This document shows, one piece after another, positions 1 through 64,000 of a DNA stretch of 64,000 nt; positions within the stretch are counted from its first letter, which is position 1; every line of letters begins with the position of its first letter. The translations under genes were made by a program, and so were the position numbers. This DNA comes from Bacteroidota bacterium (GTDB lineage: Bacteria > Bacteroidota > Ignavibacteria > Tepidaquicellales > Tepidaquicellaceae). The stretch lies in the NCBI GenBank assembly GCA_018266835.1, contig JAFDZP010000006.1, positions 62,001 to 126,000 on the forward strand. Direction: 5' to 3'. The notes under the pieces are model-generated. The model made no database searches and was not told where the DNA came from. It saw only the letters and a list, made by a program, of their open reading frames with translations.

Positions 1-71
1 TATTTCAGTAAAATTAGCTTAAATGAAATAATCTTTCAAAGAAACTTTTATCCGTTTGTGAAAAACTTCCC

Positions 72-1688
72 TTAGTATTCCGGTCTGTACATTTTTTCTT
101 TAACAAACGCCTCAATATTCTTTGGTCTTGAAACCTGTGCAAGTTTATTATCAAAAACATATTCGGCAATCTTTACTGCCATATCTGCTTCCACCTGCAA
201 TATTTTTTTGATAGGAGGAAAAACCAGTCCGTTCTCCAGTTCTTCACCGCTTAATTGAGATGCCAAAGCAGTAGCTGCAGTTATGAACATTCCATCTGTA
301 ACTCTTTTCGCCTTCGTTGCAAATATTGCAAGTCCCATTGCCGGAAAAATATAAACATTGTTCCCCTGCCCGGGAGTATATGTTTTACCATTAAGTACAA
401 CCGGGTCAAAAGGACTTCCGGCTGCAAATATTGCTCTTCCTCCGCTGTATGTGTACGCTTCTTCAGCTGTGCATTCAGATCGTGAAGTCGGATTTGAACA
501 AGGAAAAATTATCGGCTTCTCATTTATTGCAGACATCAACTCAATTACTTCTTTAGTAAATGCTCCTTTCATTGTACTCAGACCGATTATCGCAGTCGGC
601 TTTATAGAAAGTATTGCTTCAGCAAAATTATTCGTAAATTTATCATTGGCAGCAAATGTAACTTTATGCCCCGCAAGGTCAGTTCTGGATTTTGTAACCA
701 ATCCTTTACTATCAAACAGCCAGATTCTATTATGTGCATCCTCTTTCGATATACCATTAAGCATCATAATTTTTATCAGTAAATCAGCTATGCCAATTGA
801 AGCAGCACCTGCACCGAGGAATAAAAACTTCTGCTCTGTAATGTTCTTCTTAGATGCTTTGCTTGCAGCAAGCAGACCTGCAACTATAACGCTTGCTGTT
901 CCCTGAATATCATCATTAAAAGTGCAGACTTTATTTCTATATTTATCTAAAATATCTATTGCATTCACTCCTGCAAAATCTTCCCACTGAATACAGATAT
1001 CAGGAAAAACCTCATTTGCAGCTTTTACAAATGTTTCTATAAAATCATCATATTCCTTCCCTCTCACTCTGTGCTTCTTTAATCCGGGATATAATGGATC
1101 ATGTAATAACTCTTCATTATTTGTCCCTACATCAAGCACAATAGGCAATGTATATTGCGGCGGAACACCGGCACATGCTGTGTATAAAGATAGCTTTCCT
1201 ATAGGAATTCCCATTCCTGATATTCCTAAATCACCAAGTCCCAGAATTCTTTCTCCGTCTGTAACAACTGCAAACCGCACATCTTCCTGCGGCCAGTTCT
1301 TCATAATGTTCTTTATCTTTTTCTTATCATAATTCTCGATTGATATATACATACCTCTCGGTCTTCTTAAAATATGTCCGAACTTAAGACAAGCTTCGCC
1401 TACTGTCGGCGTATAAATAATAGGCATGTACTTTACGGGATTATCCATAACAGTCCTGAAAAATAATGTCTCGTTATTATCAAGAAGCTGTGCAAGAAAA
1501 ACATATCTGTTAATCGGTTTTGATATGAATTCGATTTGTTCGTTTATGCGGAGTAACTGTGTATCGAGAGATTCGACTGCAGTAGGAAGCAGTCCTGTAA
1601 GTTTATACTTTTCTCGTTCTTCTAATGTAAATGCCGTGCCTTTATTACGCAGCGGGTCCTGAAGAATTTTGTATCCCGTTTTATCCAT
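72..1688 (-). CDS. maeA: NAD-dependent malic enzyme
   Basis: This 538-residue protein is a full-length malic enzyme, which oxidatively decarboxylates malate to pyruvate in the cytoplasm. The N-terminal malic domain shows YTPTVGEAC at residues 92-100, with catalytic Tyr92. The TDGERILGLGDLG segment is at 143-155 and the catalytic lysine is at about 165 (GIPIGKLSLY). The metal-binding acids are WEDF at 235-238 and FNDDIQGTA at 258-266. The NAD-binding domain follows with GAGAASIGIA at 292-301, then CSNPTS and PGQGNN near the C-terminus. The length and motifs match the long E. coli SfcA/animal-type family rather than the short or MaeB types. The cofactor choice (NAD rather than NADP) is inferred from subfamily. 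It is a single gene, with 126 bp to the upstream gene. Confidence 0.95.
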   Translation of the reverse strand: MDKTGYKILQDPLRNKGTAFTLEEREKYKLTGLLPTAVESLDTQLLRINEQIEFISKPINRYVFLAQLLDNNETLFFRTVMDNPVKYMPIIYTPTVGEACLKFGHILRRPRGMYISIENYDKKKIKNIMKNWPQEDVRFAVVTDGERILGLGDLGISGMGIPIGKLSLYTACAGVPPQYTLPIVLDVGTNNEELLHDPLYPGLKKHRVRGKEYDDFIETFVKAANEVFPDICIQWEDFAGVNAIDILDKYRNKVCTFNDDIQGTASVIVAGLLAASKASKKNITEQKFLFLGAGAASIGIADLLIKIMMLNGISKEDAHNRIWLFDSKGLVTKSRTDLAGHKVTFAANDKFTNNFAEAILSIKPTAIIGLSTMKGAFTKEVIELMSAINEKPIIFPCSNPTSRSECTAEEAYTYSGGRAIFAAGSPFDPVVLNGKTYTPGQGNNVYIFPAMGLAIFATKAKRVTDGMFITAATALASQLSGEELENGLVFPPIKKILQVEADMAVKIAEYVFDNKLAQVSRPKNIEAFVKEKMYRPEY

Positions 1689-1814
1689 TTTTTACAAAAT
1701 TAATTTATAAATCTGCTATCCTATTAAATAATGACCGTTGATAATTCTCTGTGCAGAGTAAGGTACTAATATGAAAGCATCTGAAATCCTTTCGTATGAA
1801 AGGTACAAATTTAA

Positions 1815-2390
1815 TTAAGCATAGTTATTTTGAAGTACATGCGCACCTTTGTGCCTTATGCTGATTGTAAGATAAAACATACCGAGCATTAGAAGAAGCA
1901 ATGCTGACCATAATGTAAGGAGCTTTTCACCAAATGGAGGTACTAATAAAATGACAAATGAAAATATAATCCCCGCAATACATAAAGCTGTCAGCGCTCC
2001 GCGGCTCATCCATCCGAAAGATTTGAATTCAACAACTCTCCCAATAATTGCAACACATCTGAACAGAAGCCATAATCCTGTGAACATAGGAACAATTGTT
2101 GCCGCGACGATTGGAGCAGTAAAGAGCACGATGACAATAACTATATTTATAAGACCGAAGCCTATATAGAATTTCCATTCCCAAAGAGTATTGATGTTTG
2201 CAACGGCGAATAGTATTTCAAAAATGCCACCGCCTAAAAATAACAATCCGAACCAAACAGTTCCGCCAAAGAAAGCTGCAGTAGGATCGCTTAAAGTGAA
2301 AGCACTTAGGATTACGAATAAAATTCCTGATGCTATTATAATTCTTCTATTGAGTTTTACACGAAGAAGTGAGGAAAGTGCCTGATTCAT
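1815..2390 (-). CDS. HdeD-like DUF308 membrane protein
   Basis: This 191-residue protein is almost entirely hydrophobic, with about six membrane segments arranged as hairpins (starts near residues 17, 42, 70, 93, 128 and 157). The pattern and repeats such as a Gly-rich first segment followed by LWFLFR-type loops match the DUF308/HdeD family of inner-membrane proteins. HdeD is linked to acid resistance in enteric bacteria, but the molecular function of the family is not known and cannot be read here. A short charged N-terminus (MNQALSSLLRVKLNRR) precedes the first helix, giving an N-in topology by the positive-inside rule. It is isolated from its neighbours by about 100 bp on each side. Confidence 0.75.
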   Translation of the reverse strand: MNQALSSLLRVKLNRRIIIASGILFVILSAFTLSDPTAAFFGGTVWFGLLFLGGGIFEILFAVANINTLWEWKFYIGFGLINIVIVIVLFTAPIVAATIVPMFTGLWLLFRCVAIIGRVVEFKSFGWMSRGALTALCIAGIIFSFVILLVPPFGEKLLTLWSALLLLMLGMFYLTISIRHKGAHVLQNNYA

Positions 2391-2491
2391 TTTAGTAAGT
2401 TTAAATTTATCACAGGTAAACTACCGGTTAAAAAAATAAAACCTTAATTTAAACAAGCCCCTTGTCTTATAAATTAACTTATTACTTTGAA

Positions 2492-3517
2492 CTACTTTAT
2501 TTTTGATGAGTAGTTTTTATCAAAATATTTCAGATACTCACCGCTCATGACTTTGCGCCACCACGGTTCATTATCTATGTACCACTTAATTGTTTTTTCT
2601 ATTCCTTCAGGAAACTGATACTTCGGCGCCCATCCAAGTTCACTCATAATCTTGCTTGAGTCTATTGCATATCTTCTGTCATGTCCCGGTCTGTCTTTTA
2701 CATAGGTAATTTGTTCTTCACCTTTGCCGAGCTTTTCAAGTATAAGCTTTACAATATCTATGTTGTACCATTCATTATTTCCGCCGATGTTATAAACTTC
2801 ACCTATCTTTCCTTTTTCAAGAACAGTTGCAATACCCGAGCAGTGGTCTTCCACATACAGCCAGTCGCGGACATTCTTGCCGTCACCGTATACGGGAAGC
2901 TTTTCTCCGTCCAATGCTTTTGCAATCATCAGAGGAATTAACTTCTCAGGAAACTGATAAGGTCCGTAATTATTTGAACACCTTGTAATTAATATCGGAA
3001 GTTTATGTGTATGACAATAAGCATTACAGAGTAAATCTGCCGATGCCTTGCTGGCTGAGTAAGGACTATTTGTTGTAAGCGGAGTAAGCTCCGTAAATTT
3101 TATTTCTTTCTTATCTTCAGGAAGCGAACCGTAAACTTCATCGGTTGAAACCTGCAGATATTTTTCAAGCTTTAAATTTTTTGCAGCATCAAGTAATACC
3201 TGTGTACCAAGTACATTCGTAACGACAAACTCTCTTGAGCCCAGAATGCTTCTATCCACATGAGACTCTGCTGCGAAATTTATAATTGTATCTATGTTGT
3301 TATCCTTAATCGTACTTTCAACAACATCCTTATCGCAAATATCACCTTTTATAAATTTATAATTGGAATGATTTTCTATATCAGTAAGATTTTCAAGATT
3401 GCCCGCATAAGTTAGCTTATCAAAATTGAAAATTTTATAATTATAATTCTCTAACATGTATCGAACAAAGTTCGAACCTATAAATCCTGCCCCGCCGGTT
3501 ACTAAAATATTTTGCAT
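2492..3517 (-). CDS. rmlB: dTDP-glucose 4,6-dehydratase
   Basis: This 341-residue enzyme of the extended short-chain dehydrogenase family converts dTDP-glucose to dTDP-4-keto-6-deoxyglucose, the first committed step toward dTDP-rhamnose and related surface sugars. The Rossmann motif TGGAGFIG is at residues 7-14. The dehydratase triad TDE is at 125-127, and the Tyr/Lys pair of YxxxK is at 153/157. The family segments NNYGPYQFPEKLIP and VRDWLYVEDHC are also present. The length is normal. The start codon lies 22 bp after the stop of the upstream outer-membrane protein gene, so the two may be cotranscribed. No rmlA, rmlC or rmlD lies nearby, so the rest of the pathway must be elsewhere. Confidence 0.95.
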   Translation of the reverse strand: MQNILVTGGAGFIGSNFVRYMLENYNYKIFNFDKLTYAGNLENLTDIENHSNYKFIKGDICDKDVVESTIKDNNIDTIINFAAESHVDRSILGSREFVVTNVLGTQVLLDAAKNLKLEKYLQVSTDEVYGSLPEDKKEIKFTELTPLTTNSPYSASKASADLLCNAYCHTHKLPILITRCSNNYGPYQFPEKLIPLMIAKALDGEKLPVYGDGKNVRDWLYVEDHCSGIATVLEKGKIGEVYNIGGNNEWYNIDIVKLILEKLGKGEEQITYVKDRPGHDRRYAIDSSKIMSELGWAPKYQFPEGIEKTIKWYIDNEPWWRKVMSGEYLKYFDKNYSSKIK

Positions 3518-3539
3518 CTTGAGTTGAGTTAAATTAAAA

Positions 3540-4268
3540 TTATCTGAAGAACAGTCCTACATTGATTGTAAGATTTACATTAAAGCCGTCAGGTTTCACT
3601 CCGTCAGGAACGCCTGTGGTTACAACATTATCTTCAACTTTCCAGTCACCGTGTGATGATAATAGATATCCTGCATTTAATTTAGCATACATAAATCCTG
3701 TAAGCTTTGCTCCGAAACCTAATGTCGGCTGCGCTGTAAAAACTCTCGTCTTTAACTCACGCGAGTAATCTGATGTTGAGCCGTTATAATTTCCCCAGAT
3801 GTTAGACCATGTTGGAGCGGTTGTGCTGCTTTGATATAGCTTCAGTTTATATTCGCCTGTACCAAATGAAGAGCCGAGAGTAACATCAAGTACTGAACCG
3901 AATCTCATAACATAATCAAGTGTTAATCCGCCTTCGCCATATTCTACAGTTGCTGTTTTTGTATATGATAAATTGTTTGAAGTTACTTTTCCTGAAGTAG
4001 TTGTAGAAAACCCTCTTCCGAATCCTCCGATGCGAAGCCATTTAAAATTTTTAAATGGAATATCAATAAATCCGCCGCCGCCAAAGTAAACGACTCCGTT
4101 GCTCAAAGCAGGAAGTCCTGAACTCACTAACATTGTATTAAGGTCATCGAATTTTACACCCTGGTAACCGACTGTAGGACCGCCGCCGATTGAAAAAGCT
4201 CCACCCGGAAGCTGTGCAAATGCATTTGCTGAAATAATCAGAAGAATGGTTAAAAGTATTTTTTTCAT
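3540..4268 (-). CDS. Predicted outer-membrane beta-barrel protein
   Basis: This 242-residue protein begins with a clear signal peptide (MKKILLTILLIISANAFA, cleavage near AFA-QL). The rest is rich in Gly, Ser, Thr and aromatic residues in alternating patterns, ending with LTINVGLFFR. That terminal strand, with aromatics near the end, is typical of small outer-membrane barrels. No family could be named. It has the look of conserved outer-membrane beta-barrel proteins of Bacteroidota, but no enzymatic motif is visible. It lies 22 bp upstream of rmlB. A perfect 14-bp palindrome sits 62 bp before its start codon. Confidence 0.6.
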   Translation of the reverse strand: MKKILLTILLIISANAFAQLPGGAFSIGGGPTVGYQGVKFDDLNTMLVSSGLPALSNGVVYFGGGGFIDIPFKNFKWLRIGGFGRGFSTTTSGKVTSNNLSYTKTATVEYGEGGLTLDYVMRFGSVLDVTLGSSFGTGEYKLKLYQSSTTAPTWSNIWGNYNGSTSDYSRELKTRVFTAQPTLGFGAKLTGFMYAKLNAGYLLSSHGDWKVEDNVVTTGVPDGVKPDGFNVNLTINVGLFFR

Positions 4269-4330
4269 ATTACAATATCGATAAAATGTAAAAGGGATAA
4301 AAGTTAAAATTTTAGGCTGCGGAAATGTTG

Positions 4331-4344
4331 TTCGCCGCGGCGAA
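4331..4344. promoter_or_regulatory. 14-bp perfect GC-rich palindrome
   Basis: TTCGCCGCGGCGAA is an exact palindrome in otherwise AT-rich DNA, followed on the plus strand by TATTTTTT. It lies 62 bp upstream of the outer-membrane protein start at 4268. It could be an operator for a dimeric regulator, or a short terminator read rightward. No plus-strand gene precedes it, so an operator is the more natural reading. This is inference only. Confidence 0.3.
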
Positions 4345-4357
4345 TATTTTTTAAAAA

Positions 4358-4672
4358 GTCGGAAAAAAGTCGGATTCTTTTTATTTAAGATTTAAGAATT
4401 CAGATTTAAGATTTCCCAGTTTAATCTTTTCCCTGTTTAAAAAATATAAAAAGTCGGATTATTGTCGGATTTTTAAAAGTCCGTTATTGTTTTTTCAATT
4501 ATGAAAATTTTCATATTCATATTTAGTTGAAAAAAAGTCGAATTTTTAAATTTCAAATTTCAGATTTTAAATTTCAAATTTACAAAATGAAAGAAGTCGG
4601 GTTTTCTAAACCCATTGTTGTTTTTACAATTCTGAAATTTTTCAATTTCAAATTTAGTCGGAGAAAAGTCGG
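4358..4672 (+). repeat. Paired AGTCGGA motifs at 11-bp spacing
   Basis: GTCGG (or GTCGA/GTTGA) words begin at 4358/4369, 4453/4464, 4526/4537 and 4657/4668, each pair exactly 11 bp apart. A single copy lies at 4596. Spacers between pairs are variable and AT-rich. The same phasing occurs in the opposite orientation at 63651-63832. Direct repeats one helical turn apart are the typical binding layout of OmpR/PhoB-type regulators, but they could equally be remnants of a repeat element. Confidence 0.5.
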
Positions 4673-4681
4673 ATTTTCTAA

Positions 4682-4722
4682 ACTCGAAACAAGAACTTGA
4701 AATTTGAAACTTGAAACTCGTA
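4682..4722 (+). repeat. Heptamer direct repeats (A-C/T-T-C/T-G-A/T-A)
   Basis: A run of seven-base units includes ACTTGAA, ATTTGAA, ACTTGAA and ACTCGTA, contiguous at 4695-4722, preceded by ACTCGAA at 4682. The same kind of heptamer array appears at 7624-7697 and 48564-48598. This suggests a genome-wide short tandem repeat family resembling those described in cyanobacteria. Confidence 0.5.
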
Positions 4723-4828
4723 ATTGAATATGTCTGATTATTATGTAAAGTTGAAATCTGCTTTTACAAAAATTACTCCTATACAAGATAATTGATTTCT
4801 ATAAAATTTAAAAATGATTCTTACCTAA

Positions 4829-4845
4829 TAGTAGTAATAGGTTTA
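4829..4845 (+). repeat. 17-nt word shared with 63309-63325
   Basis: TAGTAGTAATAGGTTTA is identical to the minus strand of 63309-63325. Each copy is embedded in an inverted repeat around a GTAG loop. Here the stem has one mismatch (ACCTA...TAGGT outer arms); the other copy is perfect. A T-rich run follows on the plus strand. In both places it lies beyond a block of 11-bp phased repeats in the same relative order, which points to two copies of a larger degenerate element. Confidence 0.45.
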
Positions 4846-4873
4846 TTTTTTTTCTTGACATAACAACTCATTT

Positions 4874-7204
4874 TTAAAACTGCGCATTAATACCAATCGT
4901 TGGCAATGTGCCGATGCTGTTATTCGTCTCAATTTCCCGTTTGAACTTATTCCACTTATATCCGGAAATATTTTTCTTGTTCAAAACATTCTGAATATCT
5001 ATATACGTTACAAGCGACCACTTCTTAAAATTCCATCTTTTATCAACTCTCACATCAAGCCTGTTATAATCAGGCAGACGCGCAGAATTATAATTTGCAA
5101 CATCAACTGTGCCGTCCGTTGGATTTATCGGAGTGTAAGGTCGGCCGCCGTTGTATCTGAACTTTACTCCCGTTTCCCATCCCTTACCGAGTATTGCCCC
5201 TGCATTCGCAGAGAATAAAAATCTGTTATTAAAATCACTCTCTCTTTCAACTCCGTCAAGCGCAATGAACTTAGCATCGAAGTAAGAAAAGTTTATTGTT
5301 CCGTAATATTTATCAGTCAGTGATTTCTGGAAGAAAAACTCTATACCTTTTGAGTATCCGCCCCCTGCAGAAACAAGCGGCTCTAAACCAAAGTCACCCA
5401 CATTCTGAAAATCCCCTCCTTGATTTGCAAGTATAAGATAATTTCTAACTGTGCTTGCAGGATAATCGGAATACTTTTTATAATAACCTTCGATAGAAAA
5501 CTTCATATCATTGGTTAATATATATTCTATTCCCCCAACGTAATGCTCGGCTTTTATATTTTTTAAATTTTTATTCTGGTCGTTTGAAACCAGCCAGATG
5601 TATGAAGGCGACTGATAAAAAATTCCGTATGCCGCGGTGAGACTTAGCTTTCCCGTAACAGGAACATTAACCGAAAATCTTGGTGAGAAATAATTTTTAT
5701 TATTTATAAATGCAAAGTAATCATATCGTACCCCTGCATTAATTTTTATTCCGCCGAAAATTTTCTTTGTTAAATTTACGAATGAATAAACTTTGTAAGT
5801 ATTATCGTCATTGGAGAAATCCAGCCCGGGAATTACATAAGGCTCATTGGTTTCAGGATTGATTACCAGAGTTGTATCCTGCCTTAAATAAACTTTATTG
5901 TTAAAATTTATAAAGCTTCCGCTTACTCCTGCTTCCAGGCTTGTTGTGTTTGTTGGCGACCAGAAATATTCGTACTTTAAACTCGTCGCAGATTCTTTAG
6001 CAGTATTAGAAAATCTCTCGGCAAAGTTAGAATCTCTTGCGGAGTTATCGAAGCTGGTGTAATTTCTTGTAAGATTTAAAAGCGAATAAGAATTTTTATT
6101 TAATAAAGACTTCAATTCAAATCCGTTTGTATATCCCCACTGATTTGTTTTCAAAATGTCTTCGTTATCCTGCCTGTCTTCAAGCTTATCATTATTAAAT
6201 CTTACCTTATCAAAATTTGCCACAGCGTTTACTGTAAGAAATTGTGTTTTGCTTAAATCATAGGTAATTTTTCCCTGCACAGTTGAGTACTCGGGAATAA
6301 ATCCAAAACCCGCAGCGCTGAAAATCAAATCAAGATAACTTCTGTTTGCAGAGAGCAGCCAGGAACCTTTTTTATTTGCGAAGGGAGATTCAAATGTTGC
6401 TGCAAATCCCGTTGCAGATAAATTAATATCACCAAAGAATTTCTCCCTGCTTCCCTCTCTTAATTTGATATCAAGAACAGATGAAAGTTTATCGCCGTAC
6501 TTAGGTGAAAATCCACCTGTCAGGAAATTTACTTCGCGAATAAAATTTAAACTGATAAGGCTTATCGGTCCTCCTGTTGCGCCTTGTGAGCCGAAGTGAT
6601 TAATATTCGGTATAGGTGAGTTATCAACGAGAAATAGATTTTCAGAAGGCGCGCCGCCGCGAACAATTAAATCGTTTCTTCCGTCATTTACAAACGAAAC
6701 TCCCGGAAGAGACTGAACAACTCTGCCTATGTCTTCAAAGCCGCCGGGCGTTCTTCTTATCTCTTCGTACTGAAGATTTTTTATTGAAGTGGTAATATCA
6801 TTTGGCTTGGCAAATCTTTCATCCTGAACAAGAATTTCTTCTGTGGAAACACTTTCTAACTCGAATATTAAATCAGTAAACGAACCTGAGTTAACGATAA
6901 CATTATCTGCTAACCGTGTTAAATAACCGATTGAAGTTACTTTGATGGTATATCTTCCGACAGGTACTGAATCGAGCTTGAATGAACCTGCGTCATCTGT
7001 ACCTGTTTTAACTTTCAATTCCTGAATTTCGATTACTGCACCTGCTACGGGCTGCTTATTTAAAATATCGAGTACTTTACCTGTTATAGTTGATGTATTT
7101 TGAGAAAAAACAGAAGTGCCTGTGAAAAGGAAAAAGAAAAGAAGTACTTTATTAATCATTTGGGGTAATAATGTTTGGTTACATATCTTAATAGCAAAAA
7201 CCAT
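4874..7204 (-). CDS. TonB-dependent receptor with carboxypeptidase-regulatory domain
   Basis: This 776-residue outer-membrane receptor should import a ligand using energy from TonB; the substrate cannot be read. A signal peptide (MINKVLLFFFLFTGTSVFS, from residue 16) is followed by a CarboxypepD_reg-like domain at about 37-115 (TITGKVLDILNKQPVAGAVIEI). The plug domain is at about 125-240, with LPGVSFVNDGRNDLIVRGG and DNSPIPNINHFG. The barrel ends in IGINAQF with terminal Phe. The longer start at 7204 has an AAGGA sequence 9 bp upstream. A start at 7159 would give a cleaner signal peptide but lacks a ribosome site. The start lies 41 bp downstream of the rhodanese gene, so the two are probably cotranscribed. 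Confidence 0.9.
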   Translation of the reverse strand: MVFAIKICNQTLLPQMINKVLLFFFLFTGTSVFSQNTSTITGKVLDILNKQPVAGAVIEIQELKVKTGTDDAGSFKLDSVPVGRYTIKVTSIGYLTRLADNVIVNSGSFTDLIFELESVSTEEILVQDERFAKPNDITTSIKNLQYEEIRRTPGGFEDIGRVVQSLPGVSFVNDGRNDLIVRGGAPSENLFLVDNSPIPNINHFGSQGATGGPISLISLNFIREVNFLTGGFSPKYGDKLSSVLDIKLREGSREKFFGDINLSATGFAATFESPFANKKGSWLLSANRSYLDLIFSAAGFGFIPEYSTVQGKITYDLSKTQFLTVNAVANFDKVRFNNDKLEDRQDNEDILKTNQWGYTNGFELKSLLNKNSYSLLNLTRNYTSFDNSARDSNFAERFSNTAKESATSLKYEYFWSPTNTTSLEAGVSGSFINFNNKVYLRQDTTLVINPETNEPYVIPGLDFSNDDNTYKVYSFVNLTKKIFGGIKINAGVRYDYFAFINNKNYFSPRFSVNVPVTGKLSLTAAYGIFYQSPSYIWLVSNDQNKNLKNIKAEHYVGGIEYILTNDMKFSIEGYYKKYSDYPASTVRNYLILANQGGDFQNVGDFGLEPLVSAGGGYSKGIEFFFQKSLTDKYYGTINFSYFDAKFIALDGVERESDFNNRFLFSANAGAILGKGWETGVKFRYNGGRPYTPINPTDGTVDVANYNSARLPDYNRLDVRVDKRWNFKKWSLVTYIDIQNVLNKKNISGYKWNKFKREIETNNSIGTLPTIGINAQF

Positions 7205-7245
7205 ACTAAAAGTTCCTTATACTAATGGATACGAATAAATACGAA

Positions 7246-7569
7246 TTAATATTTTTTAAGAGATGAATCAACAGTATCGCTCCATCTGTTAATACCGCCT
7301 GACATATTTGAAACCTTGGTAAATCCTCTGCTTGCAAAATGAAATGCAACGTTGCCGCTCCTTACTCCGTGATGACACATAAATATAATTTCTTCCTCTT
7401 CATCAAATTCATGCATGCGGTTTATTATATCTTCCATAGGATAATGCTCGGCAAAATCAATTGAGCATATCTCAAGCTCGCTTTTTTCACGAACATCTAT
7501 CAATCGAAATTTTTCTTTCCTCTCAAATTTTGCCTTAACTTCCTCAGGTGTTAATTTTAAGTACAGCAT
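7246..7569 (-). CDS. Single-domain rhodanese-like protein
   Basis: This 107-residue protein is a stand-alone rhodanese domain, a family that carries sulfur as a cysteine persulfide. The active-site loop CHHGVRS is at residues 65-71 with the nucleophile Cys65. The early LIDVRE motif (23-28) and the final GGINRWSDTVD segment (88-98) are diagnostic. There is no signal peptide, so it should be cytoplasmic. AAGGAG lies 6 bp before the ATG, one of the strongest ribosome sites in the window. A terminator for the upstream metH transcript sits just before it, so it likely starts its own unit with the receptor gene. The physiological sulfur acceptor is unknown. Confidence 0.9.
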   Translation of the reverse strand: MLYLKLTPEEVKAKFERKEKFRLIDVREKSELEICSIDFAEHYPMEDIINRMHEFDEEEEIIFMCHHGVRSGNVAFHFASRGFTKVSNMSGGINRWSDTVDSSLKKY

Positions 7570-7584
7570 ATTTTCTCCTTAAAT

Positions 7585-7611
7585 AAAAAAGGCGAAGTAA
7601 AAAACTTCGCC
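7585..7611 (-). terminator. Rho-independent terminator after metH
   Basis: On the minus strand an 8-bp perfect stem (GGCGAAGT with ACTTCGCC) and a 5-nt loop are followed by six T residues. It lies about 95 bp beyond the metH stop and just upstream of the rhodanese gene, so it separates the two units. Confidence 0.85.
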
Positions 7612-7623
7612 CAATATTTTTTA

Positions 7624-7697
7624 ACTTACAACTTTATGAAACTTTTAACTTTATACTTTATACTTTACAAACTTTATGAACCTTATAAACTTTTAAC
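7624..7697 (+). repeat. Heptamer direct repeats (ACTTTAT family)
   Basis: The segment is built of units such as ACTTTAT, ACTTTTA, ACTTTAC and ACCTTAT, four of them contiguous at 7641-7668, with two- or three-base breaks elsewhere. It lies between the metH stop and its terminator, so it forms the 3' untranslated part of the metH transcript. It is similar in period to arrays at 4682 and 48564. Confidence 0.5.
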
Positions 7698-7706
7698 CTT
7701 ATTCCA

Positions 7707-9530
7707 TTACGCCATTACTTCTTCATATTTTCTTTCATCAAAGATAAGCTCTTTGCAAAGCTGTTTTCCTTTTTCATCTATTTTATACAAAGGCATAATT
7801 TTACTTGCGTGAACAATTGCCATATCAAGTCCCGCTTCAACTGCATAATGAAGGAAGACAGAATTCAATACGTGCCTTATATGCGGACTTAAACCGAACG
7901 AACAGTTACTCAATCCCAAAATTGTTTTTGCCTTCGGCATAATTCTTTTTATTTCTCTTATTGCACCGATTGTATTTATACCGCTGTCTCTTAAATCTTC
8001 CGTACCCGAACCTAGTGGAAAGGTAAGAGCATCAAATATTAAATCTTCTTCTCTGAAATTGTGCACTTCAACAGCGTGATCTCTTATTCTTTTTGCAACG
8101 GAAATTTTCTTTTCTAAAGTTGTTGCCTGACCTTCTTCATCAATTGAAAGTACTATTACTGCTGCTCCGTAATTTTTTGCAAGCTCAAGAATTTTATCAG
8201 CCTTCTCAACTCCGTCTTCAAAGTTAATGGAATTGATAATAGCTTTACCTGCATAATTTTTTAAAGCCACTTCGATAACGTTTACTTCAGTCGAATCAAT
8301 CACCAATGGAATTGATACCGCTGTGTTAAATCTCTTCATCACTTCTTCCATATCTTTCATTTCATCTCTGCCTACGTAAGCAACGCATACATCAAGCACG
8401 TGAGCGCCTTCTTTGATTTGCTCCTTAGCCATATTAACCATTGAATCATAATCATCTTTTTCAAGCAGCTGCTTAAATTTCTTTGAGCCGTTTGCATTAC
8501 ATCTTTCTCCCACCATCAATGGGGCAGGAGTCATTATCATTGGAACGGAAGTATAAATCGATGATACTGCCGGAGTGTATTCCCAGTCAGTTCTCTTTGG
8601 TATATATTGTTCAGAAATTTCTGCAAGCTTTGTTATATGACCGTCATGAGTACCGCAGCATCCGCCGACAATTCCGACACCCAAATCACCAACAAAGTGT
8701 GACATCCATTTCTTCATTTCATCGGGAGATAAATGATAGTGAGCATGACCGCCTACGTTTTCAGGAATTCCTGCATTAGGCATACAGAAAACAGGAAGCG
8801 GAGAGTTCTGGCACAAATATCTTATATTCTCTTCCATCTCTTTGGGACCTGTTGCGCAGTTCATTCCTATTATGTCTATAATATCATATGGCTCAAGAGT
8901 TGTAAGCGCAGAAGAAATTTCCGAGCCCATTAACATTGTTCCCATTGATTCAACTGTTACGGATGCAATCACAGGGAGTTTTCTTTTCTTCTCTCTGAAC
9001 AATCTTCTTGCCGCTGATAGCGCGCACTTCATTTGTAATAAATCCTGACAAGTTTCTATACAAAATAAATCAACACCGCCATCGTATAATCCTGACATCT
9101 GTCTGTAGAAAGATTCTTCCATAGCATCGAATGTAATATGTCCGAGTGATGGAAGCTTTGTTGTCGGTCCGACTGAACCTGCCACATATCTTGGTTTTGC
9201 ATTTGTGGTAAACTGATTAGCGCATTCTTTGGCAAGCTCTGCAGCTTTCTTAGAAAGCTCGTAATCTAAATTTGCTATGTTATATTCTGTCAGCACGATT
9301 GAGGCTGAACCAAATGTATTTGTCTCAATAACATCTGCTCCTGCTGTAAGGAATGTTGTGTGAAGCCGTTTAACCGCATCGGGTTTTGAGATGCACAGGT
9401 ATTCGTTGCAGCCTTCAAGGTCTTTTCCGCCAAAATCATCAGCAGTTAGTCCATAGGTCTGAAAATTGGAACCTGTTGCTCCATCGAAAACAACTATCTT
9501 TTCTTTAACTAAATCTAAAAAATTTTTCAT
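7707..9530 (-). CDS. metH: Short methionine synthase: homocysteine and pterin domains only
   Basis: This 607-residue protein matches the N-terminal half of cobalamin-dependent methionine synthase. The homocysteine S-methyltransferase domain (about 1-330) keeps all three zinc cysteines: Cys225 in GMNCATGP and Cys291/Cys292 in VGGCCGTH. The pterin (methyltetrahydrofolate) domain starts near VGERCNANGSKKF (about 341) and runs almost to the end. The cap, B12-binding and activation domains of full MetH (about 1,200 residues) are absent. The frame ends at a clean TAA followed by heptamer repeats and a terminator, with no B12-like sequence beyond. It may work with a separate corrinoid protein, or it may be a truncated gene; the intact active-site residues favour function. 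Confidence 0.85.
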   Translation of the reverse strand: MKNFLDLVKEKIVVFDGATGSNFQTYGLTADDFGGKDLEGCNEYLCISKPDAVKRLHTTFLTAGADVIETNTFGSASIVLTEYNIANLDYELSKKAAELAKECANQFTTNAKPRYVAGSVGPTTKLPSLGHITFDAMEESFYRQMSGLYDGGVDLFCIETCQDLLQMKCALSAARRLFREKKRKLPVIASVTVESMGTMLMGSEISSALTTLEPYDIIDIIGMNCATGPKEMEENIRYLCQNSPLPVFCMPNAGIPENVGGHAHYHLSPDEMKKWMSHFVGDLGVGIVGGCCGTHDGHITKLAEISEQYIPKRTDWEYTPAVSSIYTSVPMIMTPAPLMVGERCNANGSKKFKQLLEKDDYDSMVNMAKEQIKEGAHVLDVCVAYVGRDEMKDMEEVMKRFNTAVSIPLVIDSTEVNVIEVALKNYAGKAIINSINFEDGVEKADKILELAKNYGAAVIVLSIDEEGQATTLEKKISVAKRIRDHAVEVHNFREEDLIFDALTFPLGSGTEDLRDSGINTIGAIREIKRIMPKAKTILGLSNCSFGLSPHIRHVLNSVFLHYAVEAGLDMAIVHASKIMPLYKIDEKGKQLCKELIFDERKYEEVMA

Positions 9531-9596
9531 ATTCAGTAAAATTAATCTTATGGCTTTAGGTTTTCAAGCCAATTGCAAGTGATACAAATTCTTCTT

Positions 9597-11936
9597 TTAA
9601 TCACCATAATCCTCTCCTTTTATATCCTTTCCTTTTTGCCGTTTTTCATCGTAGTTTCCGAATGTAAACCTGACATTCAAGCTCACGCTTCTTCCCATAG
9701 AGCCTGTGGACCTTGAGAATTCTTCAAAGCCGCTTCGTATATAAGTATTTTCAAAACTGGAGGAATTAAATATATCGTCTAAACTTAAGTAGAGAGATAA
9801 TTTTCTATCGAAAAAGTTCTTTCCCAAACTAAAACTCAGCGATGAAAAAGGTTTTACATCTGTAAGCGCAGAAAAATTGTATTTTGCATAGTACAGACTA
9901 AGACTTGCATCTATTACTTCAGGATTAGAGTACCCTCCCCATACACTAAGATTATATGAAATTCCATCAGTTGATGCATTAAGAGAATCATCCCCGTATA
10001 TTTTTTTTCCGATTCTGCCATACAAATTCGTGTTCCAGAATTCACCTATTGTCAAACTTAGACTGCCATCTGTTCCGTATTCATTCGAGTAACCGTTATT
10101 TCTATATTGTGAACGTGTATAGATGGAGTCTATATATCTTAAATTCTGAATCAGATTTGTATTATGCTTAAAAAAGAAATTTGTGTTGATATTATTTTTA
10201 CCTAACGGCTTAGTAAATTTAAATTCAAAGGAATGTGTATAAGCCGGCTGCAGCTCCGGATTTCCGGTTGTAAGATTATATATATCTCTTTTAATCGGAA
10301 ACGGATTCAACACGTTAAAGCGCGGACGTTCAATTCTTTTACCGTATGATAATTGAATCTGAGTATTATCACTGAAATATTTTGTAACCAGCATTGAAGG
10401 GAAAATATCAAACTGATAATTTGTGAACTGAGAACCTGTATTAACCAAACCCCGCATATCGGAATATTCAATTCGCAGCCCCGGTTTAAAGTGAATACTA
10501 TTTGTGTTGTAAGTCAGAGTTCCATAATATGAGTAAATGCTTTCAGTAAATTCATAATCAGACGAAAATGAACCGGATGTATCTAAATTAAAATAATTGT
10601 TATTTTCTCTTTTATATGAGTCTTTAAAACCGGTTTCGAATTTCACATCGTCGCTGATTTTTTTTGAGTAATCCAACTTAATATTATAATTGTTATTTTT
10701 TATATCGGAAGTTCCGCTTGTAAATGGAGTTGATACGTTACCTATTACCTGTACCTGATCAAAATCTGAATTGTATTTAGTGTTGCTGAGATTGAATTCT
10801 AAATTCACTTCATCTTTTCCAGTTATTTCCTTCTGATTTATATAGCCGACGAAAGAATAATCTTTATTATCGTTGTTGTTATTTCTAAAAAGCTGCTGAA
10901 TAAAATCAGGCTGATAAGAATATTGGCGGTAGCTTTTGCTATCCGAAGTATTCTTGGAAACATTTAATACCCCCTCAAGTCCAAAGTATAGATTTTTGTT
11001 AATGTCATATATAATTCCGGGATTTATTCTGTACGCATTTGTTGTATTTGTATTCGTATCATTTGAAATTAATAACATTTCTCCCGTTGAAATATTTTTT
11101 CTTGTGCTATAACTGTAATTTTTAGGATTAAATAACCTTTCAGAAGTATTTAAAAAAAAGCTGGACTTGTCTTTTTTAAAATTAACCGACTGATTCAGAT
11201 TTGCATAATTGTTTGAATTTCCCCAACCGCCTATTGAAACTTTATATTTCGCTTCTTCTATTTTTTTTAATACTACATTTATTACCCCGTCTATCCCTTC
11301 AGCTTCATATTTAGCCGGAACAACTGTCATCACTTCAACTTTTTCTATCATATCAGTTGGTATAGAGCGCAAGTCTCCATATATATTCTGTTCTCTTCCG
11401 TCAAATAAAATTTTCACCGAATTCCCCCTGAGCAACACGTTTTCTCCGTCAACTGAAACCATCGGAATTTTTTTCATCAGCTCAAGCCCGTTTGGTCCCG
11501 GATCTATTTTCATCTTAGAAATATCGTAAACCATTTTATCATCCTCTATATGCATAAAATCTTTCTGCGCCTCTACATTTATCACATCAGTAGATGTAAT
11601 TTTAGTAGAAAGAAAAATAGTATCGTTTATTATAGATGCAGAAACATCAGGAGAAATTTTCTTTTTAATCCGGGTGTATGCACTGTCATCAATTATTAAA
11701 TTATAATCTCTTCCATGGGCAAGAGTGATACATGCAGTACCGGAAAAATCAGTTGTGCTCTGTTTTAAAAACCCGTCTGTTTTTTTAAATGATACAATAC
11801 GAAGATTCATATTCGGAACATACACACCGGAATCATTCACAACTACCACACAATAGTTAAGCGAATCTGAAGTCTGAGAATATACATGAGAGGTAGAAAT
11901 TACAAATAAAAACAGGAAAGAAAGGAAGATTTTCAT
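9597..11936 (-). CDS. TonB-dependent receptor, outer-membrane beta-barrel family
   Basis: The protein starts with the signal peptide MKIFLSFLFLFVISTSHVYS, which is why the start at 11936 is preferred. An in-frame ATG at 12032 would add 32 residues before the signal. After a short regulatory-like domain comes a plug segment (DGENVLLRGNSVKILFDGRE, then VEVMTVVPAKYEAEGIDGVI). A long barrel follows, typical of the outer-membrane beta-barrel family seen in Bacteroidota, which often lack a standard TonB box. The last strand (SVSLNVRFTFGNY) is followed by a charged tail of about 18 residues, a common feature in this family. Ligand unknown. It lies 66 bp upstream of metH and is divergent from the sugar dehydrogenase gene. 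Confidence 0.85.
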   Translation of the reverse strand: MKIFLSFLFLFVISTSHVYSQTSDSLNYCVVVVNDSGVYVPNMNLRIVSFKKTDGFLKQSTTDFSGTACITLAHGRDYNLIIDDSAYTRIKKKISPDVSASIINDTIFLSTKITSTDVINVEAQKDFMHIEDDKMVYDISKMKIDPGPNGLELMKKIPMVSVDGENVLLRGNSVKILFDGREQNIYGDLRSIPTDMIEKVEVMTVVPAKYEAEGIDGVINVVLKKIEEAKYKVSIGGWGNSNNYANLNQSVNFKKDKSSFFLNTSERLFNPKNYSYSTRKNISTGEMLLISNDTNTNTTNAYRINPGIIYDINKNLYFGLEGVLNVSKNTSDSKSYRQYSYQPDFIQQLFRNNNNDNKDYSFVGYINQKEITGKDEVNLEFNLSNTKYNSDFDQVQVIGNVSTPFTSGTSDIKNNNYNIKLDYSKKISDDVKFETGFKDSYKRENNNYFNLDTSGSFSSDYEFTESIYSYYGTLTYNTNSIHFKPGLRIEYSDMRGLVNTGSQFTNYQFDIFPSMLVTKYFSDNTQIQLSYGKRIERPRFNVLNPFPIKRDIYNLTTGNPELQPAYTHSFEFKFTKPLGKNNINTNFFFKHNTNLIQNLRYIDSIYTRSQYRNNGYSNEYGTDGSLSLTIGEFWNTNLYGRIGKKIYGDDSLNASTDGISYNLSVWGGYSNPEVIDASLSLYYAKYNFSALTDVKPFSSLSFSLGKNFFDRKLSLYLSLDDIFNSSSFENTYIRSGFEEFSRSTGSMGRSVSLNVRFTFGNYDEKRQKGKDIKGEDYGD

Positions 11937-12087
11937 TAAAATTATTTTGTTGTAAAAATTAAGCCCAAATACATATAAATTCAAGCATATAAATCTTAGA
12001 TAAGACAAAAACTTACGGTGAAAGTTTAACATTTTTTATCACTGCCTAATTAATTTTTATTTTTCTATTTTCTAATATAAATTAAGC

Positions 12088-13758
12088 ATGAGAAAAATTC
12101 TTTTTTTAATACTCAGTATTTCATTAAATTGTTTCGCTCAGAATCCTGACATACAAATTCAGAATGCATTCCCGAATATTAATGTTGATTTTCCCGTAGT
12201 GCTCACCCACGCAGGAGATAACACAAACAGAATTTTCCTTGCCAGCTTATACGGAAAGATTTATGTTTTTCCGAACGATTCAAATGTTTCTGTATCTCAA
12301 AAGAAAATTTTTCTCGACATAGTGAACTTAGCAAGATACGACGGGGAGATGGGACTGCTTGGAATCGCTTTTCATCCCAACTACACATCGAACGGTTACT
12401 TTTATGTAAACTATAATAATGTAAATGACGGGCGCACAACCATTTCAAGATTTTCAAGAAGCGTTGGCGATCCTGATAAAGCAGATTCACTCTCTGAACT
12501 GAAGCTGTTAGAAATTTATCAGCCTTATGATAATCACAAAGGTGGGCAGATGATGTTCGGCGCTGACGGATATTTGTATATAGGAATGGGCGACGGCGGA
12601 AACCAGGGGGACCCCGGCAACCGTGCTCAAAATAAAGATACCCTCCTTGGAAAAATTTTACGTATAGATATAAACAATACTTCCGGAGGAAACAATTATG
12701 CAATACCTTCAGATAATCCCTTTGCAATCAGCGGCGGAGCAAAAGAAGTTTATGCATACGGATTTAGAAATCCCTGGAGATTTTCTCAGGACCCTGTTAC
12801 GGGATTAATTTATGTTGGAGATGTCGGCCAAAACAATTATGAAGAAGTCGATATTCTGCAGAATGGAAGAAATTATGGATGGCATATCACTGAAGGATTT
12901 CATTGTTATAATCCATCCTCGGGCTGCGATACTTCGGGAATCACGATGCCGATAAAAGAATACAATCATACAGGAGGTAATTGTTCTATAATTAGTGCCG
13001 GAGTTTACAGAGGGCAGCGGAGACCTGAGCTCACAGGCGCATACATCTATGGAGATTATTGCTCCGGTAAAATTTCTATGTTAAGATATACGAACGGAGT
13101 TGTATCTCAGGACTCCATGCTAATTGACACTCCGAATTTAATTATTTCATTCGGAATGGATCAGAACAATGAAATGTACTGTCTTGCACAGAACGGAAAC
13201 ATCTACCTGTTCAATAAAAGTACTCTTGCAACAAATGTAAATGTAAGTGTAATACCGGATGGATTATATGATGATGTGAATAACAGACTGAATATAAAAG
13301 ACTCTGTGAAAATTTATTTAAGAGATAATGCATCTCCATACAGTATAATTGATTCAGCATCAGGAATTTTAGACTCGCTGACATTCACTGCTCCCGTAAT
13401 TTTTAACAGAGCGTTAACGGGAAATTATTATATAGAAGTGAAGCACAGAAATTCATTGGAGACATGGAGCAGCAGTCAGGTAAACTACACCGTAGCAGTA
13501 AATACAAATTATAATTTTACATCTTCAGTTACTCAAGCCTATGGCAGCAACATGATTTTAAAAAACGGTAAGTGGTGCATTTACAGCGGAGATATAAATC
13601 AGGATGGATTTATCAACGGAAATGATTTTACATTTTACTCGGCGCAATTCGGGAGCACAGGATATTTAGCATCGGACTTAAACGGAGACGGTATTGTAAA
13701 CGGAAACGACTTTACGATATTCTCGAATAATTATACTAAAGGCACCGTAAGACCATAA
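12088..13758 (+). CDS. Secreted PQQ-dependent sugar dehydrogenase with dockerin-like tail
   Basis: This 556-residue exported protein has a signal peptide (MRKILFLILSISLNCFA) and a six-bladed propeller of the glucose/sorbosone dehydrogenase family (about 25-365). Family segments include HPNYTSNGYFYVNY, GGQMMFGADGYLYIGMGDGG, GNRAQNKDTLLGKILRIDI and AYGFRNPWRFS. Such enzymes oxidise sugars or aldoses outside the cytoplasm using pyrroloquinoline quinone. The C-terminus carries two calcium-loop repeats (GDINQDGFINGNDFTFYS and SDLNGDGIVNGNDFTIFS), like type I dockerin modules. No Por-type secretion tail is obvious. It is divergent from the receptor at 11936 and is followed 43 bp later by a membrane protein gene. 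Confidence 0.85.
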   Translation: MRKILFLILSISLNCFAQNPDIQIQNAFPNINVDFPVVLTHAGDNTNRIFLASLYGKIYVFPNDSNVSVSQKKIFLDIVNLARYDGEMGLLGIAFHPNYTSNGYFYVNYNNVNDGRTTISRFSRSVGDPDKADSLSELKLLEIYQPYDNHKGGQMMFGADGYLYIGMGDGGNQGDPGNRAQNKDTLLGKILRIDINNTSGGNNYAIPSDNPFAISGGAKEVYAYGFRNPWRFSQDPVTGLIYVGDVGQNNYEEVDILQNGRNYGWHITEGFHCYNPSSGCDTSGITMPIKEYNHTGGNCSIISAGVYRGQRRPELTGAYIYGDYCSGKISMLRYTNGVVSQDSMLIDTPNLIISFGMDQNNEMYCLAQNGNIYLFNKSTLATNVNVSVIPDGLYDDVNNRLNIKDSVKIYLRDNASPYSIIDSASGILDSLTFTAPVIFNRALTGNYYIEVKHRNSLETWSSSQVNYTVAVNTNYNFTSSVTQAYGSNMILKNGKWCIYSGDINQDGFINGNDFTFYSAQFGSTGYLASDLNGDGIVNGNDFTIFSNNYTKGTVRP

Positions 13759-13801
13759 TTTCTTTTAAAACTACTTTTACTAATTTTTTAAATTCCTCTC
13801 A

Positions 13802-14575
13802 ATGCTTTCTTACGGATTTTTTGATTCAATATTTTTCATTCCTGTTTATGTTATCCTTTTAATTTTTTGTGCTTTCTTTGGCAACCGCCTTTCAAAACGT
13901 GAGAAAAGAATTTACGGTACAGAAAGAAATTATGAATCGCAGGGATTGCTCCAGGCATTTGTAATTTTCCTTTCTCTCCTCTACACTTTCACTTTAACAG
14001 GTGCTGCAAACCATTTCAGAGATGCAAAAACTCTTGTGGCTCAGGAAGCAGATGCAATATCCGAAGTTTACAGATGGGGAAAGCAGCTCGACAAAGAGGA
14101 CTCACGAAAATTTGTCGAGATGCTTTTAGAGTATTCAGAATTCCGTTCAGATCATACACTCAGCTCCAACAAAGATAAAGCAATGGTGCTGCAGGGAAAG
14201 ATGTGGGACTTTATTGTATTGAAGGAAAAAGAAGAAAAGTATTCGTATTACTCTCATAAAATTCTGGAAGCATTAAACGTTACAACACATCTTTACTGGG
14301 ATAAATATTATTCAGATAAAGACAGGATTCCAATGCCTGTAATACTGTTGATATTTTTATTTTCGATGGTAGTAACATACTTCCTGGGTTATACAAATGA
14401 AAACAGGAAATCGCATTTCGTGATGAATGTTTTTACGTTTGTAGCTCTTAACCTTCTTATGATGTTTACTTTGCGTGAGCTTGATCTGCTTTACCACGGA
14501 CTGATAGCAGTCAATCCTGAAAATATTAAGGACCTGGTGGGATTTTTTAAAGGGGTGCTTGAGAATTTAAAGTAA
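13802..14575 (+). CDS. Bestrophin-like (DUF4239) membrane protein
   Basis: This 257-residue protein has four predicted membrane helices: near residues 8-26, 48-66, 178-196 and 206-222. A soluble central region starts with ANHFRDAKTLVAQEADAISEVYRWGK. The layout of two helices, then a conserved Glu-Ala-rich helix with a Tyr-Arg pair, then two more helices, matches the DUF4239 bestrophin-like family. That family is related to anion channels but is not characterised in bacteria. The gene follows the sugar dehydrogenase by 43 bp on the same strand and may share its transcript. Assignment is by pattern only. Confidence 0.65.
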   Translation: MLSYGFFDSIFFIPVYVILLIFCAFFGNRLSKREKRIYGTERNYESQGLLQAFVIFLSLLYTFTLTGAANHFRDAKTLVAQEADAISEVYRWGKQLDKEDSRKFVEMLLEYSEFRSDHTLSSNKDKAMVLQGKMWDFIVLKEKEEKYSYYSHKILEALNVTTHLYWDKYYSDKDRIPMPVILLIFLFSMVVTYFLGYTNENRKSHFVMNVFTFVALNLLMMFTLRELDLLYHGLIAVNPENIKDLVGFFKGVLENLK

Positions 14576-14622
14576 GAAAACCTCAAGAGAAATAAATTAC
14601 AAATCTGAATTAATTTCACGAA

Positions 14623-14638
14623 AAGCTTGATCAAGCTT
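14623..14638. promoter_or_regulatory. 16-bp perfect palindrome between convergent genes
   Basis: AAGCTTGATCAAGCTT is fully self-complementary and lies between the convergent ends of the genes at 14575 and 14657. No T run follows on either strand, so it is a poor terminator. It could be a protein-binding site or a weak transcript-end hairpin. Confidence 0.3.
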
Positions 14639-14656
14639 GAGTTTGATTACTAATTA

Positions 14657-15604
14657 TTATTTATTTCCTACCCCATAGTATTGTAATATTAAGGCAGAAA
14701 TTATATTTGCTAAAGTATTAGTAGCTAGCACTCCTAGAATTGGCAAGGATTTAGCATATAAATTTGAAATCCAACTATTGACTTTATCACCCAAAGTACC
14801 CCTAATTGGGTCTGGGGACTCATCATCAATAATTTCAAGTAGTTTCGCGATATTTTCTTTTTCAATATTTTGTTCTCTCAATTTCTCTTCAAGATTTTTT
14901 TTGTTACCTTTTGCAATTGAAGTATTAACTTTAATTTTATTATCATTTCCAACTGTAATTACGTTACCATCACCCTTTGTAATTATTGTTCGTTTCATAA
15001 TATTAACAATTTGTTTTTCATTTTCTATTAGTGTTTTAATTTCAACTTCAATGCCAAATTGTTCTTCTAGTTTCAACATAAATGTTAAAAGTTGAGATCT
15101 TATTGTCGAAATAATTTGTTTTATATTAGAAGTTGATACTCTTTTATATACCCTTAAAACACTCAGTAAGGGATTTCCATTTTCATGATAGTATTGCTCT
15201 ATCTTTGCTGCTACAATGTTAGGTAAAGTGAATACGACAGAATCACTTTCACTATCATCATTCGAAATATCTTCTAAAAATTTAATCCCTTGCAGTAAGT
15301 GATGGTTTGTAAGACTCCACTGAATATCTTTCTCAAAAAATTCTATCGGCACTAAAATTCCATTAAGAGATATCATTCCTGTTAATTGCGAACCTTGCAC
15401 AAGATCACCTTTTACAATTGCAATAGTTTTTCTGTATTCCGGTAATAAATGTTCTTCTTTATACCCGTCTAATTCTAATGTAGTCCACTCTAAGAGTTTC
15501 TCGTTTTTTATTCTAGTTGCTAAGACTTTAGTTTTAAGTAGGGCATCTTCTACAGAAGAAGAAGAATCCATTAATTTATTTATTATATTTTCTAATAATT
15601 TCAT
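14657..15604 (-). CDS. AbiTii-domain protein with C-terminal membrane segment
   Basis: The first 150 or so of 315 residues resemble the AbiTii domain: an N-terminal helix pair, then KVLATRIKNEKLLEWTTLELDGY and LPEYR. This domain is named after a lactococcal abortive-infection protein. A middle part contains the motif KGDGNVITVGNDNKIKV, a Gly-Asn beta segment often used as a linker in conflict and defence proteins. The end is a hydrophobic helix (about 285-310) that may insert in the membrane. No nuclease or nucleotidyltransferase motif was seen, and there is no partner gene next to it. A defence role is inferred from domain similarity only. Its codon use is more AT-rich than the flanking dcw genes, which may indicate transfer. 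Confidence 0.6.
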   Translation of the reverse strand: MKLLENIINKLMDSSSSVEDALLKTKVLATRIKNEKLLEWTTLELDGYKEEHLLPEYRKTIAIVKGDLVQGSQLTGMISLNGILVPIEFFEKDIQWSLTNHHLLQGIKFLEDISNDDSESDSVVFTLPNIVAAKIEQYYHENGNPLLSVLRVYKRVSTSNIKQIISTIRSQLLTFMLKLEEQFGIEVEIKTLIENEKQIVNIMKRTIITKGDGNVITVGNDNKIKVNTSIAKGNKKNLEEKLREQNIEKENIAKLLEIIDDESPDPIRGTLGDKVNSWISNLYAKSLPILGVLATNTLANIISALILQYYGVGNK

Positions 15605-15693
15605 AGAAATAAATATAACAAACTTAAAACTTTATAATGCAATAGTATTTTATGGCAGGATGGATGTTAAATTTTAAAACATAAAAGGGATCA

Positions 15694-15723
15694 CCCGTTC
15701 TGCAGTTGGAATTGCAGAACGGG
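15694..15723 (-). terminator. Hairpin after ftsZ
   Basis: An 11-bp perfect stem (CCCGTTCTGCA with TGCAGAACGGG) around an 8-nt loop lies 56 bp beyond the ftsZ stop. The following minus-strand sequence (TGATCCCTTTTATGTTTT) is only moderately T-rich, so it may act as a terminator or as a 3'-end stabiliser for the long dcw transcript. Confidence 0.6.
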
Positions 15724-15778
15724 AAAAGTTCTTCGTAATTCACTAGGGGTTAATAAATTATTAGAAAGAATTATTTTT

Positions 15779-16993
15779 TTAATCCATTTGTCTTCTCAAA
15801 AACGCCGGCTTTTGAAAATCATCACTGATTTTAAATTCTTCTATATTCTCATCTGTATATTTTTCTTCAACGTGTTTTTCTTCGCTCAGGTCGTCATTTA
15901 ATTTTATCTCTCTTCTTTGCCATGCCGGTTTATCCAGATTCTGAAGTTCATTATCTGTTATCATTGTAGTAATTTTCGGAGCGTAGTTAGGTTTTATTTC
16001 TACAACCTTTGCTTCGCCGTTACCATTGAGTTTTGCTTGTTTTCTATTGAAACCGGTTGCAATAACTGTAACCATAATTTCATCTTTCATTGAATCATCT
16101 TTAACCATACCTGTTATAAATGCAGCATCTTCTCCTGCAGCTTCCTGAATGATAGAATTGATTTCGTTCAATTCATGAATGCTGATCTTAGAATAACTAA
16201 CATTCGTAAGAACACATTCAGAACCTGCTATATCAATTAAATCAAGAAGCGGATTTGATAATGCAGCGGCGGCAGCTTTTGCAGCTCTGCCTTCACCTGT
16301 TGCAATACCTGTACCCATCATTGCTTCGCCTTTTTCTTTCATGATAGTTCTTACATCGGCAAAGTCAACGTTGATTTTTCCTGGCTTGGTAATGATTTGT
16401 GAAATACCGTTTGTCGCATTGTAGAGAACTCTGTTAGCAAGGTCAAATGCATCTTCTTCAGATGTATCTTTACCTACAAGGTCAAGAATTCTTTCATTAG
16501 GAATTACAATGAGACTATCGATTTCATCACTCAGTTTCTGCACACCTGACTCAGCAAGTTTCATTCTTGGTTTTCCTTCGAATGCAAACGGCTTAGTAAC
16601 GATGGCAACAACAAGTGAATTCATTGCCTTTGCAATATGGGCAATTGCAGGTGCAGCACCGGTACCTGTTCCTCCCCCCATTCCTGCAGTGATGAAAACC
16701 ATATCGCTGCCTTCTAACATTTTTTCGATTTCATCACGGCTTTCTTCAACCGCTTTAAAACCAACTTCTTCTTTCATACCGGCGCCAAGTCCTTTAGTGA
16801 CATTTTTGCCGATTTGAATTTTTACATCTGCCTTGCTCATATCAAGAGCTTGTGCATCTGTATTGATGGCGATAAACTGTACTCCGTCGATGCCTTTATC
16901 CACCATCGAGTTAATAATGTTTCCGCCTGCGCCGCCGACACCTATTACTTTTATTTTTGCGCCGCTCATTTGGGTTGGAACGAGTTTAATCAT
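15779..16993 (-). CDS. ftsZ: Cell division GTPase FtsZ
   Basis: This 404-residue tubulin homologue forms the Z-ring at midcell. The nucleotide-binding motifs GVGGAGGN (18-25) and GGGTGTG (106-112) are intact, as is the T7 synergy loop NVDFADVRTIM. An acidic, variable linker (about 320-390) leads to the conserved tail KPAFLRRQMD, the docking peptide for FtsA and other partners. Length is typical. AAAGGA lies 9 bp before the ATG. It is the last gene of the dcw cluster, 83 bp after ftsA, a gap large enough for an extra promoter to raise its expression, although none was identified. A hairpin follows the gene. Confidence 0.98.
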   Translation of the reverse strand: MIKLVPTQMSGAKIKVIGVGGAGGNIINSMVDKGIDGVQFIAINTDAQALDMSKADVKIQIGKNVTKGLGAGMKEEVGFKAVEESRDEIEKMLEGSDMVFITAGMGGGTGTGAAPAIAHIAKAMNSLVVAIVTKPFAFEGKPRMKLAESGVQKLSDEIDSLIVIPNERILDLVGKDTSEEDAFDLANRVLYNATNGISQIITKPGKINVDFADVRTIMKEKGEAMMGTGIATGEGRAAKAAAAALSNPLLDLIDIAGSECVLTNVSYSKISIHELNEINSIIQEAAGEDAAFITGMVKDDSMKDEIMVTVIATGFNRKQAKLNGNGEAKVVEIKPNYAPKITTMITDNELQNLDKPAWQRREIKLNDDLSEEKHVEEKYTDENIEEFKISDDFQKPAFLRRQMD

Positions 16994-17076
16994 GTTGATT
17001 TTTCCTTTCGTGTTAAGGAATTTATTTGGGTTAGTTAAATAATATTTTATATTTTAAGATGAAAATTTTTTAGGCT

Positions 17077-18354
17077 TTATAGTTCATCGAACCATTCTTT
17101 TATCTTTGCAAGTATTCCCTTCGCATTAAGCTTCTTTGACTTCTTCTTTTTATCGGTTGGTGAAAGTTTATACGCATCGTTCAGTGTTTTTACTCTGTGA
17201 AGAACAAGTCCCACGCCTGTTGCAAAAATAGGACTCTCAACTTCTTTTGTTAGTCCGCCTGAAAGACCGGTTGGAAATCCCAAGTTAACTTCCATTCCAA
17301 GCACTTCTTCAGCAAGCTCACGTGAGCCTCTTACTAATGATCCACCGCCTGTAACTACAACACCTGCGTGTAATTCTTTTTGAATTCCTGAATTTTTTAA
17401 TTCAACTGCGCTGAGTTCAAAAATATCCTGCATACGCGCCATTATAATTCTTGACAGAATGCTTTTCTTAGTACGCTTCGGCTGATTGCGATGAATTGAT
17501 TCAAATGTAATTTCATCATCATTAAGTATTTCGCTAAGTGTTGCATAGCCGTAATCACGTTTTATTCTCTCTGCTTCTGCATCTGAAATTCCGAGCGCTT
17601 CCACTATATCGTTCGTGACTAAATTTCCGGCAATACCAATACCTGCAGTGTATTTTAAAACACCTTTTTTGAAAACTGCAACGTCAGTTGTTCCGCCGCC
17701 GATATCAATCATTGCAACACCGACCTTCTTTTCTGTTTCATCAAGCACGGAATAAGATGATGCAATAGGCTCAAGCACAATATCATCTATATCAACGCCG
17801 CAACTTGTAACGCATTTGGATAAATCATCGATAGATGATACAAGTCCTGTTATAATATTTACTTTAGCTTCAAGCTTTGTTCCGAACATACCAACAGGAG
17901 TTTCATATATTCCATCCTTGCCGTCTATAATATATTCCTGTGGAACAACTTCAATTATTTTTGTATCGCTTGGTAATTTCAAAATTCGTGACTGGTCCAA
18001 CAATCTTCTTACATCTTCCTCTGAAATAACTCTGTCAGGATTATTAATACCTATTATACTGCTTGACTGTATGCATCTTATATGATGCCCGGCAATACCG
18101 ACAGACACTGAAGAAATATCAACACCTGAATTTAATTTTGCTTCTTCAAGAGCAGCTTTAATCGATTCAATTGTCTTATGAGGATTTACAACTATACCTC
18201 TGTGCAAACCATCAGAAGGAGCTTTGCCGATTCCGATTATATCAATTTTTTTATCACCCATTATCCTTGCAACGATAACGCATACCTTCGTTGTGCCAAC
18301 ATCAAGTCCCACAACTATATCTTCATCCATGTATGATTTTGTATTTTTCGACAT
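17077..18354 (-). CDS. ftsA: Cell division protein FtsA
   Basis: This 425-residue actin-like ATPase tethers FtsZ to the membrane. The two phosphate-binding segments are visible: DVGTTKVCVIVARI at 19-32 and MIDIGGGTTDVAVFK in the middle. The SHS2/1C subdomain lies between them. Near the end is a Lys-rich linker and then the amphipathic helix GILAKIKEWFDEL (413-425), the membrane anchor. The gene begins 6 bp after ftsQ and is followed by ftsZ, the usual order. Confidence 0.97.
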   Translation of the reverse strand: MSKNTKSYMDEDIVVGLDVGTTKVCVIVARIMGDKKIDIIGIGKAPSDGLHRGIVVNPHKTIESIKAALEEAKLNSGVDISSVSVGIAGHHIRCIQSSSIIGINNPDRVISEEDVRRLLDQSRILKLPSDTKIIEVVPQEYIIDGKDGIYETPVGMFGTKLEAKVNIITGLVSSIDDLSKCVTSCGVDIDDIVLEPIASSYSVLDETEKKVGVAMIDIGGGTTDVAVFKKGVLKYTAGIGIAGNLVTNDIVEALGISDAEAERIKRDYGYATLSEILNDDEITFESIHRNQPKRTKKSILSRIIMARMQDIFELSAVELKNSGIQKELHAGVVVTGGGSLVRGSRELAEEVLGMEVNLGFPTGLSGGLTKEVESPIFATGVGLVLHRVKTLNDAYKLSPTDKKKKSKKLNAKGILAKIKEWFDEL

Positions 18355-18360
18355 AATATT

Positions 18361-19140
18361 TTATTGATAGTTTACTACAATCTGATTCGAGTAACGTAAA
18401 TCCAGATAATTTATTTTTTTATTCCTGTTGTCAGGATAGATCTGAGTAAGGTAATTATTCAAATATGTTAACCTGTTTAGAATTGTTTTCTGATAATCTT
18501 TATTCGCAATACTTTCAGTTTCTCTCGGTAAATAACATGGGAACGGAATATCATTCGTGTAAACAACTATCGCATTCGGGTCCGCAAAATTAATTTCAGA
18601 AATATTGTTGTACAAAACTTTATTTTTCTTGTAAGTATTCATAATCATAAACATTGCAATTCTTATCTCTTCACTTTTCAGTTTTGCTGACTTAACTTCA
18701 GAGGGAGTTAGTTTCAATCCGCTTATCACAGGTAAATCGAATATCTTTTTGATGTTCTTATAAGTAAATAATTCAAGTTCTTCATCAATTAACTTCACTT
18801 CGTTATCAAGACTTACAATTGCAAGAGGTCTCTTTTCAATAACTTCAATCACAAGTTCATCCGGCGGCTGTTTGCTTACAAATGCTTTTTTAATTTCAGG
18901 ATGTCTTAAAATTCTATCCTGAATAATTTTTAAGTTAAGCTCATCATCGAATGCAACAGTATCTTTTAATCTTGCAATATCCAGTATTTCATCACGGGTT
19001 ACTGATACATTTCCTTTAATTGTAATCTTATCATACTTGCTGTCCGCCTTCCATTTATTTGCCAATACTACCGATGACACTACAATCAGCACTATCAGAA
19101 AGAATAAACTCAGAAATCTATATTTGCGGAATATTGCCAT
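18361..19140 (-). CDS. ftsQ: Cell division protein FtsQ/DivIB
   Basis: This 259-residue protein is a single-pass membrane component of the divisome. A short basic N-terminus is followed by a helix at about 10-28 (FLSLFFLIVLIVVSSVVL). Next come a POTRA domain (DKITIKGNVSVTRDEILDIA, about 37-105) and a beta domain to the end. It links FtsL/FtsB to the synthase complex FtsW-FtsI. It lies between murC (13 bp) and ftsA (6 bp). murB and ddl, which often sit between murC and ftsQ in other bacteria, are absent here. Confidence 0.88.
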   Translation of the reverse strand: MAIFRKYRFLSLFFLIVLIVVSSVVLANKWKADSKYDKITIKGNVSVTRDEILDIARLKDTVAFDDELNLKIIQDRILRHPEIKKAFVSKQPPDELVIEVIEKRPLAIVSLDNEVKLIDEELELFTYKNIKKIFDLPVISGLKLTPSEVKSAKLKSEEIRIAMFMIMNTYKKNKVLYNNISEINFADPNAIVVYTNDIPFPCYLPRETESIANKDYQKTILNRLTYLNNYLTQIYPDNRNKKINYLDLRYSNQIVVNYQ

Positions 19141-19153
19141 TTATCTTTTTAAA

Positions 19154-20527
19154 TCAATATTTATTTTTTACTATTGATACATACTCATCGCAGTAGTTAG
19201 TTATCGTTCCTGCTCCCTGAAAAATTACAATGTCTTTATCTTTTACAATTTCTTTTAGCTTCTTGAAAATATCGGATTTCTCATTGAAGGAATATGCTTC
19301 CTTCGGATAATTTTTATTAAACTCTTTAAATATCAAATCACTTGTTACACCTTCTATCGGCAGTTCCCTTGCAGGATAAATTTTATCAAGAATAAGAATG
19401 TCTGTCCCAGCAAATGCCTCACTGAAAGCTTTATAAAAATCTTTCGTTCTCGAATAAAGATGCGGCTGAAACACTGTGATAATTCTTCCGAGATTTATCG
19501 AACGTGCTGCTTCAAGCGTTGCTTTTACTTCTGTTGGGTGATGCGCATAGTCATCGTAAACTCTTATTCCGTTTGTAAACTTAAGCTCAAATCTTCTCTT
19601 CACTCCACCAAAGTTCTGTAATCCATTAGAAATCTGCTCATCATTTAATCCTGTTTCTCTTGCTGCCAGAAACGCAGCAGAAGAGTTAAGCATATTGTGT
19701 CTTCCTATTACCGAAAGATTTATTTGTGATTCGTTTAATTTAAATGAACATGTTTTTTCAGAATAAGTGATGTTATCAATAACAAAATCATTTTCATCGT
19801 CAAACCCGAAAAACATTTTTTGTTTTCCAATTCTGCCTGCAATCGCTCTTACATTTTCATCGTCACCATTTAAAATTACTTTGCAATTCTCTTTTCCAAG
19901 ATTGCAGAACTTTATAAAATTGTTTTGTATGTCTTCAAGATTTTCATAGATATCCAGATGGTCTGACTCAATATTATTTACGATAATCACATCTGCTTTC
20001 AGTGTAAGAAAGCTTCTGTCATATTCATCAGCTTCCACTACCGCTATATTACTGTTCCCTATTCTTGATGAGCTGCCGTCTAAAAATGAAAGATTACCTC
20101 CGACAAAAACAGTAGGGTCAAGATCATTCTCAATTAAAATCTTTGCAACCATCGAAGTTGTTGTCGTTTTACCATGTGTCCCGCTTACTGCAATTAAAAA
20201 TTTATCGTTTACAATTTCACCTAAAGCTTTCGCTCTTTTAATAGTCGGAATATTTAATGAAACTGATTTTATATACTCCGGATTGTCTTCTTTCACAGCT
20301 GCCGAATAAATTACAAGCTCAGTGTCATCCAGAAGAAAATCTGTATTATGACCTTCATGTATCGTTATTCCGAAATTTTTCAAACGCTCGGAAATCTCAG
20401 TAGTGTACGAATCACTTCCCGAGACCACATAATTATTCTTTGCGAGATATTCAGCTATCCCGCTCATTCCTATTCCCCCTATACCTATGAAGTGTACCTT
20501 TTTAATATTTCCGAATACTTCGCTCAT
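19154..20527 (-). CDS. murC: UDP-N-acetylmuramate--L-alanine ligase
   Basis: This 457-residue cytoplasmic ATP-dependent ligase adds L-alanine to UDP-MurNAc. The N-terminal UDP-binding loop is VHFIGIGGIGMSGIAEYL, the ATP loop is GTHGKTTTTSM, and the third domain carries YDDYAHHPTEVKATL and FQPHLYSRTKDF, all typical of MurC. The start codon overlaps the stop of the preceding small membrane protein gene by one base, so translation is probably coupled. Confidence 0.97.
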   Translation of the reverse strand: MSEVFGNIKKVHFIGIGGIGMSGIAEYLAKNNYVVSGSDSYTTEISERLKNFGITIHEGHNTDFLLDDTELVIYSAAVKEDNPEYIKSVSLNIPTIKRAKALGEIVNDKFLIAVSGTHGKTTTTSMVAKILIENDLDPTVFVGGNLSFLDGSSSRIGNSNIAVVEADEYDRSFLTLKADVIIVNNIESDHLDIYENLEDIQNNFIKFCNLGKENCKVILNGDDENVRAIAGRIGKQKMFFGFDDENDFVIDNITYSEKTCSFKLNESQINLSVIGRHNMLNSSAAFLAARETGLNDEQISNGLQNFGGVKRRFELKFTNGIRVYDDYAHHPTEVKATLEAARSINLGRIITVFQPHLYSRTKDFYKAFSEAFAGTDILILDKIYPARELPIEGVTSDLIFKEFNKNYPKEAYSFNEKSDIFKKLKEIVKDKDIVIFQGAGTITNYCDEYVSIVKNKY

Positions 20528-20997
20528 TAAATTTTATTTTGAAGTCCTTTTCTTATTTGTTGAAATTCCGATATCAGTTTTGTTTCATTCTGGAAATCAC
20601 TTAGTCTTATTCTTAACAATCTTTTTCTGTTCGATAATTTTAACTTCACTAATCTTATATTGCTCTTTTCCAATCTTCCTTCTTTTTTCTCCCGTGAAAA
20701 TTTTATTCCGACAATTTCGTTGTAAGGCAGTTCTCTTTGTCCGAATCTGTTTTTCAGAGTTATCTTTCTGTCATCAAAAATTAAATATCTCGCTCTGATG
20801 TAATTTGAAATAAGGACTATCAAAAAGAACACAATGAATGCAGTAAAGATATAAATAATCGGATCCTGAATTACTACCTGAAATTTTTCATCGGAAAAAC
20901 TCCCTTTTAAAATTACATAAGCAATAAATACGAACAAATAAATCAGCAGTGATGTGTAATAAAAATCTAATCTGTATTTATATGTTCTTTCATTCAT
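20527..20997 (-). CDS. Small two-helix membrane protein inside the dcw cluster
   Basis: This 156-residue protein has two membrane helices near residues 12-30 and 47-66, followed by a basic beta-rich cytoplasmic domain (ARYLIFDDRKITLKNRFGQRE, then LPYNEIVGIKFS and a C-terminal helix). The layout resembles bacterial PH-like (bPH2/YdbS) domain proteins, but that is a shape-level guess. It overlaps murG by 4 bp and murC by 1 bp, so it is translated as part of the cell-wall operon. It is not a standard member of that cluster. Its role in division or cell-wall assembly is inferred from location alone. Confidence 0.7.
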   Translation of the reverse strand: MNERTYKYRLDFYYTSLLIYLFVFIAYVILKGSFSDEKFQVVIQDPIIYIFTAFIVFFLIVLISNYIRARYLIFDDRKITLKNRFGQRELPYNEIVGIKFSREKKEGRLEKSNIRLVKLKLSNRKRLLRIRLSDFQNETKLISEFQQIRKGLQNKI

Positions 20998-22091
20998 AAT
21001 TTTGCAAGCTTTATAACTTCATCTGCAATTTTAGAAGCTGCATGTATATCAGAGAACTTTGAAACATTAGTTTTCAATTCATTCAGTAAATTTTCATCGT
21101 ATAAATATTTTTCAATCGTGTTGTACATTTCGTTATCAAGATCTTTTTGCAAAAGCATCACTGCAGCTTTTCTGTTCATCATACTTCTTGCATTCATTTC
21201 CTGATGATTTTCAGCGGAAGTCGGCAGCGGGATCAATATTGCAGGAAGCTCTAAGTACGCAATTTCCATGATACTTGTAATTCCCGAGCGGCATATAACT
21301 AAGTCAGCGGCGGAAAAAGCATAAGCAATCTTTTCAATAAAATCCAAAATTTTTATTTTATCGGAGTAAGGTTCATACTTATCTTTGTAATGTTTGAAGT
21401 CAGGAACGCCTGTCTGCCATATCAGATTTATATTTTTTTCATACAACTTCGGAGCAATTTTATCCAGCGCTATGTTAATTCCTCTTGCTCCTTGGCTTGC
21501 ACCGAATATAAAAATCGTTTTATTTTCAACCGGAAGATTGAAAGATTTCAACGCTTCCTTCTTATCTATCAGTTTCAATGATGTTCTTATCGGATGTGCA
21601 ATGTTCAAAATATTATTTTTTCTCTTTACATATTTATTACTGTCTTCAAATGTCAGAACAACTTTATCTGCTTTTTTAGATAAATACTGTATTGTCTTTC
21701 CGGGATATGAATTTCCTTCCTGTAAAAGCACTGGGACTTTTAATCTGTTCGCTGCATAAATTACCGGACCGCATACAAATCCGCCGGTACCGACAACAAC
21801 ATCAGGCTTAAAGTCTTTTATAATTCTTCTGCTTTTTAAAACAGAGCCGACTACTTTCATGGGAAGAGAAATGTTCATCAGATATTTCTCTCTGTTGAAT
21901 CCTGCAATTTCGATTAACTTAATATTGTAATTATTTTGCGGCACTATTTTTTCTTCTATTCTTCCTTTAGCTCCGATAAACAGAATTTCTGCATCGGGAA
22001 ATTTCTTTTTTATTTCATCTGCAATAGCGATTGCGGGGAAAATATGTCCTCCCGTTCCGCCTGCAGCAAATATTACTTTAAGCACTGGCAA
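20994..22091 (-). CDS. murG: Lipid II synthase, GlcNAc transferase MurG
   Basis: This 365-residue GT28-family enzyme transfers GlcNAc from UDP-GlcNAc to lipid I on the inner face of the membrane. The N-terminal Gly-rich loop FAAGGTGGHIFPAIAIA (9-25) and the second motif VVGTGGFVCGP are typical. The donor-site stretch includes FGASQGARGIN, CRSGITSIMEIAYLELPAILIPLPTS (in two parts) and ENHQ. It overlaps ftsW by 14 bp and the next gene by 4 bp. Confidence 0.97.
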   Translation of the reverse strand: MPVLKVIFAAGGTGGHIFPAIAIADEIKKKFPDAEILFIGAKGRIEEKIVPQNNYNIKLIEIAGFNREKYLMNISLPMKVVGSVLKSRRIIKDFKPDVVVGTGGFVCGPVIYAANRLKVPVLLQEGNSYPGKTIQYLSKKADKVVLTFEDSNKYVKRKNNILNIAHPIRTSLKLIDKKEALKSFNLPVENKTIFIFGASQGARGINIALDKIAPKLYEKNINLIWQTGVPDFKHYKDKYEPYSDKIKILDFIEKIAYAFSAADLVICRSGITSIMEIAYLELPAILIPLPTSAENHQEMNARSMMNRKAAVMLLQKDLDNEMYNTIEKYLYDENLLNELKTNVSKFSDIHAASKIADEVIKLAKL

Positions 22092-23208
22092 ATTTAAATT
22101 CTTCTACTTCTTTCTTCTCCGTTGCAAAAGAAGATATATTCAATAAAATCCCTACTGCAATTGAATTAAAAAACAAAGCTGTTCCACCGTAACTTATAAA
22201 AGGAAGCGGCACGCCTGTCGTAGGAATAACACCAGTAGCCACACACATATTTATAACTGCGTAAAATGAAAGTACAGTTGTAATTCCGAATGCAAGATAT
22301 CTTCCGAAATCATCCTGAACATTTTTTACAATTCTGTAACCTCTGAACATGAACAAAGCAAACAAAGTAATTATCAAAGCTGTACCAATGAAACCATATT
22401 CTTCACCGACGATTGAAAAAATAAAATCACCGTATGCCTCAGGTAAATAAAAATCTCTTTGTATTGAATTCCCCGGTCCGATTCCTGTAATACCGCCGTT
22501 ACCAAATCCGATAATTGCCTGCATCAACTGATAATTCGAATTTCCTCCTGATGCATATTCAGAGTGAGAGGAAAGACGATTGAGTATATAATTTTTTGAA
22601 AGAACGAATAAGACTGCAAATGGTAAAATAATCAATCCCGTAAATATTAAATGTTTCAGCTTCACTTCGGAAAGAAATAACATTAAAAATGAAGTAGAAA
22701 GAATTATCATCGATACCGAAAAATTCGGCTGAAACGCAACAAGCATCGAAACAAACAACACGTAAAAAATAATTACCATATAACCTTTATAAAGCAAATG
22801 TAAATAATCTTTTTTTCTTGCCAACAACGCTGCAACGTATATTATCAGAGTGTACTTTGCAAAATCAGAAGGCTGAAAACTTAAAGGACCAAGACTTATC
22901 CATCTGCTTGCGCCTTTCATTCCTACTCCGCCGAAGAAAATATAGATAAGCATTAATATGGAAATCCATATCAGATACTTTGAATACTTTTGAATCATTC
23001 TGTAATCAAGTTTTGCGAACGCAAAAATCAAAACGATACCAAATAACACTCTCATTGTATGCTGGCGGAATAACATATTGGGATCAGAAAACTTATCCAT
23101 AGCAAAAGATGAACTTGCACTGTATACTGCGCCAATGCTGAAGAATAGCATCAGCAGCACAGGAATCAGAATCCAGATATCAATTTTATGTTTTGATGTA
23201 TCGCTCAA
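22078..23208 (-). CDS. ftsW: Lipid II polymerase FtsW
   Basis: This 376-residue SEDS-family membrane protein polymerises septal peptidoglycan with FtsI. About ten hydrophobic segments are visible. Family motifs include GASRWISLGPLSFQPSDFAK at about residue 94, VAFQPNFS, the EEYGFIG stretch, and the C-terminal TGVPLPFISYGGTALF. Length is normal. It lies 4 bp after murD and overlaps murG by 14 bp. An FtsW rather than RodA assignment rests on its place in the dcw cluster next to murG and murD. Confidence 0.95.
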   Translation of the reverse strand: MSDTSKHKIDIWILIPVLLMLFFSIGAVYSASSSFAMDKFSDPNMLFRQHTMRVLFGIVLIFAFAKLDYRMIQKYSKYLIWISILMLIYIFFGGVGMKGASRWISLGPLSFQPSDFAKYTLIIYVAALLARKKDYLHLLYKGYMVIIFYVLFVSMLVAFQPNFSVSMIILSTSFLMLFLSEVKLKHLIFTGLIILPFAVLFVLSKNYILNRLSSHSEYASGGNSNYQLMQAIIGFGNGGITGIGPGNSIQRDFYLPEAYGDFIFSIVGEEYGFIGTALIITLFALFMFRGYRIVKNVQDDFGRYLAFGITTVLSFYAVINMCVATGVIPTTGVPLPFISYGGTALFFNSIAVGILLNISSFATEKKEVEEFKFASA

Positions 23209-23212
23209 TCTT

Positions 23213-24580
23213 TTATAGATTATTTACTAATTCTTTAAATTTTGTACCGCGCTCTTCGAAGTTGTTGAACATATCGAAGCTCTTACATGCAGGTGAAAGA
23301 AGTACCGTATCCCCCGCTTCACTTGTTTTATATGAATAACTCACTGCGTCTTCGTAAGAATCTGCAACGTAAACTTTTTTAAAAGGGCTGAAAAAATTAT
23401 TTATTTTATCTTTGCTTGAACCGACGGCAATAATCTCTTTCACTCTGTCATTCACTAAATCTTTCACGACATTATAATCGTTGTTTACATCTTTACCCCC
23501 AAGAATCAAAACAATATTTTTATCAAATGATTGTAACGCAACGATAAGAGCATCAATGTTTGTTGCTTTTGAATCATTGTAGTATGGCACTCCGTTCAAT
23601 TCTCTTACAAATTCTATTCTGTGCTCAACACCTTTGAATTTCATTAAAGTTTCTTCTATTTCATCACATGAAATTCCGAATTTTTTGGCTGCAACTATTG
23701 CTGCAAGAACATTATAGACATTATGGTTTCCTTTGAGGTAAACATCTTTTCGTAATACTACATCGTCCAATTGATTTTTCTTTTTATCGAAATAATAAAG
23801 CATACCATTCATCAAATAAGCACCTGTATTGAAATCAGATTCATATAAATTTTCCATTACACTTATAGCAGCAATGTTTTTTTTATAATCTTTCAATTTG
23901 TCACGCAATATTTCATCATCATAGTTGTAAACAAGTAAATTATCACCCGATTGATTTGATGAAATCTTTAATTTTGCATTCAGATAATTTTCAAATGAAC
24001 CGTGCCAATCAATATGGTCAGGTGTAATATTTAAAATTATTGCAACTTCAGGACTCAATGTCTCTATATCTTCTAACTGAAAACTGCTTAATTCAAGAAC
24101 AACTATTGAATCTTTGGTAACATCATTTACAATTTCAGAAAAAGCTTTACCTACATTACCACATACGAAAGTCTTGTATCCTGCATTTTTAAAAATTTCT
24201 CCTATGAGAACTGTAGTTGTAGTTTTGCCATTAGTACCGGTAATTCCAATAATCGGAGCAGGACAAAACCAACTTGCAGCTTCAACTTCAGAATATATTT
24301 TTTTCTTTAAATCTCTTGCCTTCATTAAAATTTCTTTAGAAGGAGGAATGCCCGGACTTTTAATAATCACATCATAATCTAAAATAGAATCTGTAAATCC
24401 ATTAGATTCGATTTTGAAATTATCTGATTCAATATTTAAACTGTTTGCATTCAATTCTTTTTCGTCCGTTAAGAGAACCTCTTTTGCTGCGTTATTTAAT
24501 AACAATTTTGTAATTGCAATTCCGCTTCTTCCTGCCCCAAGCACTGCAAACTTTGTATTTTTAATCTCTTCCTGTTTCAA
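23213..24580 (-). CDS. murD: UDP-MurNAc-L-alanine--D-glutamate ligase
   Basis: This 455-residue Mur ligase adds D-glutamate to UDP-MurNAc-L-Ala. It starts with the UDP-binding loop AVLGAGRSGIAITKLLL, then has the ATP loop GITGTNGKTTTTVLIGEI at about 110, the central segment NITPDHIDWHGSFENYL, and YNDSKATNIDALIVAL with ILGGKD in the C-terminal domain. These are MurD-specific spellings. Adjacent genes are mraY (5-bp gap) and ftsW (4-bp gap). Confidence 0.97.
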   Translation of the reverse strand: MKQEEIKNTKFAVLGAGRSGIAITKLLLNNAAKEVLLTDEKELNANSLNIESDNFKIESNGFTDSILDYDVIIKSPGIPPSKEILMKARDLKKKIYSEVEAASWFCPAPIIGITGTNGKTTTTVLIGEIFKNAGYKTFVCGNVGKAFSEIVNDVTKDSIVVLELSSFQLEDIETLSPEVAIILNITPDHIDWHGSFENYLNAKLKISSNQSGDNLLVYNYDDEILRDKLKDYKKNIAAISVMENLYESDFNTGAYLMNGMLYYFDKKKNQLDDVVLRKDVYLKGNHNVYNVLAAIVAAKKFGISCDEIEETLMKFKGVEHRIEFVRELNGVPYYNDSKATNIDALIVALQSFDKNIVLILGGKDVNNDYNVVKDLVNDRVKEIIAVGSSKDKINNFFSPFKKVYVADSYEDAVSYSYKTSEAGDTVLLSPACKSFDMFNNFEERGTKFKELVNNL

Positions 24581-24585
24581 AAAAC

Positions 24586-25695
24586 TTATCTGATTTTAAA
24601 TGTTGCTAAAGCCATAATTGCAAGTATAACTGCTACTATGTAAAATCTTACCACTATCTTAGGTTCAGGAATTCCCTTCATTTCAAAGTGATGATGAAGC
24701 GGCGCCATTTTAAAAATTCTTCGTCCTTCACCGTATCTCTTTTTTGTGTACTTGAAATAATATCTTTGCAAAATAACGGATACTGTTTCTACGAAAAATA
24801 TTCCGCCGAGCAGCGGTAATAAAAATTCTTTTTTAACAAGTATGCATAATGTTCCAATTGCGCCTCCCAATGCTAACGAACCCGTATCTCCCATAAAAAC
24901 CTGTGCAGGATATGAATTGTACCATAAAAACCCGAGTGAAGCCCCTGCCAATGCAGTGCAATAAATTGCAAGCTCACCGTTACCTTTTAAATAAATTATA
25001 TTCAGATATTTTGCTGCCTCAACGTTACCTGATACATATGCAATCACACCCAAAGTTAAAGCAACAATACCAACTGTTCCTGTAGCAAGACCATCAAGGC
25101 CGTCTGTTAAGTTTACAGCATTCGACATTGCTGTTATGATGAACACAACTATCGGTATATAGAAATATGAAAAATCAAATTCAAAATTTTTCAGAAAAGG
25201 AATTGTTGTAATCGAATTAATCTTATGAAACTCCGGCAGAAAATATACCAAGACTGCTACTATCAATCCTACTAAAAGCTGAAACATCAATTTATATTTT
25301 TCAACAAGACCTTTTTTATATTTTTTAATAACTTTTAAATAATCATCAAGAAATCCTACAGCTCCCAGCGAAATCGTCACAAACAACATTATTAAAACAT
25401 ATGTATTGCTCAAATCTCCCCATAACAAAACGGGAATTAAAACTGAAAGCAGAATAATAAAGCCGCCCATAGTGGGAGTACCTGCTTTTGACCAGTGAAA
25501 TTTTGGTCCGTCTTCTTTCTTCGCTTCGCCGATTTGCTTTTTCTTCAGGATCTCAATTATTTTCGGCCCTATTACAAAACAAAAAAGCAGCGCTGTTATA
25601 GCAGCCATTGCAGAACGAAATGTGAGGAAACGAAATACATCAAATCCCGGAGGACTGAATTTTGCGTTTATCCATTCAGCTAATTTATAGAGCAT
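24586..25695 (-). CDS. mraY: Phospho-MurNAc-pentapeptide transferase MraY
   Basis: This 369-residue membrane enzyme makes lipid I from UDP-MurNAc-pentapeptide and undecaprenyl phosphate. About ten helices are visible. Conserved loops include GTPTMGG, FLDDYLK, NAVNLTDGLDGLATG, FMGDTGSLALGG and APLHHHFE. The aspartates of DDY, DGLDG and GDTG are the catalytic and Mg-binding set. It overlaps murF by 11 bp. Length is typical of the family. Confidence 0.97.
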   Translation of the reverse strand: MLYKLAEWINAKFSPPGFDVFRFLTFRSAMAAITALLFCFVIGPKIIEILKKKQIGEAKKEDGPKFHWSKAGTPTMGGFIILLSVLIPVLLWGDLSNTYVLIMLFVTISLGAVGFLDDYLKVIKKYKKGLVEKYKLMFQLLVGLIVAVLVYFLPEFHKINSITTIPFLKNFEFDFSYFYIPIVVFIITAMSNAVNLTDGLDGLATGTVGIVALTLGVIAYVSGNVEAAKYLNIIYLKGNGELAIYCTALAGASLGFLWYNSYPAQVFMGDTGSLALGGAIGTLCILVKKEFLLPLLGGIFFVETVSVILQRYYFKYTKKRYGEGRRIFKMAPLHHHFEMKGIPEPKIVVRFYIVAVILAIMALATFKIR

Positions 25696-27085
25696 TAGAA
25701 TTTTGTATTAAGTTTTCCACAACTTCTTCCATTTTCATTCCGCGAGAACCTTTGACGTATATTACGTCATTTTTCTTAATGTTATTTTTAAGATGACTGA
25801 TTAAATCAGTTTTCTTTTCAAAGTATAAATTATTTTTTACACCTTTTGCAGATTTGTATGTATTCAATGACTCAGGACCTGTTGTAAATAAATTTTCCAG
25901 TTTTAATTTTACCGCTAAACTTCCTATGTATGAATGTTCATTCTTGCTTGCTTTACCCAGCTCAAGCATATCCGAAAGTACTGCGTATTTATTTCCTTTT
26001 GTTTTAAACTCGTTGATTGTTTCTAATCCCATCTTTACGGAGTCAGGATTGCTGTTATAAGCATCATTTATAATTGTTAGTCCGTTCTTTATTATAACTT
26101 CCATTCTTTTTGAACTTGTCGGTTTAAACTCCTTTAAAGATTTTCTGATTTTCATAGGAGAAACATCGAAATATAATCCAGCGCTTGCTGCAGCTAAACC
26201 ATTCACTACTGAGTGTTTTCCAAAAGTTGCCACTGTTACATTAAAAGAACTTTTTTTATAAGTAATATTCAACTCAGGTTCAAAATCTTTATTAAACTTT
26301 ACAAACTTTCCTTTCACATCTGCTGACTTCTTATTTGAATAAGTAAATTTATTTTCTTTCTTTAACTTGTCTGAATATTTATTAATAAAATCGTCATCAA
26401 CATTACAAAAGCAGACTGCGTTATTTTTTTTCAGATAGTCATATAATTCAAATTCTGCTTTAGCCACGCCTTTAGTTGTTTTGAAAAATTCTAAATGCTC
26501 TCTTCCTATATTTGTAATCATTCCATATTGAGGTTTAGCAATCTCACATAAATATTTTATCTCTCCAAAATGATTGCATCCGACTTCAAGAACTGCAAAA
26601 TTATGTTTATCGTTTAATCTCAAAAGTGTTAAAGGCAGACCAATATGATTATTAAAATTACCTTCAGTTTTTAAGACGTTGTATTTTTGTGAAAGAACAC
26701 TTGCTACTAAATCCTTTGTTGTCGTTTTACCATTGCTGCCGCCGATGCACAAAACGGGAATTCCAAACTTCTCCCTATGTTTTTGCGCGAAAGCACCAAG
26801 AGATAAAATTGTATCTGCAACAACTATAAAAGAACTATTTACAAAATCTTTTTTATTTTTTAAGAACCATTTCTTTTCAACTACTGCAAGCTTTACACCT
26901 TTTTTAAAAACATCCTTTAAATATTTATGACCGTCTGTATTTTCACCTTTTATTGCAAAAAAAATTTGATTTTCTTTTATTCTTCTGGAATCTATTTCCG
27001 CTGATTCAAAATTGTATTTTGCAACTTTCTCAATATTGTAAAATGCTTCCGTTTCTATTTTAAAAAAATCTTCTGCTCTTATCAC
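25685..27085 (-). CDS. murF: UDP-MurNAc-tripeptide--D-Ala-D-Ala ligase
   Basis: This 466-residue Mur ligase finishes the cytoplasmic precursor by adding D-Ala-D-Ala. The MurF pattern is seen in the N-terminal domain (SAEIDSRRIKENQIFFAIKG), the ATP loop IGGSNGKTTTKDLVASVL, TNIGREHLEFF, and INDAYNSNPDSVKMGL in the C-terminal domain. The start overlaps the murE stop by 4 bp (ATGA type), indicating coupled translation. Confidence 0.97.
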   Translation of the reverse strand: MIRAEDFFKIETEAFYNIEKVAKYNFESAEIDSRRIKENQIFFAIKGENTDGHKYLKDVFKKGVKLAVVEKKWFLKNKKDFVNSSFIVVADTILSLGAFAQKHREKFGIPVLCIGGSNGKTTTKDLVASVLSQKYNVLKTEGNFNNHIGLPLTLLRLNDKHNFAVLEVGCNHFGEIKYLCEIAKPQYGMITNIGREHLEFFKTTKGVAKAEFELYDYLKKNNAVCFCNVDDDFINKYSDKLKKENKFTYSNKKSADVKGKFVKFNKDFEPELNITYKKSSFNVTVATFGKHSVVNGLAAASAGLYFDVSPMKIRKSLKEFKPTSSKRMEVIIKNGLTIINDAYNSNPDSVKMGLETINEFKTKGNKYAVLSDMLELGKASKNEHSYIGSLAVKLKLENLFTTGPESLNTYKSAKGVKNNLYFEKKTDLISHLKNNIKKNDVIYVKGSRGMKMEEVVENLIQNSNAL

Positions 27086-28554
27086 TTTGCTAAGTAAGAA
27101 TATTTTTGAACCATTTCTTTATCGTCAAAGTGCGACCTTACTCCGTTAATTTCCTGATACGTTTCATGTCCTTTACCGCAGATTAAAATTATATCACCTG
27201 CTTTACTCATTCTTATTCCTCTTTCAATTGCCGTCTCTCTGTTCTCATCTATTTCATAATTTTTATTCACAGCACCTTTACGAATCTCTTTAATAATATC
27301 CAAAGGTCTTTCATATCTTGGATTATCGGAAGTTATAATGGAAAAATCAGAAAGCTCTGTTGCGAACTTACCCATTACAGGTCTTTTTGTAGTATCTTTA
27401 TTTCCGCCGCAGCCGAATATCGTAATCACTCTACCTTTTGGGCTGCCGTTTTTATTTTCATTGTTAACTATTTCTCTTGCTGATTCAATTGCGTTTTTCA
27501 ACGAATCTGAAGTATGAGAATAATCTACTACTGCATATGCACCATTAGGTAATTCAATTTTATTAAATCTTCCGCTCACTCCCTCAAAGTTCTTCAATGA
27601 ATTATTTATTGAATCATAACTTATGTCATAATTTCTTACGCAGGCAATGGATGCCAGCATATTATAAATGTTAAACTTGCCAGTGATATTAGAATTAATC
27701 TTAGCACCTTCATCTTTAATATCGAAACTCAACCCTTTTAAATCAAAGTTCGGATTTTCAGCTCTGTAGTCAGCATTATTATTTAACGCGTATGATATTT
27801 TTTTTGCTTTTGTATTTGCAAGAATTTTTTCACCGTAAATATCATCTAAATTTGTGATAGCATATGACTTCTCCGATAATCCGTCAAACAAAATCTTCTT
27901 TGCCTGAAAATAATTTTCCATGTTATGATGAAAATCTAAATGCTCACTTGTAAGATTCGTAAATATTGCCGAATCAAAATTCAGGCTGTACACTCTGTTC
28001 ATCACCAATGCAATCGAAGAAACTTCCATCACGCAATACTGATAACCCTGCTTCACCATTTCACCTAACATAGAGCATATCTCCACTGATTCGGGAGTAG
28101 TTAATTTCGATTCAACTTTAAAATCACCTATCTGATAATCAATTGTTCCCAGCAATCCTGTTTTATATCCTGAGTTTTCTAAAAAAGATTTTATTAAATA
28201 TGTTGTAGTCGTCTTTCCATTTGTTCCCGTTACACCAATCAGTTTTAATTTTTCCGATGGTAACTGATTATAAACATTTGCAAAAAGGGCCATTGTCTTC
28301 CTTGCATTTTTTACATGAAGAACATTCGCAGGAAGTTCATTTACATCTAAATCCACATCTGTTACAATCGCTTTCGCTCCGGATTCAATCGCAGATTTTA
28401 TATACTTAGTACCGTCATCTTTCAAGCCCTTCAGTGCAAAGAAAATATAATTCTCTTTAACTTTTCTGGAATCGTATGCAAGCCCCTCTATAGGAAAATC
28501 ATGATGAGGAGTTCCGCGTACATTTGTAATTGTTAGTAATTCCGAATAATTCAC
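27082..28554 (-). CDS. murE: UDP-MurNAc-L-Ala-D-Glu--meso-diaminopimelate ligase
   Basis: This 490-residue ligase adds the third amino acid of the peptide stem. The ATP loop GVTGTNGKTTTTYLI lies at about residue 107-121 and the acceptor region includes TTPESVEICSML. The C-terminal domain contains DNPRYERP near residue 405. The DNPR motif is the known signature for meso-diaminopimelate rather than lysine, so the organism should have DAP-type peptidoglycan. ICGKGHETYQ near the end is also typical. It starts 6 bp after ftsI. Confidence 0.97.
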   Translation of the reverse strand: MNYSELLTITNVRGTPHHDFPIEGLAYDSRKVKENYIFFALKGLKDDGTKYIKSAIESGAKAIVTDVDLDVNELPANVLHVKNARKTMALFANVYNQLPSEKLKLIGVTGTNGKTTTTYLIKSFLENSGYKTGLLGTIDYQIGDFKVESKLTTPESVEICSMLGEMVKQGYQYCVMEVSSIALVMNRVYSLNFDSAIFTNLTSEHLDFHHNMENYFQAKKILFDGLSEKSYAITNLDDIYGEKILANTKAKKISYALNNNADYRAENPNFDLKGLSFDIKDEGAKINSNITGKFNIYNMLASIACVRNYDISYDSINNSLKNFEGVSGRFNKIELPNGAYAVVDYSHTSDSLKNAIESAREIVNNENKNGSPKGRVITIFGCGGNKDTTKRPVMGKFATELSDFSIITSDNPRYERPLDIIKEIRKGAVNKNYEIDENRETAIERGIRMSKAGDIILICGKGHETYQEINGVRSHFDDKEMVQKYSYLAK

Positions 28555-28560
28555 TTATCG

Positions 28561-30729
28561 TTAATTAATCTGCTTACAGAATAAAGTAATTTTTGAATTC
28601 GGAAGCTGCGAGCTTCCTGACTTCGGCATCTGGTCAATCACTTCACCACTGCCGTTAATATCTATATCAAATCCGCTTGCTGAAAGAACATTGATTGCTT
28701 TACGAAGACTGAACCCTTTTACATCGGGTACTTGTAAAACACTTTTCAATTCAACTTCTTTATTTTTAACAACAAGCTTTACTATTGTTTTAGTATTTAT
28801 ATCTACTTTTGAATTTGCACCCGGTTGTTGAGATTCAACAACTAAGAAATCATTCGCTTTGGAATTTTCAGGATAAACAATTTCACATGTCAGCTTTAAA
28901 TCTCTTAAAATATCTTTTGCATCTTCCAATCTTAAATTCATAAGATTAGGAATCAGAATAAAATTATTCGACACATTCGAGACATTTACATCGGTAGTTT
29001 TATTATCAAACTTTGGTTCATTCAGATTTAAATTTCCTGAGAAACCTATTATTTTTTCTGCAATTCTTTTAAAAACAGGTGCGGCAACTTTACCACCGTA
29101 AAACTGTCCGCCTTTAGGGTCATCAAGAATTACCGTAATCAAAAACTGCGGATTATCTGCAGGAAAAAATCCAACAAATGAACCCGTATGCGATCCCGAT
29201 GAGTGCTTTCCGTCAACAACTCTTTGTGCCGTACCTGTCTTTCCCGCAATTTTTACTCCGTCAATTCTTGCATCGGTAGCTGTGCCTGTTTCAACAACTC
29301 CAATCATTAAAGTAGAAAGAAGTTTAGCAGTATTCTGAGAAATCACCTGACGGATTTCAACAGGATTGTTTTCAAAAATTGTTTTACCGTCTAGTGCCGT
29401 CTCTTTTTTTATTATGTATGGCTTTAATAGAACTCCGTTGTTTGCAATGGTAGAATATGCGCTTGTAAGCTGCATAGCGTTAATCAATACTTCGTATCCT
29501 ATAGCCATATATGGCAATGATATCGGAGAAAAATCTATCGGGCGTTTTAACATTCCCCTGTTCTCTCCCGGCAATTCTACTCCGGTTGAAATACCAAAAC
29601 CAAAGTCACGGGCGTATTTATAAAATCTTTCGGGACCAATCTTATATGAGATTTTCATAAATCCAATGTTACTTGAATTCTCAAGTACCTGCTGAAAAGT
29701 CATCGATGCTGCTTTGTGTTCATCTTCCATCGTAACATTGTTTGCCAGTGAATAATGACCATTCTCAGTGTTTATCAATGTCATTTTATCTACCAGCTTT
29801 TCTTCAAGCGAAGCAGCCGCTGCTACGACTTTAAAAGTCGAGCCCGGCTCATAAACATCGCAGATAGCTTTGTTTGTAAATCCTGCAGTATCGGAAACCT
29901 GAATGTTATTCGGATCATACGAAGGATATGATGACATACCCAGTATCTCACCTGTCTTTACATTTGTAATAATTACTTTACCGCCCTTTGAATCAGTTTC
30001 TTTAACACCTCTTTCTAATTCTTCTTCTGCGAACTTCTGAATATTTATATCAAGCGTAAGCACAACATTATTACCGTTAACAGGTTCCCTCTTTGGGATA
30101 TCCATGTTCGGTTTATACTGTCCCTTTCCGTCTCTCTGCATAATCACAAAGCCGTCTTTACCTGCAAGCTCGCTTTCCATTGACTGCTCTACACCGCTGA
30201 GTCCTGCGCCTTCGAGATTTGTATACCCAAGCACCTGTGCAGCAAGTCTTCCATAGTTATAAACGCGCTTAGGTTCCTTGAGAACAATTAATCCGTCAAA
30301 GTCAGCGCTATCAAGACCCTGAATATTTGCTACATCAGCTTTTCTTTCTAAATAAACAAAGGAAGTACTTTTATTTGTAAGCTTTGCTAAATATTCGTTC
30401 CTGTCTTTTTTGAAAACTCTTGCAAATACATTGGCAATCGAATCAGGCTTTGTAACCATCGTAGGATCTACAGCGAAAGAATACTGAAGCGAATTGGAGA
30501 CAAGCACATTCATATTCCTGTCATATATAAGTCCGCGCGAAGGAGAGATTTTTATTTTCTCTTCGTACTGCTTCCTTGCCGCAATTTTATACTTGGCAGA
30601 ATTAATTATCTGAACGTTAATTAATTTAAAAAGTATGATTGTGAAAATAAGAAGGAATACGAACGAAATAAAACCGACTTTCGCACGGAAGCTTGAACAA
30701 TAACTCAGGAATTTTTTAAATGACTCCAA
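28561..30729 (-). CDS. ftsI: Septal transpeptidase FtsI (PBP3) with two PASTA domains
   Basis: This 722-residue class B penicillin-binding protein cross-links septal peptidoglycan. After a membrane helix at about 18-40 come the N-terminal dimerisation domain (SRGLIYDRN at 64-72) and the transpeptidase domain. The catalytic motifs are STFK (297-300), SSN (352-354) and KTGT (497-500). The C-terminal end, about 595-722, carries two PASTA-like repeats (IPNLMNLRLEDAKDILRDL and VPDVKGFSLRKAINVLSASG). PASTA domains are more usual in Gram-positive homologues but also occur in Spo/FtsI of Bacteroidota. It lies between ftsL (16 bp) and murE (6 bp). Confidence 0.95.
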   Translation of the reverse strand: MESFKKFLSYCSSFRAKVGFISFVFLLIFTIILFKLINVQIINSAKYKIAARKQYEEKIKISPSRGLIYDRNMNVLVSNSLQYSFAVDPTMVTKPDSIANVFARVFKKDRNEYLAKLTNKSTSFVYLERKADVANIQGLDSADFDGLIVLKEPKRVYNYGRLAAQVLGYTNLEGAGLSGVEQSMESELAGKDGFVIMQRDGKGQYKPNMDIPKREPVNGNNVVLTLDINIQKFAEEELERGVKETDSKGGKVIITNVKTGEILGMSSYPSYDPNNIQVSDTAGFTNKAICDVYEPGSTFKVVAAAASLEEKLVDKMTLINTENGHYSLANNVTMEDEHKAASMTFQQVLENSSNIGFMKISYKIGPERFYKYARDFGFGISTGVELPGENRGMLKRPIDFSPISLPYMAIGYEVLINAMQLTSAYSTIANNGVLLKPYIIKKETALDGKTIFENNPVEIRQVISQNTAKLLSTLMIGVVETGTATDARIDGVKIAGKTGTAQRVVDGKHSSGSHTGSFVGFFPADNPQFLITVILDDPKGGQFYGGKVAAPVFKRIAEKIIGFSGNLNLNEPKFDNKTTDVNVSNVSNNFILIPNLMNLRLEDAKDILRDLKLTCEIVYPENSKANDFLVVESQQPGANSKVDINTKTIVKLVVKNKEVELKSVLQVPDVKGFSLRKAINVLSASGFDIDINGSGEVIDQMPKSGSSQLPNSKITLFCKQIN

Positions 30730-30745
30730 TAAAGTAGATTATTTT

Positions 30746-31066
30746 TTAATACAATTCCGATTTATTTACTATAATTTTATTCTTGTCGGTAAATGCCCCT
30801 TCGCGAACATCAATCTTCAGCTTTTCATTCGAAATAGATTTTATTCTTTCAAAGCTGCTTAATCGTTCAATTTCAGTTCTTAATATATCATTCGACTGCG
30901 AAGTTTTTTTAATCTCTTCTTTAATTGCGTTGTTTCGGGAAGCGAGGGTATTTACATAAATTATATTATTGATATAAAGCACAAGCAATACGCAGATAAC
31001 AGAAAATGCAATCAGCGTATTGAATAAAGAAAGTTTCTTTTTATTTTTTGCAGCTTTATTTCTCAA
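30746..31066 (-). CDS. ftsL: FtsL-like division protein
   Basis: This 106-residue protein has a basic N-terminus (MRNKAAKNKKK), one membrane helix at about 14-36, and a predicted periplasmic coiled coil (ASRNNAIKEEIKKTSQ, then NDILRTEIERLSS). It fits FtsL in size, topology and position between rsmH and ftsI. The sequence itself is too variable for a firm family call. Its start overlaps the rsmH stop by 4 bp. Confidence 0.8.
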   Translation of the reverse strand: MRNKAAKNKKKLSLFNTLIAFSVICVLLVLYINNIIYVNTLASRNNAIKEEIKKTSQSNDILRTEIERLSSFERIKSISNEKLKIDVREGAFTDKNKIIVNKSELY

Positions 31067-32028
31067 TTTACATTCAGATTAATTCTTTCTGCGCATCTTA
31101 ACTTTGCGCTTCTTGCCCGCGAGTTGGATTTTATTTCCTGAAAGCCGGGCATTATAGATTTCTTTGTTAAAATTTTCAGTTTGGGGGTTACAGCTTCATC
31201 AAAAAACGGATTATCAGTCTTTCTGAAATTTGCAGACATCTCACGAAAGAAATTTTTTGTTATCCTGTCCTCAAGCGAATGATAAGAAACAACGACTAAT
31301 CTTCCGCCTTCGTCTAGCATATCCAGTGAATCTTTCAGAACTTTTTTAAGATTATCCATTTCATTATTTACTTCTATTCGTAAAGCCTGAAATATTTTTG
31401 ATAAAAATTTTATTGTATTCTTTTTATCAATTTTGTATCCTTCTTCAATCAGAGTTACTACATCAAAAGTCGTTCTAAACTTTTTCTCTTTTCTTCTCTC
31501 TATAATAGCATCTGCAAGCCTTCTTTCATTTCCGACTTCGCCGTACTCTTCAAATATTCTTATCAGGTCTTCTTTCGTTGATGAGTTCAGAATATCCGCT
31601 GCAGTCATGTTATCTTTCTTAAAAGCTCTCATATCCAGCTTAGTGTCTTTCATGTAGCTGAATCCTTCTTCATTTTCTATCTGATGAGAAGAGAGACCAA
31701 GGTCAAGAACAAGCCCTGTGATTTTTTTTATTCCGTTTTGTAAAAGAACTGTTTTTAAATCGGCAAAATTGTTGTTTACAAATTTTACCTTATCGCCGAA
31801 TTTCTCTAATCTTTTTTTTGAGTACTCAAGCGCCTCTAAATCCTTATCGAAACTTACCAGCAAATCATTATCGCCAAGTTTATTAAGAATAGCTTCGGAG
31901 TATCCCCCGCCGCCTAATGTCCCGTCAACAATAATTTGTTTTTCTATTTTATCGTTGAAGAGATATTCTAAAACTTCATTTAAAAGAACAGGTGTATGAA
32001 AAAATTTATTTTCAGTGTTCTCTGACAT
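31063..32028 (-). CDS. rsmH: 16S rRNA m4C1402 methyltransferase RsmH
   Basis: This 321-residue S-adenosylmethionine-dependent enzyme (MraW) methylates N4 of C1402 in 16S rRNA. Early motifs HTPVLLNEVLEYL and VDGTLGGGGYSEAIL (SAM loop) are conserved, as are GLVLDLGLSSHQIE, GFSYMKDTKLDMRA and the C-terminal VVSYHSLEDRITKNFF. Length is typical. It overlaps mraZ by 1 bp and ftsL by 4 bp. Confidence 0.97.
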   Translation of the reverse strand: MSENTENKFFHTPVLLNEVLEYLFNDKIEKQIIVDGTLGGGGYSEAILNKLGDNDLLVSFDKDLEALEYSKKRLEKFGDKVKFVNNNFADLKTVLLQNGIKKITGLVLDLGLSSHQIENEEGFSYMKDTKLDMRAFKKDNMTAADILNSSTKEDLIRIFEEYGEVGNERRLADAIIERRKEKKFRTTFDVVTLIEEGYKIDKKNTIKFLSKIFQALRIEVNNEMDNLKKVLKDSLDMLDEGGRLVVVSYHSLEDRITKNFFREMSANFRKTDNPFFDEAVTPKLKILTKKSIMPGFQEIKSNSRARSAKLRCAERINLNVN

Positions 32029-32486
32029 TACAAGCGTATGTCTATATTGAACTCAGAAATTTTTTCTGCAAGCTCATTGTATTGTATCGGCTCTGTGCTC
32101 TCAAGTTTTTCTTTTGTTTTCGGATTCCAGATTTCAATACTTTCTATCGTACCAATAATTTCAATTTCCTTTTCAAAATTTGCGAACTGCATAAGTTGCG
32201 GCGGAATTAAAATTCTTCCCTGTGAATCTATCTCTACTTCATTTACATAAAATAAAATCTCACGCACAAATTTTCTTGCGTTTGCCTGCATTGTATTTAG
32301 TTGCAGCAAGCCGTTCATTACTTTTTCGTCCCAGGTATTTTTCGGATATAGTTTTATACAGTCATCAATTCCTCTTGTTAAGATTAATTGATTGCTGCAT
32401 TCAATAGGAATATTTTTCCTGAATTTAGCAGGAAGAATGAACCTTGATTTTGCATCGAGACTTATTTTAGAATATCCCTGAAACAA
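32028..32486 (-). CDS. mraZ: Transcriptional regulator MraZ
   Basis: This 152-residue protein contains two SpoVT/AbrB-type half-domains: MFQGYSKISLDAKSRFILPAKFR at the start (shown here in family form) and VNEVEIDSQGRILIPPQLMQFA near residue 88. MraZ is a DNA-binding repressor of its own dcw operon in other bacteria. It is the first gene of the cluster. Three TGG-type boxes with 10-bp period lie at 32534-32559, next to the promoter, as expected for autoregulation. No Shine-Dalgarno sequence precedes the ATG. Confidence 0.96.
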   Translation of the reverse strand: MFQGYSKISLDAKSRFILPAKFRKNIPIECSNQLILTRGIDDCIKLYPKNTWDEKVMNGLLQLNTMQANARKFVREILFYVNEVEIDSQGRILIPPQLMQFANFEKEIEIIGTIESIEIWNPKTKEKLESTEPIQYNELAEKISEFNIDIRL

Positions 32487-32533
32487 TGTTTAATTTTGAT
32501 TGATTTTAGGCGTTTTTAGCTTGTGGATAAATA

Positions 32534-32559
32534 CACCACTTTCCTCCACTTTGCTCCAC
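32534..32559 (-). promoter_or_regulatory. MraZ operator: three direct boxes
   Basis: Read on the minus strand, GTGGAG, GTGGAG and GTGGTG occur at 32559-32554, 32549-32544 and 32539-32534, exactly 10 bp apart. MraZ in E. coli and other species binds TGGGN boxes separated by 5 bp, the same period. The boxes sit immediately downstream of the -7 element, where bound MraZ would block initiation. This is a strong motif-level match, but binding is not shown. Confidence 0.75.
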
Positions 32560-32566
32560 CTGTATA

Positions 32567-32596
32567 CAAAAATAGGCAAAATAAATGAAAAGTCAA
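32567..32596 (-). promoter_or_regulatory. Bacteroidota-type promoter of the dcw operon
   Basis: On the minus strand TTG (32596-32594) is followed by exactly 19 bp and then TATTTTTG (32574-32567), a full match to the TTG-N19-TAnnTTTG consensus of the primary sigma factor in Bacteroidota. Transcription should start a few bases downstream, giving a leader of about 75 nt before mraZ. Confidence 0.75.
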
Positions 32597-32772
32597 ATAA
32601 AATTATTATGCAGAAAAAATTTTATTTTTTAAGTTATTGATATGTCTGCAATTTCTAATTCGCAGATTTTTTATGATGAGTGAGGTATGGATTTATAGCG
32701 TTTTATAACTTATATTAAAAGCCCATAAATAGAAAGGGCATTATTCATATTGGATAAATTTATGGTCTATAT

Positions 32773-33369
32773 TCATCTGTTAAAGAAACTTACAGAGTCC
32801 CTGGTTTTAATTTTCTTCAAACCATAACTTTCTTCCCATAATTCAATTGATACTTCGCCGTTGCTCTCTCCTTTATTAATAAGTAATTCATTACCTGTTT
32901 TTTTAAAAGTATAAATTTTCTTGGTCAGCTTGCCTTCTATGTGATCTATATAAAAAACATCCTTTTCTATCTTTACTCCTTCTTCTGAACTAATGAAATA
33001 CACGTAATTATAATAATCAAATAACGGATTTAATCCGTCAAGCAAATATATTTCATTTTTATCTGTATCAATTATTTCTTTAAAAACTGAATTATGATAA
33101 ATCTCAAGCTTGTTAACATCAATTTTTCTTAATCTTACTGAAGACTCTTTTCCATTTGCTTTAAATACAATTTGAGTTCTAATATAACCTTCGGGAGAAA
33201 TTGTGAAAGTACATTCCTGTTTGAAATCCTTTTCTTCAGTACGCTTAAAAATACTTTCCATTTTTACAGTGACTATTCTTTCAGAAAAGGTCTGTGTAAA
33301 TAATTGAGTTTGTATATGCTCGCCCTTCAAAAATAATTCGCATGTGAATCTTATATTATTATCTTCCAA
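32773..33369 (-). CDS. Hypothetical protein between rpoC and mraZ
   Basis: This 198-residue protein is not recognised. It has no signal peptide or membrane helix and is rich in beta-type alternation (CELFLKGEHIQTQLF, CTFTISPEGYIRTQIVF, KIYTFKKTGNELLI). Its amino-acid composition and codon use are normal for the window, which supports a real gene. It follows the rpoC terminator and is 176 bp upstream of the dcw promoter, so it is likely a single transcription unit. Confidence 0.55.
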   Translation of the reverse strand: MEDNNIRFTCELFLKGEHIQTQLFTQTFSERIVTVKMESIFKRTEEKDFKQECTFTISPEGYIRTQIVFKANGKESSVRLRKIDVNKLEIYHNSVFKEIIDTDKNEIYLLDGLNPLFDYYNYVYFISSEEGVKIEKDVFYIDHIEGKLTKKIYTFKKTGNELLINKGESNGEVSIELWEESYGLKKIKTRDSVSFFNR

Positions 33370-33411
33370 AGTTATTTCTTTTGCTTCAATAATGTATCTG
33401 AATTTTTGAAC

Positions 33412-33440
33412 AAAAAAAAAGGCGGAACAAACGTCCCGCC
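33412..33440 (-). terminator. Rho-independent terminator after rpoC
   Basis: On the minus strand an 8-bp GC-rich stem (GGCGGGAC with GTTCCGCC, one G-U pair) and a 4-nt loop are followed by nine T residues. It starts 26 bp past the rpoC stop and ends the long ribosomal protein/RNA polymerase operon. Confidence 0.92.
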
Positions 33441-33466
33441 TTATTATATGAATTACAGTTTATGTA

Positions 33467-36400
33467 TTATGCTTTTATTTTCTCTTCTGTTTCTACTTCT
33501 GCTTCTTCTGCAGCAGTAATTTTTTCAGAGAATGTATGTTTGTTCTGTACAACTAAGTCTTTATATTTTCTTAATCCTGTACCGGCAGGTATTAACTGAC
33601 CGATAATAACGTTTTCTTTCAGTCCTAATAAGTTATCAACTTTTCCTTTGATGGAAGCGTCTGTAAGAACTTTAGTTGTTTCCTGGAACGATGCAGCTGA
33701 GATAAAGCTGTCCGTAGTAAGCGAGGTCTGTGTAATACCAAGCAATACAGGTTCTGCAGTTGCAGGCATTGCCTCTCTTGTTTTTACTATAGCTTTTTCT
33801 TTTTTCTTAAGAGCAGCATTTATTTCTTTTAATTCTTTTTTACCGATTAGCTGTCCTAAGTAAACTTCTTTGCTGTCGCCGTTTTCAGTTACAACAACCA
33901 TTCCTTTTAATCCTTCATTTTCATCAGAGAATACATTCTTATGGATTACATCGCCTTCAAGAATTCTTGTATCACCCGGGTCTGTAACTTTAACTTTTTG
34001 AAGCATCTGACGAACAATAACTTCGATGTGCTTATCGTTAATTTTTACACCCTGAATTCTATAAACTTCCTGAATTTCGTTTACAAGATATTCCTGAACT
34101 TCAGCAACACCTTTGATCTTAAGAATGTCAATCGGATCGTAAGCGCCGCCTGTAAGCTGCTCGCCTGCTTTCACGATATCACCGTGTCTTACTAGAATAT
34201 GTTTTCCAATTGGAATTTTATAATCACGTGATTCAGAACCGTCGAGCGAAACAATTTTAAGCTCTCTGCTACCTCTTGTGATTTTTCCGATTTCAACTTT
34301 ACCGTCGATTTCAGCAATCTTCGCAGGATCGTTCGGGCTTCTTGCTTCGAATAACTCAGTTACTCTTGGCAGACCGCCTGTAATATCCCTTGTTTTACCG
34401 GAATCTTTCGGAATCTTAACTATAATTGTACCTGCTTTTACTTCCTCGCCGTCATTAACAAGCAAGTTAGCTTTTACAGGAATTAAATATGTTGAAAGTA
34501 ATTTTTCACTCTTCAGACTCTTGATTTGAAGTGTCGGAGATTTGGTTTTATCTCTTGACTCAATTACAATTTTCTGATAGTGACCTGTCTGATCGTCTCT
34601 TACCTGTTCGTATTGTTTTCCTTCCTGTAAATCTGCATATGATATTATACCATCATCTTCTGCAACGATAACAGTATTGTATGGATCACTTTCGTAAAGG
34701 ATAGTGTTCTTCTTCACTTCATCTTTATTGCGTACCATAAGCACTGCGCCGTAAGGTACAGAGTATCTGGATAGCTGATTATTATGACTGTCAAGAATTA
34801 CAATAAATCCGTTTCTGCTTAATGATACCAATGAAGTTCCTGCAACACCTTTGTATTCAACAAGCTTTAAGTTTTCAAACTTAACTTTACCGTCGAACTT
34901 AGTTGGTGTTTGTGATTGTGTAATGATCTTAGAAGCAGTACCACCGATGTGGAATGTTCTGAGTGTAAGCTGTGTTCCCGGCTCACCGATTGACTGCGCT
35001 GCAATAATACCTACAGCTTCACCTACTTCAACCATTTTACCGGTTGCAAGATTTCTGCCGTAACATTTTACGCAAACACCTCTCTTGGTTTCGCATGTTA
35101 ACACTGAACGGATTTCAACGCCTGTTATCGGAGACTCTTCAATAAGGTCTGCGATCTCTTCTGTGATTTCCTGTCCTGCTTTTACTAATACTTCATTGTT
35201 TATCGGATTGATAACATCGTGCGCAACTACTCTACCTAATATTCTTTCTTTCAACGGCTCTTTAATTTCTTCACCGTCTTTTAATGCTTCTGTATATACA
35301 CCTCTTTGTGTTCCGCAATCAATTTCATTGATGATAACATCCTGCGCAACGTCAACAAGTCTTCTTGTTAAATATCCTGCATCAGCAGTTTTTAAAGCTG
35401 TATCAGCAAGACCTTTTCTAGCTCCGTGAGTTGAAATAAAGTACTCAAGGATTGAAAGACCTTCTTTGAAGTTTGCGATAATCGGGTTCTCGATGATTTC
35501 ACCCGCTTGTCCTGTTAAGGATTTCTGCGGTTTCTGCATAAGACCTCTCATACCTGCAAGCTGTGACACCTGCTCTACCGAACCTCTAGCACCGGAGTCA
35601 ATCATCATATGTAATGAGTTGAAACCGTTCTTTGAGCGTTTCAGGTTGAACATGAGTTCGTTTCTGATGTGGTCACGAACGTGCGTCCAGATATCGATAA
35701 CTTTGTTATATCTTTCGTTTTCAGAAATGATACCTCTTTGTTTCGATTTTTCAATTGTCTCTACTCTCTTATATGCATCTTCAATAATCTTTGTCTTTGT
35801 TTCAGGTACTTCGATGTCATCGATATTTACTGAAAGACCGCCCATTGTTGCAAACTTGAATCCTACTTCTTTTAATTTATCTAAGAAGATAGCTGTTTCA
35901 AGATTACCAACGGTCTTATAAATATTGCCGATGATTTCAATAATTTTTTTCTTCTTGAGCAAATCATTGATGTACGGCATTCCTTCAGGAACGATTTCAT
36001 TGAAAATAACTCTGCCTGTGGTAGTGTCAATAATTTTTCCTTTAATTCTTACTTTTATCTGAGCATGAAGTCCTAATTTTTTCGATTCATAAGCCATCTT
36101 TACTTCCATAGGTGAAGAGAACATTTTTCCGTGTCCAACGTCATCAGCTAATTCTTTTGTCAGGTAGTAAGCGCCTAAAATTAATTCCTGGTTAGGAATA
36201 CATGTAGGGTTACCGTGCTGAGGTGAAAGAATATTGTGTGATGAAAGCATTAAGATAGATGCTTCTAATTGTGCTTCTGATGAAAGCGGTACGTGAACTG
36301 CCATCTGATCACCGTCAAAGTCAGCATTAAATGCGATACAAACAAACGGATGAAGTCTGATAGCTTTACCCTCTACAAGTACCGGCTGAAAAGCCTGAAT

Positions 36401-37726
36401 ACTAAGTCTGTGAAGAGTTGGAGCTCTGTTCAGCAATACAGGATGTCCGTCGATAACATTTTCAAGGATGTCCCATACTTCCGGTGTTCTTTTATCGATT
36501 AATTTCTTTGCGCTTTTAACTGTCTTTACATAATCTCTGTCAATAAGTCTTCTGATAACGAAAGGCTTGAATAATTCCAAAGCCATATCTTTAGGAAGAC
36601 CGCACTGATGAAGTTTCAATTCAGGACCTACAACGATAACCGAACGACCGGAATAGTCAACACGTTTACCTAGTAAGTTTTGTCTGAATCTTCCTTGCTT
36701 TCCTTTTAATATATCCGATAAAGATTTTAATGCTCTGTTCTCAGATTTTACTGCAGTCACTCTTCTTGAGTTATCAAGTAAAGCGTCAACAGCTTCCTGA
36801 AGCATTCTCTTTTCGTTTCTTAAAATTACTTCCGGAGCTTTGATATCAAGAAGTCTTTTTAATCTGTTGTTTCTGATTATAACTCTTCTGTATAAATCGT
36901 TTAAGTCAGAGGTAGCAAATCTGCCGCCTTCTAACGGAACCAATGGACGAAGCTCAGGCGGAATCACCGGGATTACGTCAAGAACCATCCATTCAGGTCT
37001 GTTAGGTTTGGAGCCTTCTTTTGTACGGAAAGCTTCAAGCACTCTTAATCTTTTTATATTTTCAGCTTTCTTTAATGCTGAAGGATCTTCTTTTAATTCC
37101 TGTCTTAAGCGTGAAATATCTTCAATGATATTTACTCTTCTCAACAATTCTTTTATTGCATCACCGCCCTGGCCATACACAAATTTCTTAGGATTATCAT
37201 CGTCTAAATTTCTTTCTTCATCTGTCAGTTTATCCAAAGCATCGTTAAGTTCTTCTTCACTGATGAGCTGCTGCTTTTTAAAGCCGGTATTACCGACGTT
37301 AATTACAACGTAGCTTTCATAGTAAATGATTCTTTCAAGGTCTTTCGATGAAAGCCCGAGAACGTGACCGATCTTTGACGGAAGTGAACGGAAGAACCAG
37401 ATATGAACAACAGGAACGCACAATGTAATGTGTCCCATTCTTTCTCTTCTTACGCTCTTAAGATTTACTTCTACACCGCATCTATCGCAAACTATACCTT
37501 TGTATCTGATGCCTTTGTATTTTCCGCAGTGACATTCCCAGTCCCTTACAGGACCAAAGATTTTCTCACAGAACAAACCGTCTTTGTCCGGTTTGAAAGT
37601 TCTGTAGTTAATTGTTTCCGGTTTTAATACTTCACCAAATGATTTAGATATTATAGCATCGGTAGAGGATAAATTGATTGAGATTTTGGTAAATCTTTTT
37701 CTTTTGAATTCCGGTTTAAAAGCCAT
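33467..37726 (-). CDS. rpoC: RNA polymerase subunit beta'
   Basis: This 1419-residue subunit forms much of the RNA polymerase active centre. The N-terminal zinc ribbon uses Cys65, Cys67, Cys80 and Cys83. The catalytic loop NADFDGD lies at about 467 and chelates the Mg ions. The second zinc site ([16 protein letters not shown]) is near residue 880, and the trigger-loop region [20 protein letters not shown] follows. The protein ends in a Glu-rich tail. Rifampicin- or streptolydigin-site variants were not assessed. It follows rpoB by 66 bp and is ended by a strong terminator. Confidence 0.99.
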
Positions 37727-37792
37727 TTTATAGTTACCTCTTTTTAAATTTTGTTTGACGAAGCAGATTCAACATCTGCCGAATTTACTTTA

Positions 37793-40700
37793 CTATTCCG
37801 GTACGATATCTAAGCATAATCCCTGTAACTCTTTCATCAATACATTGAAGGATTCCGGAACCCCTGCTTCAGGCAGGTTATCACCTTTAATGATCGCTTC
37901 ATATACTCTGCTTCTTCCGTTTACATCATCGGATTTATATGTGAGCATTTCCTGTAATACGTGCGATGCGCCGTATCCTTGTAATGCCCAGCACTCCATC
38001 TCTCCGAATCTCTGACCGCCGAACTGTGCTTTACCGCCAAGTGGCTGCTGAGTAATAAGTGAGTATGGCCCGATAGACCTTGCGTGGATCTTATCATCAA
38101 CTAAGTGAGAAAGCTTCAGCATATAGATCTGACCGCATGTAACTTCCTGGTCAAATCTTTCGCCTGTTCTTCCGTCGTATAAATATGTTCTTGAGTTGGC
38201 TGAAAGTCCTGCCTTTACTAATATTTCCTGAATCTGCTCTACTGATGCGCCGTCAAAAATAGGAGTAGCGAATTTCACGCCCATTAATTTAGCTGCCCAT
38301 CCTAAAGCTGTTTCATAAAGCTGTCCAAGATTCATTCTCGATGGAACACCAAGCGGATTCAATACGATATCCACAGGTGTGCCGTCTGGTAAGAATGGCA
38401 TATCTTCCGGCGGTACGATTTTAGAAACAACACCCTTATTACCGTGTCGTCCTGCCATCTTATCACCTACTGATAATTTTCTTTTCTTGGCAACATATAC
38501 TTTAGCAAGTTTCACTACACCGGTTGGCAATTCATCACCGAGTGTAACTTTAACTTTTAATCTCTTATATCTTTCTTCTATCTCGTTGAACTTGTATGTA
38601 TAGTTCTTGTAGATATCAGGAATTAAAGCCGCGGCTTTTTTATTCGATGTCCATTCAGTATCGTAATCAAAATTATTTACATCAAATCCTTTGTTATCAA
38701 CTAAGTCAACAAATGTATCTCTCTTGAATGAATAGCCTGCTTTAAATATTACGTTTCCTTTTTTATCTCTTACAGTTGATGCTTCTTTATCTTCAAGTAA
38801 GATTCCGAGTTTTTCAGCATACTTTACATTCAGGTCTTTTATTTCTTTCTTTCTGTCAGCTTCGTATTTATCAATTTTCTTCTTCTCTTCGCGTTTGCTT
38901 TCTGTATCTCTTGTCTTTCTTGAGAATAATTTTTTATTGATAACTATTCCTTTTAGTCCCGGAGTAGCTTTCAATGATGCATCTTTTACGTCACCTGCTT
39001 TATCACCGAAGATAGCTCTTAAAAGTTTTTCTTCAGGTGTCGGTTCGGTTTCACCTTTAGGTGTTACTTTACCGATAAGGATGTCGCCTTCTTTTACTTC
39101 AGCGCCGATTCTTACTATACCGTTCTCATCTAAATCTTTTGTTGCTTCTTCACTTACGTTCGGAATTTCCTTTGTAAGCTCTTCTTCACCTCTCTTAGTA
39201 TCTCTTACTTCTAATGAGAATTCTTCGATGTGAATAGAAGTGTAGATATCTTCAGATACAACTTTTTCACTGATAACAATAGCATCTTCGAAGTTGTAAC
39301 CGTTCCATGGCATAAATGCTACAAGAACGTTTCTTCCAAGTGCAAGCTCACCGTTTTGTGTTGATGAACCGTCAGCAAGGATATCGCCTTTCTTAACTTT
39401 CTGACCTTCAAATACTCTTGGTCTCTGGTTAATAGATGTATCCTGGTTTGTTCTTAAGAATTTAACTAACTGATGCTCAACAACTCTCTTATCATCAAAG
39501 CTCAATAAATTTTCTTCACTGTCTTCTCTTATGTTGTAACGGACAATAATTCTATCGCCTGTTACTGATTCAACAACTCCGTCTGCTTCTGCAGTTATCA
39601 TTGTTCTTGAATCTCTTGCAACTATTTCTTCAAATCCTGTTCCTACTAATGGTGCTTCAGGTCTGAGCAAAGGCACAGCCTGACGCTGCATATTACTACC
39701 CATCAGCGCTCTGTTAGCGTCATCATGTTCTAAGAACGGAATCAATGCTGCTGCAGCAGATACGATCTGATTTGTTGCAACATCCATATAGTCAACTTCT
39801 TCAGGTTTTAATACCGGGAAGTCACCTTTATTTCTTGATTTTACTTTTGCGTTTACGAAGTCTCCGTTGCTTTTTACACCTTCATTAGCCTGAGCGATTT
39901 TATACATATCTTCTTTTTCAGCAGATAGATATTCGATTTCGTCAGTAACTTTTGATTTTGTAACTTTTCTGTAAGGAGTTTCGATGAATCCGAGTTCATT
40001 CACTCTTGAGTGAATACACAATGAGGAGATAAGACCGATGTTCGGACCTTCCGGTGTTTCAATCGGGCAAAGTCTGCCATAGTGTGTATAGTGAACGTCA
40101 CGAACTTCAAAGCCCGCTCTTTCTCTCGAAAGACCGCCAGGTCCAAGAGCACTAATTCTTCTTTTATGGGTCATTTCCGATAACGGATTTGTCTGATCCA
40201 TAAACTGAGAAAGCTGCGATGTTCCGAAGAACGATGCAAGCGCGCTTGTAATAGGTCGTGAGCTGATCAGCTTCGAAGGAGTTAAATTCTCTTCGTCGTG
40301 AATGCTCATTTTGTCTCTGATAGTTCTTCCCATTCTTGAAAGACCAAGAGCGAACTGTGATGCTAACTGCTCAGCAACTGTTCTTACTCTTCTGTTTCCA
40401 AGGTGGTCGATGTCATCAACTTCTTTTCTGTTATCAACTAAATCTCTTATGTATTCAATAATTGAAACGATGTCTTCTTTTGTAAGGATCGTAATATGCT
40501 CATCAATATTTAAACCGAGTTTGTAGTTAATTTTGTAACGTCCTACATTTCCTAAATCGTATTTCTTCGGGTTGAAGAATAATTTTTCAATGTAAGATTT
40601 TGCACTTTCAGCTTCGCTTTCAGACATAGATACGTCTGATTTTCTTCTTCTTCCTTCGGGTTTATCTTCATCAACTACTTTTTCTACTAAGCTGTCGCTT

Positions 40701-41635
40701 TCCTCGTCATCGCTGATTATGGTATTATATATAATTTTTTCACCCTCTGTAGGCTCTGCCTTTAAGAGAGGAATATTTTTTAATTTTGAATGAACAATTA
40801 AATTTAAATGGTCTTCATTTAATTTAGTGTTCGCTGGAATTCCTAAATCGTCACCTGTATTTTTATCAATTACATTTTCCAATACAATTCTATCCATGTA
40901 ATCTGCATAATTTGCATCGGTGATATTTGCATATTCAACTAAATTGAAAAGTTCAAGCATCTTTGAATGCTCGTTTAATCCGAGGGCTTTTAATAAAGTC
41001 GAGAAATAGAATTTCTTTTTTCTATCGATATATGCGAATAATAAGTCATTGATATCGGTCGTGAATTCAACCCATGAACCCTTGTAAGGAATTACCCTTG
41101 CAGAATATAATTTTGTTCCGTTCGCGTGAACCGACTCGCTGAATACAACACCCGGTGATCTGTGAAGCTGGCTGACGATAACGCGTTCAGCTCCGTTAAT
41201 AATAAACGAACCTCTGTGAGTCATGTACGGCAAATTACCGAGATACACTTCCTGCTCAATGAAATAAGTATAATCTTTTGCGGAAGCGGTCGGCTTTGTC
41301 GAGAGACGCAGTTTTGCTTTAACAGGAACAGCATAGGTTAACCCCTGCTCCTGACACTCTATCATATTATATGGCGGTTTCTCGATATTGTACTCGATAA
41401 ACTCCAATAATGCTGTCTCACGTGAATCAGAAACCGGAAAATTATCCTCGAATACTTTCTGAAGCCCGACTGATTTTCTTCGGCTAACAGGAACATCTTC
41501 CTGAAGAAAATCTTTGTATGACTGCACCTGAACATTCAGAAGATCCGGCGGATCGCTCTGAAGGTCCATTTGTGAAAATGTTAATCTGTTATTCTTATGA
41601 TTTAAAGGTCTGACTTTGAGATCTTTATAATCCAT
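37793..41635 (-). CDS. rpoB: RNA polymerase subunit beta
   Basis: This subunit of about 1280 residues contains the usual landmarks. FFGTSQLSQFMDQTNPLSE and THKRRISALGPGG form the rifampicin pocket region. GRLCPIETPEGPNIGLI, AFMPWNGYNFEDAI and VGDKMAGRHGNKGVVS follow, and the C-terminal segment has GGKAQFGGQRFGEMECWAL. The start at 41635 is chosen because GGAGG lies 10 bp upstream. An in-frame ATG at 41665 would add ten residues and overlap that ribosome site. A 9-bp hairpin lies between rplL and this gene. Confidence 0.98.
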   Translation of the reverse strand: MDYKDLKVRPLNHKNNRLTFSQMDLQSDPPDLLNVQVQSYKDFLQEDVPVSRRKSVGLQKVFEDNFPVSDSRETALLEFIEYNIEKPPYNMIECQEQGLTYAVPVKAKLRLSTKPTASAKDYTYFIEQEVYLGNLPYMTHRGSFIINGAERVIVSQLHRSPGVVFSESVHANGTKLYSARVIPYKGSWVEFTTDINDLLFAYIDRKKKFYFSTLLKALGLNEHSKMLELFNLVEYANITDANYADYMDRIVLENVIDKNTGDDLGIPANTKLNEDHLNLIVHSKLKNIPLLKAEPTEGEKIIYNTIISDDEESDSLVEKVVDEDKPEGRRRKSDVSMSESEAESAKSYIEKLFFNPKKYDLGNVGRYKINYKLGLNIDEHITILTKEDIVSIIEYIRDLVDNRKEVDDIDHLGNRRVRTVAEQLASQFALGLSRMGRTIRDKMSIHDEENLTPSKLISSRPITSALASFFGTSQLSQFMDQTNPLSEMTHKRRISALGPGGLSRERAGFEVRDVHYTHYGRLCPIETPEGPNIGLISSLCIHSRVNELGFIETPYRKVTKSKVTDEIEYLSAEKEDMYKIAQANEGVKSNGDFVNAKVKSRNKGDFPVLKPEEVDYMDVATNQIVSAAAALIPFLEHDDANRALMGSNMQRQAVPLLRPEAPLVGTGFEEIVARDSRTMITAEADGVVESVTGDRIIVRYNIREDSEENLLSFDDKRVVEHQLVKFLRTNQDTSINQRPRVFEGQKVKKGDILADGSSTQNGELALGRNVLVAFMPWNGYNFEDAIVISEKVVSEDIYTSIHIEEFSLEVRDTKRGEEELTKEIPNVSEEATKDLDENGIVRIGAEVKEGDILIGKVTPKGETEPTPEEKLLRAIFGDKAGDVKDASLKATPGLKGIVINKKLFSRKTRDTESKREEKKKIDKYEADRKKEIKDLNVKYAEKLGILLEDKEASTVRDKKGNVIFKAGYSFKRDTFVDLVDNKGFDVNNFDYDTEWTSNKKAAALIPDIYKNYTYKFNEIEERYKRLKVKVTLGDELPTGVVKLAKVYVAKKRKLSVGDKMAGRHGNKGVVSKIVPPEDMPFLPDGTPVDIVLNPLGVPSRMNLGQLYETALGWAAKLMGVKFATPIFDGASVEQIQEILVKAGLSANSRTYLYDGRTGERFDQEVTCGQIYMLKLSHLVDDKIHARSIGPYSLITQQPLGGKAQFGGQRFGEMECWALQGYGASHVLQEMLTYKSDDVNGRSRVYEAIIKGDNLPEAGVPESFNVLMKELQGLCLDIVPE

Positions 41636-41666
41636 CTGGTTTTTTCCTCCGGATATAATTAGCAAA

Positions 41667-41695
41667 TAATCCCGGCATGGTATTTACCGGGATTA
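41667..41695 (-). promoter_or_regulatory. rplL-rpoB intercistronic hairpin
   Basis: A 9-bp perfect stem (TAATCCCGG with CCGGGATTA) with an 11-nt loop lies 32 bp before the rpoB start. In E. coli the same spacer holds an attenuator and an RNase III site that lower rpoB expression relative to rplL. No T run follows on the minus strand, so processing or partial pausing is more likely here than full termination. Confidence 0.55.
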
Positions 41696-41747
41696 CTTGT
41701 GTTTAAATTTTTATGTGAATGAACTAAAAAATTAAATGGAACTAAAA

Positions 41748-42122
41748 TTATTTTATTTCAACTTTAGCGCCGGCTGCTTCTAATTCAGCTTTTAATTTTT
41801 CAGCATCTGCTTTAGAGATGTTTTCTTTTACAGGTTTTGGAGCACCTTCAACTAAAGCTTTTGCTTCTGTTAAGCCTAAGCCTGAAGCATTTTTAACTGC
41901 TTTAATTACGTTGATTTTTTGTGCACCTGCTTCTACAAGCATTACTGTGAATTCTGTTTGTTCTTCAGCTGCTGCTGCAGGAGCACCTGCTGCAGGACCT
42001 GCCATCATCATTGGAGCTGCTGCGGTCACGCCGAATTTTTCTTCTAATGCTTTTTTAAGTTCTGAAGCTTCTAAAAGTGTTAAAGCTTCAATCTTTTCTA
42101 CTAATTCTGCTACTTTAGACAT
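41748..42122 (-). CDS. rplL: Ribosomal protein bL12 (L7/L12)
   Basis: This 124-residue stalk protein has the N-terminal dimerisation helix region ([21 protein letters not shown]), an Ala/Pro-rich flexible hinge at about 38-54, and the C-terminal factor-binding domain ([20 protein letters not shown] and [18 protein letters not shown]). Four or more copies sit on each ribosome through L10. It is 62 bp downstream of rplJ. Confidence 0.98.
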
Positions 42123-42158
42123 TGTATTTTTTATTCTTTAAATTTTTAAAATTGGTTT

Positions 42159-42175
42159 TTGGCGTTTAACGCCAA
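42159..42175 (-). promoter_or_regulatory. rplJ-rplL intercistronic hairpin
   Basis: A short hairpin (TTGGCG, loop of 5, CGCCAA) sits between rplJ and rplL. It is probably a processing or stabilising structure; no T run follows in the direction of transcription. Confidence 0.35.
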
Positions 42176-42184
42176 GGATAAAAA

Positions 42185-42718
42185 TTAAGCTGCTTTTTTC
42201 TTAGCTGCTTCTTCAATAACGCTTGCAAGATCTCTCATTACTGCATTGATAGAACCGACTATTCCCGATACAGGAGCATCTAAGCTGCCAAGTATTGAGG
42301 CAATAATTTCAGGTTTGCTTTGCAATGATGCAATTTGATTCAATGATTTATCACCGTAGATCTCATTCTCAATAACTGCTAGTTTGAGTTTAGGTCTTTC
42401 ATTTTTATCAAAGTGCTTTTTAAGAATCTTCGCCGGTTCAACGGGGTCAGCTCCGGCAAATATAATACCGGTTGTTCCTTTTAAAGACGGTGAAATTGAT
42501 TCTTTATGAGAGGAATACTTCTGCGAGTCGGTAAGAGCTCTGTTTACAAGTGTATTCTTTACAACTTTGTAGATAATGCCGGATTTTTTGAAATCCTTGC
42601 GAAGTAAGTTAACCTGTTCTACCGTTATTCCGGCAAAGTCAGTTAAATATATCGCAGAAGAATTATCCAACATTTCAAGAATTTCACCTTGTAATTCAGC
42701 TTTTTGATCTCTGTTCAT
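42185..42718 (-). CDS. rplJ: Ribosomal protein uL10
   Basis: This 177-residue protein anchors the L7/L12 stalk on the large subunit. The N-terminal globular domain (AIYLTDFAGITVEQVNLLRKD, split here across residues 18-38) and VKNTLVNRAL are typical, and a C-terminal helix binds L12 dimers. In other bacteria the L10-L12 complex represses its own mRNA leader. Two strong hairpins in the 212-bp leader upstream suggest the same here. Confidence 0.97.
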   Translation of the reverse strand: MNRDQKAELQGEILEMLDNSSAIYLTDFAGITVEQVNLLRKDFKKSGIIYKVVKNTLVNRALTDSQKYSSHKESISPSLKGTTGIIFAGADPVEPAKILKKHFDKNERPKLKLAVIENEIYGDKSLNQIASLQSKPEIIASILGSLDAPVSGIVGSINAVMRDLASVIEEAAKKKAA

Positions 42719-42776
42719 TCTCTCTTTTGGTGTTTTAAGATTTTTTTAAATGTAGAAGCATTTAAAAAGGTAAATA

Positions 42777-42877
42777 AGTTAATTTCCTCACAAAGAAATT
42801 AACTGAGTGCGTAAACTTTTTATTTTCTATTATTAGTACAAATAAAGCAGCCCGATAAAAAAACGATTTTTATCGGG
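42777..42877 (-). promoter_or_regulatory. rplJ leader with two hairpins
   Basis: Within the 212-bp gap between rplA and rplJ are two perfect stems. One is a 10-bp stem (AGTTAATTTC with GAAATTAACT, 8-nt loop) at 42777-42804. The other is an 11-bp stem (CCCGATAAAAA with TTTTTATCGGG, 5-nt loop) at 42851-42877. The location matches the L10 leader, where L10-L12 binds to control rplJL translation. The upstream stem could also be a partial terminator between the rplKA and rplJL segments. The kink-turn typical of L10 leaders was not verified. Confidence 0.55.
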
Positions 42878-42930
42878 TGCATAAATTTTTCGGTATTATT
42901 AACTTTATTAGAAATGTTTAAACTATAAAA

Positions 42931-43635
42931 TTAAGCTGCAACTTTCATTTCATTTAAAGCTCTGTCAACTTTAACTCCGGGACCCATTGTTGAAGAGATA
43001 GTGATGCTCTTAATATAGGTTCCTTTTGCTGCTGACGGCTTTAATTTGATGATTGTATTTAAGAAAGTTACGATGTTTTCCTTTAATTTGTTATTATCGA
43101 AAGATAATTTTCCGATAATTGAGTGAACAATTCCTGTTTTATCGACTCTGAAATCAATCTTACCCGCTTTTACTTCTTTCACAGCTGTAGCAACGTCCAT
43201 TGTAACAGTTCCGCTCTTAGGATTCGGCATTAAACCTCTTGGTCCTAAAATTTTAGCAATTTTACCAAGTTCCATCATTGAGTCAGGTGTAGCAATAATT
43301 ACATCAATATCTGTCCAGCCTTCTGCGATTTTCTTTAAATAATCGTCAAAACCATAGAAATCTGCTCCTGCGTTCTTTGCATCTTCCTGTTTATCGGGAC
43401 TCTTTGCAATAACTAACACTCTAACACTTTTTCCCGTTCCATTAGGAAGAGAAACTGTGCCTCTAACAACCTGGTCAGCATGCTTTGGGTCAACACCTAA
43501 CCTTACTGCAATATCAACTGATTCGTCGAATTTTGCAGATTTTGCTTTTTTCAAAATCTCAACTGCATCCGCGATGTTATATTCTTTGGATACGTCAATC
43601 TTTGAATTTTCTTTTTGTCTTTTTGTAAGTTTCAT
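42931..43635 (-). CDS. rplA: Ribosomal protein uL1
   Basis: This 234-residue protein forms the L1 stalk near the E site. It has the N-terminal [21 protein letters not shown]-type segment (about 39-60), [12 protein letters not shown], the middle domain with [17 protein letters not shown] and the C-terminal [21 protein letters not shown]. Length matches the family. It lies 21 bp after rplK. Confidence 0.97.
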
Positions 43636-43656
43636 TTGTTTTTCGGTTTTTTAAAA

Positions 43657-44082
43657 TTAACCTTCCACAGTTATACCCATACTACGGGCAGTACCTTTTA
43701 CAAGGTTTATAGCCGACTCAATTGTGGTAGCGTTGAAATCCGGCATTTTTGTTTCAGCAATTTCAGTTACTTGTTTCAATGTAACTTTGCCAACTTTAGT
43801 TTTATTCGGAACTCCCGATCCTTTTTCAATACCTGCAGCTTTTAAAAGCAATGTTGCTGCCGGAGGAGTTTTTGTTATAAATGTAAATGATTTATCTGAG
43901 AATACTGTAATTACTACAGGGATTATTAATCCTTTTTTATCCTGAGTTCTTGCGTTAAACTGTTTGCAAAATTCCATACCGTTTACGCCTCTTTGACCAA
44001 GTGCGGGACCTACGGGAGGAGCCATTGTTGCGCTGCCTGCCGGAATTTGTAATTTAACGAAACCTGTTATTTTTTTTGCCAT
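43657..44082 (-). CDS. rplK: Ribosomal protein uL11
   Basis: This 141-residue protein binds the GTPase-associated region of 23S rRNA. The N-terminal domain has [25 protein letters not shown] and the C-terminal domain has [20 protein letters not shown] and [10 protein letters not shown]. All are standard. It follows nusG by 23 bp and precedes rplA. Confidence 0.98.
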
Positions 44083-44105
44083 GTTATTATATTATTAATC
44101 TCTTT

Positions 44106-44750
44106 TTATTCTCTTTCAATTTGGGTAAGCTCAAGCTCAATCGGAGTCTTTCTTCCGAAAATACTTACCATAACTTTAACCTTCATTTTCTCAGGATTTA
44201 TCTCTAAGATATTTCCGTTGAAATTATTGAACGGTCCGCTTGTTACCTTCACAGCATCACCAACATTAAAGTTAATGTCGATTTTTTCTGTTGCGCTTTC
44301 TTCCGATAATAATGCCTGAATTCTTTTTACTTCAGCAGCACTTAAAGGAATTGCTTCCAGCTTCTTTCCTTTTTTAACGCCTACCATGTTAATAATCGAC
44401 GGAGTCTTTGCAATAAAATCTCTTATGTTGTCATTCAAGTCTGCATTAATCAGAATATATCCCGGAAGGAAATTTTTTAACTTAATTTTTTTCTTTCCGT
44501 TTTTTACTTCATAAACTTTTTCGTAAGGAATAACTACATGCTTTATTCTTTCTTCTAGACCTTCTGCTCTGATTTCATTTTCGAGATAAAGTTTAACTTT
44601 ATTCTCGTGACCGGATACAATTCTTACAGCATACCATTTGTACGGGCTATTAGCATCGTCTTCGATTAGCGCAGGAGTTTCAGCGCCCTCTACAACTTCT
44701 TTATTCTCTTCGGTATTTACGTTTTCTTCAATCACGTTTTCTTTTGTCAT
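44106..44750 (-). CDS. nusG: Transcription factor NusG
   Basis: This 214-residue elongation factor binds RNA polymerase and couples it to the ribosome or Rho. An acidic leader of about 35 residues precedes the NGN domain (YKWYAVRIVSGHENKVKLYLE), which includes VKNGKKKIKLKNFLPGYILI. A KOW domain at the C-terminus has FNVGDAVKVTSGPFNNFNG. The acidic extension is not in E. coli NusG but is common in related phyla. The start shares one base with the end of secE. Confidence 0.97.
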   Translation of the reverse strand: MTKENVIEENVNTEENKEVVEGAETPALIEDDANSPYKWYAVRIVSGHENKVKLYLENEIRAEGLEERIKHVVIPYEKVYEVKNGKKKIKLKNFLPGYILINADLNDNIRDFIAKTPSIINMVGVKKGKKLEAIPLSAAEVKRIQALLSEESATEKIDINFNVGDAVKVTSGPFNNFNGNILEINPEKMKVKVMVSIFGRKTPIELELTQIERE

Positions 44751-44947
44751 TATTTAGGTGATGATGTAAAAATTAAAGCTAATGCTTTGCTGATACCCTG
44801 ATCAATCCCCCATACGAATACGGCAGAAATAATCATTGTTACCAGTGTGATGATTGTTGAACCTCTCAGCTCAGCTTTCTTTGGCCAGGAAACTTTTTTC
44901 ATTTCCTTTACCATGTCTTCGAAAAAACCTACAATTTTTTCTTTCAT
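44750..44947 (-). CDS. secE: Preprotein translocase subunit SecE
   Basis: This 65-residue single-helix form of SecE clamps SecY in the membrane. It has the conserved amphipathic stretch VKEMKKVSWPKKAELRGSTI followed by one membrane helix at about 33-52. It lies directly upstream of nusG, the nearly universal arrangement. Confidence 0.95.
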   Translation of the reverse strand: MKEKIVGFFEDMVKEMKKVSWPKKAELRGSTIITLVTMIISAVFVWGIDQGISKALALIFTSSPK

Positions 44948-44988
44948 TGTGTTGATCTAGTTTGATTGTCTAAATTTGTTAGACCGGG

Positions 44989-45061
44989 CACGGGAGGAGG
45001 GACTCGAACCCCCAACCAACGGTTTTGGAGACCGCTACTCTACCAATTGAGCTACACCCGT
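44989..45061 (-). tRNA. tRNA-Trp (CCA)
   Basis: A 73-nt cloverleaf has anticodon CCA in the loop CTCCAAA. Acceptor arms are ACGGGTG and CTCCCGT, with one T-T mismatch at pair 6-67, followed by discriminator G73. No CCA is encoded at the 3' end. It lies between rpmG and secE. Confidence 0.95.
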
Positions 45062-45066
45062 ATAAA

Positions 45067-45240
45067 TTACTTGGTTTCTTTGTGAAGGATGTGCTGCTTA
45101 GTCCACTTGCAATACTTCTTCATTTCAAGTCTTTCTTTCGTGTTGTTTCTGTTTTTAGTTGTAACGTAAACTGATTTGCCTTTATTAGGACCTTCAGCGC
45201 TTACCAACTTAATTTTTATTCTTGCACCTTCTTTTGCCAT
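45067..45240 (-). CDS. rpmG: Ribosomal protein bL33
   Basis: This 57-residue protein is a complete L33 with the family core YVTTKNRNNTKERLEMKKYC and the ending ILHKETK. The N-terminal region lacks the CxxC pair of zinc-binding (C+) L33 proteins and the single remaining Cys is in KKYCKW, so this is the zinc-independent type. It lies between tRNA-Gly and tRNA-Trp, six bases from the end of the latter. Confidence 0.95.
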   Translation of the reverse strand: MAKEGARIKIKLVSAEGPNKGKSVYVTTKNRNNTKERLEMKKYCKWTKQHILHKETK

Positions 45241-45319
45241 GATGAATTAATTGTTATCTTTTTTCTAAACCTCTCTTGAGTGTAATTGGAGGGAGTAGTA
45301 TGTTAAAAACTTGTATGAG

Positions 45320-45392
45320 AGCGGGAGACGAGACTCGAACTCGCGACCAACAGCTTGGAAGGCTGTGACTCTACCAACTGAGTTACTCCCGC
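45320..45392 (-). tRNA. tRNA-Gly (TCC)
   Basis: A 73-nt cloverleaf with perfect acceptor stem GCGGGAG/CTCCCGC, anticodon TCC in the loop CTTCCAA, the ACAGC/GCTGT anticodon stem and discriminator T73. No encoded CCA. Confidence 0.96.
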
Positions 45393-45432
45393 ATAAACTT
45401 CCGTAAATCTTCTTTTTTTTAAAGAACTCTTG

Positions 45433-45505
<73 letters not shown>

Positions 45506-45656
45506 GTTAACTTAAAACTTTACTTGAGGGATTGCTCAAGTTAAACTCGTAGAACAGAATGAAGAAAACAATTCAATCAGGTTTTTCGCTCTGAGTAATT
45601 TAAAATTTTAGAACAAATATAAAGAACTTTTTTCCCTTTTTTACCAATGAAAATTG

Positions 45657-45739
45657 TGGGTAGGGAAGGATTCGAACCTCCGAAGACCTAAGTCGACAGA
45701 TTTACAGTCTGTTGCGTTTGACCGCTTCGCTACCTACCC
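45657..45739 (-). tRNA. tRNA-Tyr (GTA)
   Basis: An 83-nt class II tRNA with acceptor stem GGGTAGG/CCTACCC, anticodon GTA in CTGTAAA, a long variable arm and discriminator A73. It is the most upstream gene of the tRNA/secE/nusG operon. Confidence 0.96.
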
Positions 45740-45798
45740 AAACTTTTTGGACGTATTTTTGGCAAAACTTTAAAATAGGAAGAATCTGAAAATTAATC

Positions 45799-45816
45799 AA
45801 TACAAATCTTTGTATT
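45799..45816. promoter_or_regulatory. 8-bp inverted repeat upstream of tRNA-Tyr
   Basis: AATACAAA-TC-TTTGTATT is a perfect dyad about 60 bp upstream of tRNA-Tyr. Downstream on the minus strand a TTG and a TATTTTAA about 20 bp apart resemble a degenerate Bacteroidota-type promoter. The dyad could be an operator for the tRNA/ribosomal operon, or simply AT-rich chance symmetry. Confidence 0.35.
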
Positions 45817-45898
45817 TAATGCTGTTTTTATTAAGTAAGAGAAAGGAAGCGTATTTTATTAATTTTACTCTACTTACTTCTTAAATGCAAGTCTAATT

Positions 45899-47362
45899 TC
45901 AGGATTTTAACTTCAGATTCAGCACACTATCCGCTTTTTCTTTCTGAGATTTCAAATATCGCAGTCTTTGCATCATAGTTTCCTTGTCAGACGGAAAGCC
46001 CGAATCGCTGTTTGAACTGCTGCTGACCTGCTCATAATACGGCGCAGAAAACTCCTCCCCTGCCTCTCCAACGCTAATATATCCCTTGTCAACACAATAA
46101 AAATTTACAAGTTCGCCGTTTTTATATTTCTTTCCGTCATTGATTTTTATAACAATTATCTTTTCGGGATTTATGGTCTTAATCGAATACAAATCCGGCT
46201 TAACCATTTCGTTTATTATTCCGAATAAGTCAGTCTGAGTCTTACTGCCGGTACCGCCCGAGTATTTCAGTTTATCCATCGTCTCATCAATTTCCTTATC
46301 AATGCTTTTTAACTTGGCAAGAAAAGAAATCTTCTTATTTAAAATACCTATGTTATCCTTCACCAGATTAAATTCCTTCATAAAAGTATCTCCCGGAAAA
46401 TAATCAATTAGTTTCAAAGAATTATCAAGTTCTTCCTTTGCATCTGAAAACTTCCCTTCTGAATTCAGCTTTTTTGATAATGCTATCTTGCTATCCAGTT
46501 CACTCTCAGCGTTATCATAGATATTTTTATACAAGTCCTCAACTGATTTCGAATCCTTAACCAAAGTAATTTTGCCGTAGTACTTTAACGCATTACGCCA
46601 GTCCGTATCTAAAATTTTTGTAGCAAGCGCATATGACAATAAATTTATTTTCTCTACTGCCTTATCATACAAATGCCCGTCCCTGTATTTCTGAACAAAC
46701 TTTTCGTAACGCTCAATACCAAGCTCCATAGAACGGATATCATTGAACGATTCCGTTTTTTCTATATCTGCATATGCCCTGTCTTCTTCCAGAAAATAAA
46801 AATAATAGAATGCAAAGCCGCACACTCCCATTATCATCACAACTAAAAATGTAATCAATGACCTTCGCACAACGGCTGCTCTTCTCTGCTCAGGGATTTT
46901 CTGGCTGAGTATTTCTAGCTTAGTGTTTATAACATTTTTTTCATTTTCATCACAGTACTGCAGCGAGTTCCTGTAAAAGACTTCTGCTGTTTTAAAATCT
47001 TTATCGAACATTGCATTATCTCCGCCCTCAAGCAGCTTATGCTTATTGTTGATGAGCGATACAGCTTTGTTGTATAAAACCTTAAGCTCAGTGCTTGAGT
47101 CATCCGTTCTTAAGTATCGTCTCGCAATTGTTAAAGCCTCCGAAAATTTATTCTGATTTATTAAATACTCTACCTCTACAAGTGTTTCCCTTATTCCCGT
47201 TTCATATGAGTTCACCGCCTTATGATTACAGCCGTAAACAGCGCAGCCGTTATTTTCTTTCCAGCAATCTTTATGATAGGGCGAATTGCAGGAAGGGCAG
47301 AAAAACAGTTCTTCTGCATTCTTGACAGGTGTCTGGCAATATGAGCAAACTTCTTTTACCAA
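45899..47362 (-). CDS. RING-finger-like zinc protein with membrane helix and helical repeats
   Basis: This 487-residue protein begins with a compact zinc domain whose spacing resembles eukaryotic-like RING fingers: Cys6, Cys9, Cys22, Cys25, His30, Cys33, Cys40, Cys45. A long helical region (about 55-170), likely TPR-type, precedes a single membrane helix at about 173-192 (SLITFLVVMIMGVCGFAFYY). The C-terminal 290 residues are mostly helical and charged, with a short beta part near the end. Prokaryotic RING-like families are known, but no ubiquitin-type partners are nearby. The zinc part is probably cytoplasmic. Function unknown. Confidence 0.65.
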   Translation of the reverse strand: MVKEVCSYCQTPVKNAEELFFCPSCNSPYHKDCWKENNGCAVYGCNHKAVNSYETGIRETLVEVEYLINQNKFSEALTIARRYLRTDDSSTELKVLYNKAVSLINNKHKLLEGGDNAMFDKDFKTAEVFYRNSLQYCDENEKNVINTKLEILSQKIPEQRRAAVVRRSLITFLVVMIMGVCGFAFYYFYFLEEDRAYADIEKTESFNDIRSMELGIERYEKFVQKYRDGHLYDKAVEKINLLSYALATKILDTDWRNALKYYGKITLVKDSKSVEDLYKNIYDNAESELDSKIALSKKLNSEGKFSDAKEELDNSLKLIDYFPGDTFMKEFNLVKDNIGILNKKISFLAKLKSIDKEIDETMDKLKYSGGTGSKTQTDLFGIINEMVKPDLYSIKTINPEKIIVIKINDGKKYKNGELVNFYCVDKGYISVGEAGEEFSAPYYEQVSSSSNSDSGFPSDKETMMQRLRYLKSQKEKADSVLNLKLKS

Positions 47363-47384
47363 TTAAATTTAGTGTTATTTTAGG

Positions 47385-48179
47385 TTAGATATTAATTTTA
47401 TGGAAGAACATAAAATCAACTGCCTTGTAAAGTAATAGAACACCAAGAAATATTAAAAAAATCCCTGTGAACAGATTTAATTTATTTAGTGTTGAGGGTT
47501 TTATTTTGTGTGAATTTGTAGAAACAAATTTTCCGAGCAGATAGAACCAAAGCGTCGTTCCGGCCAATACTCCAATTGCCAGTAAAAATCCCGAGATGAA
47601 TGAATCATTTATTACTCCGTAACCTTTCAGATAACCAACGATTGCAAACCATGAAGCAGGCAATGTTACTGATGAAAGACATAATAAAACTCCCGCAAAA
47701 AAATCAGCAACAGGACCTTGTCTTTCCTCTTCGAGTTTTTTCGAATGAAGGATTTTATTAAGACCGTGCTCAGTCTTATGCATTCTTTCTTCAGCGATTT
47801 TTCTTCTTTCTTCGATTTCTTCTGAAGAGCCGCCTTCCATTGCTCCCGCAATATCTACGCTCTTCGTCTTCATTATTTTTACTCCGTAAATAATAACAAC
47901 TGCGCATCCCAAAAGTGTAAGAGCTACACTAAAGATCTTCTGATTATCTATGAAAAATTTATCTACTGAAGCAGGAAGAATATTTAGAAGGATTGTAACT
48001 CCGCCGTAAGCGATTAAGATATAGAACATATCCATAAAGCCTGCGCCGGCGCCAATTGCAACTGCACCTCTCACATCTTTTTTAAGTCCCCGTGAAAGTA
48101 TTGCGAAGTAAGTAGGACCCAAAGGCGGCACCGATATTATAAAACCCGTAACTATTCCGGCAAGTAAGCTTAGTATCAA
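47385..48179 (-). CDS. LysE-family transporter
   Basis: This 264-residue protein has six predicted helices and the N-terminal signature GFIISVPPLGPTYFAILSRG of LysE/RhtB exporters, which pump amino acids or related solutes out of the cell. The loop between helices 3 and 4 (about 108-160) is unusually long, charged and helical (SSEEIEERRKIAEERMHKTE). Substrate cannot be predicted. It sits 22 bp upstream of the RING-like gene on the same strand, so the two are probably cotranscribed. Confidence 0.8.
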   Translation of the reverse strand: MILSLLAGIVTGFIISVPPLGPTYFAILSRGLKKDVRGAVAIGAGAGFMDMFYILIAYGGVTILLNILPASVDKFFIDNQKIFSVALTLLGCAVVIIYGVKIMKTKSVDIAGAMEGGSSEEIEERRKIAEERMHKTEHGLNKILHSKKLEEERQGPVADFFAGVLLCLSSVTLPASWFAIVGYLKGYGVINDSFISGFLLAIGVLAGTTLWFYLLGKFVSTNSHKIKPSTLNKLNLFTGIFLIFLGVLLLYKAVDFMFFHKINI

Positions 48180-48216
48180 AAAATATGTATTTTATTTTAC
48201 AGGTCTCAAGTTACCA

Positions 48217-48252
48217 ATTGATACGTAGATATTCAATGAAAACAGTATCAAT
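48217..48252. promoter_or_regulatory. Inverted repeat between divergent genes
   Basis: ATTGATAC at 48217-48224 and GTATCAAT at 48245-48252 form an 8-bp inverted repeat with a 20-bp spacer, in the region between the LysE gene (minus) and the small gene at 48315 (plus). A TATAAT sequence follows at about 48261-48268. It could be an operator controlling either gene. Confidence 0.3.
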
Positions 48253-48314
48253 AGTACATCGTTATAATACTAAAATCATCACTTTTTAATATAAAAGCTT
48301 TTTATATATTATTA

Positions 48315-48563
48315 TTGATGATAATTAGAAAATTCATATTAATATTACTGCTGGCATTTACTCTTAATCTTGGAGTTCAAAGCTCAAGAGTGTTAAGCAA
48401 TACCTCACGGCATGCAATAGAAAGTATAACTGAAAAAAATTTCACGAAAGATAATGAAGAGTTTATTAAGGAAGTTGAAAAGAAAAGATTTTCAGAAATG
48501 GTAAAGCTTTATATAAATATTCTTGAGTCGAACAAGAAGAGTAAGTACTACAACACTTCTTAA
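48315..48563 (+). CDS. Small exported or membrane-anchored hypothetical protein
   Basis: This 82-residue protein has a basic start and hydrophobic segment (IIRKFILILLLAFTLNLGV), then a charged helical tail (EEFIKEVEKKRFSEMVKLYI). The hydrophobic part may be a signal peptide or an anchor. Nothing further can be said. A heptamer repeat array begins at its stop codon. Confidence 0.4.
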   Translation: MMIIRKFILILLLAFTLNLGVQSSRVLSNTSRHAIESITEKNFTKDNEEFIKEVEKKRFSEMVKLYINILESNKKSKYYNTS

Positions 48564-48598
48564 ACTCGTAATTCGTAATTTGAAACTCGTAACTTTAA
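48564..48598 (+). repeat. Five contiguous heptamer repeats
   Basis: ACTCGTA, ATTCGTA, ATTTGAA, ACTCGTA and ACTTTAA follow one another without gaps right after the stop of the small gene. ACTCGTA and ATTTGAA are also found in the array at 4695-4722, showing the two arrays belong to the same family. Confidence 0.55.
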
Positions 48599-48614
48599 AT
48601 TGATTTTGGTAATC

Positions 48615-48652
48615 TTCCCCTTTCCTCAACCGGTTTTATAAGGAAAGGGGAA
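48615..48652. terminator. 12-bp hairpin between convergent genes
   Basis: TTCCCCTTTCCT pairs with AGGAAAGGGGAA around a 14-nt loop that itself holds the palindrome AACCGGTT. It lies between the converging genes ending at 48563 and 48726, so it is probably a bidirectional transcript-end structure, although neither side has a clear T run. Confidence 0.5.
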
Positions 48653-48725
48653 CTAAAGATTGTGTGTTTAAAATTGGTTTAATTTATATAGAAAGGATTT
48701 TGTTGATGTAAAGTGTCTGTTAAAA

Positions 48726-49940
48726 TTATATTAAGTTCAGCTGTTTAAAGTTTCCTCCCAGAATTTTCTTATCATTCACATTAAGCCATTTGTTCAATAC
48801 CTCAGCATAAATATTTCTGAAGTCAATTTCGTATTTCAGGTCGCCATTATCTAAGTTTGTTAAGTCAGGCGCTGTATTATAAAATCCGGGTTTCTTTAAA
48901 TTTCCGTTTATAACAAAAATATTATTCGCCGTTCCGTGGTCAGTTCCTCCGCTGGCATTTTGCTTTACTCTTCTGCCAAACTCAGAGAAAGTCATAATAA
49001 ATACGTCGTTGAGTTTATCGTTGCCTTTCAGATCTTCCGTGAAAGAATAAATTCCTTCAGATAATTCCTTTAATAAATTTTCCTGCTTGCCGTTTTGTCC
49101 GACGTGAGTATCAAATCCACCGAGTGAAACATAAAATACCTGTGTATCTATTCCCGATACAATGAGCTCTGCAATAGTTTTTAAGTTAGATGAAAATTGT
49201 CCTTTGGGATATTCTAATTTTGATTTATAAATCTTTGAAGTCTTATAAACATATTCTGCGCTGCTTGTTGCCTCAACAATAGTTTTATAAAGATAAGCTA
49301 CGTTCTCATCGTCATGTTTATTTTTATTTGCATTCGCAATGTCTCCGAAATATTTTTCAGAGGTGCTCATAAAAAATCTTTCAGGATTCTCAACCGCTAT
49401 TCCGTTATACTTCTCCCCTTTCAGTGCGAGACTGAGAGTATCATTAACTTCGATTGCGTTGTAAGGATTTTTGCAGTCGGGGCATTCAGAATCCAAATAT
49501 CTTCCTATCCATCCTGATGTAGTATATTTATCCGAATCTGATGCACTCTGCCATATATCCATGCTCCTAAAATGCGAACGGTCCGGATTAGGATAGCCTA
49601 CATTATTTATTATCGATAAGTATCCACTCTCGTATAACGACTTGAACTTTGGCATTGCAGGATTAAATCCCAGCTCATCCGTTATCTTCAACACATCTTT
49701 TTCCTGTATAGCTATAGAATTTCTTGAGCTGTAGTATATATCATTCTTAAATGGAATAACTGTATTCAGTCCGTCATTCCCGCCGGAGAGCTGAACTATC
49801 ACAAGCTTCTTCGCACCGCTTGCTAAAAATTTCTCGGTGATTTCCTTTGCCTGCAGCGGCTTGATGAAACTTGGAATCATCATAGATGCCGATGCCAGCG
49901 CGGAAAACTTGAAAAAATCTCTTCTTGTTACTTTAGCCAT
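48726..49940 (-). CDS. DUF1501 protein with Tat signal
   Basis: This 404-residue protein starts with a twin-arginine signal (TRRDFFKFSALASASMM), so it is exported folded. The DUF1501 core is visible in LVIVQLSGGNDGLNTVIPF, DRSHFRSMDIWQSA and FSEFGRRVKQNASGGTDHGTA. The family is distantly related to alkaline phosphatase/sulfatase folds, but its activity is unknown. It follows the DUF1800 gene by 21 bp; the two families are nearly always found together and are thought to act together at the cell surface. Confidence 0.88.
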   Translation of the reverse strand: MAKVTRRDFFKFSALASASMMIPSFIKPLQAKEITEKFLASGAKKLVIVQLSGGNDGLNTVIPFKNDIYYSSRNSIAIQEKDVLKITDELGFNPAMPKFKSLYESGYLSIINNVGYPNPDRSHFRSMDIWQSASDSDKYTTSGWIGRYLDSECPDCKNPYNAIEVNDTLSLALKGEKYNGIAVENPERFFMSTSEKYFGDIANANKNKHDDENVAYLYKTIVEATSSAEYVYKTSKIYKSKLEYPKGQFSSNLKTIAELIVSGIDTQVFYVSLGGFDTHVGQNGKQENLLKELSEGIYSFTEDLKGNDKLNDVFIMTFSEFGRRVKQNASGGTDHGTANNIFVINGNLKKPGFYNTAPDLTNLDNGDLKYEIDFRNIYAEVLNKWLNVNDKKILGGNFKQLNLI

Positions 49941-49961
49941 ATTGTGTGGGGTTAATTATTT

Positions 49962-51485
49962 TTAACAAAGTTGATATTCAGGCAATGACATCAGCCTCAT
50001 TATAAGACTTTCAATAAAATTTTCTTTGGATGAAATATCGGAGTAAGTTAAAGCAAGCTTCTTTGTATTCGTGTTTATATCTTTTTGTAAAACAAATTCT
50101 GAAAGATAACCAACCAGTTCCTCCTTATCATATTTACCAAATGTCGTAAAATAATCGTTAAGATTTATGTTCGTCTTTACCTTTTTAAAAAATTTCTTCT
50201 CTCTGTTAGCACTGTCATTCTTATTTTTCTTTTGTTTCTGCATGTTCATCTCGTCATCTTTCATGTTATCTTCTTTCATGTTAACTTCTTTCATATTATC
50301 CTCGTCGGGAGTGTCTTTGTACGAAAACTCCAGCTCAGATGATTTGAACAGCACTTCCGGCAGTTTCATTCTGAACATCAGCGACGATGTATCAATCCAG
50401 TTCTTCCCCCCGGGCCAGCCCGCCACATTAGGCGGGTTCAGTAACATCTGGCCCATAGACTTTTCCATAAACACAATCGGTAAATCGTTTTCGAATTTTA
50501 CATTAAAAACTCTCATCATACCCGAAATCAATTCCGTGGGGGATTTTATCTTCGCTCCTATATTTCTTTCATCGTAAAACCAGTCAGATGTGAAAATGTT
50601 TTTCATAAGTTTTTCTATGTCATAGCCTGAATCATAAAATTCACCTGCTAACTTTTTCACAACTTCTTTATCTGTGTCGTTCTCATTTACAAAAAATCTA
50701 TAAATCTTATTGGTTATGAACTCTGCCGTTTTTTTATTCTCAAGAATTATTTTTATTACATCTTCACCCGAAAAATTTCCGGTCTTTCCCATGAAATTTT
50801 TCTCGCCGTCGTCATGCTGCTTATCTCGGAATACAAACTCCCCTTCTTCATTAAATCCCCAGCCTGTAAATGCCCTGGCTGAATTTTTTATATCTTCCTC
50901 TGTATAATTTCCTCTCCCAAGTGTAAACAGCTCCATTACTTCCCTGGCAAAATTTTCATTCGGGCTCTTCTTCCTGTTCTGCTGATTGTTCAGAAACTGC
51001 AGCATTGCAGGATCTTTTGATACAGCCATTAACAAATCACCAAACTTCCCCAATGCAAATTTTCTTAGCGTATTATTCTGATTCTGATTAAACATCGGGA
51101 CGGGACTCTTACATGCAAAATGTCCGTGCCAGAATAATGTCATCTTCTCCCTGAGCTGTGCATTATCAGTTGCAAGTTTATTTATCCATTTAACATTAAT
51201 CTTTACAATATCTTCGCGGAATGCTTTCTGAATTTTTTTCTTCTCTTCCTGTGTAAGATTCTCCCTCGCTTCTTTCTTCATTTTGTAACTTCCTGCGTAT
51301 TCACCGTAATCTATAGATAGGTCAGTATAATTCTTTGAAGAAGAAAAAATATTGTTTACAATTACCTTGATTGAATTGTTCTGAATTTTATTTAATTCAG
51401 AAATACTTATTCCGAACCCTGCCCTGTGATATAAATGTTGTATTTTTCTCTGCTGTGTTGGAGTCATTTTCACCAATTTAATCAT
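49962..51485 (-). CDS. DUF1800 protein with Asn/Met/Lys-rich insert
   Basis: This 507-residue protein carries the DUF1800 pattern: LYHRAGFGISISELNKI at about 13-30, KMTLFWHGHFACK, NENFAREVMELFTLG and NPPNVAGWPGGKNWID. The family has no proven activity. No clear signal peptide is seen, although its partner at 48726 is exported by Tat. Between about 398 and 425 there is a low-complexity insert of NMKE/NMKD units encoded by imperfect 18-bp DNA repeats. An alternative ATG at residue 7 is possible. Confidence 0.85.
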   Translation of the reverse strand: MIKLVKMTPTQQRKIQHLYHRAGFGISISELNKIQNNSIKVIVNNIFSSSKNYTDLSIDYGEYAGSYKMKKEARENLTQEEKKKIQKAFREDIVKINVKWINKLATDNAQLREKMTLFWHGHFACKSPVPMFNQNQNNTLRKFALGKFGDLLMAVSKDPAMLQFLNNQQNRKKSPNENFAREVMELFTLGRGNYTEEDIKNSARAFTGWGFNEEGEFVFRDKQHDDGEKNFMGKTGNFSGEDVIKIILENKKTAEFITNKIYRFFVNENDTDKEVVKKLAGEFYDSGYDIEKLMKNIFTSDWFYDERNIGAKIKSPTELISGMMRVFNVKFENDLPIVFMEKSMGQMLLNPPNVAGWPGGKNWIDTSSLMFRMKLPEVLFKSSELEFSYKDTPDEDNMKEVNMKEDNMKDDEMNMQKQKKNKNDSANREKKFFKKVKTNINLNDYFTTFGKYDKEELVGYLSEFVLQKDINTNTKKLALTYSDISSKENFIESLIMRLMSLPEYQLC

Positions 51486-51561
51486 AAGACATTTTTTTTT
51501 ACAATAAGTTTAATACAAAAAAATCGCGTTTACTTTCAAAAGAATTTCGGTAAATTTAAAT

Positions 51562-51936
51562 ATGCTTACAAGAAAAAATAATATTATATTTGTTTGTTTC
51601 CTTCTTGGCAGCGCCCTCCTGCTATTTCTTTTTCTGCAATACAAACCCTTAAGCAGAAAAATTGAACCAAAGAAGCAAAACGTTTATGGAGTAAAAGATA
51701 AAACAGTCGAAGTTGATCTTGAAAAAGGTGATAAGAAATTCTGTATAAGCTACGAAGGAAGTCAGATGGAGCTTGACCTGAAAGATAATACCGGCAAGCG
51801 ATGTGAAGTTGCAGTGAATGACCTGTTTGAATCTTATCCCGGCAACAAAGTTACCGAGATAAAAAATTCAGGAAAATATTATTTAGATGTGAAAGCCGTG
51901 GGTTTCTGGCAGGTAATTATCGTCGATGCAAATTAA
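51562..51936 (+). CDS. Small membrane-anchored hypothetical protein
   Basis: This 124-residue protein has an N-terminal membrane helix at about 8-27 (IIFVCFLLGSALLLFLFLQY) and a beta-rich extracytoplasmic domain. Two Cys residues (in KKFCISY and KRCEVAV) could form a disulfide. No family recognised. Its stop shares four bases with the stop of the convergent PhzF-like gene. Confidence 0.5.
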   Translation: MLTRKNNIIFVCFLLGSALLLFLFLQYKPLSRKIEPKKQNVYGVKDKTVEVDLEKGDKKFCISYEGSQMELDLKDNTGKRCEVAVNDLFESYPGNKVTEIKNSGKYYLDVKAVGFWQVIIVDAN

Positions 51937-52742
51937 CAGCTAAGCTCTCCCTCAATAGTAATCTTAGCGTTACTGATTACTTCAAGCGAATCATCACTCA
52001 GGATTTTTAATTTTAAATATCCGCCGCGTTTTGATAGCTGATATGCAGATAACTCTTTCTTATCGAGTATCTCACTCCAGTATTTTGCAAGCACTGAGTG
52101 TGCTGAGCCGGTAACTGGATCTTCGTTTATTCCAACGGCAGGCGCAAAGAAGCGCGAATAAAAATCGTAACCATCATCTTTAGATGGAGCAGTTACACAC
52201 ACACCTCTGAATTCTGCCGAAGCTGCTTTTAATTTTCCAAAATCGGGACTGATGCTCAGCAAAGTTTCTTTATCCCTTACCCGCACTACTAAGTCCTGAT
52301 TATCTTTGCAATATCTTGAATCCTCATACGTTTTTATTCCAAGTGATTCAGAAATTTTATCAGAGATGAAATTTGTAGTTTTGAACAACGGAAATACCAT
52401 TCTAAGTTTATCTTCATGTTTAGCAGCTGAGAGCTTCAATCCGTGATGAGTTGTAAACTCGACTTTATCTAAATTACTTTTTTCAAACAAAACTTTCGCC
52501 GAGGCAACAGTAGCATGACCGCAAAATGGAATTTCAACCTGAGGCGAGTAATATCTTATAAAATATTTATTTTCACCTGATTCATCTTTTACAACAAAAG
52601 CAGTTTCTGCAGCGTTAATTTCCATAGCAATATTTTGCATTAAAGACTCAGGAATTTTTTTATCCAATAAACAAACACCGGCAGGATTTCCTTTGAATGC
52701 CTCGTCTGTAAATGAATCAACTAAATATGTTTTTATTTTCAT
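51933..52742 (-). CDS. PhzF-family isomerase/epimerase-like protein
   Basis: The protein of about 269 residues belongs to the PhzF fold family, two similar domains with an acidic catalytic residue between them. Typical segments are VDSFTDEAFKGNPAGVCLL near the start, INAAETAFV (the Glu is the expected catalyst), YYSPQVEIPFCGHATVASA and the C-terminal EDPVTGSAH. The start at 52742 is preferred because the ATG at 52793 would overlap the upstream gene by 43 bp and add 17 residues before the conserved N-terminus. The substrate is unknown; no phenazine genes are nearby. Confidence 0.85.
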   Translation of the reverse strand: MKIKTYLVDSFTDEAFKGNPAGVCLLDKKIPESLMQNIAMEINAAETAFVVKDESGENKYFIRYYSPQVEIPFCGHATVASAKVLFEKSNLDKVEFTTHHGLKLSAAKHEDKLRMVFPLFKTTNFISDKISESLGIKTYEDSRYCKDNQDLVVRVRDKETLLSISPDFGKLKAASAEFRGVCVTAPSKDDGYDFYSRFFAPAVGINEDPVTGSAHSVLAKYWSEILDKKELSAYQLSKRGGYLKLKILSDDSLEVISNAKITIEGELSC

Positions 52743-52750
52743 TTTGAAAT

Positions 52751-53446
52751 TTATTTTTTCTTGTTTGAATATACAGTTGTCAGCAGGGTGCAATCAAAAA
52801 TACTTGCAGGAGAAATAACTGTTTCCTCGTAAGGAACATTTAATCCATATCTTTCATCCATAATTTTCTTTACCGGCTTGCTTGTTAGATCAAAATCACG
52901 AAGTATCTGAAGCTTGCCTACCTCTATATTTGCCGCTCTTTTATAAATTTTCCAGATTAATTCTGAACAGTAAATTTTTTCATCCGACCATCCGAAATAA
53001 ATATCGTAATCTTTTCCCTTCATTAATTCAGCTTCACTAATCATATTTGTTACTACACTTTCATTCAGAATTTTATCTCTATCGGTTAACCTCTTAATCA
53101 CAAAATGCCCTTCCTGCCCTCGTGCAATCCATTTATCCAAAGGAGTTACCTTAACCGGCTGAACTGCTTCATAAACATTTATATCATTTCCGTTTTTAAA
53201 AATTATTCCGCAATGAGTGTATTCGGAATGAGTTGCCAGTCTTATTGCTTCGCATTGCGCAGAAATTGAACTCTGAAAAATTATATCTCCGTTTTTTATA
53301 TCATCTTTTTTTACAAGCTCGGCAATCTCTTTATCTGCCTGTCTTACCTTTGCGTATGAATCATAAAATTTCCTCTTGGCAAAATATCCAAGGAAAATCA
53401 CGGCAGCCACAACAAAAGCTATTGATATTATACGATTAGGTTTCAA
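52751..53446 (-). CDS. YiiX-like permuted papain-type amidase
   Basis: This 231-residue protein has an N-terminal membrane helix or signal at about 4-22 (RIISIAFVVAAVIFLGYFA). Its core resembles the YiiX/YebB branch of the permuted NlpC/P60 superfamily: DIKNGDIIFQSS, THSEYTHCGIIF (catalytic His) and IYCSELIWKIYKRA (catalytic Cys). Such enzymes cleave amide bonds in lipids or peptides; substrate not predictable. It is in the same direction as the PhzF-like gene and 8 bp from its preferred start. Confidence 0.75.
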   Translation of the reverse strand: MKPNRIISIAFVVAAVIFLGYFAKRKFYDSYAKVRQADKEIAELVKKDDIKNGDIIFQSSISAQCEAIRLATHSEYTHCGIIFKNGNDINVYEAVQPVKVTPLDKWIARGQEGHFVIKRLTDRDKILNESVVTNMISEAELMKGKDYDIYFGWSDEKIYCSELIWKIYKRAANIEVGKLQILRDFDLTSKPVKKIMDERYGLNVPYEETVISPASIFDCTLLTTVYSNKKK

Positions 53447-53455
53447 CTTCTATTT

Positions 53456-54121
53456 TTATTTTCCCGCTTTATTTACTTCATTCATAAATTCTTCCAGTAA
53501 TTTTAAATCAAGGTGACCGTTAGGTCTTAGTCCGCTGCATAGGTCAACTCCGAACGGCTGCACTTCTTCAATTGCCTGTCTAACATTTGAAGGTTTCAAT
53601 CCTCCGGCAAGAAACAATGGCACTTTGGATTGCTCAACAATCTTTCTGCTTAATTTCCAGTCGTGCTGCCTTCCCGTTCCGCCGAGTTCTTTCACAGTTT
53701 TGTTTGGATTACCGCTATCTAATAGTAAACCGTCAACCTGCTCAGAGATTCTCACAGCTTCATCAACCGAGCTTTCATCAATCACATGTATTACCTGAAC
53801 AATTTTTATAGCAGGCAGTTTTTCTTTAAGTTCTTTATAGCTCCCCTCAGATAATGCATCAACTATCTGGATAGTGTTTGTATTAACTCTGCTGTGATGT
53901 TCAACAATTTTATCAACAGATGTTTCACAAGTTAAAAGAAAAGTCGCTATCGGCGGCGGAGTAGATGCTGCAATAGTTTTTATTTCTTCATCGGTTATTG
54001 GTCCCGGACCACTGGGCATTCTGCCGACTAATCCAATAGCAGAAGCTCCGTAAGCAATTGCATTCTTCGCTTCTTCAATGTTTTTTATGCAGCATATTTT
54101 TACTCTTGGAAGATATTTCAT
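53456..54121 (-). CDS. Phosphoribosylanthranilate isomerase-like protein
   Basis: This 221-residue TIM-barrel protein resembles TrpF, which catalyses an Amadori rearrangement in tryptophan synthesis. The N-terminal VKICCIK contains the catalytic Cys, LLLDSG the catalytic Asp, and GGTGRQHDW and FLAGGLKPSNV the phosphate site. Two positions differ from the usual: KICG is KICC and the late D-V-S-S-G is DLCSG. No other trp genes are nearby, so it may be a scattered trpF or a paralogue with another substrate. Confidence 0.7.
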   Translation of the reverse strand: MKYLPRVKICCIKNIEEAKNAIAYGASAIGLVGRMPSGPGPITDEEIKTIAASTPPPIATFLLTCETSVDKIVEHHSRVNTNTIQIVDALSEGSYKELKEKLPAIKIVQVIHVIDESSVDEAVRISEQVDGLLLDSGNPNKTVKELGGTGRQHDWKLSRKIVEQSKVPLFLAGGLKPSNVRQAIEEVQPFGVDLCSGLRPNGHLDLKLLEEFMNEVNKAGK

Positions 54122-54231
54122 TCTATAAAATTATGAATAGCGATATGCAAATTGTAAGAATTAATTTAAATCATAAATAAAAAATATTATATGTATTTTA
54201 AAATCTATTAGATAATAAAAAATGGGATAAA

Positions 54232-54492
54232 ATGAAAATTCTAAAAATTTCTGAAAAAACTATTGATATTTTCAATTGTATTAATTTAGAAAATATCATA
54301 GGATTCTATAAAGATACAAGATCAAATTATCAAATTTATACAATAATTTTCATTACCGATAAATGGCGATTTAAATTACATTTTAAAGACTCTGATTATT
54401 CAGAAAAATGTTTCAAAGAAATATTAAACTTCATTAAAAACAAAGAAATATCAATACTTGAAGTAGAGTGCGAGAGATTTGAAAATTCTTAA
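54232..54492 (+). CDS. Small AT-rich hypothetical protein
   Basis: This 86-residue protein is not recognised. It is predicted to be a mixed alpha/beta cytoplasmic protein (IIGFYKDTRSNYQIYTIIF, then KWRFKLHFKDSDYSEKCF). Base composition is more AT-rich than neighbours. It is followed 18 bp later by the GH5-like gene on the same strand. Confidence 0.4.
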   Translation: MKILKISEKTIDIFNCINLENIIGFYKDTRSNYQIYTIIFITDKWRFKLHFKDSDYSEKCFKEILNFIKNKEISILEVECERFENS

Positions 54493-54510
54493 GTTAAAAT
54501 TAAATTAGAG

Positions 54511-55497
54511 TTGAACACAAAATCTTTAAAGTTTTTCGGATGCAATATGTATGAGCTTGCAGGAGTTGATGACTCAACAACCGAGCTCATGCTGCGCGAT
54601 GCTAAAGCATACGGATTTGATACCGTAAGGTTCTGGTGCTTTTATCCCACTACTGATGAAAAACTTCAGTTTATAATAAACTGTGCGAAGAAATATGAAT
54701 TAAAACTCATCTCCGTACTTGCAGACCGGTGGAATTACAATCAGAAGTTTGAAATAAATTCTGACTGGTTTACAGGCGGATATAAAAAAGTTTATCTGCC
54801 CTATATATTGAATCTTATTGAAAAATTTAAAAAGAATGAAGAGATATTAATCTGGGAATTGATAAACGAACCTGCTGCGAAAAAATTTGACTACATTTAC
54901 AATTTTGTATCGGATGTAACTCAGAAAATTAAGGCAGTGAATACAAATCACTTAATTTCAATTGGAACAATCGGCGGTATAGGCGATAAATTAGGAAACC
55001 ATTTCTCACGGTTCAATTCTTCTTTATTTGAAAAGCTTTATTCAATAAAAGGACTCGATATAATTTCGATACATGATTACAGTTACGATTCAACGTTATT
55101 AGATAGAATTGAAATTCATTTTTACTTTAAAGGAAAACCGCATATTGCCAAAATTTTTAATGCACTAAATAAACCTAATGTATGGATAAGAAGCTTGTGG
55201 GATTATTTTTGTTTGGAAAATTTTAACAAAATTATTTCCAGTCCCTTGAGCGTAAGGTGGCTTTGGAGACATTACATAAAGAAAAACATTGAGACGGCAA
55301 ACAGCCTGAACAAGCAGATTTACATAGGAGAAATCGGCTATAAGAGTTATAATGGTAACTTCAGAAAAAACCTGATTAAGCATGACCGTATAAAATATTT
55401 TAATGAAGGCGTAAGCGGGTACATGCTTTGGTCATTTGAAGCTCAGGGAAAATCAATTGACGGGCATGGATACGGATTTGGGAATGACAGGAAATAA
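54511..55497 (+). CDS. Glycoside hydrolase family 5-like protein
   Basis: This 328-residue protein has a TIM-barrel glycosidase layout. The acid/base Glu120 is in the motif WELINEPAA, and the likely nucleophile Glu274 is in YIGEIGY. RFWCFYPT at 40-47 and the final GYMLWSFEAQG also match family GH5 (mannanase/cellulase clan A). No signal peptide is seen, so it may act in the cytoplasm. The start appears to be TTG, 18 bp after the previous stop; the next ATG, at residue 13, would cut into the first beta strand. It ends one base away from the convergent DUF2079 gene, leaving no room for a terminator. Confidence 0.7.
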   Translation: MNTKSLKFFGCNMYELAGVDDSTTELMLRDAKAYGFDTVRFWCFYPTTDEKLQFIINCAKKYELKLISVLADRWNYNQKFEINSDWFTGGYKKVYLPYILNLIEKFKKNEEILIWELINEPAAKKFDYIYNFVSDVTQKIKAVNTNHLISIGTIGGIGDKLGNHFSRFNSSLFEKLYSIKGLDIISIHDYSYDSTLLDRIEIHFYFKGKPHIAKIFNALNKPNVWIRSLWDYFCLENFNKIISSPLSVRWLWRHYIKKNIETANSLNKQIYIGEIGYKSYNGNFRKNLIKHDRIKYFNEGVSGYMLWSFEAQGKSIDGHGYGFGNDRK

Positions 55498-55498
55498 A

Positions 55499-57016
55499 CT
55501 ATTTATGAAAAACTATTAACTCATTAGTTGAAAGATTTTCATCTTTTTTTAAAAAAGAATTATAATCATCAGGCAATTGCTCTTTCTCTTTTTCTCTTAT
55601 AACCAGATAATCAAAAGTCATATTTTTCAGATTTTCTTTTTCAAATGTTTTAACCTCTTTAAACCCTATCAACAAAGGAACAAGTGATTCACTTGAAGCA
55701 ACTACATAAGAATGATTTAACCTTTCAAAATTCTTTTCCGTTACAAATTTTTCATCAAAGGCAGAATAAATTATTTTAGCCGGCTTCCATCCGCTTAAGA
55801 AAAAAGCAATACAAATTAAAATTATTGCTAATCCCCTGCTTACTTCATTGGTAAATTTTATATTAAATTCTTTTAAATTTATTACAGTGGTTATTGCAAA
55901 TATTGTTGAAGGAATTACCGAGTAATAATCCATTGTATTGTAAAGGTTCGGAATGCTGGACACCATAGATAAAAACAAGAATGGAAGTACCGGTATATTT
56001 AAAATCCAACCTTTCTTATAAAACAAAGGAAAAAACAAAAACGGAAGCAGAAGAAAAACCAGATATAAAAATTTTTCTTTGATTGTATTAAAATCGAAAA
56101 GACTATTTACACTTCCTGCCTTTGATAAATGGTCATATGTTTTACCCAGGAAAAATGGCTGCCCAAAGATATACAGAGCAAAACAAACTAACGACATAAT
56201 TCCCAGTGAAATAAAAAGAGTATTATACTTTTTAAATTCCGTCTTATCCCTGAAATTCATTAGCACAATCATCAGGCAGAAGGCAGAAGAGAAAAGGAAT
56301 ATACTTTCTTTTACTGTGCAAGAAATTAAAAGCGATAGCAAAATCAGCCACGGTTTTTTCTTAAGGAAATAATAATATGCCACCATAATAAACGGCAGCG
56401 CAAAGAACTCATCTTCAATACTCCAGTTAAAAGAATGCCTTATTGAATAATTGCATAACAGCAGAACAATAAAAATATATTTTATAGTCGAAGAGTATCC
56501 AAGATGTGAAAGTATTTTTTGAAAAATAATTATTACTGATGAAATAATAATCAGCTCAAAAATTACAAATGACATGTAACCGGGAATTCCAAGCAAAGTT
56601 AGAGCTGCAGGCAGATAAAAAATTGGGCTGAAGTGATGCAGCAAATGATTATATGGGACATCCTTATTAAGAGTTAGAAGTAAGGATTTATTTTGCGGAA
56701 AATTATTCAGTACGTTTGTAAAATATGCAACGTTAATTCCCTCTCCTCCAAGATACATCCTCAATAAATGCTGAACAGAAATAACCAATGGATACAATAC
56801 AATAAAAATCAGCAAGAGGTTTTTCTGGAAATTACTGAGTGCAAGAGGTTTTTTAAAAAACTCTCTTGTTTTAGGAATGAGTAACAAAATCAGGATTATT
56901 CCGCAAATAGTCCTTGCAGCATCATTTGGATGAAGACCAAAAATCCAGCCAAGCGGCAATAAAAGAAATAACCACGCAATTGCTGTATTTTTTTGATTGG
57001 GTGTAAATTCTGTCAT
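55499..57016 (-). CDS. DUF2079-like polytopic membrane protein
   Basis: This 505-residue protein has about eleven hydrophobic segments and a soluble C-terminal domain of about 90 residues. The loop HHFSPIFYLPAALTLLGIP at about 131-150 and WSIEDEFFALPFIMVAYYYF further on match the DUF2079 pattern. That family is thought to be related to GT-C type glycosyltransferases that use polyprenyl-linked sugars. Acidic residues in the first large loop cannot be assigned with certainty. It may decorate lipids or proteins, but this is inference. Confidence 0.65.
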   Translation of the reverse strand: MTEFTPNQKNTAIAWLFLLLPLGWIFGLHPNDAARTICGIILILLLIPKTREFFKKPLALSNFQKNLLLIFIVLYPLVISVQHLLRMYLGGEGINVAYFTNVLNNFPQNKSLLLTLNKDVPYNHLLHHFSPIFYLPAALTLLGIPGYMSFVIFELIIISSVIIIFQKILSHLGYSSTIKYIFIVLLLCNYSIRHSFNWSIEDEFFALPFIMVAYYYFLKKKPWLILLSLLISCTVKESIFLFSSAFCLMIVLMNFRDKTEFKKYNTLFISLGIMSLVCFALYIFGQPFFLGKTYDHLSKAGSVNSLFDFNTIKEKFLYLVFLLLPFLFFPLFYKKGWILNIPVLPFLFLSMVSSIPNLYNTMDYYSVIPSTIFAITTVINLKEFNIKFTNEVSRGLAIILICIAFFLSGWKPAKIIYSAFDEKFVTEKNFERLNHSYVVASSESLVPLLIGFKEVKTFEKENLKNMTFDYLVIREKEKEQLPDDYNSFLKKDENLSTNELIVFHK

Positions 57017-57135
57017 TAAAATTTTCGGATGGGTATTCAGACAATATCGAAAATAAAGATAAGATTTATCAATAACAATATTTTACTACATGTTATAAAA
57101 AAATCCCGAAGGAAGCTCCAACGGGATTTTGTTTG

Positions 57136-57220
57136 CAGAGAGAGAGGGATTCGAACCCCCGGATACCGAAGCATCAACGGTTTTCAAGACCGCCGCTTTC
57201 AACCACTCAGCCATCTCTCT
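57136..57220 (-). tRNA. tRNA-Ser (TGA)
   Basis: An 85-nt class II tRNA with acceptor stem AGAGAGA/TCTCTCT, anticodon TGA in CTTGAAA, a long variable arm and discriminator G73. It lies downstream of truB on the same strand, so it may be read from the truB transcript or its own promoter. Confidence 0.95.
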
Positions 57221-57279
57221 AAGAATGTACAAATTAACAAATTCTGAATATAAATTCAGGGGAATTTTTAATCACTTTT

Positions 57280-57951
57280 TTAAGAAAGCTTTTTATATTT
57301 CACACCTTTTACTTCGTCTTTAAAATCTTCAAGCTTATACTTGCCTATTCGTGTTCTCTGCAAAGTTTTTAAGTAACCACCTACTCCAAGCTCTCTTCCT
57401 ATATCATCTGCAAGTGTTCTTATGTAAGTGCCTTTACTGCAGCTGACATTAAAAAAAAGTTCGGTGTCTGAAAGTCTTTTCAAATGCAGCTCGCTTATAT
57501 TCACATTACGAACTTTTCTCTCAATCACTTCACCTTTTCGCGCAAGTTTATACAACGGTTTTCCTTTATGTTTAACCGCTGAGTGCATCGGAGGAATCTG
57601 CTCAATATCACCTGAGAATTTCTCCTTCGCTTTCTCAATCATATCATCGGAAACACTTTGTGTGCTTACTATATTTTCTTCTTCAGATTCTGTATCAAAA
57701 GTCGGAGTCGTTGCGCCTATTCTTATAATCCCGTTATACTCTTTATCGTAATCAATAAAATCGTTTATCAGCTTTGTCTTTTTACCGGAACAAAGTATCA
57801 ATAATCCTGTCGCTCTTGGGTCTAAAGTACCTGAATGCCCTATCTTCTTCAGATTAAATGCCCTCTTGAATGTCGCAACGATATCAAAGCTCGTTCTATC
57901 TAATGGCTTATCAGCAAGGTAAACATTATCCTGGTCTAAAAGTTCTGACAT
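57280..57951 (-). CDS. truB: tRNA pseudouridine55 synthase TruB
   Basis: This 223-residue enzyme makes pseudouridine 55 in the T loop of tRNAs. [24 protein letters not shown] carries the catalytic Asp, and [19 protein letters not shown] and [15 protein letters not shown] are family hallmarks. It is shorter than the E. coli enzyme (314 residues) because the C-terminal PUA-type domain is missing, as in many Bacteroidota. It is the last gene of the rimP operon. Confidence 0.95.
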
Positions 57952-57983
57952 TAAAATAATATGGAATTAAAAAATGAAGGGTG

Positions 57984-58379
57984 TTATTCAGTTTCAGAAT
58001 TTTCTGTATCAGAAATTTCCGAATTAGGAGTTTCTGTATCAGGTTTCTTTATGCTTTTAAGTATTTTCTCTATGTGGTCTGCGTATTCAATCGTATCATC
58101 ATGGAAGAATAACAAGTCAGGAGTATATCTGAATGTCAATTGCTTACCGAGAAGAAACCTTATGTGAGGTTTCCTCTCTGTAATTAATTTCAGGCATTCC
58201 TTTATAGGGAGTTTATTGCCAAGAAAACTTAAGTATGTCTTGGCAATTTTCAAATCCGGAGAGACAATTACTTTTGATATTGTTACAAGCCCCAGATTTA
58301 ATTCCTGTAAATCGGGTGACATTGCAACATTCAATTTATGCTTTATTTCTTCAGCAACTTTTTCTGTTCGTATTGACAT
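57984..58379 (-). CDS. rbfA: Ribosome-binding factor A
   Basis: This 131-residue KH-fold protein helps mature the 30S subunit and process 16S rRNA. The N-terminal TEKVAEEIKHKLNVAM and the core VTISKVIVSPDLKIAKTYLSF are typical, as is PDLLFFHDD near the end. A 20-residue Ser/Thr/Glu tail (about 112-131) is extra and repetitive at the DNA level. It lies between infB (34 bp) and truB (32 bp). Confidence 0.95.
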   Translation of the reverse strand: MSIRTEKVAEEIKHKLNVAMSPDLQELNLGLVTISKVIVSPDLKIAKTYLSFLGNKLPIKECLKLITERKPHIRFLLGKQLTFRYTPDLLFFHDDTIEYADHIEKILKSIKKPDTETPNSEISDTENSETE

Positions 58380-58413
58380 AATTCAAATAACCTTTTTAAT
58401 GTTACCTTTATGC

Positions 58414-61400
58414 TTAAGCTGTTGTAAGCTTACGTTTTGTTTCTACAATTTTGTATCCTTCTATAACGTCACCGACTTTTATATCGTTGAAGTTTTCAAG
58501 TCCGATACCGCACTCATAACCTGCATCTACTTCTCTTACGTCATCTTTAATTCTCTTAAGTGATGCAATGTTACCGTCAAAAATAACCAATCCTTCTCTT
58601 AATAAACGAATCTTAGTGTTTCTTGTGATTTTGCCGTCCTGTACAAAACATCCTGCGATGTTTCCGACTTTAGGCACCTTGAATACATCACGAACTTCAA
58701 CTGTACAAGTAACTTCTTCTGATTTCTCAGGTTCAAGAAGTCCTTCAAGTGCCATCTTAACTTCTTCGATAGCCTGATAAATGATGTTGTATAATCTGAT
58801 ATCAACGCTGCTCTTCTCAGCAAGCTTTCTTGCATTGAGATTTGGTCTTACATTAAATCCGATTATAATTGCGCTTGATGCTTCTGCAAGCAATACGTCT
58901 GATTCTGAAATCTGTCCGATTGCTTTATGAATAACTGTAACTTTTGCTTCTGATGTTGTAAGCTTTTGTAATGAGTCTGCAATAGCTTCAGCAGAACCGT
59001 CAAAGTCAGCTTTAAGAATGATCTTAAGCTCAACCTGCTTACCCTCTGAGATCTGTTTCGAAATATCGTCGAGTGTAATAAACTTGACCTGTCTGAAATC
59101 CTGTTCGCGTTTCAACTGCTGACGCTTTGTTGAGATTTCTTTTGCTTCTCTTTCAGTATCAAGCACTGCGAATACATCGCCCGCCTGAGGCACTCCGTCA
59201 AAACCAAGCACCTGTGCCGGAGTTGATGGACCTGCAAACTCAAGTTTTCTTTCTCTTTCATCAAACATCGCCTTCACTTTACCGCTGAATACACCTGCAA
59301 TAAATATATCACCGACTTTCAATGTTCCTTTTTGTACAAGTACTGTTGCAACAGGACCTTTACCCTTATCAAGTTTTGCTTCAAGCACAACTGCTCTTGC
59401 ATTTCTATCAGGGTTAGCTTTTAAGTCAAGAAGTTCTGCTTCTAAAAGAATTTTTTCAAGAAGCTTATCTACATTCTGTCCGTGCTTAGCTGAAATTTCT
59501 ACTGACTGATACTTACCGCCCCAGTCTTCAACTAAAATATTTTTATCTGCTAACTGCTGTTTTATTCTGTCAGGATTTGATTCAGGCTTATCAACTTTAT
59601 TGATAGCAATAACAATCGGTACGTTAGCTGCCAATGCGTGGTTGATAGCTTCAACAGTCTGCGGCATAACGCTGTCATCTGCTGCAACTACAAGCACTAC
59701 GATATCTGCTGCCTGTCCGCCGCGGGCTCTCATCGCTGTGAACGCTTCGTGACCCGGAGTATCTAAGAATGCAATTTCTTTTCCTGATTCAAGTGTAACT
59801 TTGTATGCACCGATATGCTGCGTAATTCCGCCTGCTTCACCGGCTACAACGTTTGCTTTTCTTATGTAGTCAAGCAATGATGTTTTACCATGGTCAACGT
59901 GACCCATGATTGTAACAACAGGTGAACGCGGCTTGAGAGATTCAGGTGTATCCTGAACTTCTTCAAGAACTTCCTCTTCGTACTCTGACTGGAATTCAAT
60001 TTTATATCCAAAATCTTCTGCAAGTAGAAGTATCAAATCTTTTTCAAGACGCTGATTGATGGAAACCATCATACCAAGCTTGAATGAAGCTTTTATTAAC
60101 TCATTAACTTCAAGATTCATTAAGTTCGCAAGCTCAGCAGTGGATATAAACTCCGTAACCTTGATTACATTTTTATTTGCCTCTGCATGCTCCTGAATTT
60201 TCTTCTCTTCAATTTCTCTTTCTTTCTTCTTTCTCTTTCTTGCAACACTTCTGGAAGAAGGACCTGCATCTTCACCTATTTTGGCAAATGTATCTCTGAT
60301 TGCCTCATCAATTTCTTTCTGGCTTATATCTTTTGCTCTGTGACCTTTTTCTAAACGTAACTTTCTTTTTCTTTCCTGTTCAGCTTCAAATTTTTTCTTA
60401 TCGCGTTCTTTATCTCTCTTACGTTTTTCATCTTCAAACTTAGGCTTGCTTATTCCGCCGTCAGTTCTCGGTGTAAATACTTTTCTTGTTAATGATGCAT
60501 CTCCCGGTTTTGCAGGAGCGCCGTCAGCAGGCTTTGAGAAATTTTTTCTCTTATCCTTTAAATCACTGATTGAAACTTTCTGGAATTTGTTATCTTTATT
60601 CGGACCTGCACCAGGTGCGCCTGTTCTGTTCCTGTCAAACGGTGGTCTGTTCTTATCAAACGGTTTTCTTTCAAAAGGCGGCTTGTTCTTATCGAACGGC
60701 TTTCTTTCGAAAGGAGGTTTGTTCTTATCGAACGGCTTTCTTTCAAACGGCGGTTTGCTTTTATCAAACGGCTTCTTTTCAAACGGAGGCTTTGGCTTTT
60801 CTTCGTGCTTCTTCTCTGTTGTTTTTAATATCTCCGTTATCGGCTTATCAAGCTTAAACTTGTCTTTTAATACAGATGAAACCGGAATAGCAGTTTCTTC
60901 TGCCGGTTTCTCTTCTTTTTCTTTGAATAAATTTTTATCCTTTACGGGGGCTTCGGTTACAACCGGCTGCTTTTCAACAGGCTCAGTACTTTCCGCTTTT
61001 GATTTCTTTTCTTCCTTCTCGCGTTTCTTTCTTTCCTTAGCTTCTTCAATAGCCTTCTCTCTTTCAAGATGAGCCTTCAGTTCCTGTCTTTGTCTCTCGG
61101 CTTCTTTTTGTCTCAGCTCTTCCTCAATATTCTTTCGTATCCTTTCTTCTTCTTCTTTAAGTCGTTTATCCTCTTCATCTTTTTCCATTTTTTCCTTTGC
61201 TTCGGAAATACCTACATGGAATTTTTCCTCGAACGATACTGTCTTGTTTACGCGCTGTTCTTCTTTCTCAACTTCTTTTCTGAATTTTGCATACACCTTT
61301 GCCACTGTATCAGGTTCAAGCGATGTATTAATCGATGCTTCAACTCCAATAGTACCGAGAAATCCAATGAGATCTTCTTTGGATATGTTAATCTTCTTTA

Positions 61401-61443
61401 CTAAGGAAATTACTTTTTCTTTTTTTGCTTTTGGTTCGGGCAT
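58414..61443 (-). CDS. infB: Translation initiation factor IF-2
   Basis: This 1009-residue GTPase brings initiator tRNA to the 30S subunit. It has an IF2_N domain at the very start (about 9-55), a long charged middle region and the GTPase domain from about 505: GHVDHGKTS (G1), DTPGHEAF (G3), NKVD (G4) and SAKHG (G5). Domains II to IV follow. In the middle region a 12-residue unit of the type [12 protein letters not shown] is repeated four times (about 218-270), encoded by 36-bp direct repeats. The Arg/Lys/Pro-rich repeat is unlikely to be structured and may bind RNA. The conserved core is normal in length. Confidence 0.98.
60625..60784 (-). repeat. 36-bp tandem repeats inside infB
   Basis: Four near-identical 36-bp units encode the 12-residue repeat of IF-2. 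They differ at a few third-codon positions and a few Arg/Lys swaps. Such repeats can vary in copy number between strains. Confidence 0.7.
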
Positions 61444-61502
61444 TAAATAAAATAATTATAAAATTCTGTTTAGTATTTCTTTGCTGGTACAACTTTTATC
61501 CG

Positions 61503-62720
61503 TTACTTGTCTTCTGATTCGTTCACGGCTTCTTCTTTTTTATCTTCATCTGCAGAAGCTTCTTCTGTAACTGCTTCTTCAGATTTTACTTCTTCTGTTT
61601 CTGTTGTTTCTTCTGTTTCTTCCTCTGGTGTTTCTACTGACTCAATATCTTCATCTTCATTGTCCTCTGCATCTTCATCTTTTTCTTCGTTTTGTAATCT
61701 GTCAACATCTATCTGGAAGCCTGTTAATTTTGAAGCCAGCTTAATATTCTGACCTTCTTTACCAATGATTAATCTTATCTGATCTTCTTCAGAATAAATC
61801 TTTGCAACTTTATTTTCGTTATCGATATCGATATCGAGAAGCTTTGCCGGAGCTAATGCTCTTGAAATAAATGTCGAAGGGTCTTCCGAATAATTTATAA
61901 CGTCGATGTTTTCATTGTTAAGCTCTCTTACTATTGAGTGAATTCTGATACCTTTCATACCAACGCAAGCGCCAACTGCATCAATTCTGTCATCGTTAGA
62001 TGTAACTGCAATCTTTGCTCTTTCACCTGCAAATCTTGCAATACCTTTTACTTCAATTATACCGTCGTAAATTTCAGGGATTTCAAGCTCAAATAATTTG
62101 TAAAGGAACTGCTCATCTGCTCTTGAAGCAATTACAACAGGAGGTCCTGATTGTCTTTTTTCAACGCTCTTAATTATAGCTCTTATAGTATCGCCTTTTT
62201 TGTATCTTTCTTTTGCAATCTGTTCGTTCTTTGGGAAAATCACTTCGTTGCCGTTGTGAATCAATAAAATTGATTTCGGTTTTAACTGATAAATTTCACC
62301 AACGACTATTTCACCGACTAAATCTTTATAATAATTAAATGTAATTTCTTTTTCTATTTCTCTTATCTTCTGGTTAAGATTTTGTTTTAAGTTGATAACG
62401 TTTCTTCTTCCGAAATCCTCAATCGGGATTTCTTCAACAAAGTCGTCATCAATTTCAAAATCTTCACCTGATTTTGCTTTTGCGGATTCAACATCAATTT
62501 CCTTTGCAGGATCCATAACCTCTTCAACTACTGTCTTGTAAAGAAAAATTTCGATATCGCCTTTTTCCATGTTCACGATAACTTCGAAGTTCGCTTCCAG
62601 CCCGTACTTCTTTTCCATCATTTTTACGAAGGAATCTTTTATTACCGAAGCAAGAATATCTCTATCGATATTTTTTTCTTTTGCCATTTGTGTAAAGGCA
62701 TCAACTATCAGACTTCTCAT
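61503..62720 (-). CDS. nusA: Transcription factor NusA
   Basis: This 405-residue factor controls pausing, termination and antitermination. It has the N-terminal polymerase-binding domain (about 1-135, including SVIKDSFVKMMEKKYG), an S1 domain (VGEIVVGEIYQLKPKSILLI) and two KH domains (GERAKIAVTSNDDRIDAVGACVG split over KH1, and IRLIIGKEGQNIKLASKLTG in KH2). The last 60 residues are almost entirely Glu, Asp, Thr and Ser, in place of the acidic repeat domains of enterobacterial NusA. It follows rimP by 9 bp. Confidence 0.97.
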   Translation of the reverse strand: MRSLIVDAFTQMAKEKNIDRDILASVIKDSFVKMMEKKYGLEANFEVIVNMEKGDIEIFLYKTVVEEVMDPAKEIDVESAKAKSGEDFEIDDDFVEEIPIEDFGRRNVINLKQNLNQKIREIEKEITFNYYKDLVGEIVVGEIYQLKPKSILLIHNGNEVIFPKNEQIAKERYKKGDTIRAIIKSVEKRQSGPPVVIASRADEQFLYKLFELEIPEIYDGIIEVKGIARFAGERAKIAVTSNDDRIDAVGACVGMKGIRIHSIVRELNNENIDVINYSEDPSTFISRALAPAKLLDIDIDNENKVAKIYSEEDQIRLIIGKEGQNIKLASKLTGFQIDVDRLQNEEKDEDAEDNEDEDIESVETPEEETEETTETEEVKSEEAVTEEASADEDKKEEAVNESEDK

Positions 62721-62729
62721 TTTTGTTAA

Positions 62730-63185
62730 TTATTTAAAAAGTAATTTTGCTTTAATTTCTGAAATATCTTTGAATGAATATTGTATATTTCTTAATAGAT
62801 TTTTTTTCTTCTCATCTCTTACTTCAAGCTCAAACGTTTCATTTTCGGGATTCAGCTCAACAAGCTTTCCTGTTACCTGAGTGTTATCGTTCAAAGTAAC
62901 TTCCATCGGACGCCCTTTGTGCTTAACCATCTGCCAGAAATATTTATACGGCTTATCTGCTCCGGGTGAGGAAACTGATATTTTGGCAATATCGTTTTCT
63001 TTGTAATTCTCGTCAAACTCTTTGTTTATTCCTCTCGTAATCGCGGCAATCTCATCTATTGAAAAGTTTTCTGTTCTGTCGATGTATATTTCAAGAATCT
63101 TGTTGTCCTTATCACCTTTTCTCACCAGTTCAATAACTTTGAAGTCGGAGTCTTTAAAGAAGTTCTCAATTATGTCGTTTATCAT
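62730..63185 (-). CDS. rimP: Ribosome maturation factor RimP
   Basis: The protein of about 151 residues helps assemble the 30S subunit. The first domain has LEIYIDRTENFSIDEIAAITRGI, and ISVSSPGADKPYKYFWQMVKHKGRP is the family's typical link. The start at 63185 is chosen because the upstream in-frame ATG (63230) would translate through a terminator-like hairpin and add 15 residues that do not fit the family. It is the first gene of the operon. Confidence 0.92.
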   Translation of the reverse strand: MINDIIENFFKDSDFKVIELVRKGDKDNKILEIYIDRTENFSIDEIAAITRGINKEFDENYKENDIAKISVSSPGADKPYKYFWQMVKHKGRPMEVTLNDNTQVTGKLVELNPENETFELEVRDEKKKNLLRNIQYSFKDISEIKAKLLFK

Positions 63186-63198
63186 AAAAAATTTGTAT

Positions 63199-63227
63199 AA
63201 AAAAAAAGTGGGTTCTTGTGACCCACT
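63199..63227 (-). terminator. Terminator-like hairpin in the rimP-nusA leader
   Basis: On the minus strand a perfect 7-bp stem (AGTGGGT with ACCCACT) and a 7-nt loop are followed directly by eight T residues, ending 14 nt before the rimP start codon. No minus-strand gene lies upstream, so it is not the end of another gene's transcript. It is a candidate attenuator for the rimP-nusA-infB-rbfA-truB operon, or the end of an unannotated small RNA. Confidence 0.65.
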
Positions 63228-63308
63228 CAATAAATTATAATCATCTAAACTTTGTAAGTAATAAATATAGTGAAATTAAAAATTAATTTCAATATCTGCA
63301 AAATTGCA

Positions 63309-63332
63309 TAAACCTATTACTACTAATAGGTT
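63309..63332 (-). repeat. Hairpin containing the 17-nt shared word
   Basis: AACCTATTA and TAATAGGTT form a perfect 9-bp stem with a 4-nt loop at 63311-63332. The minus strand of 63309-63325 is identical over 17 nt to 4829-4845. It lies in the rimP leader region, about 120 bp before the start codon. Confidence 0.45.
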
Positions 63333-63531
63333 AAAACACTTTTGGACTTAAAAAAATTTTGATTATTTTGAAGTGGTGTGATAACTTCCTGCACTCTTTA
63401 ACATAAAATGTGTCAAAAATGTTACTATCTCATATTGTGAGACAGTGAAATAATGAAAAGTGAGAAAATTAATTAAAATTAAAGAATCCGTCAAAAATTC
63501 ATCAAAATTGCAAAGATTAAATTAGCAATCA

Positions 63532-63645
63532 GGGGGCGCGCCTGTCCCGCTTCCAGCGGGACTCAAGTGCATTTTGTGAATTGAATTCTTCAATTCACAA
63601 GATGCATTGCCCGTTCCGACTCCGCCGGAACGGAGGCGCGCCCCC
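63532..63645. repeat. Four-way-junction-like inverted repeat element
   Basis: A perfect 12-bp outer stem (GGGGGCGCGCCT at 63532-63543 with AGGCGCGCCCCC at 63634-63645) encloses three hairpins. Arm 1 is 7 bp (63544-63550 with 63556-63562). Arm 2 is 18 bp with one G-T pair (63568-63585 with 63589-63606). Arm 3 is 8 bp (63611-63618 with 63626-63633). The outer stem and arms 1 and 3 are GC-rich in otherwise AT-rich DNA. It has no coding potential and no gene of its own. Confidence 0.75.
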
Positions 63646-63650
63646 AAAAA

Positions 63651-63832
63651 TGTAACAATAATGTGACTTTAGTATTTTCAAAAGAACAAAACCCGACTAT
63701 TTCCCGACTTTAATAACAAAATTTGCTTTTATTAAAAGAATGCAACAATAATGCGACTTTTTTACGACTATTTTACAAAGTTTAATTTCTCCATTTTTAG
63801 TTCAAAATTAAAGAATGTGACAATAATGTGAC
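63651..63832 (-). repeat. TGTGACAATAA-type repeats at 11-bp spacing
   Basis: On the plus strand the core N-GAC (or N-AAC) begins at 63653/63664, 63693/63704, 63743/63754/63765 and 63818/63829; neighbours in each group are exactly 11 bp apart. The last pair (TGTGAC at 63816 and 63827) ends 25 bp before the FKBP start codon. These are reverse-complement relatives of the AGTCGGA pairs at 4358-4672. Confidence 0.55.
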
Positions 63833-63857
63833 ATTAAAATGATTTCAAAAACCAAGA

Positions 63858-64000
63858 ATGAATAAACTAATAATACTAATATTTTCCCTTATTTTAATTG
63901 CCGGATGCAGCAAAACCGGTAAAGAAATCACAACTGCTTCAGGACTTAAATACACTGATATTAAAGAAGGTACAGGAGCCGCACCTTCAAAAGGTAAAAC
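63858..64000 (+). CDS. FKBP-type peptidyl-prolyl isomerase lipoprotein (partial)
   Basis: Only the first 47 codons are in the window. The start MNKLIILIFSLILIAGCS is a lipoprotein signal with the lipobox LIAGC, so the protein should be lipid-anchored after cleavage at Cys. It continues with ASGLKYTDIKEGTGAAPSKG, the usual beginning of an FKBP-type prolyl isomerase domain. The rest is cut off by the window end. A pair of phased TGTGAC boxes lies just upstream. Confidence 0.75.
   Translation, partial: MNKLIILIFSLILIAGCSKTGKEITTASGLKYTDIKEGTGAAPSKGK

Follow-up and report, generated by a model that had tools for sequence, protein, structure and literature searches.

The four-arm element at positions 63532 to 63645 of the window, by which we mean the whole 64,000-nucleotide stretch of DNA that was analysed, belongs to a family of repeats that is restricted to one genus and carried by two genomes, its own (G000) and a sister genome (G001). 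The explanation that we favour, with a probability of about 0.6, is that the members are non-autonomous cruciform repeats in which the four-arm DNA junction is what is conserved, and which are kept palindromic by hairpin-templated correction, by selection, or by both.

Structure of the element in the window

The element and its neighbours are as follows.

62730 to 63185, minus strand: rimP-like gene, the left neighbour (a homologue with 69% identity adjoins nusA in the sister genome)
63532 to 63645, plus strand: the whole four-arm element (family member G000:C6:125532-125645; MFE z -12; matched by covariance models R1 with E 4.3e-18 and R2 with E 2.3e-13)
63532 to 63543, plus strand: 5' arm of the outer stem, GGGGGCGCGCCT, 12 bp, perfect pairing with 63634 to 63645
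63544 to 63562, plus strand: hairpin 1, GTCCCGC..GCGGGAC, 7 bp, or 8 bp with a TCC triloop
63566 to 63608, plus strand: central hairpin, 20 pairs including two G-T, TTC triloop
63611 to 63633, plus strand: hairpin 3, CCGTTCCG/CGGAACGG, 8 bp, 7-nt loop
63634 to 63645, plus strand: 3' arm of the outer stem, AGGCGCGCCCCC, pairing with the 5' arm
63858 to 64000, plus strand: start of an FKBP-type peptidyl-prolyl isomerase gene, the right neighbour, which continues past the end of the window (the sister genome has a homologue in the syntenic position)

The initial annotation had placed a four-way junction with a perfect 12-bp outer stem at these coordinates, and both the coordinates and the closed junction proved correct, with a z of about -12 whether the element was folded as RNA or as DNA. 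Its view that such a fold is very unlikely to arise by chance was borne out: the MFE as RNA was -82.2 kcal/mol against -36.4 (sd 3.8) for shuffled sequences (z -12.1), none of 200 shuffles being as good, and the MFE as DNA was -52.2 (z -12.4). The inner stems of 7, 18 and 8 bp that it listed were all found, except that the 18-bp stem (63568-63585 / 63589-63606), described there as perfect, is 94% complementary with one G-T inside; a second G-T just beyond extends the central hairpin to 20 pairs. The contrast between GC-rich arms and AT-rich surroundings was also seen (61% GC in the element, 35% in the whole window), as were the divergent arrangement of rimP and the FKBP-type gene and the absence of any transposase or protein gene attached to the window element.

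In the interval from the element to the FKBP gene, TGYRACAATAATGYGAC occurs three times (63651-63667, 63741-63757 and 63816-63832 of the window). With the window locus counted, 14 matches were found in a sample of about 675 kb from both genomes (the sample behind the motif counts being about 0.7 Mb of the two genomes), so that TGYRACAATAATGYGAC may be a regulatory motif or a repeat that recurs.

A family of copies in two genomes

A nucleotide search (BLAST) with the 114-mer gave no second full copy in the element's own genome and a partial match (L003) in the sister genome, the one other genome of the genus that was covered; at L003 the outer stem and the four-arm layout are those of the window element and the inner arms are different. 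Two more places in the sister genome share the outer stem of the window element, and a sequence-free structural scan yielded copies with a different outer stem. The 114-mer search was thus too sequence-bound, and a covariance model was needed. Model R1, built from the first four copies, detected 11 copies in the own genome and, in the sister genome, about 15, with a best E of 2.6e-20. A further model, R2, included all 49 pairs, and when the lists of the two models were joined, the totals were 12 and 16 (about 28 copies). The proposal in the initial annotation that a covariance-model search of this genome and its relatives might reveal further copies was therefore fruitful.

The family was not matched by the covariance model in any of 42 other genomes of the order, one further genome among 391 was matched in a class scan at E 1e-5, by a weaker and differently built element, and in a phylum sample of 396 genomes at E 1e-4 the own genome alone was matched; these three runs used stricter filters, by which weaker relatives may be missed. 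Pattern scans for the outer stem returned more than 200 stretches. Folding singled out none but the known copies as four-arm elements, and the remaining stretches look like chance in GC-rich DNA. Searches of the open literature for four-way-junction and Ignavibacteria palindromic repeats (most subscription journals being outside their scope) found no published account of these elements, and nothing relevant was found on GTCATTCTGA.

When 27 copies were folded, 26 showed the same plan: an outer stem that mostly has 10-12 bp, then hairpin 1 with about 8 bp and a loop of 3 nt, a central hairpin in which about 20-22 bp are capped by a loop of 3-4 nt, and hairpin 3 with 7-8 bp and a loop that is mostly 3 nt, and 7 nt in the window copy. 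The junction usually contains 0-1 unpaired base, and a few copies shift pairs between arms. The exception to the plan is G001:C1:72020, in which the central arm is long and irregular. Few letters recur: the outer stem has GGCGC, hairpin 1 has GTCCCG, the central hairpin has AATTGAA/TTCAATT at its apex, and hairpin 3 often has GAACC; the window element shares its apex and its GTCCCG with most copies. Among individual variants, the hairpin 1 stem at L265:1501-1622 (G001:C41:171644) holds an inserted second palindrome, and at L251:1501-1609 (G001:C44:55434) neighbouring arms have equal bases that would permit branch migration of the junction.

The loops keep their type. Triloops account for 66 of the 81 hairpin loops of the copies, and GNA or its complement TNC was found in 51 of these 66 triloops. 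For background hairpins from both genomes the count was 27 of 156, with runs of N left out; because the copies are related, P-values for this difference overstate its significance. DNA mini-hairpins with GNA triloops are unusually stable (PMC4686876).

Compensatory changes and the choice between DNA and RNA

In the eight copies that align nearly without gaps, 95% of cells pair and 39 of the 49 pairs have changed on both sides, which are the compensating changes that the initial annotation had named as support for a structured RNA. The covariation score of these eight copies was 0.724, as compared with 0.205 for shuffled data (none of 500 shuffles as high) and 0.10-0.15 when the partners were slid; the shuffle test can be inflated by relatedness, which the slid control retains, and part of the excess over the slid control is expected because the structure was derived from one of the eight sequences.

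Covariation is normally taken as a sign of a functional RNA, and the initial annotation had listed a structured RNA among its options. A regulatory RNA such as a 3'UTR or leader element, with selection acting on the fold of the transcript, would agree with the strong covariation (0.724), and the many copies that closely follow a stop codon would be transcribed. In the ordinary RNA fold of the element strand there were also 17 G-T pairs against 8 A-C, although this procedure favours G-U. When G-U was forbidden in folding, which puts G-T and A-C on an equal footing, the pairs across the copies comprised 1202 Watson-Crick, 9 G-T, 8 A-C and 10 others (about 98% Watson-Crick), the G-T and A-C counts being small. 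Selection on a transcript should tolerate G-U and not A-C, whereas in DNA both are one mismatch viewed from either strand. Therefore, the similar numbers of G-T and A-C, together with the GNA/TNC triloops, indicate that a strand-symmetric DNA structure, and not an RNA, seems to be what is kept. Furthermore, conserved unpaired bases are absent, the copies occur in both orientations relative to genes and some lie between divergent genes, and there was no Rfam match at the gathering score, the microRNA matches being far below threshold. On these grounds, a structured regulatory RNA is an unlikely explanation of the family.

A family with extreme covariation and no RNA signature would clearly illustrate that covariation can be maintained by DNA itself, and would call for caution in RNA discovery that rests on covariation.

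Retention, rewriting and gain or loss at matching sites

Three elements were found at matching positions in both genomes, so that the stems are conserved at such sites; a lack of stem conservation in orthologous intergenic regions would have counted against the initial annotation by its own terms. Two of the matching pairs are flanked by several conserved genes on either side, and the third, in which the elements are 77% identical, has one conserved neighbouring gene. The third pair aligns without gaps, its outer stem and side hairpins being nearly unchanged. Rewriting has affected both sides of its central arm: there are 14 Watson-Crick changes that are two-sided, and 5 changes are one-sided. 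At another matching pair, the identity of the elements (0.585) is like the mean for unrelated copies (0.606), whereas the proteins encoded on either side mostly share 66-93% identity. Elements must be rewritten rapidly where they stand, or be replaced by other copies.

Elements are also gained or lost, since the sister genome has no element in the intergenic stretch that is syntenic to that of the G000:C2:1133501 copy. Between rimP and FKBP, too, the sister genome has no such element, but this interval is filled by another gene and so is not a clean empty site; this extra gene (L273, about 2240-3870, G001:C46) lies on the strand opposite FKBP and apparently encodes a large NTPase-like protein. 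No two copies are more than 81% identical, and there is thus no sign of recent movement. Inspection by eye of the flanks of 26 copies made no direct repeat (target duplication) evident, the comparison of syntenic sites gave a diverged site without the element but no clean empty one, and no gene flanked by elements was found in the loci read.

These observations bear on the possibility that the element is a DNA site recognised by its shape. In that case a structure-specific protein of the host would bind the extruded junction or cut it, and the complementarity of the arms would be maintained by nothing but selection. The constant arm lengths, the retention at matching sites despite rewritten arms and the near absence of unpaired bases at the junction are what such a site would show. 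However, pure selection would leave more one-sided intermediates than were seen, the element-free syntenic sites show that single copies are dispensable, and no candidate for the protein was identified. It is therefore improbable that selection of this kind is the whole explanation.

Position of the copies relative to genes

According to mechanical ORF calls, 12 of the 26 copies start 1-30 bp past a stop codon, and one copy lies between convergent genes, 9 bp from either stop. Elaborate terminators, or bidirectional ones, might be expected at such positions. Other copies, including that of the window, are located between divergent genes, and a simple hairpin would suffice for termination; since most copies have no adjacent T-run, they are not ordinary terminators, and we consider this explanation very doubtful. 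A chance fold or an assembly artefact has practically no chance of being correct given a z of about -12, retention at syntenic sites and about 28 copies in two separate assemblies, the copies in the second genome having already refuted it.

In the own genome, one contig (G000:C2, 44% of the assembly) carries 10 of the 12 copies. Other palindromes were noticed during reading of the loci: a block of large palindromes (AGCTTCGTAAGGAAGC...GCTTCCTTACGAAGCT and neighbours) lies just upstream of a variant four-arm element at L247:11741-11992 (G001:C1), and a palindrome consisting of CCCGCTTTAGCGGGA followed by GAGGGG recurs in both genomes (L001:2640-2680, and upstream of the L289 element).

Proposed mechanism

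Dispersed copies that have no genes, often follow stop codons and are present at some syntenic sites and absent from others agree with the option of a non-autonomous REP- or MITE-like repeat in the initial annotation. We infer that ancestors of the family spread as small non-autonomous elements, the single strand of which would have folded into a clover, as proposed for REPINs, and that the spreading enzyme acted in trans and may now be absent or unrecognised. No partner transposase was found for the family. A RAYT-type driver was rejected for the own genome, which has no Y1 transposase gene (PF01797); four weak or partial matches were present in G001, and Y1 genes are present in many relatives that have no element. 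An IS110-type enzyme, considered as a further partner that might act on junctions, was also rejected, as a DEDD transposase (PF01548) was found in neither G000 nor G001.

In quasipalindrome correction, a polymerase that has stalled uses one arm as the template for the other, and inverted repeats become more perfect (PMC7202029). Complementarity between the arms of resident copies may be maintained in the DNA itself, mainly through this hairpin-templated process during replication, which would rewrite one arm from the other and thereby produce changes on both sides simultaneously. The near-perfect complementarity of the arms is best explained by such correction, and its lack of a preference for G-U agrees with the observed numbers of G-T and A-C. 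Correction alone would leave unexplained the arm lengths and the outer stem, the halves of which are about 83 bases apart. It is thus likely that selection for a foldable junction contributes, and this selection probably helps to hold the arm lengths and the DNA-triloop type of the loops.

A more far-reaching alternative is that the elements form a class of chromosomal sites read by shape, in which only the four-arm junction is conserved, through arm-to-arm copying of DNA combined with selection via a structure-specific protein. We put this forward tentatively, as possible and not as probable; if it is true, arm lengths would be fixed, sequence would be largely free, and recognition would be by shape rather than by sequence. 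For the cruciform repeats that we favour, the matching loci of the two species could be a natural system in which to measure hairpin-templated correction.

Comparison with known repeats

The only match outside the genus in the class scan (G262, L296) is a four-arm element with longer loops, which is the fullest copy of a second type of repeat, AGATTCTTC...CAGAATGACA. This copy (L296:1504-1604) has AGATTCTTC/GAAGAATCT as its outer and CAGAATGACA/TGTCATTCTG as its inner sequences, together with a CCCGAC/GTCGGG hairpin, and resembles the present family in the order of outer stem, CCCGAC/GTCGGG hairpin, central stem and second hairpin. In contrast to the family, this second type retains the sequence of its outer and central stems and has a long central loop. 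The half-site pattern AGATTCTTC-N-CAGAATGACA is intergenic and was found in 95 of 396 phylum genomes, a single genome having as many as about 90 matches, while a reversed control had zero matches in the genomes listed. Full four-arm elements were rare among the half-sites read (4 strand-wise matches, in 2 places, for 25 half-sites). The spacers of half-sites (L305-L324) often resemble small hairpins. Four-arm layouts may be shared more widely among bacterial repeats, although the loci read included just one clean complete example of the second type.

The hairpin and double-hairpin elements of mitochondrial genomes are also small, sometimes GC-rich, dispersed and intergenic, but in those of sponges the stems are conserved and the loops vary (PMC2800124), whereas in this family the stems vary in matched pairs and the loops keep their type. 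The MITEs ERIC, Correia/NEMIS and RUP are about 100-200 bp long and non-coding, with terminal inverted repeats and strong predicted folds (PMC2229807). The family likewise has terminal inverted repeats, the outer stem being 10-12 bp in nearly all copies, and no ORF attached. However, these MITEs keep their sequence (PMC2229807), while the arms of the family vary and their complementarity stays, and no clear target duplication or TA termini were seen.

The GTAG- and CGTC-tagged REPs are palindromic and lie mostly downstream of genes, between convergent or unidirectional genes, as many of the present copies do; those of the CGTC type are reported from Bacteroidetes and Chlorobi, have no known dedicated transposase and are mostly head-head dimers (PMC3733652). 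Their tag is unpaired at the end of a single hairpin of 20-40 bp. In the family there is no unpaired tetranucleotide tag or CCA tail, GTCCCG of hairpin 1 starts inside the paired junction, and the element is a single four-arm unit and not a dimer of one REP.

The closest likeness is to REPINs, which are inverted REP doublets with mobility tied to RAYT transposases (PMC3116915). REPINs are short gene-less extragenic palindromes of about 100 bases or slightly less, and have been described in a clover configuration that consists of side hairpins and a hairpin of the central spacer, in which compensatory changes are common (PMC3116915); a clover fold with compensatory changes was found in the family as well. 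Unlike REPINs, the family has no conserved 16-mer, has 12-16 copies per genome and an outer stem of 10-12 bp, and has no associated RAYT in the own genome. Nor is the element made of two inverted copies of one REP, the identity of hairpin 1 to its own hairpin 3 (0.51) being like that to hairpin 3 of other copies (0.52). As the side hairpins are mutually unrelated, the element cannot adopt the single long hairpin that a REPIN forms. This raises the question of which agents besides RAYTs spread or use clover-shaped repeats. The four-arm element is not a REP doublet, but would work like a REPIN that is locked in its clover form.
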